In this document: positions 1 through 64,000 of the stretch, one piece after another | Layout: each line of letters begins with the position of its first letter | How positions within the stretch are numbered: position 1 is the first letter of the stretch | DNA from: an uncultured Bacteroidales bacterium | Lineage (GTDB): Bacteria; Bacteroidota; Bacteroidia; Bacteroidales; Coprobacteraceae | Length of the DNA stretch: 64,000 nt | Direction of reading: 5' to 3' | Assembly (NCBI GenBank): GCA_949297285.1 | Contig: CASFRL010000075.1 | Coordinates: forward strand, 1-64,000 | Notes under the pieces: model-generated | The model's database searches: none | What the model was told of the DNA's origin: nothing | The model's input: only the letters and a program-made list of their open reading frames with translations | Program-made: the position numbers and the translations under genes

Positions 1-495
1 ATAAGAAATACGAATTCGGTAACAAGGTATCCGTCATACGTTCTGTCACAGGTATTATTCTGGGAGCCATGTCCTTTCGCAATGAATATGACGGTCATAC
101 CATCGAGTCTTCCCTGGAACAGGTAGAACGGTTAACCGGAAAAAAGATAAACGTATTGGCCGGTGACAGAGGGTACAGAGGCAAGAAGGAAATTAACGGG
201 ACGAAGATTATGATTCCCGATGTACCCAAGAAATCAGACAGCCGTTATCAAAAACAGAAAAAACATAAACTCTTCTGCAAGCGTGCAGGTATAGAACCAA
301 CAATAAGTCATTTGAAATCAGATTACCGAATTGGGCCGCAACTTTTACAAGGGTGTGGTAGGAGATACTGTAAATGTACTTCTGGCGGCAGCGGCCTACA
401 ATTTCAAAAGAGCCATGAAAGCTCTTTGGTGCATGATTCAAAAAATTTGCGAGATACTGTCTCTGAACAATATCTCGCAAAAATGGGCTTTTTAA
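1..495 (+). pseudogene. IS5-type transposase, 3' part, frameshifted
   Basis: The reading frame is open from the first bases of the window, so the 5' part of the gene lies outside. The protein has the DDE-transposase features of IS5-type elements: a GDRGYRG block, then an RAGIEPTISHLKSD block that carries the catalytic glutamate. Just after that block, near base 330, one extra base (CGAATTGGG where CGATTGGGC is expected) throws the frame off. The expected tail (GRNFYKG, GDTVNVLLAAAAYNFKRAM) continues in the next frame and stops at 493-495. The uninterrupted frame runs to 590 only as an artefact. A one-base insertion in an otherwise well-kept gene suggests recent inactivation. The right inverted repeat should lie within about 496-512 but cannot be paired because the left end is not in the window. 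Confidence 0.85.
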
Positions 496-502
496 GGGAT
501 GA

Positions 503-1645
503 CTATTTAAAGTGTTTGATTTCTAAAGTCCGCGGATTATTATCTGTTCCGGTTTCATCTGGTTGGGAAAATTTAGCTTTCGTAACATAGCCATCCGCAT
601 CAGTCTCATATTCCCAACTTCCGTTATCTTTCCATGCCGACTCAGTACTTCCTGTTTCCGTACGCACAAGATTGCGGCTTTGTACGCCTGTAAGCCCTGC
701 ATACATCAATTCTTCGAGCCATGACGTCCGTTCAGAAAAATCAAAGTTCTCTTTGTTTTCCAGATTTGTATAATAAGTATATTCTGTCTTATCTGACTCT
801 CCTTGCGTATTGTCATAGTGTATTTCTATTAAATTACCATCGGACCAAACATAATCTTCCCATTCACCCGATTGTTCAGTACGGATCAAATGATTTTCCG
901 AATCATAGAGATATGTCGTGATCTCTTGTTCACCTCCCTGACGTCTTTCCTCAGCACGAACGACATAACCGGCATCATTCAAATATGCTGTTACGAAATA
1001 ATCGGCATTCTTGTCGGAAGAGATATAAACCACTTTGTCACCATATTGATAGGTAAGTGTCTTGGTATTGACACTACCGTCATAATCGATACTCTTTTCT
1101 TTCCATGTTACCAACCGCCCCTGGTCATCATAAGTTAACTCAAACCTTGAGTTCTCACGATCTATATTTTGTGGGAAATAGAAAAACAATTCCGAGATCA
1201 ACCCGATGACAGAGGCATCTCCGCCTCCCGGAATATCACCATTCACGGTCAATGCTTTTTGCTCTATCGTAATCGAAACTTTTGTCTCCCCACATTCGAT
1301 AGCCACAACAGCTTTTCTGTCTTTTCCTGTCAAATTTTTGTCTAAAGTAATCTGAATTGTATAGTCTCCCGCCATATCACCATAATCAGGAGAAACATTT
1401 ATCCAAGTTCCGGTATATTCCTCAGCAGAAGTTTGCGACTCATCAGACTGCAGCTCTGAAACGGTTGCCCGCCAAGGAGCTACAGCAGTAAAAGAGATTC
1501 CTCCCGCAGGTGTCACAGAAGTTTCATCAGCATAAACTACATAATCTAATGAAGTACCCGGAGCTAATGCTAATTCTTTTTTATCATCATCCGAGCAAGC
1601 GACAAAAATCAGGGTAATCCACAATACAAAAAGACTTTTTTTCAT
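503..1645 (-). CDS. BACON/DUF4595-domain surface lipoprotein
   Basis: A 380-residue lipoprotein. The N-terminus is a short lysine-started hydrophobic signal ending in a lipobox with Cys17, followed by an acidic SDDDKKE stretch, which in Bacteroidetes favours export to the cell surface. Residues about 30-135 look like a BACON domain (paired ISFTAVAPWRATVS and TWINVSP motifs, ending IEQKA). From about 145 to the end are repeated beta-hairpin YDSENHLI / YDDQGRLV-like units typical of DUF4595, which resemble YD/RHS-like repeats. Function is unknown; BACON domains are usually seen in glycan- or mucin-associated surface proteins. The stop lies only eight bases from the end of the transposase pseudogene, so the gene has no terminator of its own that I can see. 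Confidence 0.8.
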   Translation of the reverse strand: MKKSLFVLWITLIFVACSDDDKKELALAPGTSLDYVVYADETSVTPAGGISFTAVAPWRATVSELQSDESQTSAEEYTGTWINVSPDYGDMAGDYTIQITLDKNLTGKDRKAVVAIECGETKVSITIEQKALTVNGDIPGGGDASVIGLISELFFYFPQNIDRENSRFELTYDDQGRLVTWKEKSIDYDGSVNTKTLTYQYGDKVVYISSDKNADYFVTAYLNDAGYVVRAEERRQGGEQEITTYLYDSENHLIRTEQSGEWEDYVWSDGNLIEIHYDNTQGESDKTEYTYYTNLENKENFDFSERTSWLEELMYAGLTGVQSRNLVRTETGSTESAWKDNGSWEYETDADGYVTKAKFSQPDETGTDNNPRTLEIKHFK

Positions 1646-1697
1646 AAGTATTTAAATAACAAATTTGCCCGCGCCTCAGCAACTACACTCAAAAATA

Positions 1698-1752
1698 AAA
1701 AGCGTTGCGCTGAAAGTTTCCTAACAGAAATACGGAAACGACTTACGCTTTT
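1698..1752 (-). promoter_or_regulatory. structured leader, attenuator-like double stem
   Basis: On the minus strand, between the promoter at 1772-1802 and the lipoprotein start at 1645, is a nested hairpin. The outer stem is AAAAGCGT (1745-1752) with ACGCTTTT (1698-1705). The inner stem is GTTTCC (1734-1739) with GGAAAC (1716-1721). The outer stem is followed on the minus strand by a T-rich run (TTTTTATTTTTG), the form of an intrinsic terminator. A terminator between promoter and start codon suggests attenuation or a riboregulator. No known riboswitch class was recognised. Confidence 0.45.
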
Positions 1753-1771
1753 CTCTATTAATAATTAAACA

Positions 1772-1802
1772 CAAATTTACTTAATATATTTAATATAGTC
1801 AA
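1772..1802 (-). promoter_or_regulatory. promoter of the BACON/DUF4595 lipoprotein gene
   Basis: Minus-strand TTG (1800-1802), 20 bases, TAAATTTG (1772-1779) fits the Bacteroidetes TTTG-n19-TAnnTTTG consensus. Transcription would start near 1764, leaving a leader of about 120 bases that contains the structured element at 1698-1752. Confidence 0.6.
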
Positions 1803-1885
1803 TACGGTCGATATCATCAACCAAACAGAAAGTATATAATATAATAAGTCAAAGTATTAGAAAACATATTTAAATAGTACTTATT

Positions 1886-1933
1886 AAAAAAATAGCAGGT
1901 CATTGTGCAATGACCTGCTATTTTTATTTTTTT
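1886..1933 (-). terminator. recA terminator (bidirectional)
   Basis: A perfect 13-base inverted repeat, TAGCAGGTCATTG (1893-1905) with CAATGACCTGCTA (1908-1920), is flanked by an A run on the left and a T run on the right, so it can stop transcription in both directions. It lies 20 bases past the recA stop. Confidence 0.9.
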
Positions 1934-1952
1934 GATTTCTATAATTTCTGAC

Positions 1953-2993
1953 CTATTTAGTTGCAGGCCGCAAAGCCTCCATAATTTTGGCTTCCAGCTC
2001 TTCTGCCAACTCCGGATTGTCTTGAATACATTTTTTAGCAGCATCCCGACCTTGTCCCAATTTTGTGTCATCGTAGCTAAACCAAGAACCGCTTTTCTTG
2101 ATAATACCCTTTTCTACACCCAAATCGATAATTTCTCCGGCCCGAGATATTCCTTCGCCAAACATAATGTCAAACTCGGCTTTTCGGAAAGGAGGTGCGA
2201 CTTTATTTTTTACCACTTTTACTCTTGTCTGGTTACCGATAACTTCGTCCCCTTCTTTTATCTGACTGATACGACGTATATCCAAACGTACAGAAGCATA
2301 AAACTTTAAGGCATTACCTCCGGTTGTCGTCTCCGGATTACCGAACATCACGCCCAATTTATCTCTCAACTGATTGATAAAGATACAAGTAGTATTTGTC
2401 TTGCTAATTGTTGCTGTCAGTTTACGCAGAGCCTGAGACATAAGCCGTGCTTGCAACCCCATTTTAGAGTCACCCATCTCCCCTTCCAACTCGGCTTTGG
2501 GAGTCAAGGCTGCTACCGAGTCGATAACGATAATATCTACGGCCGAAGAACGGATCAACTGTTCGGCAATTTCCAAAGCCTGTTCTCCACTGTCCGGTTG
2601 GGATATCCACAAATTCTCGACATCTACGCCCAATTTTTCGGCATAAAAGCGGTCAAAAGCATGCTCGGCATCTATAATTGCGGCAATACCTCCAGCCTTT
2701 TGTGCTTCTGCAATCGCATGGATTGCCAATGTCGTTTTACCGGAAGATTCCGGTCCATAAATTTCGATTACCCGACCACGAGGGAACCCTCCTACTCCCA
2801 AAGCGGCATTCAACCCGATCGATCCGGTAGGAATTACGGCAATCTCCTCAATATGGTCATCGCCCATTTTCATAATGGCTCCCTTGCCATAATTTTTCTC
2901 AATTTTATCCATTGCGGCTTGCAATGCTTTCAACTTTTCACTCGGTACCGGAATTTTCCCCGCAGGAGCCTTTTTTTCTTCTGTATTTTCCAT
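1953..2993 (-). CDS. recA: RecA recombinase
   Basis: A 346-residue RecA. It forms filaments on single-stranded DNA, performs strand exchange in recombinational repair and promotes LexA-type self-cleavage. The Walker A motif GPESSGKT is at residues 80-87. The [22 protein letters not shown] block, the [36 protein letters not shown] block and a normal C-terminus are all present, and the length is standard. The first 20 residues (lysine- and proline-rich) are a variable extension common in Bacteroidales. The start lies 13 bases after the bcp stop and no separate promoter is visible, so recA is probably transcribed from the bcp promoter. A strong terminator follows. Confidence 0.98.
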
Positions 2994-3006
2994 ATTCTAT
3001 CTGTTT

Positions 3007-3462
3007 TTATTTTTCATTCAAAATCTGTACGGCGTGATCTTTTGTATTTACTTTCTCTATCACACGCTCTATTATTCCGTTTTCATCAATCAAGAATGTT
3101 GTTCTCAACGTACCCATATAAGATCTTCCGGCCATTTTTTTCTCGGCCCATACTCCAAATTCTTGATTCAATCGGGTATCGACATCTGCAATCAAGGAGA
3201 ACGGCAATGATTGTTTTTCTATAAATTTCTGATGAGATTTCTCATTGTCTTTACTCACTCCTACCACCTCATACCCTGCAGCCTGCAATTCGGAATATGC
3301 ATCCCGCAAGCTACAAGCCTCGGCCGTACATCCGGGAGTATTGTCTTTAGGATAAAAGTAAAGAACCAATTTTTTACCTTTAAAATCATCTCTTCTCAAT
3401 TCTTTTCCTGTCTGGTCATATCCCAGAATCTCAGGAATTTTATCTCCTATTTTTAATGCCAT
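3007..3462 (-). CDS. bcp: thioredoxin-dependent thiol peroxidase (BCP/PrxQ type)
   Basis: A 151-residue peroxiredoxin that reduces hydrogen and organic peroxides with electrons from thioredoxin. The active-site loop PKDNTPGCTAEACSLRD carries the peroxidatic Cys45 and the resolving Cys50, the same spacing as E. coli Bcp. The thioredoxin fold is complete, with GVSKDNEKSHQKF and a C-terminal tail of normal length. It is cytoplasmic, with no signal peptide. It is the first gene of a probable two-gene unit with recA, pairing oxidative-stress defence with DNA repair. A clear promoter lies just upstream. Confidence 0.96.
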   Translation of the reverse strand: MALKIGDKIPEILGYDQTGKELRRDDFKGKKLVLYFYPKDNTPGCTAEACSLRDAYSELQAAGYEVVGVSKDNEKSHQKFIEKQSLPFSLIADVDTRLNQEFGVWAEKKMAGRSYMGTLRTTFLIDENGIIERVIEKVNTKDHAVQILNEK

Positions 3463-3482
3463 AATCTATCGTTTTTAATTCT

Positions 3483-3512
3483 CAAAGATAATGATTTCCT
3501 GCATAACATCAA
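3483..3512 (-). promoter_or_regulatory. bcp-recA promoter
   Basis: Minus-strand TTG (3510-3512), 19 bases, TATCTTTG (3483-3490) matches the Bacteroidetes consensus. It lies about 20 bases upstream of the bcp start, giving a very short leader. Confidence 0.7.
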
Positions 3513-3684
3513 GAAGTATATTCTATTTATACAGTTATTCTGCTGTTATCTTTATTGCAAAAGAAAGACACGACTATGCCAAATAAAAGCATACTGAAAT
3601 TATTTTTCAACATTATCCTATTCTCTAAAAATAAAGACACGGTATGGCCTCGTCTACGGTCGAAATATTCCATTCTTCGATATA

Positions 3685-3718
3685 CATTAAAAAAAACGGA
3701 TATTCGTAAATAATCCGT
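3685..3718 (-). terminator. possible second terminator hairpin
   Basis: On the minus strand, ACGGATTATT pairs with AATATCCGT (one-base bulge) and is followed by a run of eight T. It lies in the 380-base gap between bcp and the dehydrogenase gene, downstream of the long palindrome at 3766-3822, so it may be a back-up terminator. The rest of that gap (about 3513-3684) shows no convincing gene. Confidence 0.5.
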
Positions 3719-3765
3719 CTCGCACCTCATGCTAATCGCCCTAAAGGGTTACCGTTGAGAATTAT

Positions 3766-3822
3766 AAAAATTGTCATTCCGGAGAGACTGTTCATCGAAC
3801 ACGTGTTGCTCCAGAATGACAA
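3766..3822 (-). terminator. long palindrome/terminator after the dehydrogenase gene
   Basis: TTGTCATTC (3771-3779) pairs with GAATGACAA (3814-3822). The stem continues as GGAG/CTCC with a bulged base and has a loop of about 24 bases. On the minus strand the second arm is followed by TTTTTATAATT, so it can act as the terminator 25 bases past the stop of the dehydrogenase gene. The GTCATTC...GAATGAC arms with GGAG/CTCC inside resemble dispersed REP-like palindromes, which often double as terminators. Confidence 0.65.
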
Positions 3823-3846
3823 TAATGTTTTCTTTCCAATTTTCGA

Positions 3847-5043
3847 TCAGACTTCTAAGTCTTCATTGAATATTTCATGCCAAGGCAATCCTTGTTTGTT
3901 TAATTGTTCCATAAAAGGATCGGGATCGAATTCTTCTACATTGAAAACTCCCGGTTTTTTCCATAATCCCTTTAAGAACATCATCGCCCCGATCATGGCC
4001 GGGACTCCGGTAGTATAACTAACGCCTTGGGCGCCGGTTTCAAGATAGGCAGCATGATGACTGCAGTTATTATAAACATAATAGGTCATCTCTTTACCTT
4101 CTTTATCGATACCTTTGATTCGGCAACCGATAGAGGTCTCGCCAACGTAATTTTCACCGAGTTCACCGGGGTTGGGAAGTACGGCTTTCAAGAATTGTAT
4201 CGGCACGATTTCTACTCCATTATACAAAATAGGATCGATACGGGCCATGCCTATATTCTGGATTACGCGCAAATGGGTCAAATATTCCTGACCGAAAGTC
4301 ATCCAAAAACGTGCCCGTTTCAAGGTAGGATAGTTTTTTACCAATGATTCGAGTTCCTCATGGTAAATGACATACGATTCTTTAGGACCTATATTGGGGT
4401 AATTCAACGGTTTGTGAATTTCGTGCGGTTCGGTATAGATCCACTTTCCGTTTTCATAATATTTTCCTTTTTGCGTAACCTCACGTATATTGATTTCGGG
4501 ATTAAAGTTTGTCGCAAATGCTTTTCCGTGATCGCCGGCATTACAGTCGACAATATCCAGATAATGCATCTCTTTGAAATAGTGTTTTGCGGCATACGCC
4601 GTATATACTCCCGATACTCCCGGATCGAATCCACAACCCAAGATAGCGGTCAGGCCGGCTTCCTTAAAACGTTCTTGGTAAGCCCATTGCCATTTATATT
4701 CGAATTTAGCTTCGTCAAGCGGTTCGTAGTTTGCCGTATCCAGATAATTTACCCCGCAAGCCAGACAGGCATCCATTATCGTCAGGTCCTGGTAAGGCAA
4801 TGCTACATTGATTACAATATCCGGTTTATGCGTATTAAACAATGCGATCAATTCATCTACATTATCGGCATCGACTTGAGCAGTCTTTATACGGTCATTG
4901 CCGATTGCCTTGGCAATGGCATCGCATTTCGACTTTGTTCGGCTTGCCAATACGATTTCTGTAAACACATCGGGGTTTTGTGCCACTTTATGAGCGACAA
5001 CCGTACCGACTCCACCGGCTCCTATAATTAAAACTTTTCCCAT
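3847..5043 (-). CDS. saccharopine dehydrogenase-like; probable carboxynorspermidine dehydrogenase
   Basis: An enzyme of about 397 residues with an N-terminal Rossmann motif GAGGVG (residues 8-13 from the chosen start) and the saccharopine-dehydrogenase catalytic fold (NVALPYQD, GCGFDPGVSG, NNCSHH, GVSYTTGVPA). In this family the close match is carboxynorspermidine (or carboxyspermidine) dehydrogenase, which condenses aspartate semialdehyde with a diamine using NADPH in the alternative polyamine pathway of many gut Bacteroidetes. The decarboxylase partner NspC is not in the window. The longest frame begins 11 codons upstream (5076), but the ATG at 5041-5043 directly precedes the Rossmann strand and is preferred. 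Substrate assignment is by family resemblance only. Confidence 0.8.
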   Translation of the reverse strand: MGKVLIIGAGGVGTVVAHKVAQNPDVFTEIVLASRTKSKCDAIAKAIGNDRIKTAQVDADNVDELIALFNTHKPDIVINVALPYQDLTIMDACLACGVNYLDTANYEPLDEAKFEYKWQWAYQERFKEAGLTAILGCGFDPGVSGVYTAYAAKHYFKEMHYLDIVDCNAGDHGKAFATNFNPEINIREVTQKGKYYENGKWIYTEPHEIHKPLNYPNIGPKESYVIYHEELESLVKNYPTLKRARFWMTFGQEYLTHLRVIQNIGMARIDPILYNGVEIVPIQFLKAVLPNPGELGENYVGETSIGCRIKGIDKEGKEMTYYVYNNCSHHAAYLETGAQGVSYTTGVPAMIGAMMFLKGLWKKPGVFNVEEFDPDPFMEQLNKQGLPWHEIFNEDLEV

Positions 5044-5120
5044 TCTTAATATTTTATTTCGGTTAATGTTATCCAAATTATCTTTTCCAAAAAACAGTAA
5101 ACATTTTGAGAAATATTTAC

Positions 5121-6224
5121 CTAATCGTCTTTTTCGGGAGTATTCAGATCGAGCACTTCGCTATCGCCACTCTTATCGAAATATTGGCGACGAAGCGGAT
5201 TGCTTTTCATCTGATGATAATCTTCCCGATTACTGAAAACATCCAAAGCCAAATACAAAGCATTACGGAAAGACTCTTCCGAAGCTTTATTTTCGCCGGC
5301 TATATCATATGCCGTACCATGTGCCGGAGAGGTTCGTATAAAGGGCAATCCAGCCGTATAATTCACGCCGTCCTCCATAGCCAGAGTCTTGAACGGAGTC
5401 AATCCCTGATCATGATACATTGCCAAAACGCCATCGAACTTAGAGAAATGTCCCGACCCGAAAAATCCGTCGGCAGCATAAGGTCCGAAACATAGAATAT
5501 CCATTTCTTCGGCCTCTTTCAACGCCGGAATAATAATCTCTTTTTCTTCATTTCCAAGCAGGCCGTCTTCTCCGGCATGAGGATTCAACGATAAAACAGC
5601 TATACGAGGTTTTACAATGCCGAAATCCTGTTTCAAGCAATGATTGAAAATTTTCAGTTTTTGTACGATACCGGATTGTGTAATCTGTGAAGGGACTTCT
5701 GACAAAGGAATATGTCCTGTTACCAGAGCTACACGCAAAAAATCATTCAATAATATCATTAAGGATTTTTTCCCCTTCCCCAACTTCTTTTCCAAGTATT
5801 CAGTGTGGCCGGGAAACTCAAATTTATCGGACTGTATCGTATGTTTATTGATCGGGGCTGTTACCAAGACGTCGATCAATCCACTCTCTAAATCGGAAAC
5901 AGCTCGTTCCAAAGAACGGTAGGCAGCTTCTCCTGCCTGAGCGGTAGGTCTCGACAGCTCTACCTTTACTTCCTCATCGATGCAATTGATCATATTCAGT
6001 TTCATATCCGAAACTTGTTCGGCATTGGCAATGATATTAAAATTAATAGCCGGCAGATCTAAGGCTTTACGGTGATATGCAGCCACCTTCGAGGAGCCAT
6101 ATACCACGGGAGTGCATATCTCTGTTATACGAGGGTCTAACAGCGTTTTCAATATGACTTCATAACCGATTCCGTTAATATCGCCCTGCGTAATTCCTAC
6201 TTTTATTTTATAACCTTGTCCCAT
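5121..6224 (-). CDS. pdxA: 4-hydroxythreonine-4-phosphate dehydrogenase
   Basis: A 367-residue PdxA, the NAD-dependent oxidation step in DXP-dependent pyridoxal phosphate synthesis; its product feeds PdxJ. Visible family blocks are VGITQGDINGIGYE at the N-terminus, VTAPINK, FPGHTEYL, LNPHAGEDGLLG, GFFGSGHF, MYHDQGLTPFK and RTSPAHGTAYDIAG. The histidines of the GHTEY, YHDQG and PAHGTA blocks are the metal ligands in this family. It is cytoplasmic and a little longer than E. coli PdxA (329), with an acidic tail (EVLDLNTPEKDD). It runs in the same direction as the dehydrogenase gene 77 bases downstream. No clear promoter box was found in the 120 bases upstream. Confidence 0.95.
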   Translation of the reverse strand: MGQGYKIKVGITQGDINGIGYEVILKTLLDPRITEICTPVVYGSSKVAAYHRKALDLPAINFNIIANAEQVSDMKLNMINCIDEEVKVELSRPTAQAGEAAYRSLERAVSDLESGLIDVLVTAPINKHTIQSDKFEFPGHTEYLEKKLGKGKKSLMILLNDFLRVALVTGHIPLSEVPSQITQSGIVQKLKIFNHCLKQDFGIVKPRIAVLSLNPHAGEDGLLGNEEKEIIIPALKEAEEMDILCFGPYAADGFFGSGHFSKFDGVLAMYHDQGLTPFKTLAMEDGVNYTAGLPFIRTSPAHGTAYDIAGENKASEESFRNALYLALDVFSNREDYHQMKSNPLRRQYFDKSGDSEVLDLNTPEKDD

Positions 6225-6347
6225 TTATTTTATTCTTTATATAAAAACAGATAAAAACAGTGTTTACCTTATTTTCCAATTAATGCTCTAAGATAGCTAA
6301 TATTTTTAATATTATATTCGATATGACCGGTGTAATATTACAAAAAC

Positions 6348-7391
6348 TCATTTGCCTTTCAGGAAATCCTTGTTCTCTTTCTTTGCCGTAGAAAGCATTC
6401 CACAGGCGGCAAATATATCTTCTCCCCGCGACGAGCGTATCGTACAAGTAAATCCCTTGTGGTTCATATAATCTCGAAAAGCGATCATATCGGAATCGAC
6501 CGAAGTCTTAAGATCGACACCCGGGATTGCATGAAACCGGATCAAATTTATCCGACAGTCCATTCCTTTCAGTAATTTAGACAATGCTTCTGCGTGTTTG
6601 AGCGAGTCATTAAAGCCACTGAACATAATATATTCGAACGAGAGCCTGCGTTGATGACTGAAGTCATAATTGCGAAGCAACGCTATTATGTCTGCAATAG
6701 GGTAAACTTTCTGTATGGGCATTACCGACAATCGTTCTTCCGGAAAAGGGTTATGCAAACTTACAGCCAAATGGCAATTGCTCTCTTCCAAAAAACGGGT
6801 CAAATGCGGTTTTATTCCGATCGTAGATACGGTTATTCTTTTCGGGCTCCAAGCAAACCCCCATTTTGCCGTTAAGATTGTTAAGGCCTTCATCACTTCA
6901 TCCAAATTGTCCAAAGGCTCGCCCATCCCCATAAAGACAAGATTGGTCAGGGTGTCACTCTCCGGGATAGAGATGATCTGATTCATAATTTCTCGTGCCG
7001 TAAGTTGGGATTTGAATCCCTGCTTGCCGGTCATACAGAAATAACAGTTCATTTTACATCCTACCTGAGACGATACACATAATGTCGCCCGATCACGATC
7101 GGGAATATAGACCGACTCGACATATTGTCCCGAGGCTGTTTTGAACAGATACTTGACTGTTCCATCGACCGAACGCATATCTTCTACCGGGTCAGAATAT
7201 CCTACTTCATATTCAGCGGCAAGACGTTCCCGATTCTGCTTAGACAGGTTTGTCATTTCATTGATGTCCCGCACGCGTTTTCTGTATAGCCATGCGGCAA
7301 TTTGTCCTGCCGAGAAACGGGGCATACCCATACGGGTGACAATCGTTGTCAATTCATCTAAAGTTTTTCCTGCTAAATATTCCTTTTCCAC
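6348..7391 (-). CDS. rlmN: 23S rRNA (adenine2503-C2)-methyltransferase
   Basis: A 347-residue radical-SAM methyltransferase that modifies A2503 of 23S rRNA, and also A37 of some tRNAs. The iron-sulfur cluster motif is GCKMNCYFC (CxxxCxxC). The two additional cysteines of the double-displacement mechanism are visible: TLCVSSQ just before the cluster and the C-terminal DIFAACGML. The substrate-binding GMGEPLDN and AVSLHNPF blocks are present. The N-terminal helix-hairpin region (LTTIVTRMGMPRFSAGQIAAWLY) is normal. It has its own promoter 20 bases upstream. The stop is followed by 120 bases without a clear terminator. Confidence 0.97.
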   Translation of the reverse strand: MEKEYLAGKTLDELTTIVTRMGMPRFSAGQIAAWLYRKRVRDINEMTNLSKQNRERLAAEYEVGYSDPVEDMRSVDGTVKYLFKTASGQYVESVYIPDRDRATLCVSSQVGCKMNCYFCMTGKQGFKSQLTAREIMNQIISIPESDTLTNLVFMGMGEPLDNLDEVMKALTILTAKWGFAWSPKRITVSTIGIKPHLTRFLEESNCHLAVSLHNPFPEERLSVMPIQKVYPIADIIALLRNYDFSHQRRLSFEYIMFSGFNDSLKHAEALSKLLKGMDCRINLIRFHAIPGVDLKTSVDSDMIAFRDYMNHKGFTCTIRSSRGEDIFAACGMLSTAKKENKDFLKGK

Positions 7392-7409
7392 TTACTTTTC
7401 TATTTAATA

Positions 7410-7440
7410 CAAAAGTAAACAAAGAGTATAAAGAACACAA
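7410..7440 (-). promoter_or_regulatory. rlmN promoter
   Basis: Minus-strand TTG (7438-7440), 20 bases, TACTTTTG (7410-7417), a close match to the Bacteroidetes consensus, placed directly before rlmN. Confidence 0.65.
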
Positions 7441-7484
7441 CGGAATACCTAAAAATCTTTATCGACATGACTAAAAGAAGGAAA

Positions 7485-7516
7485 CAAAAAAGGGGCAGTT
7501 GTCAACTGCCCCTTTT
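7485..7516 (-). terminator. terminator of the PpiD-like gene
   Basis: Perfect 10-base repeat GGGGCAGTTG (7492-7501) with CAACTGCCCC (7503-7512), extended by A and T runs on the two sides. It lies about 20 bases after the foldase stop and before the rlmN promoter. Confidence 0.9.
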
Positions 7517-7535
7517 CCTATTTCCGAATACCGAT

Positions 7536-9668
7536 TTAGAAGAACTTCACACGGTTATTTTCTATTTCGGCTTTATCTTTCATAACTTCCATAAGTTGAC
7601 TGGAAAGGAGAGAATACATCATCTGCTGGTATTTCTGTTTTTCCATATCATTATTCATCGGTACTGAGCTTTCATCTTTTTTGGTTACCGACAAAACGTA
7701 AACGCCATTGTTACCTTTGACCGGACCTTGCAACTGATTGACAGATGCATATGGAGCAATACCGCATAATACCGGTTCGCGTCCGATACCTGTAATTACA
7801 GAAGTATTGAATGTTACAAACTTCGCTGTATCTACTTTTGAATTCATGGCCGAGGCATAAGCATCCAGTGTTTTGGGAGCTTTCTCAGACAATGACTTCA
7901 TAATCATATCGGCTTTCTTATCGGCCAACAATTTTGTTTTCAAATAACTTTCAAGCGTTTTTAAAGGAGCATAACCGGCAGGGGTTACATTAGAAAGTGC
8001 TGCCACCAAGAATTTGTTTTCGATATTGAATATTTCAGAGATGTCTCCTTTATCCGATTTGTAAGCCCATCTTACGATTTCACGGCCATCATTCAACATA
8101 CCTACGCTGATGTCTTCTGTCGTCAACTCAACAGTATTCAAAGTGAAGCCTTTATCTTTGGCATTTTTTTCAAAAGATTCCAAATTTCCGTTCTCGGCGA
8201 TATAAGAACTTACCTTATTATACAGAGTACTGTAAGTTTCTGAACTCGGACGTACTTTTAAAACCAATTGTGCAACTTTTGCTTTAGGAACAGCAGCCGT
8301 ACGCTCTGTTACTTGCATGATATGTTGGCCATACGGAGTTTCTACGGTAAAGAATCCTGATCCGCCATTAAAAATAGAAGAAACGAATTTCTGTCCGAAT
8401 TGTGCAGCAGTTGTTTCTGTCAACCAGCCGAGGTCACCACCGTTAGCAGCAGAATTTTGGTCTACGGAGAATTGTTTTGCCAATGCGGCAAAGTCTCCGC
8501 CGTTATTAAGGACATTCAAAATACTGTCCATCTGGTTTTTGATCTTTTCATCGGCCTGAAGAGGGAACATGATATGACGAACTTTGACAGAATCGGGTGC
8601 TACGGTTTTACCCATGAGACGATACATTTTATAAGATTCGTCTTCGAAAACAGGACCGTAAACATCATTTACTTGTGAAGTCTCCACAAATTTTTTCATT
8701 TCCGGGTTCATGTTTCTCTGAGCAACATAAGCATCTACATACGGAACGTCTGTATTGAAACTTAACATTCCGGCAATATCAGTAGTCGTCGAAAAGTTTT
8801 CTTTCAGATTATTGATTTTTTCTTCGGTCAGTTTATAATCGCCTTGACTGGGAACGATATCGACAGAGAAGAATTTAACTTCACGTTTTTCTTCTTGTTT
8901 GAAGTTTTCTTTTTCTTTGTTGTACAAGTTTTTCAATTCCGATTCGCTGACAGCTATTGTAGAATCAGCAATAGATGTATAAGGTTGTTCAACGTATGCA
9001 AAGTCGACGCTACTTTTTCCGTTGTCATAAGCAGCCTTGAGATCAAGCTTGTTCGGAGCCATCGACTTAGACAGCAAAGTGAAGTATTTCCCTACTAATT
9101 GTTGTTGCTTTACATTTTTTTCGATATTCAGCCATGCTTCACGTTGGCGCATGATTTGATCTTTCATTTCGCCTTGAAGATTCGACTCGTTTTCGTCAAA
9201 AATAACTTGTAAGAAATTCAATAAAAGGTCTTTATTGAAAACTCCGGTCTGAGGGTCGGTAAATTGTTGTTTTACCATAGGTACGATATTGTCGCCTTGC
9301 AACAAGTCAGACAACTCTTCTTTCGAAACTGTAAGACCAAGTTCTTCGGTTGCATCGGCCAGTAAAATATCTTGTACCATCTGGTCATATACCTCTTTAT
9401 TTATACGAGAAGCAGCTCCTTCAGGAAGAGACATTCCGTATTGCTGTCTATACATATTCTGCATCTCTTCGGTACGCATTTGCACTTGCGCCTGAAACTC
9501 TTCCGGAGTAATTTTTTTACCGTTAACTACTGCTATTTTGTTACGGTTCATGCTAAAAAAGGTATGACCCGAATTTAAAAGGTCACCCACGATAAAAGCC
9601 AGCAAAGCCACTCCAATCACTCCGACAAGAAGCCCGGCTTTACCTCTGATTTTTTGTAACGTAGCCAT
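7536..9668 (-). CDS. PpiD/SurA-like periplasmic peptidyl-prolyl isomerase
   Basis: A 710-residue membrane-anchored foldase. After MATLQKIRGK a single membrane segment (about residues 12-30) anchors a large periplasmic part. A SurA-N-type chaperone region follows (VVNGKKITPEEFQAQVQ), then a parvulin domain at about 358-455 with VRHIMFP, LAKQFSVD, NGGDLGWL and QHIMQV. The architecture is that of PpiD, which helps newly exported outer membrane proteins fold at the translocon. The long C-terminal region continues with a second chaperone-like segment and ends VKFF. Downstream in the same direction is rlmN, separated by a terminator. It follows lptC and the CorC-type gene and may be partly cotranscribed with them. 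Confidence 0.92.
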   Translation of the reverse strand: MATLQKIRGKAGLLVGVIGVALLAFIVGDLLNSGHTFFSMNRNKIAVVNGKKITPEEFQAQVQMRTEEMQNMYRQQYGMSLPEGAASRINKEVYDQMVQDILLADATEELGLTVSKEELSDLLQGDNIVPMVKQQFTDPQTGVFNKDLLLNFLQVIFDENESNLQGEMKDQIMRQREAWLNIEKNVKQQQLVGKYFTLLSKSMAPNKLDLKAAYDNGKSSVDFAYVEQPYTSIADSTIAVSESELKNLYNKEKENFKQEEKREVKFFSVDIVPSQGDYKLTEEKINNLKENFSTTTDIAGMLSFNTDVPYVDAYVAQRNMNPEMKKFVETSQVNDVYGPVFEDESYKMYRLMGKTVAPDSVKVRHIMFPLQADEKIKNQMDSILNVLNNGGDFAALAKQFSVDQNSAANGGDLGWLTETTAAQFGQKFVSSIFNGGSGFFTVETPYGQHIMQVTERTAAVPKAKVAQLVLKVRPSSETYSTLYNKVSSYIAENGNLESFEKNAKDKGFTLNTVELTTEDISVGMLNDGREIVRWAYKSDKGDISEIFNIENKFLVAALSNVTPAGYAPLKTLESYLKTKLLADKKADMIMKSLSEKAPKTLDAYASAMNSKVDTAKFVTFNTSVITGIGREPVLCGIAPYASVNQLQGPVKGNNGVYVLSVTKKDESSVPMNNDMEKQKYQQMMYSLLSSQLMEVMKDKAEIENNRVKFF

Positions 9669-9776
9669 TTATTAGATTGTGTTTTAGTTTTATATTTCTT
9701 AAATAATTTTCTAAGTAAGTGCACGAAGATACGAAAAAAAGCATTTACAAACCTATTGTAAAGTCAAAAATTTCCG

Positions 9777-11033
9777 TTAGTCACCAATTTTCATCCTCAC
9801 TAATTCGATTTTGGTTCTGTTTCCTTTTAATATTTCAAATTTATAATTTTCTATTTCAACGATTTCGCCTTGTTTCGGAATTGTTTTATAATGATACAAG
9901 ATATATCCTGCAATTGTCATGTATTCATCCGATTCGGGTAATCCGATACCGAAAAGTTCATTTATTTTCTCGATTTCTACTCGTCCGGAGAATTCATAAG
10001 TGTTTTCACCGATCTTTCGCGCGACATAATTGAGCGTATCATGTTCATCTTCGATATCGCCAAATATCTCTTCGACCAAGTCTTCGAGTGTTATGACGCC
10101 GGCAGTTCCGCCAAATTCATCGACAACGACAGCAATGCTTTTTTTCTGTTGCATCATACTTTTCATCAACTTTTGCGCTGCCATTGTTTCCGGTACCAAC
10201 AATATCGGCTTTATATAAGTTCTCCAGTCTTCAGCTTGTTTAAACATCTCAGAAGAGTGGATGTATCCCACTATATTATCGATATTGCCCCGATAAACAA
10301 CGATTTTAGATAACCCCGTTTCTATAAACAAAGAGATCAAATCCTGTTCTGTCGCTCCATCGATATCGACTGCGACAATCTCGGCACGGGGAATCATACA
10401 CTCCCGTATGCGCAATGTAGAAAAATCCAATGCATTCTGGAAGATTTTAACTTCTGTATCGACTTCGGCTTCTCCTTGCGACTCGTCTATACTTTGCTGA
10501 ATAAAGGTATCAAGGTCTCCCTTGCTCATAATATTTTCGTTCTCGGAACGGTCGACACGCACACCGCCCACCCGCAAAATTCCGAATGACAACAGCGAGA
10601 TGAGTTTTGCAACCGGATATAATAATATGTAGATGAGATAAAGCGGTACGGCAAAAATCTTCAAAGAGAAATTCGGATCAATCTGGAAAACGGTTTTGGA
10701 TATAAATTCTGCTGTCAAAAGGACAACAAGTGTCGACACAACAATTTGCCCCACTATAATAAATAAGGAATGGTTGCAGATGTCCGAAAATAGAGGGGAA
10801 AGCAAATCGGCCATACCGATGCCGTAAATAATCAGGGCGATAATGCTCCCGACAAACATGGTCGAAAGGAATTCTTCGGGATGACGATAAAACAAATTAA
10901 GAATACGGCCAAGAAATGTATTCTCTTTTACATCCAACTCAAAACGCACCTTATTTGAAGAAATAAATGCGATTTCGATGCCGAAGAAGAATATTGAAAA
11001 CAAAAGCGAAACAAGTATCATTGCCATAGTCAA
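9777..11033 (-). CDS. CorC/HlyC-type (CNNM, CBS) membrane protein
   Basis: A 418-residue protein with an N-terminal CNNM/DUF21 membrane domain of about four hydrophobic segments (residues 1-150), a CBS-pair (about 190-320: LRIRECMIPRAEIVAVD, VYRGNIDNIVGYIH, VVVDEFGGTAGVITLEDLVEEIFGDIEDEHD) and a C-terminal CorC_HlyC domain (from about 335, YEFSGRVEIEKINELFG). Family members are linked to magnesium/cobalt efflux; in Bacteroidetes the closest named relative is GldE. The gene overlaps lptC by four bases (ATGA) and is probably translated by coupling with it, an arrangement pointing to a shared envelope role. Exact substrate is unknown. Confidence 0.9.
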   Translation of the reverse strand: MTMAMILVSLLFSIFFFGIEIAFISSNKVRFELDVKENTFLGRILNLFYRHPEEFLSTMFVGSIIALIIYGIGMADLLSPLFSDICNHSLFIIVGQIVVSTLVVLLTAEFISKTVFQIDPNFSLKIFAVPLYLIYILLYPVAKLISLLSFGILRVGGVRVDRSENENIMSKGDLDTFIQQSIDESQGEAEVDTEVKIFQNALDFSTLRIRECMIPRAEIVAVDIDGATEQDLISLFIETGLSKIVVYRGNIDNIVGYIHSSEMFKQAEDWRTYIKPILLVPETMAAQKLMKSMMQQKKSIAVVVDEFGGTAGVITLEDLVEEIFGDIEDEHDTLNYVARKIGENTYEFSGRVEIEKINELFGIGLPESDEYMTIAGYILYHYKTIPKQGEIVEIENYKFEILKGNRTKIELVRMKIGD

Positions 11034-11713
11034 GATTGTCCTCCTTTCTTTTGAGGTGCATAACGCTGGGCATTTGTGTCTCTGACATTTCTCAAGCTAT
11101 CCGATTTTTCGGGTTGTCTTTCGGCCGGAGACTGCATGGGGAAGATGCCGGTCGTCTGACGTATTGTATATTGTGTCATAGGTTCATTGGAGACAAACCC
11201 GATGCCTTCGATTATCCGATCTACTTTTTCTATGTGAATTGCACTATCTGAATAAATTTCTCTCTTTTTTTGATCCCAAAAAAGTAACTCGGTAAAAAAC
11301 CGTTCATTTTGCAAATTCGCCATCTTTACATTTCCACGAAGCTCCCACAACTGCTTGTATTTATAGAAAATCGCCGAATCTCCCATAATAAAAGCATCTA
11401 CATGAAATTTTTCATCAAATTTTTCGACATAAATTCCTTTGGGAAACAACCAATAGGGTTCTTTTGCATTTTCGAACATCAGCCACTCTTTTGCCTTGAT
11501 ACGATAACGGGTTATCCCAGAGTCTGAAATCAGAGTCGTTACGTCGAAACTCTTCAGTGAAGGTATTTTCTGCGGATCGGAAAAAGATTTGACCACTTCA
11601 TTTTTTGCTTTCTTTTCACAAGATGTAAAGAAGATAGTCATCAGAACAGATGCCACGATAAACACAACCCCTATAAAAGGGGAGATAAATATAGTTTTGC
11701 GGATCGTATTCAT
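11030..11713 (-). CDS. lptC: LPS export protein LptC
   Basis: A 227-residue LptC-family protein. It links the inner-membrane LptBFG transporter to the periplasmic LptA bridge and carries lipopolysaccharide toward the outer membrane. The N-terminus has one hydrophobic segment (about 11-31) ending in TSCEKK, a possible lipobox, as often in Bacteroidetes LptC. The beta-jellyroll region is seen as GITRYRIKAKEWLMF, GDSAIFYKYKQLWELRGNVKMAN and GIGFVSNEPMTQYTI. The C-terminal 40 residues are polar and variable. It is followed by the CorC-type gene with a four-base overlap. The partner ATPase gene lptB lies 51 kb away at the right edge. Confidence 0.9.
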   Translation of the reverse strand: MNTIRKTIFISPFIGVVFIVASVLMTIFFTSCEKKAKNEVVKSFSDPQKIPSLKSFDVTTLISDSGITRYRIKAKEWLMFENAKEPYWLFPKGIYVEKFDEKFHVDAFIMGDSAIFYKYKQLWELRGNVKMANLQNERFFTELLFWDQKKREIYSDSAIHIEKVDRIIEGIGFVSNEPMTQYTIRQTTGIFPMQSPAERQPEKSDSLRNVRDTNAQRYAPQKKGGQS

Positions 11714-11740
11714 TCTGTTTTTTTAATTCTTTAATTCAGG

Positions 11741-11748
11741 CAAAATTA
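11741..11748 (-). promoter_or_regulatory. candidate lptC promoter (-7 box)
   Basis: Minus-strand TAATTTTG fits TAnnTTTG and lies 28 bases before the lptC start, but no clear TTG box is seen at the right distance. Confidence 0.4.
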
Positions 11749-11810
11749 AATATTTTCGTTACAGGGGCAGTAATAATATGCGTTTTTTTATCGACTTTAC
11801 AAAAACGGCG

Positions 11811-11842
11811 AGAGATGTTATTCTTTATCGAACAACATCTCT
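11811..11842 (-). terminator. probable terminator after the outer membrane protein gene
   Basis: AGAGATGTT (11811-11819) pairs with AACATCTCT (11834-11842). On the minus strand a T5 run follows after a few bases. It lies 20 bases past the stop of the beta-barrel gene. Confidence 0.5.
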
Positions 11843-11860
11843 TCGAGTTTTATAAAGCTA

Positions 11861-13108
11861 TTATTCAAATCGTTGTTTAAAGAACCAAAGTTCATTGAAG
11901 GTAAGACTCAACGATACCCGGATAAAATTTTCCCGAATATATGATGTCGGCGTTGATTGCCGATTTAAATATTCAAACGAGAGATTCACTAAAGACTTAT
12001 CTCTTCTCAAGGGGAATCCAAATCCGCATGTAACGCCATATTCATCTACATCACAACTTTTTACCTTTAAATAAGAGTGATTATAGAATGTTCCCACTCG
12101 ATAACGCATACGTTTCATATAATTCCCCGATAGAGGATTGGGTAAGTACTCGGCTCCTATTGCCACTTTGAAACGGTTGTTCAAACTGTCTTTGACACCG
12201 GCATATTTTACTTTACTCCAATCTTGAAAAGTGACATCGGCACCTACTGTCAATCGGTTATCCCATACATACGTAAAACCGGCACCAATCGAAGAAGGCA
12301 GAGCGTAATTCGGTTTCATGCTCGAAGAATCGGATCTGGATACAGAAGTAGTTCCGCTCGACGTAGAATAAACTTGTTCATAGGCATAAGCCTTACCCAG
12401 TAATTTCTTCCCGGGAGAATAAACAGCACCGACAATAATTTTATTTTTTTTATTTATGTCATGCGCATATTGCAAACCAAATTCGGCACGAAAGTCAGAC
12501 ACATGCAGTTTTTTCAAAAAGATACTACCAATGGTATTGTCCGTAGGTAATAAAGTCGTCGTATGCTCTATATTTCCAAAAAGATAATATACGTTCGCAC
12601 CGAGATAAAGGCCCTTATATATATGTCCACTCAAACCTAAAAAGGCTTGGCTGATACCTCCTTCTCCAACCTGTGTATATGAACCATTCGGAATCGATCC
12701 GCCAAAACTATACCCCACTGAAGAGAAAGGTACCAATCCGGCACTTCCTGCCATATGGCGTCCTAAAGGGAACTGCAAGGTCACATAATCTAAATTTCCG
12801 TTTATATTCGATTCTTTCAACGTGTTTTCTTTCATCCACGTATTTTGCAGGCTAACACCAATATCGAAAAGGAAAGTCAGAGAGTCCATAGCTGCATAGG
12901 ATGCCGGATTCTTGATATTAATTTGACGTCCGCTTTGAAATCCGTATCCAATGCCACCCATAGCCCGAGAGGTCCCTACTATGTTATCTTCCAGAATACC
13001 ATATCCGTAACGAGAATACGGAGAGTTTGTGCTATTCTGTGCCACACTGCTCATTCCACCCAACAAGGATAGTGCTATTAAGACAATAAATGTTTTATTT
13101 TTCAGCAT
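11861..13108 (-). CDS. outer membrane beta-barrel protein, FadL/OmpP1-like
   Basis: A 415-residue secreted protein with an N-terminal signal peptide (cleavage near VAQ, residue about 24) and then NSPYSRYGYG, a start typical of a Bacteroidetes outer membrane barrel family. The remainder is made of amphipathic strands (GLQYAHDINKKNKIIVGAVYSPGKK, GAGFTYVWDNRLTVGADVTFQDW) with an aromatic C-terminal end (LWFFKQRFE). No enzymatic motif is present. It resembles FadL/OmpP1 transporters loosely, so hydrophobic-solute transport is only a guess. It overlaps the end of coaX by 14 bases and precedes lptC, forming a run of envelope genes with pantothenate kinase. Confidence 0.75.
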   Translation of the reverse strand: MLKNKTFIVLIALSLLGGMSSVAQNSTNSPYSRYGYGILEDNIVGTSRAMGGIGYGFQSGRQINIKNPASYAAMDSLTFLFDIGVSLQNTWMKENTLKESNINGNLDYVTLQFPLGRHMAGSAGLVPFSSVGYSFGGSIPNGSYTQVGEGGISQAFLGLSGHIYKGLYLGANVYYLFGNIEHTTTLLPTDNTIGSIFLKKLHVSDFRAEFGLQYAHDINKKNKIIVGAVYSPGKKLLGKAYAYEQVYSTSSGTTSVSRSDSSSMKPNYALPSSIGAGFTYVWDNRLTVGADVTFQDWSKVKYAGVKDSLNNRFKVAIGAEYLPNPLSGNYMKRMRYRVGTFYNHSYLKVKSCDVDEYGVTCGFGFPLRRDKSLVNLSFEYLNRQSTPTSYIRENFIRVSLSLTFNELWFFKQRFE

Positions 13109-13823
13109 TATAATAAAGTATTCTGTTTAATCCTTTTAATACAATATTTTTATCCACAAATATGGGAGTTTTTAATTTTTCAGCCAATAAAAAAGCATCC
13201 CCTCCCGTTAAAAAAATAAAAAGATCGGGATATACGGTTTTCAATTTCCGAATATAACCTTCTATCTCGAACAAGATTCCTTGTATTACTCCCGCCCGAA
13301 TAGCGGTTTCGGTATTGGTACCCATAAGAGGGAAATCTCCTATTTTCTCAATTAACGGTAATTTTCCGGTAAAATGGTGCAGCGCTTTGAGCCTCATCTT
13401 GACCCCGGGAGCAATATTGCCTCCGGCAAATATGCCCGGTTTCAATAACAAATCGTAGGTAATCGCCGTACCTGCGTCGATAATCAAGACATTGCAATCG
13501 GGCTTCTCATAAAAAGCGCCTACGACTCCAGCGATACGGTCGCGCCCTAATGTCTCGGGAGTACCATACTCAATCTTGACCGGCAACGGAGTGTCAGCAT
13601 CCAAAAAATAAAATCGAGATATTTTTTCCTGTAAATAATCCAGAAAACCGGAAGGGACGTCCACTACCGAAGAATAAATACACGATGCGACCTGATATTT
13701 ATCAAGTAATGTTCCAATAAGTTGTTCGCTGGGCTTTGCAACAGTAATTGCATATTCCAACTTATCCTGACAGAATAGAGCAACTTTTGTTGTCGTATTT
13801 CCTTGATCTATGATTAGATTCAC
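13095..13823 (-). CDS. coaX: type III pantothenate kinase
   Basis: A 242-residue CoaX, which phosphorylates pantothenate in the first step of coenzyme A synthesis; type III enzymes are not feedback-inhibited by CoA. ASKHA-fold motifs are visible: DQGNTTTKVA (phosphate 1, residues 6-15), TLGRDRIAGVVGAF, LIIDAGTAITYDLL (phosphate 2) and FAGGNIAPGVKMRLKALH. Length is normal. The 3' end overlaps the start of the outer membrane barrel gene by 14 bases, so translation may be coupled. A TACCTTTG promoter box (minus strand, 13840-13847) lies 17 bases upstream. Confidence 0.96.
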   Translation of the reverse strand: MNLIIDQGNTTTKVALFCQDKLEYAITVAKPSEQLIGTLLDKYQVASCIYSSVVDVPSGFLDYLQEKISRFYFLDADTPLPVKIEYGTPETLGRDRIAGVVGAFYEKPDCNVLIIDAGTAITYDLLLKPGIFAGGNIAPGVKMRLKALHHFTGKLPLIEKIGDFPLMGTNTETAIRAGVIQGILFEIEGYIRKLKTVYPDLFIFLTGGDAFLLAEKLKTPIFVDKNIVLKGLNRILYYNAEK

Positions 13824-13991
13824 ATTCGTAAATTTTGGACAAAGGTATAAAAATAGCTTAATCGTCTTAGATGAAACTTAAATATTTTCCTTTTTTTTCA
13901 CGCTTTTTAAAAATGTGAGCTCTTAATCGGTCAAATTCATAAAAAAAAGCGGTATTAAAGAGTAAAACTTTTAGATACAAAAAAGATTATG

Positions 13992-13999
13992 TACGTTTG
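13992..13999 (+). promoter_or_regulatory. promoter (-7 box) of the ftsB-like operon
   Basis: TACGTTTG lies 21 bases before the start codon, with a TTAG/TTTT box about 18-19 bases further upstream, close to the Bacteroidetes consensus. The divergent coaX box TACCTTTG is at 13840-13847 on the other strand. Confidence 0.55.
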
Positions 14000-14019
14000 T
14001 AAAAAATAAAGTTTTTAAG

Positions 14020-14334
14020 ATGAGTCGTATTTTTGCAAATTCATGGCATTTCATAAAAAAGCATATCACTTTGATGCGCATTTTGGTCATCACTTTTCTT
14101 TTTATCATGATTTTTGTAGATGAAAACAGTTTTGTACAGAGTTTTCTTTACGATCGTCAAATTCATGGATTGAAAAAAGAGATACAACATTATCAGACAG
14201 TTATCGAAGAGAGCAAAACCAAATTGAATGAGTTGCAATCGAATGAGAAAAATCTGGAAAAATTTGCTCGAGAGCAATATTTGATGAAAAAAGAAAACGA
14301 AGATATTTACATCATAACGGAGGAAGAAAAATGA
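14020..14334 (+). CDS. FtsB/DivIC-family septum formation initiator
   Basis: A 104-residue bitopic membrane protein: a short cytoplasmic head, one membrane segment (about 22-38, LRILVITFLFIMIFV), then a coiled coil (about 45-80) and a conserved LEKFAREQYLMKKENEDIYII end, the hallmark of FtsB/DivIC. These proteins form a complex with FtsL and FtsQ at the division septum and activate septal peptidoglycan synthesis. It overlaps the next gene by four bases (ATGA), so the two are translationally coupled. Confidence 0.88.
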   Translation: MSRIFANSWHFIKKHITLMRILVITFLFIMIFVDENSFVQSFLYDRQIHGLKKEIQHYQTVIEESKTKLNELQSNEKNLEKFAREQYLMKKENEDIYIITEEEK

Positions 14335-14669
14335 GCGATAAAATACGAAATATAATTTTGGCCGTCTCTGCTCTGCTTGTTTTGGCGGGAACCGCTTTAT
14401 ATTTGTTCAAATTACCTTTTACTGTGTATATATTTGCGACCGGAGCCGTAGGCTTGTTTATCGCCCGTGTGACCCAACTCTACAATGGCCCGAATTTTCG
14501 GCTTAAGCGCCTTTATCGGATAGAACTGGTTGCAACACTCATTATCATGGGATCGGCATGGTTTATGTTCAAAGGGCAAAATGAATGGATCTTACTCCTT
14601 TTGGTTGCAGCATTCCTACAACTTTATACCTCCTTTATGATTCCTAAAGTCGAGAGAAACGGGAAATAG
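14331..14669 (+). CDS. small integral membrane protein, unknown function
   Basis: A 112-residue protein with about four hydrophobic helices (near residues 7-25, 28-47, 63-82 and 86-103) and short polar loops with RLKRLYRIE between the second and third. No catalytic motif is visible. It starts inside the stop of the ftsB-like gene, so it probably belongs to the same function, perhaps division or envelope. A strong terminator follows. Confidence 0.75.
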   Translation: MSDKIRNIILAVSALLVLAGTALYLFKLPFTVYIFATGAVGLFIARVTQLYNGPNFRLKRLYRIELVATLIIMGSAWFMFKGQNEWILLLLVAAFLQLYTSFMIPKVERNGK

Positions 14670-14686
14670 ATAATTCTTTATACAAT

Positions 14687-14724
14687 AAAAAAATGCAGAG
14701 TTTTTACAAACTCTGCATTTTTTT
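14687..14724. terminator. bidirectional terminator between convergent operons
   Basis: Perfect 11-base stem ATGCAGAGTTT (14693-14703) with AAACTCTGCAT (14708-14718), loop TTAC, A run before and T run after. It serves both the ftsB-like pair (+) and the ribosomal operon (-). Confidence 0.92.
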
Positions 14725-14744
14725 ATTTATCCTCAAACCTACAA

Positions 14745-15188
14745 TTATTCTGCAACTACTTCGAAAGGAATTTCTACACTGATTTCTTTGTGAAGTTTCA
14801 AAATAGCTTTATAGGTACCAACTTCTTTTACGGCTTCTTTTATATAGATAACCTTACGATCAATTTCATAACCGGCTTTTTCTAAAGCTTCAGCGATTTG
14901 AATGTTATTGACCGAACCGAAAATTTTACCTGTTGAACTGGTCTTTGCTCCAATTGTCAACGATACGCCTTCCAATTTAGCAGCCAATTCTTGAGCGTCA
15001 TGTTTGATTTTTTCGAGTTTATGAGCGCGTTGCTTCATGTTCTCAGCTAACATCTTCAATGCAGAAGGAGTAGCGATAACAGCCTTACCTTGAGGGATAA
15101 GATAATTACGACCATATCCGTCTTTAACGGTTACAACGTCATCTTTATACCCAAGATTTATGATATCTTCTTTTAATATTACTTGCAT
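14745..15188 (-). CDS. rplI: ribosomal protein L9
   Basis: A 147-residue bL9. The N-terminal rRNA-binding domain has the signature [35 protein letters not shown], followed by the long connecting helix and the C-terminal domain ([22 protein letters not shown]). It is last in the rpsF-rpsR-rplI operon. An unusually strong Shine-Dalgarno sequence, AAGGAGGAAAA, lies just upstream of the start, in contrast to most genes here. Confidence 0.98.
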
Positions 15189-15211
15189 TACTATTTTCCT
15201 CCTTCATTAAA

Positions 15212-15484
15212 TTATTTCATCATGTCTGTTACATAAGGAAGTAACGCCAGATGACGTGCTCTCTTCACAGCCTGAGCAATACGGCGTTGGAACTTCAACG
15301 AGGTACCGGTAATACGACGAGGTAAAATTTTACCTTGTTCGTTCAGGAACTTTTTCAAGAATTCGGGATCTTTATAATCGATATACTTAATTCCGTTTTT
15401 CTTGAAACGGCAATATTTTTTCTTTTTGATGTCCACCGAGGGAGGAGTCAAATATCTGATTTCAGATTGATTTTGTTGTGCCAT
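15212..15484 (-). CDS. rpsR: ribosomal protein S18
   Basis: A 90-residue bS18 with the family core [35 protein letters not shown] and [14 protein letters not shown]18 binds 16S rRNA as a heterodimer with S6, whose gene is three bases upstream. The N-terminal [15 protein letters not shown] block is normal. Confidence 0.98.
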
Positions 15485-15487
15485 GAC

Positions 15488-15835
15488 TTAATTCTCCTTT
15501 ACTTCTTTAGATTTAACACTCCTTCTTTTTGCAGCATATTCTGCAGCATATTTATCCATTCTAAAGGTTAAGAAACGGATAACACGTTCATCACGACGGA
15601 AGTTGACTTCCAACTTTGCGATTACAGACGGTTCTGCATTAAACTCCAACAACTGATAGAAGCCGGTAGATTTCTTCTGGATAGGATAAGCCAATTTGCG
15701 CAATCCCCAGTTTTCTTCATTCACGATCTCAGCGCCTTCTGCTACCAATATCGCTTTGAATTTTTCTACCGTTTCCTTCATCTGTACATCAGATAAAACG
15801 GGAGTTAAAATGAAAACGGTTTCATAATGATTCAT
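15488..15835 (-). CDS. rpsF: ribosomal protein S6
   Basis: A 115-residue bS6 beginning [16 protein letters not shown], with [24 protein letters not shown] and [16 protein letters not shown]-type sequence. It is first in the rpsF-rpsR-rplI operon and has a consensus promoter upstream. The leader is only about 40 bases and no S6:S18 autoregulatory RNA was recognised in it. The lysine-rich tail ([14 protein letters not shown]) is typical of Bacteroidetes S6. Confidence 0.98.
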
Positions 15836-15880
15836 ACTCGTTTAAATTAACTTGTTAGTTTAAATTTTAAATTGCGGGGG

Positions 15881-15911
15881 CAAAGGTAATTATTATTTAG
15901 CAAAATACAAA
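15881..15911 (-). promoter_or_regulatory. rpsF-rpsR-rplI promoter
   Basis: Minus-strand TTTG (15908-15911), 19 bases, TACCTTTG (15881-15888): a perfect Bacteroidetes housekeeping promoter. Start of transcription expected near 15874. Confidence 0.8.
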
Positions 15912-16003
15912 ACTCTCTGTTATTTTTATTTGCGTACAAAATAAATCGGCATCGATATATAAATAAAAGAATTTTTCTTTTATGATTAATGAAATATTGT
16001 TTG

Positions 16004-16011
16004 TACTTTTG
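16004..16011 (+). promoter_or_regulatory. promoter (-7 box) of the MarR gene
   Basis: TACTTTTG, with TATG 19 bases upstream, fits the Bacteroidetes pattern. It lies inside the longest possible reading frame of the MarR gene, which shows that translation starts downstream at 16034. Confidence 0.6.
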
Positions 16012-16033
16012 TTGTTTAAACAATTATTATAAC

Positions 16034-16489
16034 ATGAACCATCTCTCTATCGACAACGAAATGCTGTTTGCCGTATTAAGCGGAAAATTGTCGGCAGCAA
16101 TAAATCGGAAATTATACCGAAGTTTTCGAAAAATAAATATCGATATAACTCCGGAGCAATGGACTGTTCTTTATTATTTATGGTCGAAAGACGGTGTTAC
16201 CCAACAGGAATTATGCAATGCAACATTCAAAGACAAACCGAGTATGACCCGACTTATCGACAATCTCGAAAAACAGAATCTGGTAACCCGCTCGGCCAGT
16301 TTGAAAGACCGACGCATCAATATCATCAACCTGACCGAGAAAGGGCGTAATCTCGAAGAGATGACTCAACCCATAGTCACAACAACGATGAAAGCTGCAT
16401 TAAACGGATTGGATGATGAGGAGATACAGACAGCTCATATTTTGTTGGGTAAAGTATTCAATAACATAAAAATATCGTTGGGAGATTAA
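16034..16489 (+). CDS. MarR-family transcriptional regulator
   Basis: A protein of 151 residues with a MarR-type winged helix: ITPEQWTVLYYLWSKDGVTQQELCNATFKDKPSMTRLIDNLEKQNLVTRSASLKDRRINIINLTEKGRNL. MarR dimers usually repress neighbouring genes and release DNA on binding small aromatic or oxidant ligands. The upstream ATG at 15989 is rejected because the promoter -7 box lies downstream of it; MNHLSIDNEM at 16034 is the preferred start. The next gene, a secreted hydrolase 62 bases away on the same strand, is a plausible target or operon partner. Confidence 0.9.
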   Translation: MNHLSIDNEMLFAVLSGKLSAAINRKLYRSFRKINIDITPEQWTVLYYLWSKDGVTQQELCNATFKDKPSMTRLIDNLEKQNLVTRSASLKDRRINIINLTEKGRNLEEMTQPIVTTTMKAALNGLDDEEIQTAHILLGKVFNNIKISLGD

Positions 16490-16551
16490 ACTTATATCCC
16501 GGACTTGCTGTTTTATCTTCAATAAATGGAAAGAACTCGATATTAAAGATT

Positions 16552-17559
16552 ATGAGAAAAAGACTCTTATTATTTCTACTCCTTTTTATATTTCTCGGTA
16601 TAAATGGTTTTGCTCAATACCGTACTGATATTTTAGGAGAAGATTTCGTTCAGCAAACAATACAAATGCCCGATGATTATGACGGAAAAGTGGTAACGAC
16701 CATTATCCGCAAAAAGGGAGAAAAATCGGCCGATAAAGCCATCCTTTATGTGCATGGATTTAATGATTATTTTTTTCAAAAATCTCTGGCGGAACATTTC
16801 GATAATGCAGGGTTCAATTTTTATGCCGTCGATTTAAGGAAATACGGAAGGTCTGCTCTGGCCAACCAACCGTTATTCAATGTTCGAAATTTAAATGAAT
16901 ATTTTGCCGATATTGACACGGTCATACACATCATGCAACAGGAGGGAAATCGCGAAATCATATTGATGGGACATTCTACGGGAGGATTGATTACTTCGCT
17001 CTTCTGTCATACATACAGGAATGACCTTCCCGTTCAAGGGCTGATTTTAAATAGTCCGTTTCTCGATATGAACCAAAGTTGGTTTAAAGAAAAGATTGCT
17101 ATTCCTCTGGTCTCTTTCTTTGCCCTCTTTTCAAAAAAAGCGAAGATAAAACAAGGTATCTCGACAGCTTATGGCGAAAGCCTTCTGAAATCGTACCATG
17201 GCGAATGGGAATATGACACGACCAAGAAACTCATGCAGTCGCCACCCCTGACTACGGGATGGATACGAGCTATTCATCGGGGACAGAAAAAAATACATAG
17301 AGGATTAGATATTCCCTGCCCCGTTTTGGTTCTCTATTCAAGTAACTCGGTTTACGGAGATACATGGAGTCCCGAACACCAGACCGGAGACGGCGTACTG
17401 GATGTAAAAGACATTGCCAAATATGGGAAACGACTCGGAAACGATGTTACAGAAATAGAAATAAAAGAGGGCATGCACGATCTGATTCTTTCTAAAAAAG
17501 AGGCCAGAGAAGCGACCTATAAAGCCATTTTCGACTGGATAAAAAAGAATCATCTATAA
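16552..17559 (+). CDS. secreted alpha/beta hydrolase (lysophospholipase-like)
   Basis: A 335-residue serine hydrolase with a signal peptide (about residues 1-21, ending GFAQ). The alpha/beta hydrolase core has the oxyanion strand LYVHGFNDY, the nucleophile elbow GHSTGG, an acid-loop region near PEHQTGDGVLDVKD, and a C-terminal GMHDLILS that carries the likely catalytic histidine. It resembles the monoacylglycerol lipase/lysophospholipase (Hydrolase_4) group. It acts in the periplasm or outside; the substrate is unknown. It follows the MarR gene by 62 bases and is ended by a hairpin terminator. Confidence 0.87.
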   Translation: MRKRLLLFLLLFIFLGINGFAQYRTDILGEDFVQQTIQMPDDYDGKVVTTIIRKKGEKSADKAILYVHGFNDYFFQKSLAEHFDNAGFNFYAVDLRKYGRSALANQPLFNVRNLNEYFADIDTVIHIMQQEGNREIILMGHSTGGLITSLFCHTYRNDLPVQGLILNSPFLDMNQSWFKEKIAIPLVSFFALFSKKAKIKQGISTAYGESLLKSYHGEWEYDTTKKLMQSPPLTTGWIRAIHRGQKKIHRGLDIPCPVLVLYSSNSVYGDTWSPEHQTGDGVLDVKDIAKYGKRLGNDVTEIEIKEGMHDLILSKKEAREATYKAIFDWIKKNHL

Positions 17560-17569
17560 CAGAGAAAGA

Positions 17570-17618
17570 TAAAATAAAAAAACAGCCATTAAGCAATAAC
17601 TCTTAATGGCTGGCTATA
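17570..17618. terminator. bidirectional terminator
   Basis: Perfect 11-base stem CAGCCATTAAG (17583-17593) with CTTAATGGCTG (17602-17612), with an A-rich run before and a weaker T-rich run after, between the convergent hydrolase (+) and lipoprotein (-) genes. Confidence 0.85.
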
Positions 17619-17635
17619 TTTTAAAAAAATACTTA

Positions 17636-18496
17636 TCAATCTTTACTTCCGCTTAAACGTCCCGATTCATAATCGGCAATCTGTTTCTTCAATATTTCGA
17701 TCGTCTTCGTGGCTATTGCTTTTTCTCGTTGCAACTGTTTTATGTCGAACATGACCATAGAAAGCTCATACGAAGCACTGATGGCATTCCGGGTACTGTT
17801 GTCCAAGACAAAAGAATAGGGCCTTTTACCTTCATAGCTTACCTTGATTTTCGCACCGTTGCTATTATAGATCAAATCGGCGACAGAGCGCATTTCTTTT
17901 CCTTTATAAGTTACAACTTCGGTTGTAACTCCGGCATTTACAAAACGGTAGTTATTCGCACCATCGTAAGGGATAACCGAAGTAAGGGCAAATGTACCAT
18001 CGGGCAATTCGACTTTTACCGACTCATGATCCAACTTTGTTGCTCCTGAATAGACACTCATCAACTGCATCTGACCGTCTTCGGTCACCTGAATCCGTAA
18101 ACAAGAGCGATTGACGCTTCCGGCATTGCGATCTTTCTTATAAACATAATGACCTTCCTCTTGATATTCTTCATCTTTTTGCAACCGGAATTCGGAAAGC
18201 AAATCTTTCTGGGACGCCTGACGTATCGGCAACAGGCTATCGACATAGGCCAGATTACGTTCATTTATACTCAATTCGACACGGCGCATCAGTTGCATTC
18301 CTGCCCGTATTTCATCAAATGCCCGAGGGTCGATTATCTCAATACTGTCGATAGCGACCTTTGCCTGAGCATAATCTCCTTGATGATACAACTCTTCGGC
18401 TTTCTTATATTGTTCGGCAGCCGGACTTTTTTTCTCGGAACATGCTCCGCCGAACAGGGCCAAACCGACAATCGAAATAAAAAAGATTTTTTTCAT
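17636..18496 (-). CDS. lipoprotein of unknown function with coiled-coil end
   Basis: A 286-residue lipoprotein: signal sequence with the cysteine at residue 19 (GGACSEKK). Residues about 28-60 (AAEQYKKAEELYHQGDYAQAKVAIDSIEIIDP) look like one TPR-type helix pair. The middle is beta-rich without a recognised domain. The last 50 residues form a charged helix (QLQREKAIATKTIEILKKQIADYESG). It is 17 bases downstream of relA on the same strand and probably cotranscribed. Function unknown. Confidence 0.75.
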   Translation of the reverse strand: MKKIFFISIVGLALFGGACSEKKSPAAEQYKKAEELYHQGDYAQAKVAIDSIEIIDPRAFDEIRAGMQLMRRVELSINERNLAYVDSLLPIRQASQKDLLSEFRLQKDEEYQEEGHYVYKKDRNAGSVNRSCLRIQVTEDGQMQLMSVYSGATKLDHESVKVELPDGTFALTSVIPYDGANNYRFVNAGVTTEVVTYKGKEMRSVADLIYNSNGAKIKVSYEGKRPYSFVLDNSTRNAISASYELSMVMFDIKQLQREKAIATKTIEILKKQIADYESGRLSGSKD

Positions 18497-18513
18497 AACA
18501 ATCTATCTAAATA

Positions 18514-20733
18514 TCATTTATTTAATGTCACCCGATCTACATTCTTCACACCTTTTACGGTTTTCAATTTTTTCATCAGGCTATTCAGTGCAGACAAATC
18601 ATCGACCAAAACAGTAATATGACCTTGGAAAAGCCCATCATTAGAATCGATAGATATGCCTCGCATCGTAATGTTTTTCTCTTTTGAAATAATCGATGTT
18701 ATATTTGTCACAATACCGATGTCGTCATTGCCGACCACACGCAAGACCGTAGCATACTGTGAGCCTTGTTTCCCCGACCAACGAGCCTTGACAATTCTGT
18801 ATCCGAACCGGGTTCTTAAAGCCAACGCATTAGGGCAATCCATCCGATGTATCTTAATGCTTCCCTGCGTGGAAACAAATCCGAATATTTCATCTCCATA
18901 GATAGGATTACAACACTTTGACAATTTGTAATCGACCCCTTTCAAATCTTTATCGATCACCAAGACATCTTCTTTTCCCAACTCTTCGGGGGAAAGAGAT
19001 TGCACATAACTTTCGGCAGTACGCAACTCGACCGACTCTTCATTCTCTTTCTTGTCTAAATCGAGATAAGAATCGATCACGGCATTTACATCGATTTTTT
19101 CTTGTGACAAATCGAAATAAAAATCGGTAACCGTTTTATAGCCCATCTTCTTTATCAGGCGCATCATTATCGCCTCGTCAACATCGATCTTTCTGTTTTT
19201 AAAACGGCGTTGCAACAATTCTTTTCCGAATTCGGCTTCTTTATAGGCAGTTTCGTTCAATGCCTGTTTTATCTTCACCCGAGCTTTAGATGTCGCCACA
19301 ATATTCAGCCAATCCTGCTTCGGGGTCTGAGAAGGCGAAGTCAATATTTCGATCGTATCCCCGCTCTTCAGCAGATATTTGATCGGCTGATTCTTATCAT
19401 TTACTTTTGCACCCACACATTTGCTTCCCAGTGCGGTATGAATCAAAAAGGCAAAGTCAAGGACCGTCGCTCCTTTCGGTAATTTATACAAATCACCTTT
19501 GGGCGTAAATACGAAAACCTCTTTATCATAAAGATCCATTTTGAACTCTTTCATCAGTTCCATAGGACCGGTCGTGTCGGCAGATTCCAAAATATCCCTG
19601 ACATTATTCAGCCAGTCATCCAATCCGCTTTCGCTCTTTAAGCCTTTATATTTCCAATGCGCTGCCAATCCCCTTTCGGCAATCTCATCCATACGTTTGC
19701 TTCGTATCTGCACTTCCACCCAACGGTTTTCAGGTCCCCATACCGTTATGTGCAAAGATTCGTATCCGTTACTTTTTGGGATCGAAAGCCAATCCTTTAA
19801 GCGCTTCGGATTGGGTTGATACATATCGGTAACGATAGAATAGACTTTCCAACAGTCGGCTTTCTCCTGTTCTTCGGGAGTATCCAATACAACACGTATC
19901 GCAAACAAATCGTAAATATCTTCTAATTCGGCTTTCTGTTTTCTTATTTTATTGAGAATCGAAGATATGGATTTTGTTCTTCCTTTAATTTCAAATTTCA
20001 ACCCGGCAGCCTCCAATTTAGCTTTCACCGGTTTAATGAATTCATAAATATATTTATCCCGAGCCGCCTTTGTCTCGTTCAGTTTTCTGGCAATTTCATT
20101 AAATGTAGGCCGATCGGTATATTTCAGAGATAGATCTTCTAACTCGGATTTGATCGTATAAAGCCCCAAACGATGAGCCAACGGGGCATACAAATAAGAT
20201 GCTTCACAAGCAACATTGACACGAAATTGTTCATTAGGATGATGATTGATCATTCGCATCAGGCACAAGCGATCGGCAATCATGATAATGATCACCCGCA
20301 CATCTTCTGCAAAAGTCAACAACAATTTTCTGAAGTTGTCGCTCTCTACGGTAGCTTGTTTGGCATAAAGACTGTTTGCCTTAATAAGTCCGCGTATGAT
20401 TTTAGCGATATCGGTTCCAAAAAGATCTTCGACCTGTTCTTGAGTATAACTTCCGCCGGATACCAGATTATAGATCAAAACGGCGATCAAGGTACTTCGC
20501 TCGAGGCCTACCTCTTTCGAAAGGATAAGCGCCGTATTAATATTCCGCAGCAAGACATTCACGCCATTTTTATCGCGCAGATAATTACCCTCTTTTATCG
20601 CGCCGGTAATCATCTCGCGAATGCGTTTAAAATCGTCTTCTCCAATCAATGAATGAGAGGATCTCCATAATGCCCGATAAGCAGACAGGAATTCTTTCTG
20701 TTCAGGAACAGTAAAATATGTACTCTCTCCCAT
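18514..20733 (-). CDS. relA: RelA-type (p)ppGpp synthetase with degenerate hydrolase domain
   Basis: A long Rel protein of about 739 residues: HD-type region (about 30-200), synthetase domain (about 240-380), TGS domain (about 400-465, VFVFTPKGDLYKLPKGATVLDFAFLIHTALG), a conserved helical/zinc-finger region (KCCNPIYGDEIFGFVS) and a C-terminal ACT domain. The synthetase part is intact (GRTKSISSILNK, YDLFAIRVVLDT, DWLSIPKSNGYESLHITV, EVQIRS, AAHWKYKG). In the HD region the metal-binding HD pair and the following ED are replaced (LIYNLVSGGS instead of LLHDVVEDT), and the later DRTHNMRT is DRLCLMRM, so the hydrolase half is expected to be dead. The start at 20769 lies inside the promoter box; the ATG at 20733 is used. 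Confidence 0.93.
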   Translation of the reverse strand: MGESTYFTVPEQKEFLSAYRALWRSSHSLIGEDDFKRIREMITGAIKEGNYLRDKNGVNVLLRNINTALILSKEVGLERSTLIAVLIYNLVSGGSYTQEQVEDLFGTDIAKIIRGLIKANSLYAKQATVESDNFRKLLLTFAEDVRVIIIMIADRLCLMRMINHHPNEQFRVNVACEASYLYAPLAHRLGLYTIKSELEDLSLKYTDRPTFNEIARKLNETKAARDKYIYEFIKPVKAKLEAAGLKFEIKGRTKSISSILNKIRKQKAELEDIYDLFAIRVVLDTPEEQEKADCWKVYSIVTDMYQPNPKRLKDWLSIPKSNGYESLHITVWGPENRWVEVQIRSKRMDEIAERGLAAHWKYKGLKSESGLDDWLNNVRDILESADTTGPMELMKEFKMDLYDKEVFVFTPKGDLYKLPKGATVLDFAFLIHTALGSKCVGAKVNDKNQPIKYLLKSGDTIEILTSPSQTPKQDWLNIVATSKARVKIKQALNETAYKEAEFGKELLQRRFKNRKIDVDEAIMMRLIKKMGYKTVTDFYFDLSQEKIDVNAVIDSYLDLDKKENEESVELRTAESYVQSLSPEELGKEDVLVIDKDLKGVDYKLSKCCNPIYGDEIFGFVSTQGSIKIHRMDCPNALALRTRFGYRIVKARWSGKQGSQYATVLRVVGNDDIGIVTNITSIISKEKNITMRGISIDSNDGLFQGHITVLVDDLSALNSLMKKLKTVKGVKNVDRVTLNK

Positions 20734-20766
20734 AATCTTATCTTTTTTTACCAAATAAAAACGATT

Positions 20767-20774
20767 CAAATATA
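20767..20774 (-). promoter_or_regulatory. relA promoter (-7 box)
   Basis: Minus-strand TATATTTG, 33 bases before the chosen relA start; no strong TTG partner. On the other strand TAAATTTG at 20817-20824 is a candidate for the DUF4301 gene. Confidence 0.5.
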
Positions 20775-20861
20775 TATTTTTTGAACTTATTATTCACGAA
20801 TTTAATAAGGTTTTTGTAAATTTGAGTGGTTTTGGAAATATCATTAACTAAATAATATACT

Positions 20862-22382
20862 ATGACTTTGACACAGGAAGACCGTGATTTGTTGAATAAA
20901 AAAGGTATCAGCGAATCTCAAATCGAAGAACAACTTTCTTGTTTTAAAACAGGATTTCCGTTTTTGAAATTGAACTCACCGGCCTCTATCGGTAATGGCA
21001 TTTTGTCTTTGGACGAAAAAGAATGCGAACATTATCTCGAAACATGGGAAAATTATTTGTCGGGAAATCCCGTTATCGTAAAATTTGTTCCGGCTTCAGG
21101 TGCAGCCAGCCGAATGTTTAAAAATCTGTTCGAATTTTTAGACGCAACTTACGATGTGCCGACAACCGATTTTGAGAAGAAGTTTTTCGATAATATTACT
21201 CATTTTGCTTTCTACAACGATTTGAATGCCGCCTGTATGAAGAATGAAGGGAAAGATATTCCTTCACTCATCGCAGAAAAGAAATACAAACCGGTAGTCG
21301 CCAATCTTTTGTTGGACAAGGGTTTGAATTACGGTTCTTTACCAAAAGGGATGTTGAAATTCCACAACTACGGAGACTCGAGCCGTACGGCTATGGAAGA
21401 GCATCTTGCCGAAGGAGCTCTATATGCACGCAATGCGGCCGGGAACGTCAACGTTCATTTTACGGTATCGAAAGAACATTTACCCTATTTCAAGCAATTG
21501 GTTTCTGATAAAAAATCAGATTACGAGAAACTATTCAACGTAAAATATTCGGTTACTTTCTCTGAACAAAAGCCTTCTACGGACACAATTGCTGCCAATA
21601 TGCAAAACGAGCCGTTCAGGGATAATGGCAAACTGGTTTTTCGTCCGGGAGGTCACGGCGCTTTGATCGAGAACCTGAATGACATCGATGCCGATGTTAT
21701 TTTTATCAAAAACATAGATAATGTCGTACCCGACAAGATCAAAGATTCGACGGTTTTATTTAAGAAAGTAATCGGTGGGGTATTAGTCTCTTTACAACAG
21801 CAAATCGACGCATATACCGAATTGTTGGAAAGCGGCAAATACACCATGGACAATGTCCGGGAAATCATCGCTTTCGTCCAACAGAAATTATTTGTCCGCA
21901 ACCCGGAGACCAAAATACTCGAAGACAGCGATCTGGTCGTTTATCTATTGAAGAAACTGAGACGTCCTATCCGTGTCTGCGGTATGGTAAAGAATGTAGG
22001 CGAACCCGGAGGCGGACCATTCCTTGCTTACAACCAAGACGGGTCTTACTCGTTACAAATTCTTGAAAGTTCGCAAATCAACCTTAAGGACCCCGAATCG
22101 AAAGCAATGTTCGACGCATCGACTCATTTCAACCCGGTAGATTTGGTTTGCGCCGTTAAGAACAAGAAGGGTGAGAAATATAATCTTCCGGAATTTGTCG
22201 ATAAGAATACAGGATTCATATCGCTAAAATCAAAAAACGGGAAAGAGTTGAAAGCCCTCGAGTTGCCGGGACTGTGGAACGGAGCCATGTCCGATTGGAA
22301 TACGGTGTTTGTTGAAGTCCCGATCTCCACATTCAATCCGGTGAAAACGGTAAATGATCTGTTACGGGAACAACACCAATAA
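20862..22382 (+). CDS. DUF4301-family protein
   Basis: A 506-residue cytoplasmic protein matching the Bacteroidetes DUF4301 family: LTQEDRDLLNKKGIS start, KFVPASGAASRMFKNLFEF, PKGMLKFHNYGDSSRTAMEEHLAEGALYA, FRPGGHGALIENLNDIDADVIFIKNIDNVVPD and RVCGMVKNVGEPGGGPFL. The conserved GAASRMFK, PKGM and GGHGALIENLN blocks resemble nucleotidyltransferase-like (NTP-transferase) sequences, so sugar-nucleotide chemistry is possible, but no function is established. It is transcribed alone, divergently from relA, with a strong terminator. Confidence 0.85.
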   Translation: MTLTQEDRDLLNKKGISESQIEEQLSCFKTGFPFLKLNSPASIGNGILSLDEKECEHYLETWENYLSGNPVIVKFVPASGAASRMFKNLFEFLDATYDVPTTDFEKKFFDNITHFAFYNDLNAACMKNEGKDIPSLIAEKKYKPVVANLLLDKGLNYGSLPKGMLKFHNYGDSSRTAMEEHLAEGALYARNAAGNVNVHFTVSKEHLPYFKQLVSDKKSDYEKLFNVKYSVTFSEQKPSTDTIAANMQNEPFRDNGKLVFRPGGHGALIENLNDIDADVIFIKNIDNVVPDKIKDSTVLFKKVIGGVLVSLQQQIDAYTELLESGKYTMDNVREIIAFVQQKLFVRNPETKILEDSDLVVYLLKKLRRPIRVCGMVKNVGEPGGGPFLAYNQDGSYSLQILESSQINLKDPESKAMFDASTHFNPVDLVCAVKNKKGEKYNLPEFVDKNTGFISLKSKNGKELKALELPGLWNGAMSDWNTVFVEVPISTFNPVKTVNDLLREQHQ

Positions 22383-22410
22383 AAGGACAAATAGAATACC
22401 ATAAATAAGA

Positions 22411-22454
22411 AGAGGACCTTTGAGAAAAACGACATCTCAGAGGTCCTCTTTTTA
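22411..22454 (+). terminator. terminator of the DUF4301 gene
   Basis: AGAGGACCT (22411-22419) and TGAGA pair with TCTCA and AGGTCCTCT (22441-22449), one mismatched base, then a T run. Confidence 0.85.
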
Positions 22455-22508
22455 TAGGCTGATCGGCCAATCTTCACGCCGAAAAGTCATGTCAGACCAG
22501 CAATAATA

Positions 22509-25500
22509 TCATCGGTATATCTTCAATACAGATTTTTCGCAGCGTACGATATAAAATCCTTTATTCAACCCACTCAAGTCGACAATATTCTCACGACTCA
22601 TTATCAACGAACCGCCAATATCATAAACTTCAATACGCCCATCGGCTTCTGCAAAAGTTCCATTATAACGAATGGTTTCTGGCGTGAACGTCTTGTCAAG
22701 TCCCGAAGCGAGTTCAGTTACATCAAGCTCGATCTTGATTCCTACCGCATAATTAATCGAAAAAGTAAAACTCTTTGTAATATCCAGATTATCAAATTCA
22801 GCGGTTTTATACGGAAGGGTTTTACGTCCCGAGAAACCAAAGTTTTCGGTCTCACCATTAAATGCCGTCAACATGGCTTTACTATCTTCATTATTCTGGG
22901 CACAAGCCGTAATTGCGACATAAGAGACGTTCATACCGTCCGGAATAGTCACCGTATGAGTACCGGCTGCAAGGGTAAACAACTTGGCATTTCTCGTATC
23001 TGAAGAATATGTATACTCTGTCCCGAACGAAACGCCATCCAAAGCATATCCAGCCGGGAACTGTCCCGATTCGAGAACGATTCTTCCGGAAGCATAATTT
23101 TCCCAGCTTCCCTTCACTACAAGGTCTCCGGTCAACGGGGTATTCTCGGCTATATCCCAACCTCCGAAAACATATCCGTCTTTCTGGGGTGTAGCAGGAT
23201 ATACCACTCTTGTCTGGTTTTCCATTTGCGTATAAAATACGCCGTCTATAACAAAAGTTACCGTATAGGTCGGAACGGGTATCCAAATGGCATTTACAAT
23301 CAAGGACGAACTCAAAACCGTACCCTCGGCGACATCCCAACCTGCAAAAATATAAGCCTCTTTCTCCGGATTCTCGGCAGGATAACAAACGGTCGTCTGC
23401 CTTTCCATAATTTCATAAACAACATCCCCATCCATGAACGTCACCGTATATGTCGGAATGGATGAGTCGATAACCGTAAGCCGATATCGAGCCGATGCAG
23501 CACTGAAATTCTCGGTTGCTGCCACGGTCGCTTCTATAACCGTAACCCCTAAACCGACAAGGGTGACAATACCATTATGATCGACAGTCGCAACCGAAGC
23601 ATTGGAACTGCTGAATGTTACCGTCCCGTCCGATCCGTTTATCAAAACCGGGAATAGATTCTGTACTGCAGCCCTATCTGCCGTAAAGACATCTTTATCA
23701 TATGCGAAATCGGGTTTAGGCAACGATTGCGCCTCTTCAGTAACCGTTATATCATAATAATTCAGGCTACCGTCACCTTTCACGGCAACAACCGTTTTTC
23801 CTTCAGGCACAAAATACTCGGCTTTTACCTTGCTTGTACCGGAAGATGAACTTATAACTTCATTATCGATTAAAAGATTTCTGGTACCATTAGAATTTCC
23901 CGTATTAGAAAAAGTAATCGTAACTTTTTGACCGGTCGTTACCGGGACATTCATCGTAAACGAGCCTTGCAAATATTGACCTTTACTGTTATCAAAACTT
24001 ATCCGGACACTACCATTTACCGAAAGGCCCTCCGTTTCAGAAAATTCGAGATTGGTTGCCGTCGCAAACGACTTATCATAACGATTCGAGCCATCCGAAA
24101 GTTTTGTCCAGCCCGACGAAGCATGGCTTACCGCAGCTTGCGTTTCAGAACTCCATGCGGTAAAGGTCCATTTGTTTACGACAACTTCTTGACCTCCGCC
24201 AACTACGCTGTTGCTACCGTCTGAAAATGCCGGGAAGATCGAAATATCGGATGTCAACGCTTTTCCTTGCGGAATGTTCCAACCGACAAAAACATATCCG
24301 TCCTTAACCGGGGCGGTTTCCGGATAAATCACACGTGCCTGCCCGCTCATCACAATAAACGGCAATGTCCCTTCGGCATCGCTATAATAGGTAACCGTAT
24401 AGGTCTCAGGAGCCGTGTTCGTTTTACTGAATGATGCTATTTCGAGTAACGAAGTATGGTAATTTTTTATCGCATCCATCAATTTGGCATTCACCTGATC
24501 ATCGGCATCATCGGATGAATTGTCGAAGCCTTCCCAAGAAAAGTCGCCACCATACATACGCCCGGCATTGGCTTTTACTTTGGCCGGGACATCCAATGCA
24601 TCATCGGGAACATACGAATACATCAGCGAAGCATCGGTATCGAAATTGTCATAAACCGTTCCTCCGGCAAGTGTTTTATAAGTCGCAGGCACAATTTCGT
24701 TTCGGTCAGAAGCCTGGTAAGCATCAAAATCGGTAGCACTGACAAATGTCGCACTCGAATTTTCTACTTCATTGGCGGTGATGTAACTAAAATTGCTCCC
24801 AGTCTCAACAAAAATGTTCTTGTAAGATTTAATCATACCACCATTTTCTCCGGAGAAGGTGCCATCTCCCGTAGCATCCGTTCCCTGCCGAGAAGACATC
24901 ATCGGCCGATTCACGGCACGGAAATAATTCCCTTCAACAAAGACACTCGATCCCATTGTCGCTCCGACTCCGTATTTCGCATTACCGTCATAATAGTTGT
25001 TATATACATGCACTGTCATCGTCCGGATACGTGGATGACGCGAATCGGAATGGTCGAACCAATTGTGATGGTAGGTTATATAATTGGGCCCGGTTTCCGA
25101 TTTCATACCGCAAAGCGACATTTTCCCCGAATCCCAGAAATGTACATACGAAAATGTAGCGTATTGGGTATTGTCTTTCACATCGAGCGATCCATCGCCT
25201 TTTGCCTGATCGCTGGCACTACCGGCCTTACCATAAAATATATCACAATTATGCACCCAGACTTTATAAGCCCCTTTGATCGAAATGCCGTCATCATTGA
25301 AAAGCATAAATCCCAAATTCCGGATTTCGACATTATTGGCACCAATAATAGCAAAGCCGAAATGGGTTACCGTTGCATCATCGCCGATTCCTTCTAATGT
25401 TATCTGAGTTGGGATGCTGTTATTTTTCCCTTTCAACTGAAGGCCATTGACATCGGACAACAATTGAGAGAGATCTGCATTGGTGATATTCCCGATAAAA

Positions 25501-26060
25501 CGGATCGACAAAGGTCGGGTTTCGCGTCCCTTCTCATAACCTTTCAATATCATTCCAAGTCCGACACAAGGATTCGAAACGGCTCCGGTTACCTCCAAAG
25601 AAACCGTATTAAAATTTTCGTTTGTCACATACAATACCCGGGCATTGCTTTTGAGCGTACCGTCATTATTATATGCTCCCACAGCGATTCCGTCTTTGTG
25701 AGCAAATCCTCCGCGATCATAAGCACTCACCGAAACGGCATCCGAGATCACCGTACTCTCGGCAATAACATCTCCCGATTGTGTCGCCTCCAATTTAAAG
25801 TGATAATGACCTACTTTAAGCCCCACCATATCGGCTCTTCCGTAATAACCGTAATTACGGATAAGTTCTGTATCCAATCGAATCCATTCAGCCGATGAAA
25901 CCTCTTTGACATACACATTGTACATATCAGCTCCCGGATATGGATCCCAAGTAATGTAAGCACTTTCATGCCATCCGGCTACGCGTTTGATCGTAATCTG
26001 TGCTGATGCGGTAAAAACAGAAAAAAGAGTTACAAAAAGTAGTAGAATTTTATTTTTCAT
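22509..26060 (-). CDS. giant secreted pectate lyase (PL1-like) with InlB repeats and T9SS sorting domain
   Basis: A protein of about 1183 residues. It has a signal peptide ending SAQ (about residue 23), a fibronectin-III-like region (about 25-115), then a right-handed parallel beta-helix of polysaccharide lyase family 1 type (about 120-480) with IRNLGFMLFNDDGISIKG, DGSLDVKD, TYHHNWFDHSDSRHPRIR and HVYNNYYDG; the arginine in HPRIR fits the catalytic base. Next come one InlB/Listeria-Bacteroides repeat (DNA about 24215-24395), a carbohydrate-binding-like beta-sandwich, a Big_2-like domain (VTFSSSNASVATVDHNGIVT), two further InlB repeats in tandem (about 23105-23460), another beta region and a C-terminal type IX secretion sorting domain (IEVYDIGGSLIMS, DLSGLNKGFYIVR). 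It should cleave alpha-1,4-galacturonan by beta-elimination at the cell surface. Start M4 preferred over 26069. Confidence 0.88.
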   Translation of the reverse strand: MKNKILLLFVTLFSVFTASAQITIKRVAGWHESAYITWDPYPGADMYNVYVKEVSSAEWIRLDTELIRNYGYYGRADMVGLKVGHYHFKLEATQSGDVIAESTVISDAVSVSAYDRGGFAHKDGIAVGAYNNDGTLKSNARVLYVTNENFNTVSLEVTGAVSNPCVGLGMILKGYEKGRETRPLSIRFIGNITNADLSQLLSDVNGLQLKGKNNSIPTQITLEGIGDDATVTHFGFAIIGANNVEIRNLGFMLFNDDGISIKGAYKVWVHNCDIFYGKAGSASDQAKGDGSLDVKDNTQYATFSYVHFWDSGKMSLCGMKSETGPNYITYHHNWFDHSDSRHPRIRTMTVHVYNNYYDGNAKYGVGATMGSSVFVEGNYFRAVNRPMMSSRQGTDATGDGTFSGENGGMIKSYKNIFVETGSNFSYITANEVENSSATFVSATDFDAYQASDRNEIVPATYKTLAGGTVYDNFDTDASLMYSYVPDDALDVPAKVKANAGRMYGGDFSWEGFDNSSDDADDQVNAKLMDAIKNYHTSLLEIASFSKTNTAPETYTVTYYSDAEGTLPFIVMSGQARVIYPETAPVKDGYVFVGWNIPQGKALTSDISIFPAFSDGSNSVVGGGQEVVVNKWTFTAWSSETQAAVSHASSGWTKLSDGSNRYDKSFATATNLEFSETEGLSVNGSVRISFDNSKGQYLQGSFTMNVPVTTGQKVTITFSNTGNSNGTRNLLIDNEVISSSSGTSKVKAEYFVPEGKTVVAVKGDGSLNYYDITVTEEAQSLPKPDFAYDKDVFTADRAAVQNLFPVLINGSDGTVTFSSSNASVATVDHNGIVTLVGLGVTVIEATVAATENFSAASARYRLTVIDSSIPTYTVTFMDGDVVYEIMERQTTVCYPAENPEKEAYIFAGWDVAEGTVLSSSLIVNAIWIPVPTYTVTFVIDGVFYTQMENQTRVVYPATPQKDGYVFGGWDIAENTPLTGDLVVKGSWENYASGRIVLESGQFPAGYALDGVSFGTEYTYSSDTRNAKLFTLAAGTHTVTIPDGMNVSYVAITACAQNNEDSKAMLTAFNGETENFGFSGRKTLPYKTAEFDNLDITKSFTFSINYAVGIKIELDVTELASGLDKTFTPETIRYNGTFAEADGRIEVYDIGGSLIMSRENIVDLSGLNKGFYIVRCEKSVLKIYR

Positions 26061-26139
26061 ACGGATCAAATTTAAGTTTTCGCTATTAATTGATAAGGAT
26101 GTCTACACGCTATAATTTTGCCTATTAAACTTCTCTTTC

Positions 26140-26170
26140 CAAAAATATACTTTAAAAAGATTCTTTCAAA
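26140..26170 (-). promoter_or_regulatory. pectate lyase gene promoter
   Basis: Minus-strand TTTG (26167-26170), 19 bases, TATTTTTG (26140-26147): perfect match to the Bacteroidetes consensus. The remaining bases to 26331 hold no visible gene or terminator. Confidence 0.75.
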
Positions 26171-26331
26171 CAGTCTTTTTAGAATAAATCAAAAAGTACA
26201 CCATTTATACCAAAAAATACAATTAATCGCTTAATAGACACAAGCATGTTGATTTTACAGAAGCCGTACCGGCCCTCTACTCTGAAACAAAAAATAGCCC
26301 CTTGAAATGAATATGAGAGATCTTCAGCCCA

Positions 26332-27783
26332 TCAATAATTCTCTAATCGCCCGGCATCGATACGAAGCAAAGCAAATAGCAAAATAGTAAATCCCCAAAG
26401 GGATGAACCTCCATAACTGAAAAACGGAAGAGGAATACCTATTACCGGACACAACCCTATTACCATCCCGATATTAATAGCTAAATGGAAGAACAAAATG
26501 CTGGCAACACAATAGCCATATACCCGACCGAATACCGACTTCTGGCGTTCGGCAATCTGAATAATGCGCAAAATCAGGGCAAAAAACAATATGACAACCA
26601 AAGATGCTCCCCAAAAGCCCTCTTCCTCGCCTATTGTACAGAAAATAAAATCGGTATCTTGTTCGGGGACATATTTCAATTTGGTCTGTGTCCCGTTCAA
26701 AAAACCTTTTCCCCATAAACCGCCCGAACCGATTGCAATCTTCGACTGATTGACATTGTATCCGGCCCCTCTCGGGTCGTCTTCCATACCAAAAGCGACC
26801 TTAATACGGGTTTGCTGATGAGGTTCCATAAGTTCGGTAAATACATAATTTACCGAAAACAAGAAGAGTACAGACACAATGGCAAAACAAATTGTCAACA
26901 ACAGTTTGCTCTTACGACTTTGCAAATATAAGAAGGCGATATATAAAGAAGATAGAGCTATGACTGCCAAAAAGAGATATACCCAATTTATAGAAATATC
27001 CCAAATCGACAATAAATAAAAGACGATAAAAACAGAAGTCGAAAATAAAAGGAGATTACGTACGACAACTGAGTCTTTATAAAAATAGGCAACCATTATG
27101 ATCATTACCAAAAGAATCAATGCTAAAACAAGCACTTCTCCTACGGGCGTAATCCCCCATAACATCCCGCTATACTTTACGCCCACCACAAAATATACAA
27201 TCGAACACAATCCGGCAAAAAGAATAAGTCCGGTCATTCCTTCCCGGTACAGCATAAATACTAAAGAGGCATACACCAAAGCCGATCCGGTCTCCTTTTG
27301 CATCATGATCAATGCCATAGGAAGAAGGATCAAAAAACAAGCTTTAAAGAAGTTTGTAAAACGTGTCAATACGAAGTTATATGTACTGATGAGCCGTGCC
27401 AGAGCCAATGCCGTCCCGAATTTTGCAAATTCGGCCGGTTGTATATTCACCGGACCCAACACCAACCAGGATCGGGAACCTTTAATTTCGGGAGCTAAAA
27501 AGATCGTCGCAACAAGAAGGATCATAAAACCTATATAGATGGGATATGCCAAAGTCTCGTATATGCGATTATCAAGCATCAACAATATAAATGCGATACA
27601 AAACGAGAGGCCGATCCACAACAACTGTTTTCCGGAGCGTTCCGAAAAGTCGAAAATACTGGCATTATCGAAATTATAACTGGCCGCATAAATACTTACC
27701 CACCCGATAAGCACAAGCACCGTATATAGTCCGACAACATACCAATCAATCGTTTTCCATATGCTAATTTCCCTTAATGCCAC
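26332..27783 (-). CDS. rodA: RodA peptidoglycan glycosyltransferase (SEDS)
   Basis: A 483-residue polytopic membrane protein of the FtsW/RodA/SpoVE family. It polymerises glycan strands from lipid II in the elongasome together with PBP2. Conserved blocks: GSRSWLVLGPVNIQPAEFAKFGTALALA, QKETGSALVYASLVFMLYREG, SKIAIGSGGLWGKGFLNGTQTKLKYVPEQDTDFIF and the C-terminal VIGLCPVIGIPLPFFSYGGSSLW. It is about 100 residues longer than E. coli RodA owing to an expanded mid-region of extra hydrophobic helices (about residues 190-310), common in Bacteroidetes. It overlaps mrdA by 20 bases and is the last gene of the mre cluster. Confidence 0.97.
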   Translation of the reverse strand: MALREISIWKTIDWYVVGLYTVLVLIGWVSIYAASYNFDNASIFDFSERSGKQLLWIGLSFCIAFILLMLDNRIYETLAYPIYIGFMILLVATIFLAPEIKGSRSWLVLGPVNIQPAEFAKFGTALALARLISTYNFVLTRFTNFFKACFLILLPMALIMMQKETGSALVYASLVFMLYREGMTGLILFAGLCSIVYFVVGVKYSGMLWGITPVGEVLVLALILLVMIIMVAYFYKDSVVVRNLLLFSTSVFIVFYLLSIWDISINWVYLFLAVIALSSLYIAFLYLQSRKSKLLLTICFAIVSVLFLFSVNYVFTELMEPHQQTRIKVAFGMEDDPRGAGYNVNQSKIAIGSGGLWGKGFLNGTQTKLKYVPEQDTDFIFCTIGEEEGFWGASLVVILFFALILRIIQIAERQKSVFGRVYGYCVASILFFHLAINIGMVIGLCPVIGIPLPFFSYGGSSLWGFTILLFALLRIDAGRLENY

Positions 27784-29626
27784 TGTATATCATTGTGTTT
27801 GACGTTACCATACGTTCTTCTAAATAAGCTCTTTCCGGAGCGATAGACCCATTCAGGTATTTTTCCATCATCAGGCTTCCGATAGGTACACCAAAGGTAG
27901 CTCCGAATCCTGCATTTTCTACATAAACGGCTATGGCTATCTTCGGATTATTCATCGGAGCGAATCCCATAAATGCGGAATGGTCTTTTCCGTGAGGATT
28001 CTGGGCGGTACCGGTTTTCCCGCAAACCTCTATTCCCGGAATAGCACCGATACGGCAAGTTCCTCCGGTCACAGCCATCCTCATTCCTTCTACTATATTT
28101 TTATAATATCCGCTATCGATAGCGGTATAGCGTCGTTTTCTGAATTCTTCATCCAAAACCGTATCTTGTATCTCTTTTACGACATGCGGAGTATAAAAAT
28201 ATCCCCGGTTAGCTATGGTTGCTGCCAGATTTGCAATTTGCAAAGGTGTTGCCAATATTTCTCCCTGCCCTATTGCAATAGAGATAACGGTCAACGCCCG
28301 CCAGCGATTTTCGCCATACACCTTGCTATAAAAATTACTGTTCGGGATAAAACCTCGACTTTCTCCCGGAAGATCGATTCCCAATCGGTAACCATAGCCC
28401 ATCGATACAAGATAGTCTTTCCAGATATCAAATGCCTCTGCCGTGTTTTTATATTTAGAACGACTGTCAAGCATTGCCCGCAAACCATAGCAAAAATAGG
28501 CATTACACGAAGTCTGCAACGCCGAAAGAAGCCCCAAAGGCGATCCGTGAGCATGGCATCCGACCCTCAAGCCACCGGCTACAAAGCCATGATAACAAGG
28601 AAACAAGGTCGCGGGAGTTATCACTTTTTCCTGCAAGAATATAAGTCCTTGAGTCGGTTTAAAGGTCGATCCGGGAGGATATGCAGCCATAAATGCCCTA
28701 TCGTATAACGGCTTATAAGGATTTTTATTCAACATCAGATAATTCTTTCCGCGTTCGCGACCGACCAATATCGAAGGATCATACGTCGGACTCGACACCA
28801 ATGCCAATATTTCTCCGGTCGAAGGTTCTATGGCGACAATAGCCCCGATCTTATTTTGCATTAAATACTCTCCGTATTGCTGCAAATCGGCATCGATAGA
28901 GAGTTTGAGGTTTTTACCCGACTTAGGAGCGATATCATATATTCCGTCTTCATATCTTCCTTTTACCCGGCCATGTGCATCCCGTAGCAATATTTCTACG
29001 CCTTTTTCGCCTCGCAAATATTTTTCATAAGATTTTTCTACGCCAAGATCACCGGTATAATCGCCCCGGATATAATAATCGTCTTTCTCAAGATCGCGAG
29101 GAGATACTTCCCTGATATTTCCCAAAACATTAGCGGCACTATTTACGGCATACTCTCTGAGGATACGGTTTTGAATAAAAAAACCGGGGTATTTGTACAA
29201 TTTTTCTTGCAAACGGCCATAATCTTGTGCTGATAGTTGGGAGATAAATGTCTGAGGGGTATAAGCCGAATAACCGGGATTCAGGCGACGGTCTTTCACC
29301 ATTGCCCAACGACGATCAAACTGTTCGCGAGTAATACCCAATGTTCGACAAAAGTCTAAAGTATCAAACTCCTGAATTTCCCGGACGATCATCATGACAT
29401 CATACGCCGGCTGATTATACACCAGCAATTTCCCATTGCGGTCATAAATCAATCCACGTGAAGGGTATTGTATTTTTTTGAGAAAAGCATTGCTGTCGGC
29501 AAATTGTTTATAATCATTGTCCAATACCTGCAATGTAAAAAGCCGTATCAGATATATCAGAATCACAACTGTCATGATCCCGATAATAACATATTTGCGG
29601 TTTCCTGAGTTGTAATCGACAGTCAC
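27764..29626 (-). CDS. mrdA: penicillin-binding protein 2, elongation transpeptidase
   Basis: A 620-residue class B PBP. One N-terminal membrane anchor (about 13-31), a dimerisation domain with the RGLIYDRNGKLLVYN motif, and a transpeptidase domain. The active-site motifs are PPGSTFKPTQG (SxxK serine), TSCNAYF (SxN) and CGKTGTAQNP (KTG). It crosslinks peptidoglycan during side-wall growth with RodA and MreBCD. It overlaps both neighbours (four bases with mreD, 20 with rodA). Confidence 0.97.
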   Translation of the reverse strand: MTVDYNSGNRKYVIIGIMTVVILIYLIRLFTLQVLDNDYKQFADSNAFLKKIQYPSRGLIYDRNGKLLVYNQPAYDVMMIVREIQEFDTLDFCRTLGITREQFDRRWAMVKDRRLNPGYSAYTPQTFISQLSAQDYGRLQEKLYKYPGFFIQNRILREYAVNSAANVLGNIREVSPRDLEKDDYYIRGDYTGDLGVEKSYEKYLRGEKGVEILLRDAHGRVKGRYEDGIYDIAPKSGKNLKLSIDADLQQYGEYLMQNKIGAIVAIEPSTGEILALVSSPTYDPSILVGRERGKNYLMLNKNPYKPLYDRAFMAAYPPGSTFKPTQGLIFLQEKVITPATLFPCYHGFVAGGLRVGCHAHGSPLGLLSALQTSCNAYFCYGLRAMLDSRSKYKNTAEAFDIWKDYLVSMGYGYRLGIDLPGESRGFIPNSNFYSKVYGENRWRALTVISIAIGQGEILATPLQIANLAATIANRGYFYTPHVVKEIQDTVLDEEFRKRRYTAIDSGYYKNIVEGMRMAVTGGTCRIGAIPGIEVCGKTGTAQNPHGKDHSAFMGFAPMNNPKIAIAVYVENAGFGATFGVPIGSLMMEKYLNGSIAPERAYLEERMVTSNTMIYSGIKGN

Positions 29627-30132
29627 TTCTTTTTCAAATTTAAACTTTCCAACGCCAAAATCAAAGCCAACGTAAGCAATGTACTTGACAAAATTCGCAA
29701 TATCAAAACCAGCGGAGAGAAAAATGAAAAAGTTTCAATTAAAAATACCAAAATGCAAAACAGAAAAACCATACAAAATGCATACACCGAAAAATTTTCG
29801 GAACCGAATGCCCGAAACGATGGTATAAGTGAAACTTCTTCATTCCCCCGTTGCAATACCAAAGCTATAAATGTGCGTCTGACAAAAGCGACAGAAACCG
29901 AGGCTAAGGCATACACTCCGGGTGTATTGCTGAATATATCGATTATGAGCCCTATCAAAAAAGACAATGTCATTGTCCAATTGGGCGATAGCGTCGTGGG
30001 CAACTTTAAGATGAAATACAGAAACAGAAACGGTGTCGCATAACCAAACAAGGCGATACGGTTGAAAGCCAACACTTGCAACAATACCAATACGATAAAT
30101 AATAATGTATAACCTATGACCGACCTATTCAT
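29623..30132 (-). CDS. mreD: rod shape-determining protein MreD
   Basis: A 169-residue hydrophobic protein with five or six membrane segments and the short conserved PLFLYFILKLP and FLIGLIIDIFSNTPGVYALA blocks of MreD. It connects MreC to the elongation machinery in the inner membrane. It overlaps mreC (8 bases) and mrdA (4 bases), so translation is probably coupled. Confidence 0.92.
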   Translation of the reverse strand: MNRSVIGYTLLFIVLVLLQVLAFNRIALFGYATPFLFLYFILKLPTTLSPNWTMTLSFLIGLIIDIFSNTPGVYALASVSVAFVRRTFIALVLQRGNEEVSLIPSFRAFGSENFSVYAFCMVFLFCILVFLIETFSFFSPLVLILRILSSTLLTLALILALESLNLKKK

Positions 30133-30988
30133 CTTGTGTGGCCTCCATTTCTAAAATCCGACGTTCTTCTTGCCCTTTATCATCAAGTATACGGACATCA
30201 TTCAATCGAGAAAAATCTGTTGACAATTTTACTTTCAAGGCATAAAAATTGTCATTCCGCTGTTTTGAGAAAGTCTCAACCGTCCCCACCATCAAGCCTT
30301 CGGGGAAAACAGAGGAGTAACCGCTTGTCACAATCGTATCGCCTTTGACAAACTGCACATGGCGAGGCAACTCTTCTAATACGGCAAAACGGGGATCTTT
30401 ACCGTCCCACACCAATGAGCCGAAATAGTTGCTGCCTTTTACCTTGCAACTCAAACGCAACTTGGGATTCAATAAAGAAATGACAACGGCATAGTGGTCG
30501 GAAACGACATTGATAATGCCGACGATTCCGTTCTGGTCGATTACCCCCATCTCTGAATGAATACCATCTTTCCGCCCCTTATTCAATGTAATGTAGTTAT
30601 GTGCCCTGACAACACTGTTATTTATAACCTGAGCAACTTGAAAGTCATAGCGAGAGATGGCTGTATCTGCAGCGGTACGAATCAACAAACTGTCACCACT
30701 CAATCGACGAACCTCATCCCGCAAACGAATGAGTTCCATCTCAAGATTTCCATTTTGCTTTTGCAAATCACGGTTTATCTCGCGCAGGCCAAAATATCCC
30801 GTAATACCACTGGTCATCGTATAAAAACGGCCTGCCATTTCATTTGCCGAACTGAAAAAGACGCTTTGCTGATAAGCATTATACTTAAATAACAAAACAA
30901 AACAGATGGCAAGATAAAAAGCATACACAAAGATCGGACTGTGGTTTATCAAAAAAGAGATCAGTTTGCGCATGTGCCGAGTCCTCAA
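30125..30988 (-). CDS. mreC: rod shape-determining protein MreC
   Basis: A 287-residue bitopic protein: one membrane segment (about 13-32), a coiled coil (about 65-100, REINRDLQKQNGNLEMELIRLRDEVRRL) and the two periplasmic beta domains (AQVINNSVVRAHNYITLNKGRKDGIHSEMGVID, VSDHYAVVISLLNPKLRLSCKVKGSNYFGSLVWDG, GDTIVTSGYSSVFPEGLMVGTVE). MreC binds and activates PBP2. The start lies 86 bases after the mreB stop, across a hairpin terminator. Confidence 0.95.
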   Translation of the reverse strand: MRTRHMRKLISFLINHSPIFVYAFYLAICFVLLFKYNAYQQSVFFSSANEMAGRFYTMTSGITGYFGLREINRDLQKQNGNLEMELIRLRDEVRRLSGDSLLIRTAADTAISRYDFQVAQVINNSVVRAHNYITLNKGRKDGIHSEMGVIDQNGIVGIINVVSDHYAVVISLLNPKLRLSCKVKGSNYFGSLVWDGKDPRFAVLEELPRHVQFVKGDTIVTSGYSSVFPEGLMVGTVETFSKQRNDNFYALKVKLSTDFSRLNDVRILDDKGQEERRILEMEATQDE

Positions 30989-31032
30989 CTAATATATTAC
31001 AGTTACAACACTCTTGTTGTCAAAAAAACATT

Positions 31033-31052
31033 TTCCCCGACGAGTCGGGGAA
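31033..31052 (-). terminator. hairpin between mreB and mreC
   Basis: Perfect nine-base stem TTCCCCGAC (31033-31041) with GTCGGGGAA (31044-31052); on the minus strand it is followed by AAAATG and a T7 run. It probably ends part of the mreB transcripts and so lowers mreCD-mrdA-rodA expression relative to mreB. Confidence 0.7.
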
Positions 31053-31074
31053 TTTATTCATATCGGGTTTATTA

Positions 31075-32094
31075 TTATCGTATCAAGAATGAAAACTTAT
31101 CGATATTTTTCAATGCGATTCCGGTACCTTTGGCAACTGCGTGCAACGGATCCTCGGCTATATGGAACGGAATTCCGATTTTATCGGTCAACCGTTTGTC
31201 AAGGCCTCTCAACAAAGCCCCGCCACCAGCCAGATAAATACCATTGCGAACAATGTCTGCATACAATTCAGGAGGCGTTTGTTCCAATGCACTCAAGACG
31301 GCAGCTTCTATCTTCGAAATAGATTTTTCTATACAATGCGATATTTCCTGATAAGATACCGGCACTTCCATAGGAAGGGCTGTCATTCGGTTTGGTCCAT
31401 GCACGATATAGTCCTCTGGCGGATTAGCCATTTCGGTAAGTGCCGATCCGACATTGATCTTTATCAATTCGGCAGTACGTTCTCCGACTTTGACATTATG
31501 CTGACGGCCCATATACTCCTGAATATCGGCTGTGAGATCGTCTCCTGCAATGCGAATCGACTTATTCGAAACAATACCGCCCAATGAAATAACGGCGATT
31601 TCGGTAGTTCCTCCACCTATATCCACAATCATATTTCCTTCCGGAGCTTCTACGTCCAATCCGATTCCGATAGCCGCAGCCATAGGTTCGTAAATCATAT
31701 AAACATCTCTTCCCCCGGCATGTTCGGCAGAGTCACGTACGGCACGAATCTCTACTTCGGTACTTCCGGAAGGAATACAAACGACCATGCGTAACGAAGG
31801 AGTAAACCAACGGTTCTTGGTATTCACCATTTTCACCATTCCCCGAATCATCTGTTCGGCAGCATAAAAGTCGGCAATTACACCGTCTCTCAACGGACGC
31901 AATGTGCGTATATTTTCATGGGTCTTACCATGCATTTGCCGTGCTGTCTCACCTACGGCTTTCAGTTTGTCGGTACGTTTGTCCAATGCGACCATAGATG
32001 GCTCATCTACCACAATTTTACCATTATGGATAATAATGGTATTGGCAGTACCTAAATCTATTGCGATTTCCTGAGTGAAAGAAAATAATCCCAT
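31075..32094 (-). CDS. mreB: actin-like shape protein MreB
   Basis: A 339-residue MreB. It forms membrane-bound filaments that organise lateral wall growth. Actin-fold nucleotide motifs: EIAIDLGTANT (phosphate 1), MIVDIGGGTTEIAVISLGG (phosphate 2), YLAGGGALLRGLDKRL (adenosine). Other MreB signatures are LRDGVIADF, VCIPSGSTEVEIRAVRDSAEHAGGR and YEPMAAAIG. It has an amphipathic N-terminus, MGLFSFTQ. A 14-base inverted repeat without a T run separates it from purH upstream, and no promoter box is visible in the 70 bases between, so it may be read from purH. Confidence 0.98.
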   Translation of the reverse strand: MGLFSFTQEIAIDLGTANTIIIHNGKIVVDEPSMVALDKRTDKLKAVGETARQMHGKTHENIRTLRPLRDGVIADFYAAEQMIRGMVKMVNTKNRWFTPSLRMVVCIPSGSTEVEIRAVRDSAEHAGGRDVYMIYEPMAAAIGIGLDVEAPEGNMIVDIGGGTTEIAVISLGGIVSNKSIRIAGDDLTADIQEYMGRQHNVKVGERTAELIKINVGSALTEMANPPEDYIVHGPNRMTALPMEVPVSYQEISHCIEKSISKIEAAVLSALEQTPPELYADIVRNGIYLAGGGALLRGLDKRLTDKIGIPFHIAEDPLHAVAKGTGIALKNIDKFSFLIR

Positions 32095-32120
32095 TTTTTC
32101 TGTTTTTTTATAAAATGTGG

Positions 32121-32153
32121 CGGATTATTTCAGACCGAATCTGAAATAATCCG
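32121..32153. repeat. 14-base inverted repeat between purH and mreB
   Basis: CGGATTATTTCAGA (32121-32134) with TCTGAAATAATCCG (32140-32153), perfect arms and a five-base loop, ten bases beyond the purH stop. There is no proper T run on the minus strand, so it may be a weak terminator, an RNA-stabilising 3' end or a processing site rather than a full stop. Confidence 0.7.
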
Positions 32154-32163
32154 ATAACCTTTC

Positions 32164-33687
32164 TTAATGTTTAAAATGACGAATGCCGGTAGTAACCATA
32201 GCCACCCCGTTTGCATTGCAATAATCAATAGTCTCATTATCACGAATCGATCCGCCGGGTTGAATAACCGTATCGATACCTTCTTTATGCGCAATCTCTA
32301 CACAATCGGCAAAGGGGAAGAATGCATCTGACGCCATTACCGAACCTTTCAAGTCGAACCCGAATGATTTTGCTTTTTCTATTGCATGGCGCAACGAGTC
32401 TACCCGAGAGGTCTGCCCTACTCCACTTGCATAAAGTTGTTTTCCTTTGGCCAATACGATGGCGTTCGATTTGCTGTGTTTCACAATTTTATTGGCAAAC
32501 AACAAATCTTCAACTTCTTCGGGAAGAACCGCTTTATTGGTAACTTGAGTCAATTCTTCGGGTTTTTCCCGATGCAAATCCCTGTCTTGCATCAATACGC
32601 CATTCAACAAAGAACGGAATTGCAAAGCTTTTGTTTTATTTTCTTTTAAAACCAATATGATGCGATTCTTTTTCTGTTTTAAGACAGCTAAGGCATCATC
32701 ATCATATCCCGGAGCAATAACGACTTCAAAGAAGATATTGTTCATCTCTTCGGCCGTTGCTTTATCGATTTTCCCATTTGTGATCAATACGCCACCGAAA
32801 GCAGAAACCGGATCTCCGGCCAAAGCAGCTTTCCAGGCATCGACCAATACCGGACGCGAAGCCAGCCCGCAGGCATTATTGTGTTTCAAAATAGCAAATG
32901 TCAACTCATCGAATTCTGAAATTAAAGAGACTGCGGCATCGATATCCAACAAATTGTTATACGAAATTTCTTTTCCATGCAATTGTTCGAACATATCTTC
33001 AAACTTCCCGAAGAAAAGACCTTTTTGATGCGGATTCTCACCATAGCGCAATACTTTGGCATCGTTTTCAGCATAACGGAAATAAGAGTTTTCTCCATTA
33101 TCGAAATAATTAAAGATTGCCGTATCGTATCCTGAAGAAACAGCAAAAGCTTCTTTGGCAAACCATTTACGGTCTTCGATCGAAGATTCGGCACCTTTTT
33201 CATTCAACAACTGCATCAGGGGAGCATATTGTCTTTTCGAAGCCACAATAACTACATCTTTAAAGTTCTTTGCAGCCGCACGTATCAAAGATATACCGCC
33301 GATATCGATCTTTTCGATAATTGCGCTTTCATCAGCTCCTGAAGCGACAGTTTCTTCAAAAGGATAAAGATCGACGATCACTAAATCGATTTCAGGAATT
33401 TCATATTCGGCTATTTGTTTCTGATCGCCTTCCAATTCGCGACGACACAATATACCTCCGAAAACTTTAGGATGAAGGGTTTTTACACGTCCTCCCAATA
33501 TGGAAGGATATCCGGTAAGGTCTTCAACAGCCTGACAAGGTAAGCCCAATGACTCTATAAAAGCCTGCGTACCACCGGTTGATATAAAACGCACACCTTC
33601 ACTATGTAATTTTTTTAATATTTCATCTAATCCATCTTTGTGGAACACCGAAACCAAAGCGGTTTTAATTCTCTTATTTTCAGACAT
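32164..33687 (-). CDS. purH: bifunctional AICAR transformylase/IMP cyclohydrolase
   Basis: A two-domain enzyme of about 507 residues catalysing the last two steps of IMP synthesis. The N-terminal IMP cyclohydrolase has ALVSVFHKDGL, FISTGGTQAFIESLG, ILGGRVKTLHPKVFGGIL and DIGGISLIRAAAKNF. The C-terminal AICAR formyltransferase has RYGENPHQKG, SYNNLLDIDAA, FAILKHNNACG, GVLITNGKI, VKHSKSNAIVLAKG, GVGQTSRVDS and ASDAFFPFAD. The longest frame adds ten codons up to 33717, but those overlap a TATTTTTG promoter box (33715-33722); MSENKRIKT at 33687 is used. The other IMP-pathway gene here, purM, lies 24 kb away. Confidence 0.97.
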   Translation of the reverse strand: MSENKRIKTALVSVFHKDGLDEILKKLHSEGVRFISTGGTQAFIESLGLPCQAVEDLTGYPSILGGRVKTLHPKVFGGILCRRELEGDQKQIAEYEIPEIDLVIVDLYPFEETVASGADESAIIEKIDIGGISLIRAAAKNFKDVVIVASKRQYAPLMQLLNEKGAESSIEDRKWFAKEAFAVSSGYDTAIFNYFDNGENSYFRYAENDAKVLRYGENPHQKGLFFGKFEDMFEQLHGKEISYNNLLDIDAAVSLISEFDELTFAILKHNNACGLASRPVLVDAWKAALAGDPVSAFGGVLITNGKIDKATAEEMNNIFFEVVIAPGYDDDALAVLKQKKNRIILVLKENKTKALQFRSLLNGVLMQDRDLHREKPEELTQVTNKAVLPEEVEDLLFANKIVKHSKSNAIVLAKGKQLYASGVGQTSRVDSLRHAIEKAKSFGFDLKGSVMASDAFFPFADCVEIAHKEGIDTVIQPGGSIRDNETIDYCNANGVAMVTTGIRHFKH

Positions 33688-33722
33688 ATATGCAAGTTTA
33701 AGTTTTTCAAAGCACAAAAATA

Positions 33723-34060
33723 CGAAATAATGTGATTGATATATACAGATTAAGCGAAAGTTTTAGAAAAAATAATGTTACATTTTTATATCCGGAATTA
33801 AAAAACATAAAAAGAGACATCTATTCAAACTCGAAAGCGCTTTCTTTCTGTTTTTTATTTCACAAACAGTTCATTATCAAATTATAGATTTACTACAGGG
33901 GTTAAACATTCCGACCGTTTCACAATGATCGGGAAAGTAGAGAAAATATTGAACTTGTAATAAGGTCGATCGAATAGTAAGCACCGGATATTTTTGCCAT
34001 GAGAAAACGTTCCAATATGACAGTCGGTTCGATAAGTTTTTGCTCCCGACCTATAAAATC
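33723..34060. other. gap between the U32 gene and purH
   Basis: About 340 bases without a supported gene. It holds the purH promoter box at its left edge (minus-strand TATTTTTG, 33715-33722). No strong hairpin terminator or RNA was recognised; the only pairing seen is GTCGG with CCGAC near 34022-34054, without a T run. Confidence 0.5.
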
Positions 34061-35878
34061 TTATTCTTTATAAATCCGCATTTCGCATAAACGACAATCG
34101 AATTCGAGACGGAGACGAGTATTTTTATATTGTAAATAAAGCGGAGCTGTCCAACGATCTGCTCTCTCTTCCTTCAAACAATGGCCCAGCTCACGACGGA
34201 TGCAATGACGGGTAAACATTAAAGGGACATGATCTGGAATTCGAGTTTCAAAAGCGGGGTCAATCGCTGTCACACCATGCTCGATATAAAATTTCCGGGC
34301 TTTTGCATTATAGACATTTCCAAGATAGGTCAATTTCGTCTGAGGGAAAGGATAAGTTTCCGCCACGGTCTTTCTTTTCTCGGTACGATATGCCTCTTTT
34401 CGGGTCTTCAACAACAGGTCTACTACCTGACGGCGCATATCTGACAGCAAAGAGGCCGGAATAAAATAGCGATCGGTATCCTGTAAAACGATTTCTGCTA
34501 TCCGAAACGGAGTGTCGCCCAATTTTGATAACTGTCTGCGTTGATTCTCCGACTGCGAAGTTCTTGCCTCCTCACCCGACCATTCCCGGTCGATAAAAAC
34601 GGAGATTCCGGTTTCGTCCGCAATCGACAAGTGCAATTTATCCCATGATCCCGACAACTCCAACGTCACACCAATTCGCCTGTCGGCACTCTTTCGGGCA
34701 AGAATTTTTTCGAACTCCTGGTCATAGTTACGATACAATCTTGTTTTCGCCTTTATCCGAGGCATCTCTGCCGGAAAGATAAGATTACCTTCTACTCTGT
34801 TTACGCGAAAACCTTCAAAGACTCCCGATTCGTTAAAAAAACAGAGCCCGTCACCGTTATTCAACCGCACGATACCGGCTATGGTGATCGATTTGGCCGA
34901 TACCTGCTTTACGTTACCGATATATTCTCCCATCGACTTGGGGGTATCGGGCGATGAAATAGGCGACGAATCTTTCGTATCCAACAAATAGGATGTAAAT
35001 CCTCTATTAAAACTTTTGTTCGGATCAGGTGTAAAAAAGAAATCGGTTGTACCGGATGATGCTCTTATGTACTCCGGCCGGCGCTCCAATATCGCATCTA
35101 ACTTCTTGCGATACCAAGCCGTCACGTTTTTGACATAAGACATCTCCTTGAGACGCCCCTCGATCTTCAAGGATGAAACTCCGGCATCCAACAAAGCTTC
35201 GAGATCGTCGGTACGATTCATATCTTTAAGCGAGAGTAAATGCTTTTCTTTTTGCAATATACGGCCATCGGCATCCAACAATGTATAAGGTAACCGACAA
35301 AATTGAGCACACGCTCCCCGATTGGCACTGCGACCGCTCAAACAGTGGCTCAGATAACACTGCCCGCTGTAACTCACGCAAAGAGCACCATGTATAAAAA
35401 CTTCTAAAGGGACATTCGTGTTTTCTGATATATGCCGGATTTGCGCCAACGACAATTCCCGGGCCAACACGACCTGTGAAAACCCTACATTTTCAAGAAA
35501 TCGGACCTTTTCTACGGTGCGATTGTCGGTTTGGGTACTGGCATGCAAAGCAATCGGGGGAATATCCAACTCTAAAATTCCCATATCTTGAACGATCAGA
35601 GCATCGACCCCGATAGAATACATTTCGCCGATAATACGTTCGGTCTCGAGCAACTCTTCGTCTTTCAATATCGTATTCAACGCTACATATACACGGGAAT
35701 CGTATTTATGGGCATAATCGACCAAGCGGGCAATTTCAGATGTACTGTTCCCGGCAGCAGCCCGGGCACTAAAGCGAGGGGCTCCTATATAGACGGCATC
35801 AGCTCCATGATTAATGGCTTCTATACCTATTTCGGCATTTTTGGCCGGAGACAAAAGTTCGATACGTCTGGGTGTCAT
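34061..35878 (-). CDS. U32-family peptidase-like protein (RNA hydroxylation type)
   Basis: A 605-residue protein. The N-terminal U32 domain (1-280) has ELLSPAKNAEIGIEAINHGADAVYIGAPRFSARA, HASTQTDNRT, VFIHGALCVSYSGQCYLSHCLSGRSANRGACAQFCRLPY and LLSLKDMN. The cysteine-rich CVSYSGQCYLSHCLSG..NRGACAQFCR block is conserved in members that hydroxylate tRNA or 23S rRNA (TrhP, RlhA) together with an iron-sulfur cluster. The C-terminal part resembles DUF3656 and ends with FDCRLCEMRIY. Described as peptidase, but most bacterial relatives act on RNA. The start codon follows the metA stop with no gap (TAAATG), so the two are one operon. Confidence 0.88.
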   Translation of the reverse strand: MTPRRIELLSPAKNAEIGIEAINHGADAVYIGAPRFSARAAAGNSTSEIARLVDYAHKYDSRVYVALNTILKDEELLETERIIGEMYSIGVDALIVQDMGILELDIPPIALHASTQTDNRTVEKVRFLENVGFSQVVLARELSLAQIRHISENTNVPLEVFIHGALCVSYSGQCYLSHCLSGRSANRGACAQFCRLPYTLLDADGRILQKEKHLLSLKDMNRTDDLEALLDAGVSSLKIEGRLKEMSYVKNVTAWYRKKLDAILERRPEYIRASSGTTDFFFTPDPNKSFNRGFTSYLLDTKDSSPISSPDTPKSMGEYIGNVKQVSAKSITIAGIVRLNNGDGLCFFNESGVFEGFRVNRVEGNLIFPAEMPRIKAKTRLYRNYDQEFEKILARKSADRRIGVTLELSGSWDKLHLSIADETGISVFIDREWSGEEARTSQSENQRRQLSKLGDTPFRIAEIVLQDTDRYFIPASLLSDMRRQVVDLLLKTRKEAYRTEKRKTVAETYPFPQTKLTYLGNVYNAKARKFYIEHGVTAIDPAFETRIPDHVPLMFTRHCIRRELGHCLKEERADRWTAPLYLQYKNTRLRLEFDCRLCEMRIYKE

Positions 35879-36796
35879 TTATCTGATCTCACGAATATCA
35901 TACGGGGTTTGCTGATATACAAAATAATTCAGCCAATTGGAAAACAAAAGATTGGCATGTCCTCGCCAACGCACCAACGGTCCTTCTTCGGGATTATCGT
36001 TGCGATAGTAATTAACAGGCATCTCTATCGGCAGGCCTTTATCTAAATCACGATGATACTCGGTATCGAGAGTATATGGCGAATATTCTGAATGTCCGGT
36101 AATAAAAAATTCGCGTCCGCTACGTGCCATGACCATATATACACCAGATTCTTCAGATTCTGAAAGCAAGGTCAACTCAGGGACTTTCTCTATATCAGCC
36201 TTGCGCACTTCGGTATGCCGGCTGTGCGGTACATAAAACTCATCGTCGAACCCTCTGAATATCGGATTCTGATGATCATAAACCTTATGCTTGAATATCC
36301 CGAACATTTTTTTCGGCAACGGATATTTGGGAACGCCATAAAAATGATACAAACCGGCTTGTGCTGCCCAACATATATATAGTGTAGAGGTAACATGGGT
36401 ACGTGCCCAGTCGAATATCTCGGAAACCTCTTTCCAATAATCGACCTCCTCAAACGGCATTTGCTCTACCGGAGCTCCGGTAATAATCATACCGTCGTAA
36501 TTTTCATTCCGCAATGTCGAGAAGTCTTTATAAAACATCATCATGTGTTCGACAGGAGTATTTTTAGAGACATGTCCCGATATTTTCAGAAAATCGACCT
36601 CAATCTGCAACGGAGTATTCGACAATAACCGGATCAAATCGGTTTCGGTCGTAATTTTCAAAGGCATCAGATTCAGTATAACAATGCGCAAAGGCCGTAT
36701 ATCCTGCGTAGAGGCTTGCAGAGAATCCATTACAAAAATATTCTCGGATTTCAATATTTCTACGGCCGGCAATCGGGCTGGTAAATTTAATGGCAT
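35879..36796 (-). CDS. metA: homoserine O-acyltransferase, MetA type (probably acetyl-CoA dependent)
   Basis: A 305-residue MetA, the first step of methionine synthesis from homoserine. The catalytic cysteine (YICWAAQA, Cys142), histidine (GHSEY, His235) and glutamate (Glu237) are at the numbered positions known for the family. Residue 111 is glutamate (GAPVEQM); in characterised MetA enzymes glutamate here goes with acetyl-CoA and glycine with succinyl-CoA, so homoserine O-acetyltransferase activity is expected despite the usual name. A strong Shine-Dalgarno AGGAGG lies eight bases before the start. The leader is only about 20 bases, leaving no room for a SAM riboswitch. It is followed at once by the U32 gene. 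Confidence 0.95.
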
Positions 36797-36823
36797 AAAC
36801 GTTTCCTCCTAATTGAACGAATG

Positions 36824-36853
36824 CAAAGGTACAAATAAAGCGGGAAACTCAAA
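36824..36853 (-). promoter_or_regulatory. metA promoter
   Basis: Minus-strand TTTG (36850-36853), 18 bases, TACCTTTG (36824-36831). The expected transcription start is about 36817. Confidence 0.65.
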
Positions 36854-36885
36854 ACAACTCTTTCGATCGGGGAATCTTTATTACA

Positions 36886-36916
36886 TAAAAAAAGCGCATA
36901 AAAATGCGCTTTTTTC
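36886..36916 (-). terminator. terminator of the ABC-F gene
   Basis: AGCGCAT (36893-36899), loop AAAA, ATGCGCT (36904-36910), with A and T runs on both sides, 24 bases beyond the ABC-F stop. Confidence 0.88.
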
Positions 36917-36933
36917 TGTATCGTCAAAATCGA

Positions 36934-38574
<1,641 letters not shown>

Positions 38575-38624
38575 TCACTTTAACCTTGAAACACTCTTTT
38601 AATACACGTTTTTTTAATCGGGCA

Positions 38625-38632
38625 CAAAGGTA
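38625..38632 (-). promoter_or_regulatory. ABC-F gene promoter (-7 box)
   Basis: Minus-strand TACCTTTG, about 75 bases upstream of the start; partner TTG at 38649-38651 is closer than usual (16 bases). Confidence 0.5.
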
Positions 38633-38670
38633 GTCATTTTTATAACATCAACCTAACAATGTTTTTGCCG

Positions 38671-38712
38671 AAAAAACAGAAGGCTGCTCTCTCACGGAGG
38701 AACAGCCTTCTG
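38671..38712 (-). terminator. terminator of the outer membrane barrel gene
   Basis: CAGAAGGCTG (38677-38686) pairs perfectly with CAGCCTTCTG (38703-38712); the minus strand then runs into TTTTTT (38671-38676). Confidence 0.88.
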
Positions 38713-38736
38713 CCTATTTTTTTTCAATACTATTTT

Positions 38737-39465
38737 TTAAAACACATAGGCAAAACCAAGATTCATATATACGTTATACATCTTGAAACTTACTGCCGTA
38801 AAATCTCCGGGGAAAAGAGGGGTTAAGCTCCACGTCAAATCACCATATAAAGATAAATGTTTATAGGCAACAAATTCGGCACCGAGTTCAAGCCCTGCAT
38901 TGAATTTTTTAATATCATCAGAAAAATCATAAGTGGCATCGACATTCAGTTTCTGACTCAAGGGGTTTCCTTCCCGAATATAACCATTCTTTGCCGTACC
39001 GGAAAAGTCTCCACGAGTTAAAAAAGACATGAAACCGCCAAATTTCAAATCCCAACGTTTTGAGAGATCATATACAGCCAAAACAGGAATCGTGACATAA
39101 TCGTTCTTTACTTTTGTCACTACATCTCCGGTAAAAATTCCTTCAATATAACGTCCGTCGTTCAACAAACGAATCTGGTAATTCTTCACTTGAGCATCGG
39201 TTTCCATTGCCCGTGTTTCCAAACGGATTCCGGTCATGACACCCCACTTTTCGGTCAGTTCCCGTTTTACACTTCCTTCCAACGAAAAAGAGAGTGTAGG
39301 ATTATAAGAGTTAATGCCCCGTATTTCTGCCGGGAGCCCCATTGGAGAAGTACCTCCGATATTAAAACCGGCCTTTATACTGAATTCATATTCCTTGGCA
39401 TCGACTTTAGCAATTACCGCCAACATCAATATGGCTGCCAATCCTATTTTTTTCAATGTCTTCAT
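38737..39465 (-). CDS. outer membrane beta-barrel protein
   Basis: A protein of about 242 residues with a signal peptide (ending near VDA) and then amphipathic strands starting YEFSIKAGFNIGG and ending in an aromatic YVF, the pattern of the Bacteroidetes outer membrane beta-barrel (porin-like) family; eight to ten strands are likely. No ligand can be inferred. The longest frame starts with TTG at 39480 and overlaps the previous stop; the ATG at 39465 begins a better signal peptide (MKTLKKIGLAAILML). It follows the PCMD lipoprotein gene by 11 bases and likely works with it at the cell surface. Confidence 0.82.
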   Translation of the reverse strand: MKTLKKIGLAAILMLAVIAKVDAKEYEFSIKAGFNIGGTSPMGLPAEIRGINSYNPTLSFSLEGSVKRELTEKWGVMTGIRLETRAMETDAQVKNYQIRLLNDGRYIEGIFTGDVVTKVKNDYVTIPVLAVYDLSKRWDLKFGGFMSFLTRGDFSGTAKNGYIREGNPLSQKLNVDATYDFSDDIKKFNAGLELGAEFVAYKHLSLYGDLTWSLTPLFPGDFTAVSFKMYNVYMNLGFAYVF

Positions 39466-39476
39466 TATATCTTTTT

Positions 39477-40667
39477 TCAATTTCCTTCACAAACTATTTC
39501 TACATCATCGATCCATAGCGTATTTCCTATACCACCGATAAAACGGTCGCCATAAAAACTCGAAGAAAATACAATCGCCAAACTATATTCATAATTTCTC
39601 AGGCGATCGGGATCAAGACTTTTCCCCTGGCGGTACTTAAAATCAAATACACGGTGCTTATATTCCCCATTTGTACCATATTGATCTGAATTTTCGTCTT
39701 GCTCATGCAATCCGGCAACAGCAATAATAGGGTTATCGGTATCTTCTTTCAATATTGTATTTCCATCCAGATAAGAGACGCCATAAAGTTCTTGTGCTTT
39801 TACGTTATCGAACAAAACAGCATATATGGCACAATAATCACGCCCATCGCCATAGACTGTTCCGTTACCTTTTTTATCATAAGTCATATTGACATTGCTG
39901 CCGTCGTATTTAAATTTCACACTCATCTGCAAAGGTTTTTTTCTGAAAGGCAAGCCAAAATGTGTAGCTTTCATCGGCTCCTGCATAATATTTATACCTT
40001 TCGATGAGAACTCTCCTAAAAACAAATTTCCAGCAGCAATGGGCATCCCTTGCAATGCTCCCAAAGAACCGGTTCCTCGAGTTTTCAAACAAGCTACGCC
40101 TTTTCCTGAAGATGCATCTTTTTCGGCAAAAGTAGGGAAATCTTTAGGCCCACCTGAAGCAACCAACGAAAAGCCTAAATTTCCGGAAGCCCAAATATAT
40201 TGTTCTATATAGGTATCTTCTATATTCCCCTCAATATCAAATTCGACCTTTTCCTGTTCATAAAATTCATCCCATTTATTTGTCGTAAATCTTTCAAAAT
40301 CATAGAATGTAGGAATCTCCAATTCAAGGAACTGCACGGTATAAAACTTTTGCCACTCTTTATTTTCAGATGTAACGCGATATTCTTGACGAAGTACATT
40401 TTGGGTTGTCGCCAACAAACTGTTTTCCAAGGTTATGGTAGCGCCTTCCGACAAGACAAAAGAGGGCTGCAAATTTTCTAAATCGACCATTCCTTTTCTC
40501 AAATAGACCGTAGCTCTATTTTCATCGATACGGATACTCGTCACCGCGTTCATTTGCGGTATTAAAATTTCTTCTATATCGGCTTCTACGTTAGGGAGTT
40601 CATCTTTTATGCAAGAAGGAAATATAATAAACACGCTAAGGATTATATACAACCATCTATTTTTCAT
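39477..40667 (-). CDS. PCMD-domain surface lipoprotein
   Basis: A 396-residue lipoprotein with a signal sequence and lipobox at about residue 19 (IIFPSCIKDE). The N-terminal domain (about 25-120) resembles the bacterial Ig-like repeat that often precedes PCMD. The C-terminal part has PCMD (putative carbohydrate metabolism domain) traits: PTFYDFERFTTNKWDEF, GKGVACLKT, AAGNLFLGEF, FGLPFRKKPLQMSVKFKYDG and LWIDDVEIVCE. Such proteins are surface glycan-binding or adhesion-like proteins of unknown ligand. A TACTTTTG promoter box (minus strand, 40703-40710) lies 36 bases upstream. The gene pair with the barrel protein resembles a small surface module. Confidence 0.83.
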   Translation of the reverse strand: MKNRWLYIILSVFIIFPSCIKDELPNVEADIEEILIPQMNAVTSIRIDENRATVYLRKGMVDLENLQPSFVLSEGATITLENSLLATTQNVLRQEYRVTSENKEWQKFYTVQFLELEIPTFYDFERFTTNKWDEFYEQEKVEFDIEGNIEDTYIEQYIWASGNLGFSLVASGGPKDFPTFAEKDASSGKGVACLKTRGTGSLGALQGMPIAAGNLFLGEFSSKGINIMQEPMKATHFGLPFRKKPLQMSVKFKYDGSNVNMTYDKKGNGTVYGDGRDYCAIYAVLFDNVKAQELYGVSYLDGNTILKEDTDNPIIAVAGLHEQDENSDQYGTNGEYKHRVFDFKYRQGKSLDPDRLRNYEYSLAIVFSSSFYGDRFIGGIGNTLWIDDVEIVCEGN

Positions 40668-40980
40668 ACAATTATATTTTTATTTTCAAACAAATCCGGG
40701 GACAAAAGTACATTAATTTTCGAAATTAAAGCTCTAAATAAAATATGGCCTTCGAAATAAAGACTAATTGATAAAAACAATGCTTCAATTTCTACAAAAA
40801 CCATTATTTACAGAAAGATAAATATCAAGTTGAAAACCAGAAATTTATAGAAAACCGCCATTTTGTTTTGAGAAAAAGAGTATACGATGTTAAAAAACAA
40901 TAAACAAAAGTAAAAAAACCGTTTTTATCTCCCCTAAAGGAGAAAAAACGGTTTTTATATCATTTTTCTTCAAATATCAA
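40668..40980. other. gap between prs and the PCMD gene
   Basis: About 310 AT-rich bases holding the PCMD gene promoter box (minus-strand TACTTTTG, 40703-40710) and the prs terminator (40914-40956). Between them (about 40715-40910) nothing is seen. Confidence 0.6.
40914..40956 (-). terminator. prs terminator
   Basis: AAAAACCGTTTTT (40914-40926) pairs with AAAAACGGTTTTT (40944-40956), with CTCC/GGAG inside. It lies 25 bases past the prs stop. Confidence 0.88.
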
Positions 40981-41919
40981 TTATATAATATATTGAGAAC
41001 TGATAGACTCATTCTCATATACTCTACGGATAGTATCGGCAAATAACTCTGCAATACTCAAGATATGCACTTTATGACAATCTTTATAATAAGGAATACT
41101 GTCGGTAAAGATCATTTCCGTAAGTTTCGACTCATTTACCCGAGCTGTCGCGGGGTCGGACATAACGGCATGACTGGCAATTGCACGTACCGAAAGAGCT
41201 CCTTTACTCATCATCAAATCGGCAGCTTTGGTTATGGTTCCGGCCGTATCGACCATATCATCGATAAGGATAACATTTTTATTCTCGACATCACCTATCA
41301 CCGTCATACTTTCCACTTCATTGGCTTTGGCTCTTGACTTGTGACACAAAACCAAAGGTACTCCAAAATATTTTGCATATGAATTAGCCCGTTTCGAACC
41401 ACCGACATCCGGAGTGGCAATCACCATATTTTCAAGATTAAGCGACTGAATATAAGGTGTAAATACCGATGATGCATACAAATGATCTACCGGAACATTG
41501 AAAAATCCTTGTATCTGGTCAGCATGTAAATCCATGGTAATCAACCGGTCGATACCGGCTACACTCAATAAATCGGCTATCAACTTCGCTGCGATAGAAA
41601 CACGGGGCTTGTCTTTACGGTCTTGCCGTGCCCAGCCGAAATAAGGTACTACGGCAATTATCGATTTTGCAGAGGCTCTCTTTGCTGCATCGATCATCAG
41701 CAAAAGCTCCATCAGATTGTCGGAATTGGGGAATGTCGATTGTACTAAATAAACTTGACTTCCCCGAATCGATTCTTCGAAAGATACTCCAAATTCACCA
41801 TCTGCAAAATGCTGAATTTTCATGTTTCCCAGTTCGCAATTTAAAGCGTTACAAATTTTTTCGGCAAGATAACGGGAATTGGTTCCCGCGAAAACCTTGA
41901 AAGGTGGTCTCTGGCTCAT
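40981..41919 (-). CDS. prs: ribose-phosphate pyrophosphokinase
   Basis: A 312-residue class I PRPP synthase, producing PRPP from ribose 5-phosphate and ATP for nucleotide, histidine and NAD synthesis. It shows KVFAGTNSRYLAEKICNAL, FADGEFGVSFEESIRGSQVYLVQS, VVPYFGWARQDRK, DLHADQIQGFFNVPVDHLYA, the PRPP loop VILIDDMVDTAGTITKAA and a normal C-terminus. A TACCTTTG promoter box (minus strand, 41958-41965) lies 39 bases upstream. It is transcribed alone. Confidence 0.98.
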   Translation of the reverse strand: MSQRPPFKVFAGTNSRYLAEKICNALNCELGNMKIQHFADGEFGVSFEESIRGSQVYLVQSTFPNSDNLMELLLMIDAAKRASAKSIIAVVPYFGWARQDRKDKPRVSIAAKLIADLLSVAGIDRLITMDLHADQIQGFFNVPVDHLYASSVFTPYIQSLNLENMVIATPDVGGSKRANSYAKYFGVPLVLCHKSRAKANEVESMTVIGDVENKNVILIDDMVDTAGTITKAADLMMSKGALSVRAIASHAVMSDPATARVNESKLTEMIFTDSIPYYKDCHKVHILSIAELFADTIRRVYENESISSQYII

Positions 41920-41990
41920 TGTGTTTTAAAAATAAATCCAAATGGTTAATTTTTTTGCAAAGGTACAATTTCATTTATTATTTTGATACA

Positions 41991-43706
41991 TTAAATCCTT
42001 TTTTTTAGATTATTTGTATCGACACATTTCCAGATTACCGCCCCATAGGCTTTCACCGATGAACGAAACATTTTTTCGGAAGAGACGACTTTCGAAGCTG
42101 TTTCTCCCGAAAGCAACTCTAAAGCCTGATATTCTTGTGCCGGCATATCCCATATATCAAAAGCATGCTGTGGCAACTTCACACCGACTTCAACCTCTTT
42201 ATCCGCAAAATTTGCAATAATAACCAATAACTCGCCATCTTTTTTCCGCATAAAGGCATATTGCTTGCGAGCATCAAAGTGAGGGTTGTCTCCATTTACA
42301 TACATCAAATCAAAAAATGCGCCTTCTCTGATTGCTGCCTCTTTATTGCACAAAGTCAATACTTGTTTATACCGACGGCGCAACTCTTTTTGCTCCGACG
42401 TAAGATGCGCCACAGAGCATTTGCCTCCGGCATACCATGTACGAACCGAACGTACACTCCAATAGTCGAAGATCGTTGTCCGTCCATCCAATCCGCTAAA
42501 GCCTTCGGCATCGACAGCCGGTTCGCCCAGCTCTTGACCAAAATAAATCATCATCGGATTGACATTCATCATTGCCGAAACAATCAGTGCCGGATAGGCC
42601 CGAAACGGATCGCCCGCAAAATTCGGAGATGCGATGCGCTGTTCATCGTGATTTTCGAGGAAATTGAGCATATGTTCCATGATTCCATCCAAAGACTGCC
42701 AACATCGTGTAATCTGATAAGCTGCCGCATGTCCGTTTACAACACTGCGCAGCAAATCATACAACCCGACTTTGTCATATAGATAATCGAATTTCCCGTC
42801 TTCGATATAATATCTATATTCATGCGAATTATATACTTCGGCAATAAAATCGACACCGGGATGCTGTTCTTTGATCCGGGGGATTACCCATCCCCAAAAG
42901 TCGACCGGAACCATTTCGGCCATATCGCAACGAAAGCCGTCAATTCCTTTACGGCTCCAAAAGAGTAATATATCTCTCATTTTGAGCCATGTATCGGGAA
43001 TGGGATCGAAATATTTCCGACGGCCATGCAAATAATCTACACCATAGTTCAATTTGACGGTCTCATACCAGTCATTTCGATTGGGATAGGCTCCAAAACA
43101 ATCATTCCCTGTTGCCTTGGCCGGATACTCCCGATATTTTTGATCGCCTTCTCCTATATAAAATTGAGGCTGGAACTCTTGACGGGGAATATAATAGAAA
43201 TTATTTTGCGGATCGAAATGTACTTCCTGATTGTCGTTTTCGCCCAAATCGACAACGCCTTCGGGTTTTGCATCGGAATGATAGCAACGGGCAACATGGT
43301 TGGGCACAAAATCTATTATCACTTTCAACCCGGCACTATGCGAACGTTCGACCAGCGACTCAAACTCTTGCATCCGCTCAGGGATATTCACTGCAAGATC
43401 GGGATCAACATCATAATAATCTTTTATCGCATAAGGCGAACCGGCTCTTCCTTTTACAATAAAGACATTGTCACGTTCAATGCCATATCGGGAATAATCG
43501 GTTTGAGTAGCATGCTCGATAATACCGGTAAACCAAACATGGGTACAACCGAGATTCTTGATCTCACGTAATACTTTCGGGGTAAAATCTTGTAACTTGC
43601 CGACGCCGTTTTCCTCTATCGTACCATTGGGTTTGCATGTATCGTTCTGATTTCCGAACAGGCGCGGAAGTACTTGATAAATAACCATTTTTCGTTTCTT
43701 ATCCAT
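41991..43706 (-). CDS. cytoplasmic GH13 alpha-amylase-family enzyme
   Basis: An enzyme of about 571 residues of glycoside hydrolase family 13 without a signal peptide. The TIM-barrel regions are KVIIDFVPNHVAR (region I), GFRCDMAE (nucleophile Asp), FIAEVYN (acid/base Glu) and FLENHDEQR (transition-state Asp). A beta-sandwich C-terminal domain follows (YAFMRKKDGELLVIIANFADKEVEV). It should break alpha-1,4-glucans or maltodextrins inside the cell. An insertion after region I (SDAKPEGVVDLGENDNQEVHFDPQNNFYYIPRQEF) is typical of a Bacteroidetes subgroup. The start M4 (MDKKRKM) is preferred over 43715. It follows the patatin gene by about 40 bases on the same strand, so the two may be cotranscribed. 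Confidence 0.92.
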   Translation of the reverse strand: MDKKRKMVIYQVLPRLFGNQNDTCKPNGTIEENGVGKLQDFTPKVLREIKNLGCTHVWFTGIIEHATQTDYSRYGIERDNVFIVKGRAGSPYAIKDYYDVDPDLAVNIPERMQEFESLVERSHSAGLKVIIDFVPNHVARCYHSDAKPEGVVDLGENDNQEVHFDPQNNFYYIPRQEFQPQFYIGEGDQKYREYPAKATGNDCFGAYPNRNDWYETVKLNYGVDYLHGRRKYFDPIPDTWLKMRDILLFWSRKGIDGFRCDMAEMVPVDFWGWVIPRIKEQHPGVDFIAEVYNSHEYRYYIEDGKFDYLYDKVGLYDLLRSVVNGHAAAYQITRCWQSLDGIMEHMLNFLENHDEQRIASPNFAGDPFRAYPALIVSAMMNVNPMMIYFGQELGEPAVDAEGFSGLDGRTTIFDYWSVRSVRTWYAGGKCSVAHLTSEQKELRRRYKQVLTLCNKEAAIREGAFFDLMYVNGDNPHFDARKQYAFMRKKDGELLVIIANFADKEVEVGVKLPQHAFDIWDMPAQEYQALELLSGETASKVVSSEKMFRSSVKAYGAVIWKCVDTNNLKKRI

Positions 43707-43745
43707 ACTCTCCAAAAGGTTATTCTATATTAAAATAGATTTTTT

Positions 43746-44546
43746 TCATTTAAGACTCTCTCTATTCAAACTCATGACTTTTTGCGTATCTCTATATCCG
43801 CATGCGGCAATCTCCCGAAGTCGTTCTATATCGAAAATATTGTATTCAACAATCTCTTCTGTCTGAACCAATATATCGCACAACTTTATGTCGGCAAGTG
43901 TATTGCTCTTGAATATAAAACCATACGAACGTTCAGCGATTCCGATAATCGTTTTTTTATACTCTTTTGCCACTAAAGGATTTACATTCACCCCCATAAC
44001 AATATCGCAAAACGGACGGATCGGGGTGACCGGCAAATTCCGCAACACACCGCCATCGACATAATGGACGCTATCGATTATTACGGGACTGAACAAAACC
44101 GGAATACTGCATGAAGCACAGACGATATCGATAATCGGCCCTGTGGCAAAGATTTTACTCTGTCCATGATCCAGATCGGTAGTCGTAACGACAACCGGTA
44201 TCGCCAAATCTTCTAAATATCGGGCGTGTAAGACTTTTTTGAGAAAATTCCGGAATCGGGTTATTTTGAAAAATCCCGAACGAGGAATGGTTATTTCGGC
44301 TAAATCACTAAAGTTAAGAGAGGAAAACAGGTCTATAATCTCATCCGGTGTATATCCGTCGGCATACAACACACCGATCAACGAACCTGCACTCGTCCCC
44401 GATATAATATCGGGATGTACTCCTATCTCATCAAGAAACTTCAATGCCCCTACATGGGCAAAACCGCGGGCACCACCTCCGCTCAATGCCAATCCGAAGT
44501 GATACGGTTTTATTACCGATACACTGTTTTTATCATCTTTTATCAT
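43746..44546 (-). CDS. patatin-like phospholipase
   Basis: A 266-residue patatin-domain serine lipase. All key motifs are present: the oxyanion GGGARGFAHVG, the nucleophile GTSAGS and the Asp of the Ser-Asp dyad in VDGGVLRNLPV. It lacks a signal peptide and the outer membrane barrel seen in longer members, so it is probably a cytoplasmic RssA/YlbK-type acylhydrolase. Substrate unknown. The GH13 gene follows on the same strand. Confidence 0.93.
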   Translation of the reverse strand: MIKDDKNSVSVIKPYHFGLALSGGGARGFAHVGALKFLDEIGVHPDIISGTSAGSLIGVLYADGYTPDEIIDLFSSLNFSDLAEITIPRSGFFKITRFRNFLKKVLHARYLEDLAIPVVVTTTDLDHGQSKIFATGPIIDIVCASCSIPVLFSPVIIDSVHYVDGGVLRNLPVTPIRPFCDIVMGVNVNPLVAKEYKKTIIGIAERSYGFIFKSNTLADIKLCDILVQTEEIVEYNIFDIERLREIAACGYRDTQKVMSLNRESLK

Positions 44547-44636
44547 GTAGCTAAGATAGCAAAAAAAAGAACAGCCAACGATATTATTCGCAAGAATAAA
44601 TATCCTGCTCTATAAAAAAAGATACATATCTTGTTA

Positions 44637-44936
44637 TCAGAATGTATAATCGACGCAAGCTCGTCCCTCTTTTACATCTTTTATAATCTGAGTTGCCGCT
44701 ACATGATCGGGATGTACGGCATAGTTAGCCAAATCCTCCATAGAATCGAATTCGGTAACCAAACACATATCGAACTCTTCTTTGGGATTTTCATTTATTC
44801 CGACTTCTATAAAGCGTAAAAAAGGAATTTTATCCTTTAAAGCTTCCAAAGCCGATTTAAACTCTTGCATTACCATCTTTAAAGATGCAGTATCTTCTGT
44901 TTTTTTGAACTTAAATAAAACGATGTGCTTTACCAT
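44637..44936 (-). CDS. Dabb-family (stress-responsive A/B barrel) protein
   Basis: A 99-residue single-domain protein, MVKHIVLFKFKK start, SALEALKDKIPFLRFIEVGINENP, MCLVTEFDSMEDLANYAVHPDHVAAT, CVDYTF end: the dimeric alpha/beta barrel Dabb fold. Function in bacteria is unclear, with proposed roles in stress and in binding small hydrophobic ligands. A TATTTTTG box (minus strand, 45013-45020) lies upstream. Confidence 0.9.
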   Translation of the reverse strand: MVKHIVLFKFKKTEDTASLKMVMQEFKSALEALKDKIPFLRFIEVGINENPKEEFDMCLVTEFDSMEDLANYAVHPDHVAATQIIKDVKEGRACVDYTF

Positions 44937-44948
44937 ACTAAATTTTAT

Positions 44949-44994
44949 TATATTTGTAATTGTTTATCGATTTCCCCCGATTTACAAAATCGGG
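44949..44994 (+). promoter_or_regulatory. udk promoter box and leader hairpin
   Basis: TATATTTG (44949-44956) fits the -7 consensus on the plus strand. The leader contains the hairpin CCCGATTT (44976-44983) with AAATCGGG (44987-44994), separated from the udk start by 55 AT-rich bases. A plus-strand T run follows after 'ACG', so it may act as a weak attenuator. Confidence 0.45.
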
Positions 44995-45049
44995 ACGTTT
45001 TATCGCTGAATGCAAAAATAAATATTATTTTTTCGTTATCTGAATTTAT

Positions 45050-45661
45050 ATGCTAATTATTGGTATTGCCGGTGGAACCGGATCAGGAAAAACAACGGTC
45101 GTTCGCAAAATCATCCAAAGTCTACCAGAGGGTGAAGTAACCGTAATTCCTCAAGACTCATATTATAGAGACAACAGCGATTTGCCTTTGGAAGAACGGT
45201 TAAAACTTAATTTTGACGAACCGGCGGCCATCGAATTCGAATTATTGGTAAAACAGTTGAAAGACCTGAAAGAAGGTAAACCGGTAGAACAACCCATTTA
45301 TTCTTATCTGACATGTACCCGCTCTAAAGAGACGATACCCATTCAGCCACGGGATGTTATTATTGTGGAAGGCATTCTTATACTTTGCAACGAAGAGTTA
45401 CGCAACATGATGGATATGAAAGTTTTTGTCGACGCCGACGCCGATGACCGGCTCATTCGGGTCATTAACAGAGACATCATAGAACGGGGCCGTACTGTTG
45501 AAATGGTCATCGACAGATATGAGAAAGTATTGAAACCGATGCACTTGCAACATATCGAACCCACAAAACGATACGCCGACTTAATTATACCACAAGGCGG
45601 GAACAATTTGGTCGCAATCGATATTTTAACCAATTTTATAGCCCACAAATTGAATCCTTAA
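45050..45661 (+). CDS. udk: uridine kinase
   Basis: A 203-residue P-loop kinase that phosphorylates uridine and cytidine in pyrimidine salvage. It has GIAGGTGSGKTTVVRKI (Walker A), QDSYYRD, NFDEPAAIEFELLVKQL, PIYSYLTCTR, VIIVEGILIL and RDIIERGRT. Length is normal. It is 15 bases before the lytic transglycosylase gene, with which it is likely cotranscribed although the functions are unrelated. Confidence 0.96.
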   Translation: MLIIGIAGGTGSGKTTVVRKIIQSLPEGEVTVIPQDSYYRDNSDLPLEERLKLNFDEPAAIEFELLVKQLKDLKEGKPVEQPIYSYLTCTRSKETIPIQPRDVIIVEGILILCNEELRNMMDMKVFVDADADDRLIRVINRDIIERGRTVEMVIDRYEKVLKPMHLQHIEPTKRYADLIIPQGGNNLVAIDILTNFIAHKLNP

Positions 45662-45676
45662 ACAACAGGCTTTGAC

Positions 45677-47065
45677 ATGAGATCCCAAACAGTTTGTGCA
45701 CTTTTATTCTCATTTATATTTCTATTTTCTTGCCAGTCGAATAAAAAAAGACAAGACACGTCAGAGTCGTATGATCTTGAACAAATTAAAGAAAAAGGAG
45801 AATTGACCGTGCTCACACTGTACAGCTCAACCTCCTATTTCCTATACCGCGGTGAAGAAATGGGTTATGAATATGAGTTGATCAAACAATTTGCCGAATC
45901 GGAAGGATTGAAAATTAAAATCATCGTTGCCGAAAATATCGGGAAACTGGTCGAAATGCTCAAAAACGGCAATGGAGATATTATCGCTTATGATATTCCC
46001 ATTACGGGAGACCTAAAAGACCAACTTCTTTATTGCGGACCGGAAATAATCACACATCAAGTACTTGTACAACGTATAGAAAAAGGACATCCTTTATTGC
46101 GTAATGTTACCGAACTTGTGGGGAAAAAGGTTTATGTTGAAAAAGACTCGAAATATGAAACCCGTATCAATAATCTGAATGACGAGTTGGGTGGAGGTAT
46201 CGACATCCATTTGATGAACAAAGATACGATCATTACCGAAGATTTGATAGAAATGGTCGCTAACGGTAAAATAGATTATACCTTTGCCGATAATAATATA
46301 GCTCGCCTTAACAAAACTTATTATAACAACATAGACATACGTCTCAATGTCAGTTTTCCCCAACGATCGACGTGGGCCGTAAGGACAGACGAACCGGAAC
46401 TGGCTAAAGCTGTCGACCAATGGGCAAAAAACAATACGAAAAGTTCTAAGTATCGAGAGATATTAAAGCGTTATTTCGAATTGAGTAAAAACTCTTCTGC
46501 ACCGGAGGTATTATCGATCAAAAAAGGACAAATCTCCGTTTATGATCATTTATTTAAAAAATATGCCCAAAAACAGAACTGGGACTGGAGACTGATTGCC
46601 GCACAAGCCTACCACGAATCGAAATTCGACACGGCAGTCATATCGTGGGCCGGAGCTAAAGGGTTGATGCAAATCATGCCTCGTACGGCCAGGAGCTATG
46701 GATTGTCGGAAAAAGATATGCAAAATCCGGAAAAAAATATTGCAACAGCAATCAAAATAATGGGTGCTCTAAACCAAAGTTTTGCAACAATAGAAAATCC
46801 TGAAGAACGCATAAAATTTATCTTAGCCGCATACAATTCCGGAATAGGGCATGTTCTGGACGCTATCGCTTTAGCAAAAAAATACGGGAAAGATCCGCAG
46901 AAATGGGATGGTAATGTTGCCGAATATATCTTGTTGAAAAGCAACCCCGAGTACTTTAACGATGAAGTCTGCAAATTCGGATACTTCAGGGGGCGCGAAA
47001 CATATAGCTATGTGAATAAGGTACTAAAACTGTATGAGTATTATAAAACAAAAATAAAATCTTAA
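45677..47065 (+). CDS. mltF: MltF-like membrane-bound lytic transglycosylase
   Basis: A 462-residue lipoprotein (lipobox LFSCQS, cysteine at about residue 19) with an N-terminal periplasmic solute-binding-type domain (about 30-270, YEYELIKQFAESEGLKI, GDIIAYDIPITG, YTFADNNIARLN) and a C-terminal SLT domain (about 300-450). The catalytic glutamate is in AAQAYHESKFD, followed by AVISWAGAKGLMQIMPRTA and LAAYNSGIGHVLDA. This is the MltF architecture: a sensor-like domain coupled to peptidoglycan cleavage that forms 1,6-anhydromuropeptides. Confidence 0.92.
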   Translation: MRSQTVCALLFSFIFLFSCQSNKKRQDTSESYDLEQIKEKGELTVLTLYSSTSYFLYRGEEMGYEYELIKQFAESEGLKIKIIVAENIGKLVEMLKNGNGDIIAYDIPITGDLKDQLLYCGPEIITHQVLVQRIEKGHPLLRNVTELVGKKVYVEKDSKYETRINNLNDELGGGIDIHLMNKDTIITEDLIEMVANGKIDYTFADNNIARLNKTYYNNIDIRLNVSFPQRSTWAVRTDEPELAKAVDQWAKNNTKSSKYREILKRYFELSKNSSAPEVLSIKKGQISVYDHLFKKYAQKQNWDWRLIAAQAYHESKFDTAVISWAGAKGLMQIMPRTARSYGLSEKDMQNPEKNIATAIKIMGALNQSFATIENPEERIKFILAAYNSGIGHVLDAIALAKKYGKDPQKWDGNVAEYILLKSNPEYFNDEVCKFGYFRGRETYSYVNKVLKLYEYYKTKIKS

Positions 47066-47077
47066 TACCTTTGATTT

Positions 47078-47938
47078 ATGAAATGGATATTTTCTATTAT
47101 GGCATTATTTTTTAGCACGATGATTTTCTCTCAAACCCCGTTTACCGTACCGGTATGGCCGAACGGTCCCAAAGAAAGCAACAATATTTCTGCACCGGAA
47201 GAGACAATAGATGGTGGCAGATTATTGAATAGCCACACGGCAGAAATGTATGTATATTTACCGGATAAAAAAATAAATACAGGAACGGCTGTCTTGATTT
47301 GCCCGGGAGGAGGCTATGCATTACAAGCCATGCAACATGAAGGCCATGACTTTGCAAAATTACTCAACCAAAAAGGTGTTGCCGGAATAATCTTAAAATA
47401 CAGACTGCCTAATGGACATTGTAATATTCCTCTTGACGATGCAAAAGAGGCAATGAACATTATCCGACAAAAATCATCCGAATGGGGTATAAACCCTAAT
47501 CGTATAGGAGTTAGCGGATTTTCAGCCGGCGGTCATTTAGCATCCACGCTCGGGACTCACTTTGATCCTCAGAATCGCCCCGACTTTATGATTCTTTTTT
47601 ATCCTGTCATTTCTATGGACAATAAACTGACTCATAAAGGGAGTAAAGAAAATTTATTGGGAAAAGGCGTTGAAAACGATAATTTCTCGAACGAAAAACA
47701 AATTTCTAAGACAACACCTCCTACTCTGCTTTTGTTAAGTGACGACGACAAAAGCGTTTTACCGGAAAACAGTACTCTATTCTATAACAAACTTAAAGAA
47801 AACGGTATCGATGCCTCCATGTATATTTTCCCTTCCGGAGGACATGGGTGGGGTTGTCATAAGGATTTTGCATATTATCAAATATGGCAAGATCTGCTCT
47901 TCGACTGGATGAATCATCAAAAACTTTTAAACAAATAG
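47078..47938 (+). CDS. secreted alpha/beta hydrolase, esterase-like
   Basis: A 286-residue serine esterase with a signal peptide (ending near FSQ, about residue 19). It has the oxyanion ICPGGGY, the nucleophile GFSAGGH, the acid in LSDDDKSV and the histidine in GGHGWG. It resembles the BD-FAE/axe-type carbohydrate esterases that remove acetyl or feruloyl groups from plant glycans, though the substrate is only inferred. It starts 12 bases after the lytic transglycosylase gene. No hairpin terminator is clear downstream. Confidence 0.87.
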   Translation: MKWIFSIMALFFSTMIFSQTPFTVPVWPNGPKESNNISAPEETIDGGRLLNSHTAEMYVYLPDKKINTGTAVLICPGGGYALQAMQHEGHDFAKLLNQKGVAGIILKYRLPNGHCNIPLDDAKEAMNIIRQKSSEWGINPNRIGVSGFSAGGHLASTLGTHFDPQNRPDFMILFYPVISMDNKLTHKGSKENLLGKGVENDNFSNEKQISKTTPPTLLLLSDDDKSVLPENSTLFYNKLKENGIDASMYIFPSGGHGWGCHKDFAYYQIWQDLLFDWMNHQKLLNK

Positions 47939-48026
47939 ACTTGAAGACAAATCTTAGTTTATACAAATAATTTCATAATATTTATTTACAACAAGGGATA
48001 AAATTATAACAAACCGGCACCGATTG

Positions 48027-48057
48027 TTGTATTTATCTAATGTTTATTTTATATTTG
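48027..48057 (+). promoter_or_regulatory. promoter of the DUF3332 gene
   Basis: TTG (48027-48029), 20 bases, TATATTTG (48050-48057). Leader of about 65 bases to the start at 48131. Confidence 0.65.
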
Positions 48058-48130
48058 CAATAGATCAAACAATCTACATACGGAATCTTTTGAATATAGA
48101 TTAATATAAACTATTTTAATGCATACAATT

Positions 48131-48688
48131 ATGAAAAGGAACAAATTTACCATGGCTATTGTCGTATTATTGTGCAGTTGTCTTATGTTTTCTTCCTGCA
48201 TAGGATCTTTTGGATTGACGAGTAAACTCCATAACTGGAATAAGGGTGTAGGTGGAAATAAGTTCGTGAGTGAACTTGTATTTCTGGCATTCTGCATTCT
48301 CCCGGCATATGAATTATCGGTTTTTGCCGATGTGATAATATTTAACTCTATCGAATTCTGGTCAGGATCTAATCCTATTGCCGAAAACACCCAACATCTC
48401 AAAGGTGAAAACGGTCACGATTTTTTGGTAAAAACCCACCAAAACGGATATACCATCACTGACGAAACGACAAACAACACAATAGAACTTGCATTTGACG
48501 ACAACGATAAATCTTGGTCGGTAGAAACAAATGGTCAAAGCACAAAATTCATGACATTTATCGATGACAATCACGTAAATATGTATAATGCAAACGGAGA
48601 ATCAATGACCATAGAACTTTCTAAAGCCGGCGTTATGGCTTATCAAGATATGGTAAAAAATAACATTGCCATTTTTGCTTGCAAATAA
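48131..48688 (+). CDS. DUF3332-family lipoprotein-like membrane protein
   Basis: A protein of about 185 residues. It has a hydrophobic signal with a cysteine-rich end (LLCSCLMFSSCIGSFGL), a conserved LTSKLHNWNKGVGGNKFVSELVFLAFCILPAYEL block with a second hydrophobic stretch, IIFNSIEFWSGSNPI, and then a soluble beta-rich C-terminal part. This matches DUF3332, found in Bacteroidetes and Proteobacteria; function unknown. The start at 48131 (MKRNKF) is preferred to 48119. Confidence 0.83.
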   Translation: MKRNKFTMAIVVLLCSCLMFSSCIGSFGLTSKLHNWNKGVGGNKFVSELVFLAFCILPAYELSVFADVIIFNSIEFWSGSNPIAENTQHLKGENGHDFLVKTHQNGYTITDETTNNTIELAFDDNDKSWSVETNGQSTKFMTFIDDNHVNMYNANGESMTIELSKAGVMAYQDMVKNNIAIFACK

Positions 48689-48701
48689 AATAACATAACA
48701 T

Positions 48702-48755
48702 AAAAAATAAAGGAGGCGGTTGTTGTAACAACCGCCTCCTTTATTTTTTAATATT
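48702..48755. terminator. bidirectional terminator between DUF3332 gene and glnN
   Basis: Perfect 13-base core GGAGGCGGTTGTT (48712-48724) with AACAACCGCCTCC (48727-48739), extended by A-rich and T-rich arms, between convergent genes. Confidence 0.93.
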
Positions 48756-48761
48756 CAGGAT

Positions 48762-50951
48762 TTAACGAACAAACAACATTTCTCTGTACTTAGGCAACGG
48801 CCACATCTGATCATCGACAATCAATTCAAGTTTATCGATATGATACCGTATCTCATCCAACATCGGGGCAACAGTATCGTGATATGCAATTGCCTTTTCT
48901 CTCTCATCCTCTATTTTGTTTGCCAATTTACGAGCATCGACCATTGTCGCAACCATCTCTTGTATCGACAAGGCATGACGAGCAATCTTACGGATGATCT
49001 CCATGTCTTTAGAAGAAATCGCTTCAGCTTCTTCCGAAGGAAATACCGCCTTTATTTTGCACACCGTATCCAGCAAAAGAGCTTGATATTTAGTTGCAAC
49101 AGGTAAAATATGATTTAGAGCCAAATCTCCCATTACCCGTGCCTCGATTTGTATCTTTTTAGTGTACATTTCCCATTTTACTTCATTACGAGCAGCCAAT
49201 TCTACCGCATTCATTACGCCTACGGACGAAAACATCTCGACAGAAGAAGGTTTTATGTAAGCATCAAAAATAACCGGGGTACTGGTTTCACAATCCAAAC
49301 CGCGAGCTGCAGCTTCAGCTTTCCACTCATCACTATATCCGTTACCGTCGAACCGGATGGGCTTACTCTCTTCTATGTATTTTTTCAATACTTGCACAAT
49401 AGATTTCTCTTTGCTCCCGCCAAGTGCGATTTTCTTGTCGACTTCTTCCTTGAAAAGCTGAAGTTGATGAGCAACTGCCGAATTAAGTACAATCATTGCA
49501 GCAGCACAATTGGCCGAAGAGCCGACGGCTCTGAATTCAAAACGATTTCCTGTAAAAGCAAATGGAGAAGTCCGATTTCTATCGGTATTATCCATAAGCA
49601 ACTCTGGAATTTGAGAGATATTGAGTTTCACTCCGGTTTTATCACACAATTCTATTACGGCATCATCCGGACTGCTCTCCAAAGCATCAAGGACATTCGA
49701 CATCTGCGCCCCCAAAAAGATAGAAATTATGGCAGGCGGTGCTTCATTTGCTCCCAAACGATGAGCATTGGTAGCAGATGATATACTGGCTTTTAACAAC
49801 GCGTTGTGCTTATAAACAGCCATTATCACATTCACAAGGAATGTAACAAACTGCAAATTTCCTTCGGGTGTTTTTGCCGGAGCCAATAATTGTACCCCGG
49901 TATCTGTTCCCAAAGACCAATTATTATGCTTGCCCGATCCGTTTACTCCTTTAAAAGGTTTTTCGTGGAGCAATACCCGAAACCCATGCCGACGGGCAAC
50001 CCGACGCATAAGTTCCATAATAACCTGATTATGATCATTCGCCAAATTACATTCTTCATAGATCGGTGCCAATTCGAATTGATTGGGAGCAACCTCGTTA
50101 TGACGGGTCTTTACCGGAATTCCCAATTTAAGAGCTTCTATTTCCAACTCTTGCATGAAAGCCGACACACGAGTAGGAATGGCTCCGAAATAATGATCTT
50201 CAAGTTGTTGATTTTTCGAGCTTTCATGCCCCATTAAGGTCCTACCTGTCAACAATAAATCGGGACGGGCAGCATATAAACCTTCATCCACCAAAAAATA
50301 CTCCTGCTCCCAACCCAAATAAGAATATACTTTTTTTACATTCGGGTCAAAATATTTGCACACATTCAAAGCCGCCGACGTAATGGCATCGATCGATTTT
50401 AACAATGGAGCTTTATAGTCGAGCGATTCACCTGTATATGAAATAAAAATTGTAGGAATACATAATGTATCACCGACAATAAATGCCGGAGAAGAGGGAT
50501 CCCAAGCACTATATCCACGGGCTTCAAACGTATTGCGAATTCCTCCGTTCGGAAAACTTGAGGCATCACCCTCTTGCTGGATAAGCAATTTCCCGGAAAA
50601 TTCTTCGACCATCCCCCCTTTTCCGTCGTGCTCTACAAAAGCATCGTGTTTCTCTGCCGTACCATCAGTCAACGGATGGAACCAATGGGTATAATGGGTC
50701 ACTCCCATCTCAATCGCCCATTTTTTCATTCCTGCAGCAACGGTATCGGCAATTTCCCGATTCAAGGGTTTTCCGTTATCGATAGCATCGACCAAAGCAT
50801 CATAAGTCTTCCGTGGCAAATAGCGGAACATTTTCTCTCGATTAAATACATACTTGGCAAAATACTCGGACGGACGTTCCGCCGGGCGATCTACTGGAAC
50901 AGCTTTTTTCTTGAAAGCCTCTTCAACAACTCTAAAACGTAAAGATGGCAT
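48762..50951 (-). CDS. glnN: type III glutamine synthetase
   Basis: A 729-residue GSIII, the large dodecameric glutamine synthetase typical of Bacteroidetes. It makes glutamine from glutamate, ammonia and ATP. It has THYTHWFHPLTDGTAEKHDAF, GWEQEYFLVDE, HNEVAPNQFELAPIYEE, HEKPFKGVNGSGKHNNWSL (glutamate/ATP region), NRTSPFAFTGNRFEFRAVGSS and a long helical C-terminus. The N-terminal 60 residues are GSIII-specific. A TACCTTTG promoter box (minus strand, 50979-50986) lies 28 bases upstream. With asnA, it is one of two ammonia-fixing genes in the window. Confidence 0.97.
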   Translation of the reverse strand: MPSLRFRVVEEAFKKKAVPVDRPAERPSEYFAKYVFNREKMFRYLPRKTYDALVDAIDNGKPLNREIADTVAAGMKKWAIEMGVTHYTHWFHPLTDGTAEKHDAFVEHDGKGGMVEEFSGKLLIQQEGDASSFPNGGIRNTFEARGYSAWDPSSPAFIVGDTLCIPTIFISYTGESLDYKAPLLKSIDAITSAALNVCKYFDPNVKKVYSYLGWEQEYFLVDEGLYAARPDLLLTGRTLMGHESSKNQQLEDHYFGAIPTRVSAFMQELEIEALKLGIPVKTRHNEVAPNQFELAPIYEECNLANDHNQVIMELMRRVARRHGFRVLLHEKPFKGVNGSGKHNNWSLGTDTGVQLLAPAKTPEGNLQFVTFLVNVIMAVYKHNALLKASISSATNAHRLGANEAPPAIISIFLGAQMSNVLDALESSPDDAVIELCDKTGVKLNISQIPELLMDNTDRNRTSPFAFTGNRFEFRAVGSSANCAAAMIVLNSAVAHQLQLFKEEVDKKIALGGSKEKSIVQVLKKYIEESKPIRFDGNGYSDEWKAEAAARGLDCETSTPVIFDAYIKPSSVEMFSSVGVMNAVELAARNEVKWEMYTKKIQIEARVMGDLALNHILPVATKYQALLLDTVCKIKAVFPSEEAEAISSKDMEIIRKIARHALSIQEMVATMVDARKLANKIEDEREKAIAYHDTVAPMLDEIRYHIDKLELIVDDQMWPLPKYREMLFVR

Positions 50952-51139
50952 AAAATTTTCTTTTTATTTTTTGTTACACAAAGGTATTAATAAAATGTGA
51001 GATACCGAAAAATGTAGTAAAGTTATCGACAGATATATGCACATAAAAAAAATAGCAAGAAAATATTTAAATTAATATTTATTATGCTTTTAAAAGAGTT
51101 ATAACCACACTTATATCCGTCCTTTTATAAAGGATTAAG

Positions 51140-51147
51140 TATATTTG
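51140..51147 (+). promoter_or_regulatory. promoter (-7 box) of the secreted esterase gene
   Basis: TATATTTG, 51 bases before the start at 51198, without a clear TTG partner. Confidence 0.45.
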
Positions 51148-51197
51148 TTTCCTATTTAGGTTTGTTTACATTAATAAAATAAAAACACAATATAACC

Positions 51198-52358
51198 ATG
51201 AAATCGATAATTTATTGGTCGGCATTATTGACAATCGCATTATTTACTTTTCAATGTACAAATAGTAAAAGAATAACACAAAACAACAATATTTCCAAAG
51301 AAAGGAATCTTGCATACCAAGACAGTTTCTCTGCATCGGCTTACTACAATGATCTTTATGACAATGCCGAAATGAAATACGCATTCAAAGGATCGACACA
51401 AAAAGAATTTGAAGTCTGGCAAAAAGAATTTCGAAATAAATTAAAAGAAAAATTAGGCATTTCTCAATTAGAAAAACAATTATCTTCTTTTAAAGTTAAA
51501 GTTCGAAAAATCGATTCAGAAGATATTGGATATGCAATTAGAGAAAGGTGGGAAATCTGGACAGAACCGACAGTACCTCTTCCTTTTGTTCTTTTATTAC
51601 CTAAAAATAAAGAGGGGAAATTGCCCTTAATGATCACACCACACGGACATGGTAAAAATACAGAAACTTATGCCGGTATATACCTTTCGGAACAGGAACG
51701 TATCGAAGGCGAAGTCGGAGAAAGAAATGTTGCTGTACAAGCTGTACAAAATGGCTTTATCGCTATTGCTCCTACATCGAGAGGATTTGGGAAAACCCGT
51801 ACATCGGAAGACAAAGCAAAAGACATTCCATACTCTTGTCGAACACAGTTAATGCATGATTTATTAGTAGGACGTACACCTATTGGCGACAGAGTGTGGG
51901 ATATTTCTAAATTGATTGATTGGGCATTGGCCGAACTACCTATCGACAAATCGAATATTATTGTCTCTGGTAATTCCGGAGGAGGTACTACCACACTTTT
52001 TGCCGGAGCTTGTGACACTCGTATATCAATTTCGATTCCCTCTTCATACTTTTGTACATTTACAGGAAGTATAGGCTCTATGTATCATTGTGAATGCAAC
52101 TATGTCCCCGGAATACTTGAATATGGAGAAATGTCTGATATTGCAGGCTTGACAGCTCCTCGCTATTTCTGCGCTTTGAATGGGAAAGAGGATAACATGT
52201 TTCCTTTGGAAGAGGCAAAAAAAGCTTTTTCAAATCTAAAAAAGATATATACTGCTGCGGGGGTTCCGGATAATTGCGAACTCTATGTCGGCAACGGAGG
52301 ACATCGCTACTATAAGGAAGGTGCTTGGAACTTTATAAATAAACACCTGACAAAATAG
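51198..52358 (+). CDS. alpha/beta hydrolase lipoprotein (acetylxylan-esterase-like)
   Basis: A 386-residue lipoprotein (lipobox FTFQC, near residue 20) with a long N-terminal spacer and an alpha/beta hydrolase core: LPLMITPHGHGKN (oxyanion), IVSGNSGGGTTTLFAG (nucleophile GNSGG), ALNGKEDNMFPLEEA (acid loop) and NGGHRYYKEG (histidine). It resembles the dienelactone hydrolase/CE7-like esterases often encoded in glycan-use loci, although no other glycan-use gene is adjacent. Flanked by its own promoter and terminator. Confidence 0.84.
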   Translation: MKSIIYWSALLTIALFTFQCTNSKRITQNNNISKERNLAYQDSFSASAYYNDLYDNAEMKYAFKGSTQKEFEVWQKEFRNKLKEKLGISQLEKQLSSFKVKVRKIDSEDIGYAIRERWEIWTEPTVPLPFVLLLPKNKEGKLPLMITPHGHGKNTETYAGIYLSEQERIEGEVGERNVAVQAVQNGFIAIAPTSRGFGKTRTSEDKAKDIPYSCRTQLMHDLLVGRTPIGDRVWDISKLIDWALAELPIDKSNIIVSGNSGGGTTTLFAGACDTRISISIPSSYFCTFTGSIGSMYHCECNYVPGILEYGEMSDIAGLTAPRYFCALNGKEDNMFPLEEAKKAFSNLKKIYTAAGVPDNCELYVGNGGHRYYKEGAWNFINKHLTK

Positions 52359-52380
52359 TATCACTATTTCTCAAAACGAC

Positions 52381-52418
52381 AAAAAGCTGTGTAAAGAAAA
52401 ATTTTTACACAGCTTTTT
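52381..52418. terminator. bidirectional terminator, esterase gene and asnA
   Basis: Perfect 15-base stem AAAAAGCTGTGTAAA (52381-52395) with TTTACACAGCTTTTT (52404-52418) between convergent genes. It is 20 bases from the esterase stop, but about 85 from asnA. Confidence 0.9.
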
Positions 52419-52502
52419 GCAATTATAATATCTCTCAAACTTTTAATTTATATACGACCTAAATACATAAGCCCAAGGACCTGCCTGACTATTCAGTCAT
52501 TA

Positions 52503-53537
52503 TCATAACAAATAGATGTGATTTTTGGCACATTCGGCAATCTGTTCTTCCGGCCAGATACTTGCTTGCACCTCTCCGATATGGGCCTTTTGTAACAAGA
52601 ACATACAAAGACGTGATTGTCCGATTCCTCCTCCGATAGATAATGGTAACTCTCCGGCCAACAATGCTTTATGAAAATCTAATTTTTCCCGTTCGAGGCA
52701 ATTGCAAATACTTAACTGCCGTTGCAAGGCGATACGGTCGACACGAATTCCCATAGAAGAAAGTTCAAAAGGACATTCCAATATAGAGTTCCATAAAATA
52801 ATGTCACCATTCAGGCCATTATATCCATCCGAATTCATAGAAATCCAATCATCATAATCGGGGGCACGACCGTCATGGGGCTCTCCGTTCGAAAGGTTAC
52901 CGCCGATACCGATAATAAATATTGCCCCATATTTTTTGGCTGCTTTTGCTTCCCGATCTTTTGGAGGTAACGTCGGATACATTTGCAGCAACTCTTCGGC
53001 GTGAATAAAAGTTATCTTATCGGGTAAAGCCGGAGTTATATGCGGGAAACTGGCATACACCTGACTTTCTAACTCCTTAATAATATTATAGATTTTACGG
53101 ACAATTTCTTTAAGATAATCCAAATTACGGTCTTGTTCTGTAATTGTCTGTTCCCAATCCCACTGATCTACATACAAAGAGTGTAAATTATCCAAATCCT
53201 CATCCGAACGGATCGCATTCATATCGGTATAGAGTCCATATCCCGGGGCAATCCCGTACGCCCCCAACTTCAACCGTTTCCATTTGGCAAGAGAATGTAC
53301 GACCTCCGCTTTCCGGTCGCCCATACATTTAATCGGGAAAGTAACGGCTCGTTCATGTCCGTTAAGATCGTCATTGATACCTGTTCCCGCCAATACAAAT
53401 AACGGAGCCGTCACCCGACGAAGGTTTAATGACTTAGATAATTTTTCCTGAAAACTCACCTTCAGTGTCTTTATTGCCTGTTCGGTAGTTTCGGGAAGCA
53501 ATTTCAGTTTATACTGTTTAGGAATAATCAATGCCAT
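52503..53537 (-). CDS. asnA: aspartate-ammonia ligase
   Basis: A class-II-synthetase-like asparagine synthetase of about 344 residues that uses ammonia. The MALIIPKQYKLKLLPETTEQAIK start, NLRRVTAPLFV, YVDQWDWEQTI, GKDREA-type TLPPKDREAKAAKKYGAIFIIGIGG, HDGRAPDYDDW and LSIGGGIGQSRLCMFLL are all AsnA signatures. The chosen start 53537 is the normal family start; the longest frame adds 13 codons (to 53576) without family similarity. A TATATTTG box (minus strand, 53654-53661) lies about 117 bases upstream. Confidence 0.97.
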   Translation of the reverse strand: MALIIPKQYKLKLLPETTEQAIKTLKVSFQEKLSKSLNLRRVTAPLFVLAGTGINDDLNGHERAVTFPIKCMGDRKAEVVHSLAKWKRLKLGAYGIAPGYGLYTDMNAIRSDEDLDNLHSLYVDQWDWEQTITEQDRNLDYLKEIVRKIYNIIKELESQVYASFPHITPALPDKITFIHAEELLQMYPTLPPKDREAKAAKKYGAIFIIGIGGNLSNGEPHDGRAPDYDDWISMNSDGYNGLNGDIILWNSILECPFELSSMGIRVDRIALQRQLSICNCLEREKLDFHKALLAGELPLSIGGGIGQSRLCMFLLQKAHIGEVQASIWPEEQIAECAKNHIYLL

Positions 53538-53576
53538 TTTATTTCTTATTTTTCTTATTATTCTAATGATACACAA

Positions 53577-53924
53577 TCGATTAAGATTACTTATCCGATC
53601 AAAACATTTTATCTATTCATTTTTTATATCACCATATAGGTATTTTGAAAGCACAAATATAACACTTTTGTATAGAATAAAAGAAAAAATACAATCTTTT
53701 TGCTACTATATTTTTTAAATCAATAACATTTAGCTCCACTTATTTAGGAAACGGGCAATAAAATCGCCCAAATCATTTTATTTTGCAGAATTTATAAGTA
53801 TATTTAAAAATAAAAAAATGGGCCGACCAAACCGAATTTGAAAATTTTATTGTCCGTATTACTATATTTACAGAACATAGGCGGCGACTCGGCAGCGTCG
53901 AAACTTGAAAACTTTGTTTTCGTC
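53577..53924. other. gap between asnA and namZ
   Basis: About 350 AT-rich bases between divergent genes. It holds the asnA -7 box (minus-strand TATATTTG, 53654-53661) and a short hairpin GGGC/GCCC near 53755-53770. A plus-strand reading frame that extends across 53905-53976 is non-coding because the namZ promoter lies within it. No other gene is supported. Confidence 0.6.
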
Positions 53925-53955
53925 TTGCCCTTGCACTCGCCTTTCCTTATATTTG
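53925..53955 (+). promoter_or_regulatory. namZ promoter
   Basis: TTG (53925-53927), 20 bases, TATATTTG (53948-53955): strong match. Transcription start expected near 53962, which places the real start codon at 53977. Confidence 0.75.
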
Positions 53956-53976
53956 TACATAATAAAAAATAAAGAA

Positions 53977-55149
53977 ATGAAATACCGGGTATTATTGCTG
54001 ACATTTTTGATTTTATTGTGGAATATGCCTTTAGCCTTTTCCGTACAGAATGGGGCAGACCAAATCGATAAAATCATTCCGCTATTGAAGTCTAAACGGG
54101 TAGGGTTGGTTGTCAATCACACCTCTTTGGTAGGAGCAAAACAGATTCATCTTTTAGATACGCTCTTAAGCCGAGGAATTTCCGTGAAATCGGTTTTTGC
54201 ACCGGAACATGGTTTTCGAGGCAATGCAGATGCCGGAGAAACTGTTGTAAACAGTCGTGATGTGCGTTCTGGTTTACCCGTCATATCTCTTTATGGGAAA
54301 AACAAGAAACCTACTCGGGAACAGCTTTCGGGAATCGATGTTGTTGTCTTTGATATTCAGGATGTCGGTACACGATTTTATACCTATATAAGCACTATGT
54401 ATTATGTCATGCAGGCTTGTGCCGAATTTGGTGTTGAGATGGTTGTGTTAGACCGCCCGAATCCGAACGATTATGTTGACGGACCTATAATGCAAGATTC
54501 TTTGCGTTCGTTTGTCGGAGCCTTGCCCCTTCCTGTTCTGCATGGTCTCACTGTCGGAGAATTGGCCCAGATGATTCGGGGCGAAAATTGGGGAAATACA
54601 AATACGTTAGAACTTACGGTAATTCCCGTAAAAGAGTGGAAACATGGAGATCCTTATATTCTTCCGGTAAAACCTTCTCCTAATCTGCCGAACAGTCGTT
54701 CTGTTGCGCTCTATCCGTCGTTATGTTTTTTTGAGGCAACCGATGTCAGTGTGGGGAGGGGAACACATTTCCCGTTTCAGGTATTGGGATATCCCGATAA
54801 GAAATTCGGCACATTCAGTTTTGTTCCTCGTGCACTTCCCGGTTTTGATAAAAACCCGTTGCAGAAAGATAAGCGTTGTTTCGGTCTCGATTTGCGAAAA
54901 ACCGAGCCGGTCGGAGGATTATCGTTGAAGTATATTCTCGATTTTTATCAAATTGCCGATTGTGGAGCCTCATTTTTTACACGTCCTCGTTTTTTTGATA
55001 TGTTGATGGGAAACTCGCAGGTAAGAAAGGATATCATTGCCGGAAAAAGCGAATCACAAATAAAACAAAGTTGGTCTGCAGAATTACAAAAATATCGGCA
55101 GCTAAGAAAACAATATTTACTTTATCCCGATTCTCGCAAATTTGATTAA
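53977..55149 (+). CDS. namZ: exo-beta-N-acetylmuramidase (DUF1343, NamZ type)
   Basis: A secreted protein of about 390 residues with a signal peptide (MKYRVLLLTFLILLWNMPLAFS) and the DUF1343 fold: RVGLVVNHTSLVG, FAPEHGFRGNADAGE, PVISLYGKNKKPT, DVVVFDIQDVGTRFYTYISTMYYVMQ, VVLDRPNPN, PVLHGLTVGELAQMIRGE and PSPNLPNSRSVALYPSLCFFEATDVSVGRGTHFPFQ. Characterised members release N-acetylmuramic acid from the non-reducing end of peptidoglycan fragments, allowing recycling or feeding on muropeptides. The upstream ATG at 53905 is rejected on promoter position. The last bases overlap the stop of the convergent exonuclease gene. Confidence 0.93.
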   Translation: MKYRVLLLTFLILLWNMPLAFSVQNGADQIDKIIPLLKSKRVGLVVNHTSLVGAKQIHLLDTLLSRGISVKSVFAPEHGFRGNADAGETVVNSRDVRSGLPVISLYGKNKKPTREQLSGIDVVVFDIQDVGTRFYTYISTMYYVMQACAEFGVEMVVLDRPNPNDYVDGPIMQDSLRSFVGALPLPVLHGLTVGELAQMIRGENWGNTNTLELTVIPVKEWKHGDPYILPVKPSPNLPNSRSVALYPSLCFFEATDVSVGRGTHFPFQVLGYPDKKFGTFSFVPRALPGFDKNPLQKDKRCFGLDLRKTEPVGGLSLKYILDFYQIADCGASFFTRPRFFDMLMGNSQVRKDIIAGKSESQIKQSWSAELQKYRQLRKQYLLYPDSRKFD

Positions 55150-55646
55150 ATCTCAGAAAGACGTAGCATTAGCAGTGCCGCAGCCCGGGCATCGCTTAAC
55201 GCATCGTGGTGATTGAGCGGTATGTGAAAATACTCACTTACCGTATTTAGTTTGTGGTTTCTCAAAAAAGGTAATTTTTTACGGGCCAAGCGGTAAGTGC
55301 AAATACTATCGGGTAAGTATCCGGCTATTTGCGCTCTTTCGAGACATGCTTGTAAAACACTCATGTCGAAAGGAGCATTGTGTGCCACAATTGCATCGCA
55401 CTGCGTAAACCATGACGCGATCTTGCTCCAAACCTCTTCAAAGAGAGGTGCATCACTTACCATTTCGGGGGTAATCCCGTGTATGGCAGTGCTCCAATAT
55501 GAAAAGAAAAAAGGCTGAGGCTTTATCAGAGACCCCCATTCTTTTACGATTTGCCCGTTATTAACAATAACCAAACCTATCGCACAAGCACTGCTTCTAT
55601 ATTTGTTGGCCGTTTCGAAATCTATTGCAATGAAATTGTCTATCAT
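55146..55646 (-). CDS. DnaQ-like 3'-5' exonuclease
   Basis: A DEDDh exonuclease of about 166 residues: exo I FIAIDFETANKYRSSACAIG, exo II AIVAHNAPFDMSVL, exo III HDALSDARAAALLM, with the catalytic His in NHHDALSDA. It is small and free-standing, like proofreading-subunit-type exonucleases rather than a polymerase. The start is taken at 55646 (MIDNFIAIDFE), downstream of a TATATTTG promoter box (minus strand, 55665-55672). Its stop codon shares bases with the namZ stop on the other strand. Confidence 0.9.
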   Translation of the reverse strand: MIDNFIAIDFETANKYRSSACAIGLVIVNNGQIVKEWGSLIKPQPFFFSYWSTAIHGITPEMVSDAPLFEEVWSKIASWFTQCDAIVAHNAPFDMSVLQACLERAQIAGYLPDSICTYRLARKKLPFLRNHKLNTVSEYFHIPLNHHDALSDARAAALLMLRLSEI

Positions 55647-55731
55647 ACATATTATTTCTATTTGCAAATATAGCGAAATCATCGGAAATATATTTTCTCT
55701 GCAAAAAGAGGTTCGTTTATACTAAAAATCT

Positions 55732-55739
55732 TATTTTTG
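55732..55739 (+). promoter_or_regulatory. promoter (-7 box) of the 171-residue secreted protein gene
   Basis: TATTTTTG, 33 bases before the start codon; a weak TTCG box precedes it by 16 bases. Confidence 0.5.
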
Positions 55740-55771
55740 CAATTAACGTTAACTATTTATGTCACAATGTC

Positions 55772-56287
55772 ATGAAATGTATACACTTCTTAATCATTCT
55801 GTTTCTCTCAAATTATATGTTTCCGATGTTCGGACAAAACAGTGTTCCGAAAAATCCGTTTATACCCCGTACGCAACCGGAACAAACCGCACCTCATAAG
55901 ACTCTGCCTCAAGATACGGTTTGCAGTAAGTCGGGAAGCGTCAGAAAAACCGATTTTGCCCACGCCATAGATATGTTAGGTTTCGAAAAACGATTGAACG
56001 ACCGCACCGAGACGTTTATGTTACAAAATAATACCGAGAATTTGGTAACCCGGGTCAAATTGAAAATCACTTACCGGGCTCCCAATGGGAAGATGATCAA
56101 TTACAGAGAGGTAATGGTCGATGGTGAACTATTACCGCATACGACCCGGCAATTTGAAATAGAGAGTTTCGATAAGGGAAAACGCTACTATTTTCATAAA
56201 AGTACCGAAGGAAATAAAAAGTTGGAGGGATACCCTTTTTATATTCAATTTTCGCTATTGCGTTATGATATTGCCATTACCCAATAA
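55772..56287 (+). CDS. small secreted protein of unknown function
   Basis: A 171-residue secreted protein with a signal peptide (residues 1-21, ending FGQ), a proline-rich spacer (about 25-50) and a beta-sandwich-like domain: FMLQNNTENLVTRVKLKITYRAPNGKMINYREVMVDGELLPHTTRQFEIESFDKGKRYYFHKS. The core resembles the FxLYD-like or transglutaminase-adjacent secreted beta domains, but I do not recognise a family. It stands alone. Confidence 0.72.
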   Translation: MKCIHFLIILFLSNYMFPMFGQNSVPKNPFIPRTQPEQTAPHKTLPQDTVCSKSGSVRKTDFAHAIDMLGFEKRLNDRTETFMLQNNTENLVTRVKLKITYRAPNGKMINYREVMVDGELLPHTTRQFEIESFDKGKRYYFHKSTEGNKKLEGYPFYIQFSLLRYDIAITQ

Positions 56288-56340
56288 AATTTGAAGTTAT
56301 ATCGTTTTTTTAACTGACAATCAGTCTATAAATTTTTCTG

Positions 56341-56356
56341 TGGCACGCTCTTTGCT
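56341..56356 (+). promoter_or_regulatory. sigma-54 promoter of the Hsp20 gene
   Basis: TGGCAC (56341-56346), five bases, TTGCT (56352-56356) matches the -24/-12 sigma-54 consensus TGGCACG-n4-TTGCW at every key base. Transcription would begin near 56368, giving a leader of about 82 bases. No TAnnTTTG box precedes the gene. Confidence 0.8.
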
Positions 56357-56449
56357 TTTGTCATAACAGGATTTTGAACCTGGCTTGTACAGATAAAAGT
56401 CCTATTACTTAATTGTTATACGTTTAATTTAATTTTAGGAGGTACAATT

Positions 56450-56875
56450 ATGACACCTGTAAAACATTCACAAAACTGGTTACCGGGCATTTTTAATGAT
56501 TTTTTCGGTAATGAATGGATCGCAAAATCCAACAGTTCGGCTCCCGCTGTAAATATTATCGAGAACGACAAAGAATATCAAGTTGAAATAGCAACTCCAG
56601 GACTTACCAAAGATGATTTTAATGTTCACATCGATGATAACGATCATCTTATCATCACGGTAGAAAATAAAAAGGAAAAAGAAGAAAACGATAAAAAAGG
56701 AAAATTCTTACGGCGCGAATTTTCTTATTCTCAATTCCGACAGACTTTGGTCTTACCGGAAAACATCAATAAGGAAGAAATCGAAGCCAAACAGGAAAAC
56801 GGCATATTGAAAGTTACAATTCCTAAAAAAGCCCTTCCTGAGGCAAAAGAGGCCAAACAGATTCCTGTAAAATAA
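56450..56875 (+). CDS. Hsp20/alpha-crystallin small heat-shock protein
   Basis: A 141-residue small heat-shock protein. An N-terminal arm (LPGIFNDFFGNEW) precedes the alpha-crystallin domain (about 35-128): APAVNIIENDKEYQVEIATPGLTKDDFNVHID, EFSYSQFRQTLVLPENIN, IEAKQENGILKVTIPKK. The terminal IPVK segment carries the I-x-V motif that docks in neighbouring subunits. It holds unfolding proteins in an ATP-independent way. A sigma-54-type promoter lies upstream. A good Shine-Dalgarno (TAGGAGG) is at 56436-56442. Confidence 0.96.
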   Translation: MTPVKHSQNWLPGIFNDFFGNEWIAKSNSSAPAVNIIENDKEYQVEIATPGLTKDDFNVHIDDNDHLIITVENKKEKEENDKKGKFLRREFSYSQFRQTLVLPENINKEEIEAKQENGILKVTIPKKALPEAKEAKQIPVK

Positions 56876-56889
56876 AATAATTCTAACGT

Positions 56890-56936
56890 AAAAACGCCAT
56901 CCGGAAAATTGATTTTCCGGATGGCGTTTTTATTTT
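56890..56936. terminator. bidirectional terminator, Hsp20 and purM
   Basis: Perfect 20-base stem AAAAACGCCATCCGGAAAAT (56890-56909) with its complement (56912-56931), A run before and T run after, between convergent genes. Confidence 0.93.
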
Positions 56937-56963
56937 AAAGAAATATTGGTTTCGTCCGAAGAA

Positions 56964-58130
56964 TTAATATTCGAAATGTCCGAATTCCGAATCGATAACC
57001 AATTGCTTTTTATCCGATTTTTCAACAAAACCGACAATCTGGGAATCGATTCCGAACGAACGGGAAATGTCTATTACTTCTTGTGCATGCTCTGGTGCGA
57101 CATATACCTCCATGCGGTGTCCCATGTTAAATACTTTATACATTTCCTGCCAATCGGTTCCCGACTGCTCTTGTATTATCCTGAATAGAGGCGGAATAGG
57201 GAACAAATTGTTTTTCGTAACTTTTACATTCTCGACAAAGTGCATCACTTTTGTCTGTGCTCCACCCGAACAATGAACCATCCCATGTATTTCGGGTCTC
57301 ATATAATCCAATAATTTTTTGATTACCGGAGCATAAGTACGTGTAGGAGACAAAACAAGTTTCCCGGCATCAATCCCCAATTCCTCAATCTCATCCGTGA
57401 GGCTGAGTCTTCCCGAGTAAATAAGATCATCGGGAACGGCAGCATCATAACTTTCGGGATATTTTTTTGCCAAGTATTTGGCAAATACATCATGACGGGC
57501 CGAAGTGAGTCCGTTACTACCCATTCCCCCGTTATATTCTTTTTCGTAGGTTGCTTGTCCATAAGATGCCATCCCGACAATCACATCTCCTCCCTGTATC
57601 CGATGATTGGATATGACATCCGAACGCTTCATCCGGCAGGTCACCGTACTGTCCACGATTATTGTACGTACCAAATCTCCTACATCAGCGGTTTCCCCTC
57701 CGGTAGCATAGGCATTTACGCCCAATTCACGCAACTCAGACAATAACTCATCGGTTCCGTTGATAATGGCAGAGATTACTTCACCGGGTATCAACAGTTT
57801 ATTACGTCCGATTGTCGATGATACAAGGATATTGTCCGTAGCGCCGACACACAGAAGATCATCAATGTTCATAATAAGCGCATCTTGTGCAATACCTTTC
57901 CAAACCGAAAGATCGCCGGTCTCTCTCCAATACATATATGCCAACGAAGATTTTGTCCCGGCACCGTCAGCATGCATGATATTACAGTATTCAGGATCTC
58001 CGCCAAGAATATCCGGAATAATTTTACAGAAGGCTTTTGGGAAAATCCCTTTGTCGATATTTTTTATGGCGTTATGCACATCTTCTTTAGATGCAGAAAC
58101 ACCGCGCAGGTTGTAACGTTGATCGCTCAT
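56964..58130 (-). CDS. purM: phosphoribosylformylglycinamidine cyclo-ligase (AIR synthase)
   Basis: A PurM of about 388 residues, forming aminoimidazole ribotide in purine synthesis. It has the Bacteroidetes form: SDQRYNLRGVSASKEDVHNAIKNIDKG, HADGAGTKSSLAYMYW, MNIDDLLCVGAT, GGETADVGDLVRTI, GDVIVGMASYGQATYEKEYNGGMGSNGLTSARH and MVHCSGGAQTKV. It is slightly longer than the E. coli enzyme (345). The start at 58130 (MSDQRYN) is used because the longest frame (58151) begins upstream of the expected transcription start. Confidence 0.94.
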   Translation of the reverse strand: MSDQRYNLRGVSASKEDVHNAIKNIDKGIFPKAFCKIIPDILGGDPEYCNIMHADGAGTKSSLAYMYWRETGDLSVWKGIAQDALIMNIDDLLCVGATDNILVSSTIGRNKLLIPGEVISAIINGTDELLSELRELGVNAYATGGETADVGDLVRTIIVDSTVTCRMKRSDVISNHRIQGGDVIVGMASYGQATYEKEYNGGMGSNGLTSARHDVFAKYLAKKYPESYDAAVPDDLIYSGRLSLTDEIEELGIDAGKLVLSPTRTYAPVIKKLLDYMRPEIHGMVHCSGGAQTKVMHFVENVKVTKNNLFPIPPLFRIIQEQSGTDWQEMYKVFNMGHRMEVYVAPEHAQEVIDISRSFGIDSQIVGFVEKSDKKQLVIDSEFGHFEY

Positions 58131-58152
58131 TATGATTATCTGATTTTTCACG

Positions 58153-58182
58153 CAAAAATAATGTAAAAAAAAACGTGTACAA
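58153..58182 (-). promoter_or_regulatory. purM promoter
   Basis: Minus-strand TTG (58180-58182), 19 bases, TATTTTTG (58153-58160). The TTG box sits inside the terminator hairpin of the upstream nitroreductase gene. Confidence 0.7.
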
Positions 58183-58193
58183 AATTGTACACG
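58165..58193 (-). terminator. nitroreductase/ribE operon terminator
   Basis: CGTGTACAA (58174-58182) with TTGTACACG (58185-58193); the minus strand then has a T9 run. It is 20 bases beyond the nitroreductase stop. Confidence 0.9.
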
Positions 58194-58213
58194 CTCTTAT
58201 TTTTCATTCAAGA

Positions 58214-58756
58214 CTAATAGTGGTTGGTCGAGATTACCGTATCTGCCGATTTTCTCTTTTTCTCACGATGTTCCTGAACAGAATATCCCAACACGATATC
58301 GAGTATGATTCTTTTTCCGGATGGGATTCCCAAGACTTTGCGCATTGCTTTTTCGTCGAACCATCCCAACATACAACTTCCCAATCCTTCGGCAGCGGCA
58401 GCCAATACGATATGTGCTGCGGCAACTCCGATATCGATCTGAGGAAAATGTTTCCGCTTGATCCAACCGCCTAATCCAGACGAAATATTGGCACTTTCCT
58501 CAACGATGACAATGTGTACGGGAGCTTGTTTGGTAAAATGGTTGATATTTAACACCCGGCTCGATGTGGTATCTGCCACCCGGTTTTTCAACTCCGGATC
58601 ATCAACTACGATAAAATGCCAAGGCTGCGAATTACAAGATGACGGTGCTAACCGACCGGCCTCCAAAATACGTTCCAGTTTTTCGGGTTCGACAGGCCGT
58701 TCCGGATCGAAAGCCCGATCGCTTTGCCGTTGTTTTACGAGAGAAAGAAAATCCAT
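58214..58756 (-). CDS. nitroreductase-family flavoprotein
   Basis: A 180-residue FMN-dependent oxidoreductase of the nitroreductase fold: VKQRQSDRAFDPERPVEPEKLERILEAGRLAPSSCNSQPWHFIVVDD at the N-terminus (FMN-phosphate binding), AAAHIVLAAAAEGLGSCMLGWFDEKA and GIPSGKRIILDIVLGYS. It reduces quinones, nitro compounds or similar electrophiles with NAD(P)H; the true substrate is unknown. It follows ribE by 11 bases, so a flavin enzyme is produced with riboflavin synthase. Confidence 0.93.
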   Translation of the reverse strand: MDFLSLVKQRQSDRAFDPERPVEPEKLERILEAGRLAPSSCNSQPWHFIVVDDPELKNRVADTTSSRVLNINHFTKQAPVHIVIVEESANISSGLGGWIKRKHFPQIDIGVAAAHIVLAAAAEGLGSCMLGWFDEKAMRKVLGIPSGKRIILDIVLGYSVQEHREKKRKSADTVISTNHY

Positions 58757-58767
58757 ATTTTTAATAT

Positions 58768-59373
58768 TTAGTCTGCATATTTCATCATTCGGCTGATATA
58801 TTTGCCGATAATATCGAATTCAAGATTTACGATACTGCCGACTGTAATCTGATGGAAATTGGTATGTTCGTGCGTATAAGGAATGATCGCTACCTGAAAA
58901 CTGTCGTCTTTAGAGTTACAAACCGTCAGACTGACACCGTTCACCGTTACCGAACCTTTTTCTACGGTCATATAGCCCTGTCGTGCTTTTTCTTTATCGA
59001 AATCATATACAAAAGTGTAATACCAGCTGCCGTCAGCCTCTTCTACGGCCGTACAACGAGCTGTTTGGTCGACATGTCCTTGAACGATATGACCATCTAA
59101 ACGACCGTTCATCATCATACTCCGTTCGAGATTGACTTTATCTCCGACTTTCAACAATCCCAAGTTACTCCGCTCAAGCGTTTCTTGAATCGCCGTTACA
59201 GTATATGTTCCTTGTTTTATATCCACTACGGTAAGACACACGCCGTTGTGTGCCACACTTTGATCTATTTTCAACTCGTCTGTAAACGAACACGAAAGGG
59301 TCAGATGCAAATTCCCCTGTTCATTTTTAAGAGCCACAACAGTAGCGGCTTCTTCTACAATTCCTGAAAACAT
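58768..59373 (-). CDS. ribE: riboflavin synthase, alpha subunit
   Basis: A 201-residue trimeric riboflavin synthase made of two lumazine-binding repeats. Repeat 1 begins MFSGIVEEAATVV and has VAHNGVCLTVVD and VNLERSMMMNGRLDGHIVQGHVD. Repeat 2 has GSVTVNGVSLTVCNS and IPYTHEHTNFHQITVGSIVNLEFDIIGKYI. It dismutates two lumazine molecules to riboflavin. The leader is short (promoter box TACTTTTG, minus strand, 59399-59406), so no FMN riboswitch is present. Confidence 0.96.
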   Translation of the reverse strand: MFSGIVEEAATVVALKNEQGNLHLTLSCSFTDELKIDQSVAHNGVCLTVVDIKQGTYTVTAIQETLERSNLGLLKVGDKVNLERSMMMNGRLDGHIVQGHVDQTARCTAVEEADGSWYYTFVYDFDKEKARQGYMTVEKGSVTVNGVSLTVCNSKDDSFQVAIIPYTHEHTNFHQITVGSIVNLEFDIIGKYISRMMKYAD

Positions 59374-59450
59374 AATTTTTTATTTTTATTTCCTGCCTCA
59401 AAAGTAAAAAAAAAATGGCAGTCAAACACTTTTTATAAACGATTATTCCG

Positions 59451-59458
59451 TACATTTG
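59451..59458 (+). promoter_or_regulatory. promoter (-7 box) of the ATPase-TOPRIM/menA operon
   Basis: TACATTTG, 38 bases before the start; a T-rich CTTTTT box is about 17 bases upstream. The divergent ribE box lies at 59399-59406. Confidence 0.55.
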
Positions 59459-59495
59459 AAAAATAGAAGTTTCAAGCGATATAACATGTTTATAT

Positions 59496-61076
59496 ATGGA
59501 AATCACGTTACCTCCCAAAAACGATTCATCGAAAAGAATTGTTTTACAGAATCCTCATAATATTGTTATAATCGGTGCAAATGGTGCGGGGAAAAGCCGT
59601 TTCGGGGAAAAAATAGAGCAAGAATATCCAGAACAAGCATTCCGTATATCTGCATTAAATTCGGTTTGCATTGTACCCGGTTCGTCAGAATCGCCCAACT
59701 CTATCGCCAGACAATTTAAAGACACATTCGGAGAGGATCCGGCGTTTCGTATTCAAACAGAATTTGAGCAATTGTTTTATCTTCTTCAATATGAAGAGTT
59801 CAAGACTTTGACAGAATATAAAGAACGACTGAGAAATGAAACCGGTGTGCCAATTCCGGTTACACGGCTCGACCGTACTCAGACCATTTGGGAAAAGATA
59901 TTCCCGCACAGCCGTTTATTGCGTAAATCGGACCGTCTGGAAATCGTGTCGGAAAAAAGTCTCAATCCCTACAATGCTTTGCGCATGAGTCAAGGCGAAA
60001 GAGTTGTGTTCTACCTGATTGCCGCAGCATTATTTGCAAACCCCAACTCTATTTTAATTATCGAAGACCCTGAAGTGCATCTTCACCGCTCGATTATGAG
60101 TACTTTATGGGATTACATCGAACAAGAACGACCCGACTGCACATTTGTGTATCTAACTCATGACATCGAATTTGCGACGACAAGATCCGGAGGAATACGA
60201 ATTTGGGTGAAATCGTATGATGCCGAACGCCATTCTTGGGATTATGAATTTATAGAAAACCAGGAATCGTTCCCCGAAGAAGTTTACCTCGAGCTGTTGG
60301 GAAGCCGAAAACCTATTCTTTTTATCGAAGGGACAGATTCGTCAAGTATCGATATAAAACTATATCCTTACATCTTTCCAGAATATATGGTGAAACCCCT
60401 CGGAGGATGTTCCAAAGTCATTGAAACGACCAAGGCTTTCGCCGAAATGAAAAACTTCCACCACCTCGATTCAAAAGGCATCGTCGATAGAGACCGACGT
60501 ACGTTGCGCGAAATCAAATATTTGAGAGAACGCAACATCTTCGTTCCGAACGTGGCGGAAGTAGAAAACTTATTGATGCTCGAACCTATCATACGGGTTG
60601 TTGCCCGACGGATGCTACAAAATGAAGATGAGGTATTTCATGCCGTCAAACAAAATGTTATCGCTCTTTTCAAGAAAGAGATCGAATCGCAAGCGCTATT
60701 GCATACTCGACACCGTACTCGCCGGGAAATCGAATACTCGATCGACCGTCGGTTGAATACTATTGAAGAATTTACTCACCATATAGAGACATTGACCGAT
60801 AATATCGATACCGACGCTATATACAAGAGTATTCTCAAAGAGTTTACCCAATATGTTCAAGACGAAGATTATCCTGCTATTTTAAGAGTGTATAATCAAA
60901 AGGGTATGCTTCCCCAAAGCCGGGTAACCCACTTATGCGGATTGGCAAATAAAGAAAAATATCTTAGCTTTGTACTTTCGATTTTGAAAGAGAACAAAGA
61001 TGATGCAGACATAATACGCAAGGCCATCCAAGCCTGTTTCGGTATTATGCAAGAAGGAAACGAAAAAGAAGTTTAA
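59496..61076 (+). CDS. ABC-type ATPase fused to a DUF4435/TOPRIM-like nuclease domain
   Basis: A 526-residue soluble protein with two parts. The N-terminal half is a compact ABC/AAA_21-type ATPase: Walker A GANGAGKS (27-34), signature MSQGE (164-168), Walker B ILIIED (186-191, with acidic residues Glu190-Asp191 and PEVHLH following) and switch LTHD (221-224). The C-terminal half (about 270-526) looks like DUF4435, a TOPRIM-type fold: LFIEG (Glu278), a VDRDR acidic pair (Asp331, Asp333) and VAEVENLL (Glu355, Glu357), the places where OLD and AriB nucleases bind metal. OLD/PARIS-type proteins combine an ATPase with TOPRIM in this order. It is followed by menA after ten bases. Function unknown; nuclease activity is inferred. 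Confidence 0.82.
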   Translation: MEITLPPKNDSSKRIVLQNPHNIVIIGANGAGKSRFGEKIEQEYPEQAFRISALNSVCIVPGSSESPNSIARQFKDTFGEDPAFRIQTEFEQLFYLLQYEEFKTLTEYKERLRNETGVPIPVTRLDRTQTIWEKIFPHSRLLRKSDRLEIVSEKSLNPYNALRMSQGERVVFYLIAAALFANPNSILIIEDPEVHLHRSIMSTLWDYIEQERPDCTFVYLTHDIEFATTRSGGIRIWVKSYDAERHSWDYEFIENQESFPEEVYLELLGSRKPILFIEGTDSSSIDIKLYPYIFPEYMVKPLGGCSKVIETTKAFAEMKNFHHLDSKGIVDRDRRTLREIKYLRERNIFVPNVAEVENLLMLEPIIRVVARRMLQNEDEVFHAVKQNVIALFKKEIESQALLHTRHRTRREIEYSIDRRLNTIEEFTHHIETLTDNIDTDAIYKSILKEFTQYVQDEDYPAILRVYNQKGMLPQSRVTHLCGLANKEKYLSFVLSILKENKDDADIIRKAIQACFGIMQEGNEKEV

Positions 61077-61086
61077 GATAATTTCT

Positions 61087-61956
61087 ATGATAAAGAACTG
61101 GTTAGAAGCGGCTCGACCTCGTACTTTACCGACATCGATAAGCCCGGTCATCGCAGCTTCGGCATATGCATGGCATCAAAATACTTTCGACGGATATGTA
61201 GCCGTTATATGCCTTATATTCGCCTTATTAGCCCAAATCGCTTCAAATTTAGGCAACGATTATTTCGATTACAAAAAAGGAAGCGACCGCGCCGACCGTG
61301 TAGGGCCTCGCAGAGCCGTGGCTTCGGGCGACATTTCACCCACAGCAATGCTTTACGCTACCGGTATAACGTTAGCTTTGGCTTGTATCACCGGATGCCT
61401 GCTTATTCCTATTGGCGGTTGGGAACTTATTGTCGTTGGTATCTTCATCGCATTTTTTGCCATAGCCTACTCTGCCGGTCCCTACCCCCTATCGTATCAC
61501 GGATTAGGCGATATTGCCGTGTTTATATTTTTCGGTCTTATCGCTGTCAATTTCACATTTTACGTTCAGGCACTATATTTTGATTGGCAGGTTTTCCTTT
61601 GCAGTATTGCCATGGGATTGTTATCGGTCAATATCTTAATGGTAAACAATTACCGAGACAAGGAAACCGATGAGGCTTCGAACAAAAGAACGCTCGTTGT
61701 CATATTCGGACGGAAATTTGCCGAATATGCATATCTTTCGAACGGTATCATCGCTTTATTGGCAACTTACCACATCTGGATTACCAATGGTATTCCGGGA
61801 TATATCGCTGCCCTTTTGTATTTAGGAATACATTTGAAAACGTGGAATAAATTAATAAAAAACAGAGGGACGGCATTAAATCCGGTCTTAGGGAAAACAG
61901 CCCGGAATCAGCTGATATTTACACTATTGCTCGTACTGATCATTATCATAAATTAA
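61087..61956 (+). CDS. menA: 1,4-dihydroxy-2-naphthoate polyprenyltransferase
   Basis: A 289-residue UbiA-family membrane prenyltransferase with eight or nine hydrophobic helices. The first aspartate motif NLGNDYFDYKKGSD and the second NNYRDKETDEASNKRT are the Mg-diphosphate-binding sites; ARPRTLPTSISPVIAASAYA at the N-terminus is typical of MenA. It attaches the isoprenoid tail to the naphthoquinone in menaquinone synthesis, the quinone of anaerobic respiration here. The other men genes are not in the window. It follows the ATPase-TOPRIM gene by ten bases, so the two are probably cotranscribed. Confidence 0.95.
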   Translation: MIKNWLEAARPRTLPTSISPVIAASAYAWHQNTFDGYVAVICLIFALLAQIASNLGNDYFDYKKGSDRADRVGPRRAVASGDISPTAMLYATGITLALACITGCLLIPIGGWELIVVGIFIAFFAIAYSAGPYPLSYHGLGDIAVFIFFGLIAVNFTFYVQALYFDWQVFLCSIAMGLLSVNILMVNNYRDKETDEASNKRTLVVIFGRKFAEYAYLSNGIIALLATYHIWITNGIPGYIAALLYLGIHLKTWNKLIKNRGTALNPVLGKTARNQLIFTLLLVLIIIIN

Positions 61957-61982
61957 GTTGTCTATTCTTTAAATCTTTCGAT

Positions 61983-62876
61983 ATGGCCTTTTCAAATATA
62001 TACGGTAAAGTCTCTTTCTGGACAAAGATATTCATCATGCTATGTGTCATGCTGGTAATGCTTATTGTGTCGGCATTGCTGACATGGGGATTCGACAAAT
62101 GCTTTCACACCATTTTATCCTTGTCTGATATTCTTATTGGAAGTATGTTTATACAATGTATTTTCCTTTTCTTTCTTACGGCTGTTATTTCTGCCGGATT
62201 ATTCAGCCCTCATCCGTTCAAATATTTGCAAATGGACAAGAGACCATCGCTGGGCGCAATTCTCGGAGTTATCGTCTGTATGATTGCGGTCATTCCATTT
62301 ATGAACCTGATCATCGACTGGAACCAGTCTTTGAAATTGCCCGAAAGTTTTTCGGCCATAGAGACATGGATTCGTGAAAAAGAAGCCGCCGCTCAATCTA
62401 TTACCGACCAATTGCTGGACATGCAATCTTTGGGAAATCTGCTGCTGATTGTGGTTGTTGTCGGTATCTTAACAGGTATCGGAGAAGAGAGTTTGTTCAG
62501 AGGACTTTTACAAAGGCTATTGTGGGAGAAGACAAAAAATCATCATGTTGCGATATGGGTCGGCGCGATTATATTCAGTGCCGTGCATTTTCAATTTTTC
62601 GGATTCGTTCCCCGTATGTTGCTCGGAGCATTTTTCGGTTATTTGCTTGTATGGTCGGGGAATATATGGTTACCGATAACCGCTCATTTTTTCAACAACA
62701 GCATGACTGTCGTATTCCATTATATAGAAGATAAAGGTTATGATCTTTCTTATTTCGAAGAAGTCGGCACTACCGGAAATGGGAGCTTATATATGGCAAT
62801 ATTCAGTCTTATACTCTTTATCCTATGTAGCGGCATCCTCTACAAATACGTAAAAAAAAGAGAGTCTGCATCCTAA
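61983..62876 (+). CDS. CPBP-family intramembrane metalloprotease
   Basis: A 297-residue polytopic membrane protein with about eight helices. The CPBP (Abi, CAAX protease) motifs are GIGEESLFRGLLQRLL (EExxxR), ISAVHFQFFGFVPRMLLGAFFGYLL (FxxxH-like) and ITAHFFNNSMTV (HxxxN/D). Members cleave prenylated or other membrane-embedded peptides; roles include peptide maturation and self-immunity. The gene is 26 bases past menA in the same direction. Confidence 0.9.
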   Translation: MAFSNIYGKVSFWTKIFIMLCVMLVMLIVSALLTWGFDKCFHTILSLSDILIGSMFIQCIFLFFLTAVISAGLFSPHPFKYLQMDKRPSLGAILGVIVCMIAVIPFMNLIIDWNQSLKLPESFSAIETWIREKEAAAQSITDQLLDMQSLGNLLLIVVVVGILTGIGEESLFRGLLQRLLWEKTKNHHVAIWVGAIIFSAVHFQFFGFVPRMLLGAFFGYLLVWSGNIWLPITAHFFNNSMTVVFHYIEDKGYDLSYFEEVGTTGNGSLYMAIFSLILFILCSGILYKYVKKRESAS

Positions 62877-62915
62877 GTCATTCTGCATCGTCCGACTTTC
62901 TGTTTCCGGGAACGA

Positions 62916-63731
62916 TTAATCGAATTTCTTGCGGTGGAAGATAAAATTACGCCCGAGATATTTTTCACGCACTACCGGATCGACAGCAAGTTCTTCTGAA
63001 GTTCCCTGAAACAAAATCTTTCCTTCGAACAACATATAAGCCCGATCGGTAATACTTAATGTTTCGGGAGCATTGTGGTCGGTAATCAAGATACCGATAT
63101 TTTTTTCTTTAAGTTTATACACAATATATTGTATATCTTCTACGGCAATCGGGTCGACACCGGCAAAAGGTTCGTCGAGCATGATAAATTTAGGACTGAT
63201 TGCCAAACAACGGGCAATTTCGGTTCGACGACGTTCACCCCCCGATAACTGGTCACCCAAGTTTTTCCGCACTTTCTGCAAACGAAATTCGGCAATCAGA
63301 CTTTCCAATTTCTCTTTTTGGAACTCTTTACTTTTACCGGTCATCTGCAAAACCGACAGTATATTATCCTCGACAGACATCTTACGAAACACAGAAGCTT
63401 CTTGCGCCAAATATCCGATTCCATGTTGGGCACGTTTATAGACCGGGAATTTGGTAATCTCAAGATCATTCAGAAAAATCCGGCCTTCATTGGGAGTAAC
63501 CAAACCGGTAGTCATATAAAACGTTGTCGTTTTTCCGGCTCCGTTCGGCCCCAACAATCCGACAATCTCCCCTTGTTTTACGTTGATCGACACATGATTG
63601 GCAACCGTCCTTTGACCGTATTTCTTAACCAGATTATCGGTTCTCAATACCATTAAACCATCATCGTGCCCTGCAGAGACATCGGTTGTTTTTTGTTCCG
63701 TTTCAATATCCTGAGCTAATTTTTCTGTCAT
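62916..63731 (-). CDS. lptB: LPS export ABC transporter ATPase LptB
   Basis: An ABC ATPase of about 271 residues that powers extraction of LPS from the inner membrane with LptFG and LptC. It has Walker A GPNGAGKTT, Q-loop region GYLAQEASVFRKMSVEDN, signature LSGGERRRTEIARCL, Walker B FIMLDEPFAGVDP and switch ITDHN. The KFPVYKRAQHGIGYLAQEASVFRKMSVEDNI stretch is diagnostic of LptB. The polar 25-residue N-terminal extension before MVLRTDNLVKKYG is usual in Bacteroidales. The longest frame uses a TTG at 63770 that is part of the -7 box TACCTTTG; the ATG at 63731 is chosen. Confidence 0.95.
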   Translation of the reverse strand: MTEKLAQDIETEQKTTDVSAGHDDGLMVLRTDNLVKKYGQRTVANHVSINVKQGEIVGLLGPNGAGKTTTFYMTTGLVTPNEGRIFLNDLEITKFPVYKRAQHGIGYLAQEASVFRKMSVEDNILSVLQMTGKSKEFQKEKLESLIAEFRLQKVRKNLGDQLSGGERRRTEIARCLAISPKFIMLDEPFAGVDPIAVEDIQYIVYKLKEKNIGILITDHNAPETLSITDRAYMLFEGKILFQGTSEELAVDPVVREKYLGRNFIFHRKKFD

Positions 63732-63767
63732 ACTTGATGCTTGATTTGTTTTCGATCTGTTTTTCTG

Positions 63768-63775
63768 CAAAGGTA
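63768..63775 (-). promoter_or_regulatory. lptB promoter (-7 box)
   Basis: Minus-strand TACCTTTG, 37 bases upstream of the chosen ATG. No clear TTG partner. Confidence 0.55.
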
Positions 63776-63821
63776 AAGATTTTCACGAACTTCGATAAGC
63801 TACCGTTTTAAATTTTACAAA

Positions 63822-63963
63822 CAAACAAAGAAATAAAGTCAGCCCATCTTTATCTCTCTGGTGTTGTAGACGGTATTGCAACCGTTTTTTTTAGGAGCTC
63901 AGCGATTCACATCGCATATTTAGGTGTGTAAGATTTTGACAAGCCGACTTTATTTATATTTTA
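63822..63963 (-). ncRNA. candidate structured small RNA
   Basis: Between the window edge and the lptB promoter, the minus strand holds a promoter box TATATTTG (63970-63977) and then about 140 bases that fold well. A 14-pair closing helix joins 63942-63955 to 63831-63844 (all positions pair, two as G-U). An inner helix joins 63930-63934 to 63846-63850. Two internal hairpins are GCGAT-ATCGC (63902-63915, loop GTGA) and ACGGT-ACCGT (63870-63885). A T-rich tail (TTTCTTTG...) follows the closing helix like a terminator. There is no open reading frame. The layout, closed stem with a large inner bubble, resembles regulatory RNAs such as 6S, but no family is assigned. Confidence 0.5.
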
Positions 63964-64000
63964 TATTGGCAAATATACACGTATTTTTCTAAAAATATTC

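Follow-up and report, generated by a model that had tools for sequence, protein, structure and literature searches.

A fused PARIS-type gene, ariAB, is inherited as a chromosomal core gene, often directly before menA, in several families of Bacteroidales

Analysis of a window of 64,000 nucleotides (the whole stretch of contig CASFRL010000075.1 given above) and of related genomes shows that ariAB, the gene for a protein with an ABC-ATPase half and a DUF4435/TOPRIM nuclease half, is a vertically inherited, near-universal chromosomal core gene in these gut bacteria. We consider it about an even bet (probability roughly 0.5) that ariAB is a core-genome single-gene variant of PARIS that works by the mechanism proposed below, in which an ABC assembly would hold a TOPRIM tRNase in check with ATP serving as a clamp. 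The features of the locus are the following (window coordinates).

59496..61076, + strand: fused ABC-ATPase/DUF4435-TOPRIM protein of the AriAB type, 526 aa (P0001; ORF, PADLOC AriAB, Pfam, AF2 model with pLDDT 87.8)
59496..60290, + strand: ABC-ATPase half, residues 1-265 (best VIA match AriA, 8v45_B/8ux9_B/8v46_B, Z 14.9)
59574..59597, + strand: Walker A, GANGAGKS, residues 27-34 (K33 invariant in 57/57)
59988..59999, + strand: ABC signature, SQGE, residues 165-168 (homologue alignment)
60051..60074, + strand: Walker B region, ILIIEDPE, residues 186-193 (the catalytic-Glu position 191, at 60066-60068, is Asp; register from AriA D392-E393)
60159..60161, + strand: switch His222 (invariant in 57/57)
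60306..61004, + strand: predicted DUF4435/TOPRIM nuclease half, residues 271-503 (Pfam; C-terminal AF2 model with pLDDT 90.9; best VIA match AriB, 8v46_D, Z 9.6)
60327..60329, + strand: TOPRIM Glu278 (invariant in 57/57)
60486..60494, + strand: TOPRIM D331-R-D333 motif (invariant in 57/57)
60558..60566, + strand: Glu355 and Glu357 (invariant in 57/57)
59451..59458, + strand: TACATTTG, putative Bacteroidales-type -7 promoter element, 45 bp 5' of the ariAB ATG
61087..61956, + strand: menA, directly downstream of ariAB, conserved neighbour (NCBIfam menA)
61983..62876, + strand: CPBP intramembrane protease gene, third gene of the run (Pfam), kept in f1 and f29
58768..59373, - strand: riboflavin synthase alpha-type gene (RibE), divergent neighbour (Pfam Lum_binding), kept in f1, f88 and f109

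The ORF of 526 codons just before menA and the CPBP protease gene is as the sequence-only reading had given it, with 10 bp between the ariAB stop and the menA ATG (61087), and the window composition likewise shows no break at ariAB.

PARIS systems consist either of two genes in a cassette or of one fused gene (PMC9122126; PMC12409363), and single-gene AriA-AriB fusions were named by Rousset et al. 2022 (PMC9122126), whose rule for the fused form is AAA_15/AAA_21 plus DUF4435 in one protein above curated cut-offs. The window protein combines both domains, AAA_21 (43.4 bits) and DUF4435 (121.7 bits), each above the cut-off of 27. PADLOC's fused-PARIS profile AriAB (PDLC02982) aligned with residues 76-511 at 414 bits (E 2.8e-124), compared with 17 bits for the GajA profile, and it matched all 57 homologues with E < 1e-20. 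Judged by these profiles, the window gene belongs squarely to PADLOC's fused AriAB family. The sequence-only reading had recognised an ATPase/TOPRIM fusion related to PARIS and OLD, which agrees with Pfam, the PADLOC profile and the structural matches of both halves; its word "uncharacterised" has to be dropped, given the named fusions and the existing profile, and since fused PARIS has already been described the family is not new.

The gene was found in all genomes of the window's own family (f1, 5/5), of f109 (9/9) and of f88 (3/3), in six of eight genomes of f29 (4/4 good assemblies) and in 130 of 149 genomes of f26 (101/109 good assemblies; 28/30 genera), a few of these 130 matches being contig-end fragments or the long form alone. 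Judging by family size and genus count, f26 is putatively Muribaculaceae and f1 putatively Coprobacteraceae. Family f105, which contains Parabacteroides as identified by gene neighbourhood, has the gene in 35 of 80 genomes, distributed unevenly among genera. An even draw over the order gave 17 genomes with the gene out of 198, and a draw over the phylum gave seven out of 395: the resident type was present only in the window's own genome and a Parabacteroides-like one, and the other five matches were sporadic and divergent (29-37% identity). A scan of genome contigs with a single sequence gave only two loci; the wider genome search was used for the counts. The gene is absent or rare in g174 (0/4) and most of g152, both in f26, and g190 of f105 has none; because it has been lost in some genera, ariAB is not essential. 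A second, long-form relative with about 31% identity is present in only a few f26 genomes, a patchy distribution such as one would expect if PARIS is mobile.

The most recurrent neighbour is menA, no other gene recurring to that extent. It lies downstream of ariAB in 31 of the 60 loci tested; in 29 of these the gap measures -20 to +81 bp, and several of the pairs overlap. In f1, f29, f88, f109 and roughly half of the f26 loci menA comes immediately after ariAB in the same orientation, so that the ariAB-menA pair, which the sequence-only reading had pointed out in the window, is kept in five families. Mobile-element genes were not found among the recurrent neighbours in the loci tested. Where menA is not adjacent, the sampled neighbours are metabolic genes (deiminase, CN-hydrolase, DHO-dehydrogenase-like, glycosyltransferase), and in genomes lacking ariAB menA is found in other contexts. 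A TAnnTTTG element, which fits the Bacteroidales -7 promoter consensus, is located 38-53 bp 5' of the ATG in 15 of 16 loci from four families (expected 0.13-0.2 per 200 bp). The element suggests a common transcript for ariAB and menA. Two f26 genomes (loci L045 and L075) have about 1.1 kb between ariAB and menA, room for one gene.

The trees of AriAB and RpoB for 36 shared genomes have 14 of 33 splits in common (0.3 expected; Mantel r 0.78). The agreement is weaker when f26 is taken by itself (2/16 splits, Mantel r 0.61), so some exchange within this family is possible. The dN/dS ratio of the window gene and its nearest relative is 0.029, similar to neighbouring genes, with dS near saturation. 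The earlier suggestion of a resident rather than mobile gene is thus strengthened beyond its original wording by the distribution, the synteny with menA, the tree congruence and the lack of recurrent mobile neighbours. The window's assembly contains a second, partial rpoB on another contig (G000:C122), consistent with its listed contamination of 2.9%; relative G198 and the window contig are in agreement.

Defence genes are usually thought to be patchy and mobile. Relatives of the resident type were found in such contexts: a Synechocystis plasmid carries the closest of the outside relatives (41% identity); conjugative Campylobacter plasmids carry AriAB relatives beside a HicAB toxin-antitoxin pair; mobilizable 5-6 kb plasmids of E. 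coli and Salmonella have a divergent fused AriAB as almost their sole cargo (L151:232-1911; nuclease half 22% identity); and in the Oenococcus phage phi9805 (L122:2659-4539) a fused AriAB, annotated as an ABC transporter, directly follows holin and lysin, where accessory genes are typically found. Another fused AriAB (L038:931-10417; 34% identity to the window protein, canonical DEPE) is flanked by hsdS and hsdR in a type I restriction-modification (R-M) system, in line with PARIS guarding restriction. On a Paraburkholderia sabiae plasmid (L154:1381-9536) a fused AriAB comes directly behind a two-gene ariA-ariB pair, and genes for a PDDEXK (YhcG) nuclease and an EAD1 protein come next; the region resembles a defence island with two PARIS types.

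In PARIS, AriB is bound and kept silent by AriA until a phage anti-restriction protein frees it; the freed AriB dimerises and cuts tRNA-Lys, so that translation stops (PMC11455837; PMC12409363). For the resident protein we propose that the N-terminal ABC half binds ATP and that an oligomer of this half would keep the C-terminal TOPRIM nuclease in an inactive state. In response to a trigger, probably a phage protein, the ABC assembly would shift, the TOPRIM domains would pair to form an active two-metal ribonuclease, and cleavage of host tRNA, the presumed target, would halt translation. We infer the oligomer, the trigger, the tRNA target, the defence role and an impaired hydrolysis of ATP; the 6:3 architecture may not apply, because the insert of E. 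coli AriA is absent. In a more specific and only tentative form of this proposal, the whole clade would have domesticated PARIS: one AriAB, fixed before menA and equipped with an ATP-binding, essentially non-hydrolysing switch, would act as a permanent tRNase of innate immunity or translation surveillance.

Suicide defence genes are not usually retained vertically in nearly all genomes, and an ancestral fused PARIS could instead have been fixed and exapted as a housekeeping nuclease that now serves RNA/DNA metabolism or stress control and has no defence role. This reading, which we regard as rather unlikely, would fit a core, single-copy gene with a constitutive-looking promoter before menA, low dN/dS and an ATPase hydrolytic residue altered in the resident clade alone. 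A precedent is the archaeal OLD-family protein Cran1, which is essential for cell-cycle progression but apparently not for antiviral defence (PMC12796447). However, ariAB is dispensable, as seen from its losses in g174, most of g152 and g190, and its close architectural relatives are all in mobile or defence contexts. 

The active sites were compared in an alignment of 57 homologues, 56 from the resident clade and the R-M-linked L038. The TOPRIM acids E278, D331, D333, E355 and E357, the very pattern singled out by the sequence-only reading, are invariant in 57/57 and hence conserved among the orthologues aligned; K33, S165, E168 and H222 are equally invariant. Conservation is highest in the TOPRIM core, with a mean commonest-residue frequency of 0.77, as compared to 0.53 in the ATPase half. 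The window protein has the P-loop, the signature residues S165/G167/E168 and H222, but its ABC motifs, contrary to what had been supposed, are not complete: Walker B ends with E190-D191-P-E instead of the D392-E393-P-E of E. coli AriA, and the position of the catalytic Glu (AriA E393) is occupied by Asp191. In 48 of the 56 resident sequences the catalytic Glu is gone, and position 191 holds Asp, Ser, Asn, His or Ala; within the clade the canonical D-E pair is restricted to f29 and f3 (five sequences), and Parabacteroides has E-E. Outside the clade D-E-P-E is kept in all 25 alignable relatives: 14 from plasmids, a phage, the R-M operon and the long 635-aa form, seven from viral contigs and four from genomes elsewhere in the phylum. 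Sequences carrying or lacking Glu are not independent observations, and parsimony on the tree needs two changes for the loss of Glu, so the loss dates far back and has since been maintained; the residue for ATP hydrolysis disappeared on one or two occasions, at a deep level of the clade.

Because Glu is replaced in most of the clade and the P-loop, the signature, the switch His and the nuclease acids are kept, ATP may be mainly a bound clamp with slow or no hydrolysis. The resident AriAB probably acts as an abortive-infection tRNase that is controlled by the binding of ATP, not by its hydrolysis. The loss of Glu could also mean a changed function, since in E. coli mutation of predicted ATPase residues abolished PARIS defence (PMC9122126); the PDB includes an E393Q mutant of AriA (8v49). 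It is unlikely that the Walker B change is neutral, with Asp191 or another residue activating water and ATP cycling as in AriA: the window and several families do have an acid (Asp) at position 191, and f29 and f3 keep DEPE, but f26 shows Ser, Asn, His, Ala or Asp at this position, and residue 193 drifts there as well.

AF2 modelling gave a mean pLDDT of 87.8 and a pTM of 0.55 for the whole protein, and 90.9 and 0.86, respectively, for the C-terminal half alone. When Foldseek was run with the full model, the highest ranks went to retron and Septu ATPases, Gabija and OLD, but TM-scores were low; this outcome probably results from the uncertain relative placement of the two domains (pTM 0.55), a problem resolved by VIA re-alignment and by the separate C-terminal model. 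VIA re-alignment against the PDB put AriA at the top (Z 14.9, 220 residues, rmsd 3.4), with retron and Septu PtuA below. For the C-terminal model AriB ranked first (Z 9.6 and 8.7), followed by the TOPRIM regions of OLD (6.9) and GajA (6.0), the OLD C-terminal domains scoring 6.4-6.9. The match to AriB is moderate for this model (203 residues, rmsd 7.6 A; Foldseek E 0.018), and a PDB sequence search with the C-terminal profile found no AriB or OLD (best E 0.047, unrelated), so the AriB link of this half rests on profile and structure comparison. As both the acids and the fold are conserved, the C-terminal half is very likely a two-metal TOPRIM nuclease. From the P-loop Lys to the signature Ser the window protein has 132 residues, compared with 328 in E. 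coli AriA (K39 to S367); the AriA insert is therefore missing, as the compact size had led the sequence-only reading to expect.

It is improbable that the protein is a DNA nuclease like OLD or Gabija rather than a PARIS-type tRNase. The order of ATPase and TOPRIM is the same, and the TOPRIM half does match OLD and GajA, but AriB ranks above both with more residues covered, the AriAB profile far outscores that of GajA, and the neighbourhood has no helicase or reverse-transcriptase partner; an adjacent GajB UvrD-like helicase is absent, the neighbours being RibE, a nitroreductase, menA and the CPBP protease. A defence gene newly inserted beside menA is highly improbable. Plasmids and prophages do carry related fused AriABs, but the same junction in five families, the congruent trees, the lack of a composition break and the lack of recurrent mobile neighbours contradict it.

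The resident protein resembles fused PARIS (AriAB; PDLC02982; AAA_21 plus DUF4435) in domain order, profile score, nuclease acids and both folds, and differs in the replaced catalytic Glu of the window clade, in a short ATPase without the N-terminal extension and in being encoded by a vertically inherited core gene with menA and not by a mobile hotspot gene. The two-gene PARIS of E. coli B185 provides the best structural match for each half (AriA 8ux9_B, AriB 8ux9_A); the window protein differs from it in being one polypeptide with the shorter P-loop-signature distance and E-D-P-E in place of D-E-P-E (E393). Class 1 OLD and Gabija GajA likewise have an ABC ATPase followed by TOPRIM, but with lower structural scores; the window's TOPRIM half is of the DUF4435 type, and GajB is absent. 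Cran1 (PMC12796447), compared by description rather than by sequence, is likewise an OLD-type ATPase-TOPRIM protein encoded by a resident chromosomal gene, but of another class, essential, and a DNA nickase with an active ATPase. In the literature searched, with most subscription papers outside it, no PARIS gene described as core and linked to menA was found; as evidence of novelty this is weak.

What would be a PARIS-type suicide nuclease is inherited as a core gene, in a putative operon with menaquinone synthesis, by whole families of abundant gut bacteria, and defence surveys that score the resident AriAB as acquired PARIS would count a fixed gene. The frozen nuclease site together with the lost hydrolysis residue provides an experiment of nature on the question whether switches of the PARIS type depend on hydrolysis of ATP or on its binding only.

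The resident type was also found on sequences labelled as viral or plasmid. Two IMG/VR contigs, 3300006134_000089 and 3300006167_000179, carry it (L160:2989-7055), with bioA- and bioF-like aminotransferase genes directly after AriAB; a viral origin was rejected, and AriAB is probably the host flank of a prophage, not a viral gene, in both. The Parabacteroides distasonis "plasmid 89" (L120, NZ_OY725834.1) was not accepted as a true plasmid: it carries uvrA and the usual glycosyltransferase neighbour and is probably a chromosomal fragment labelled as a plasmid.
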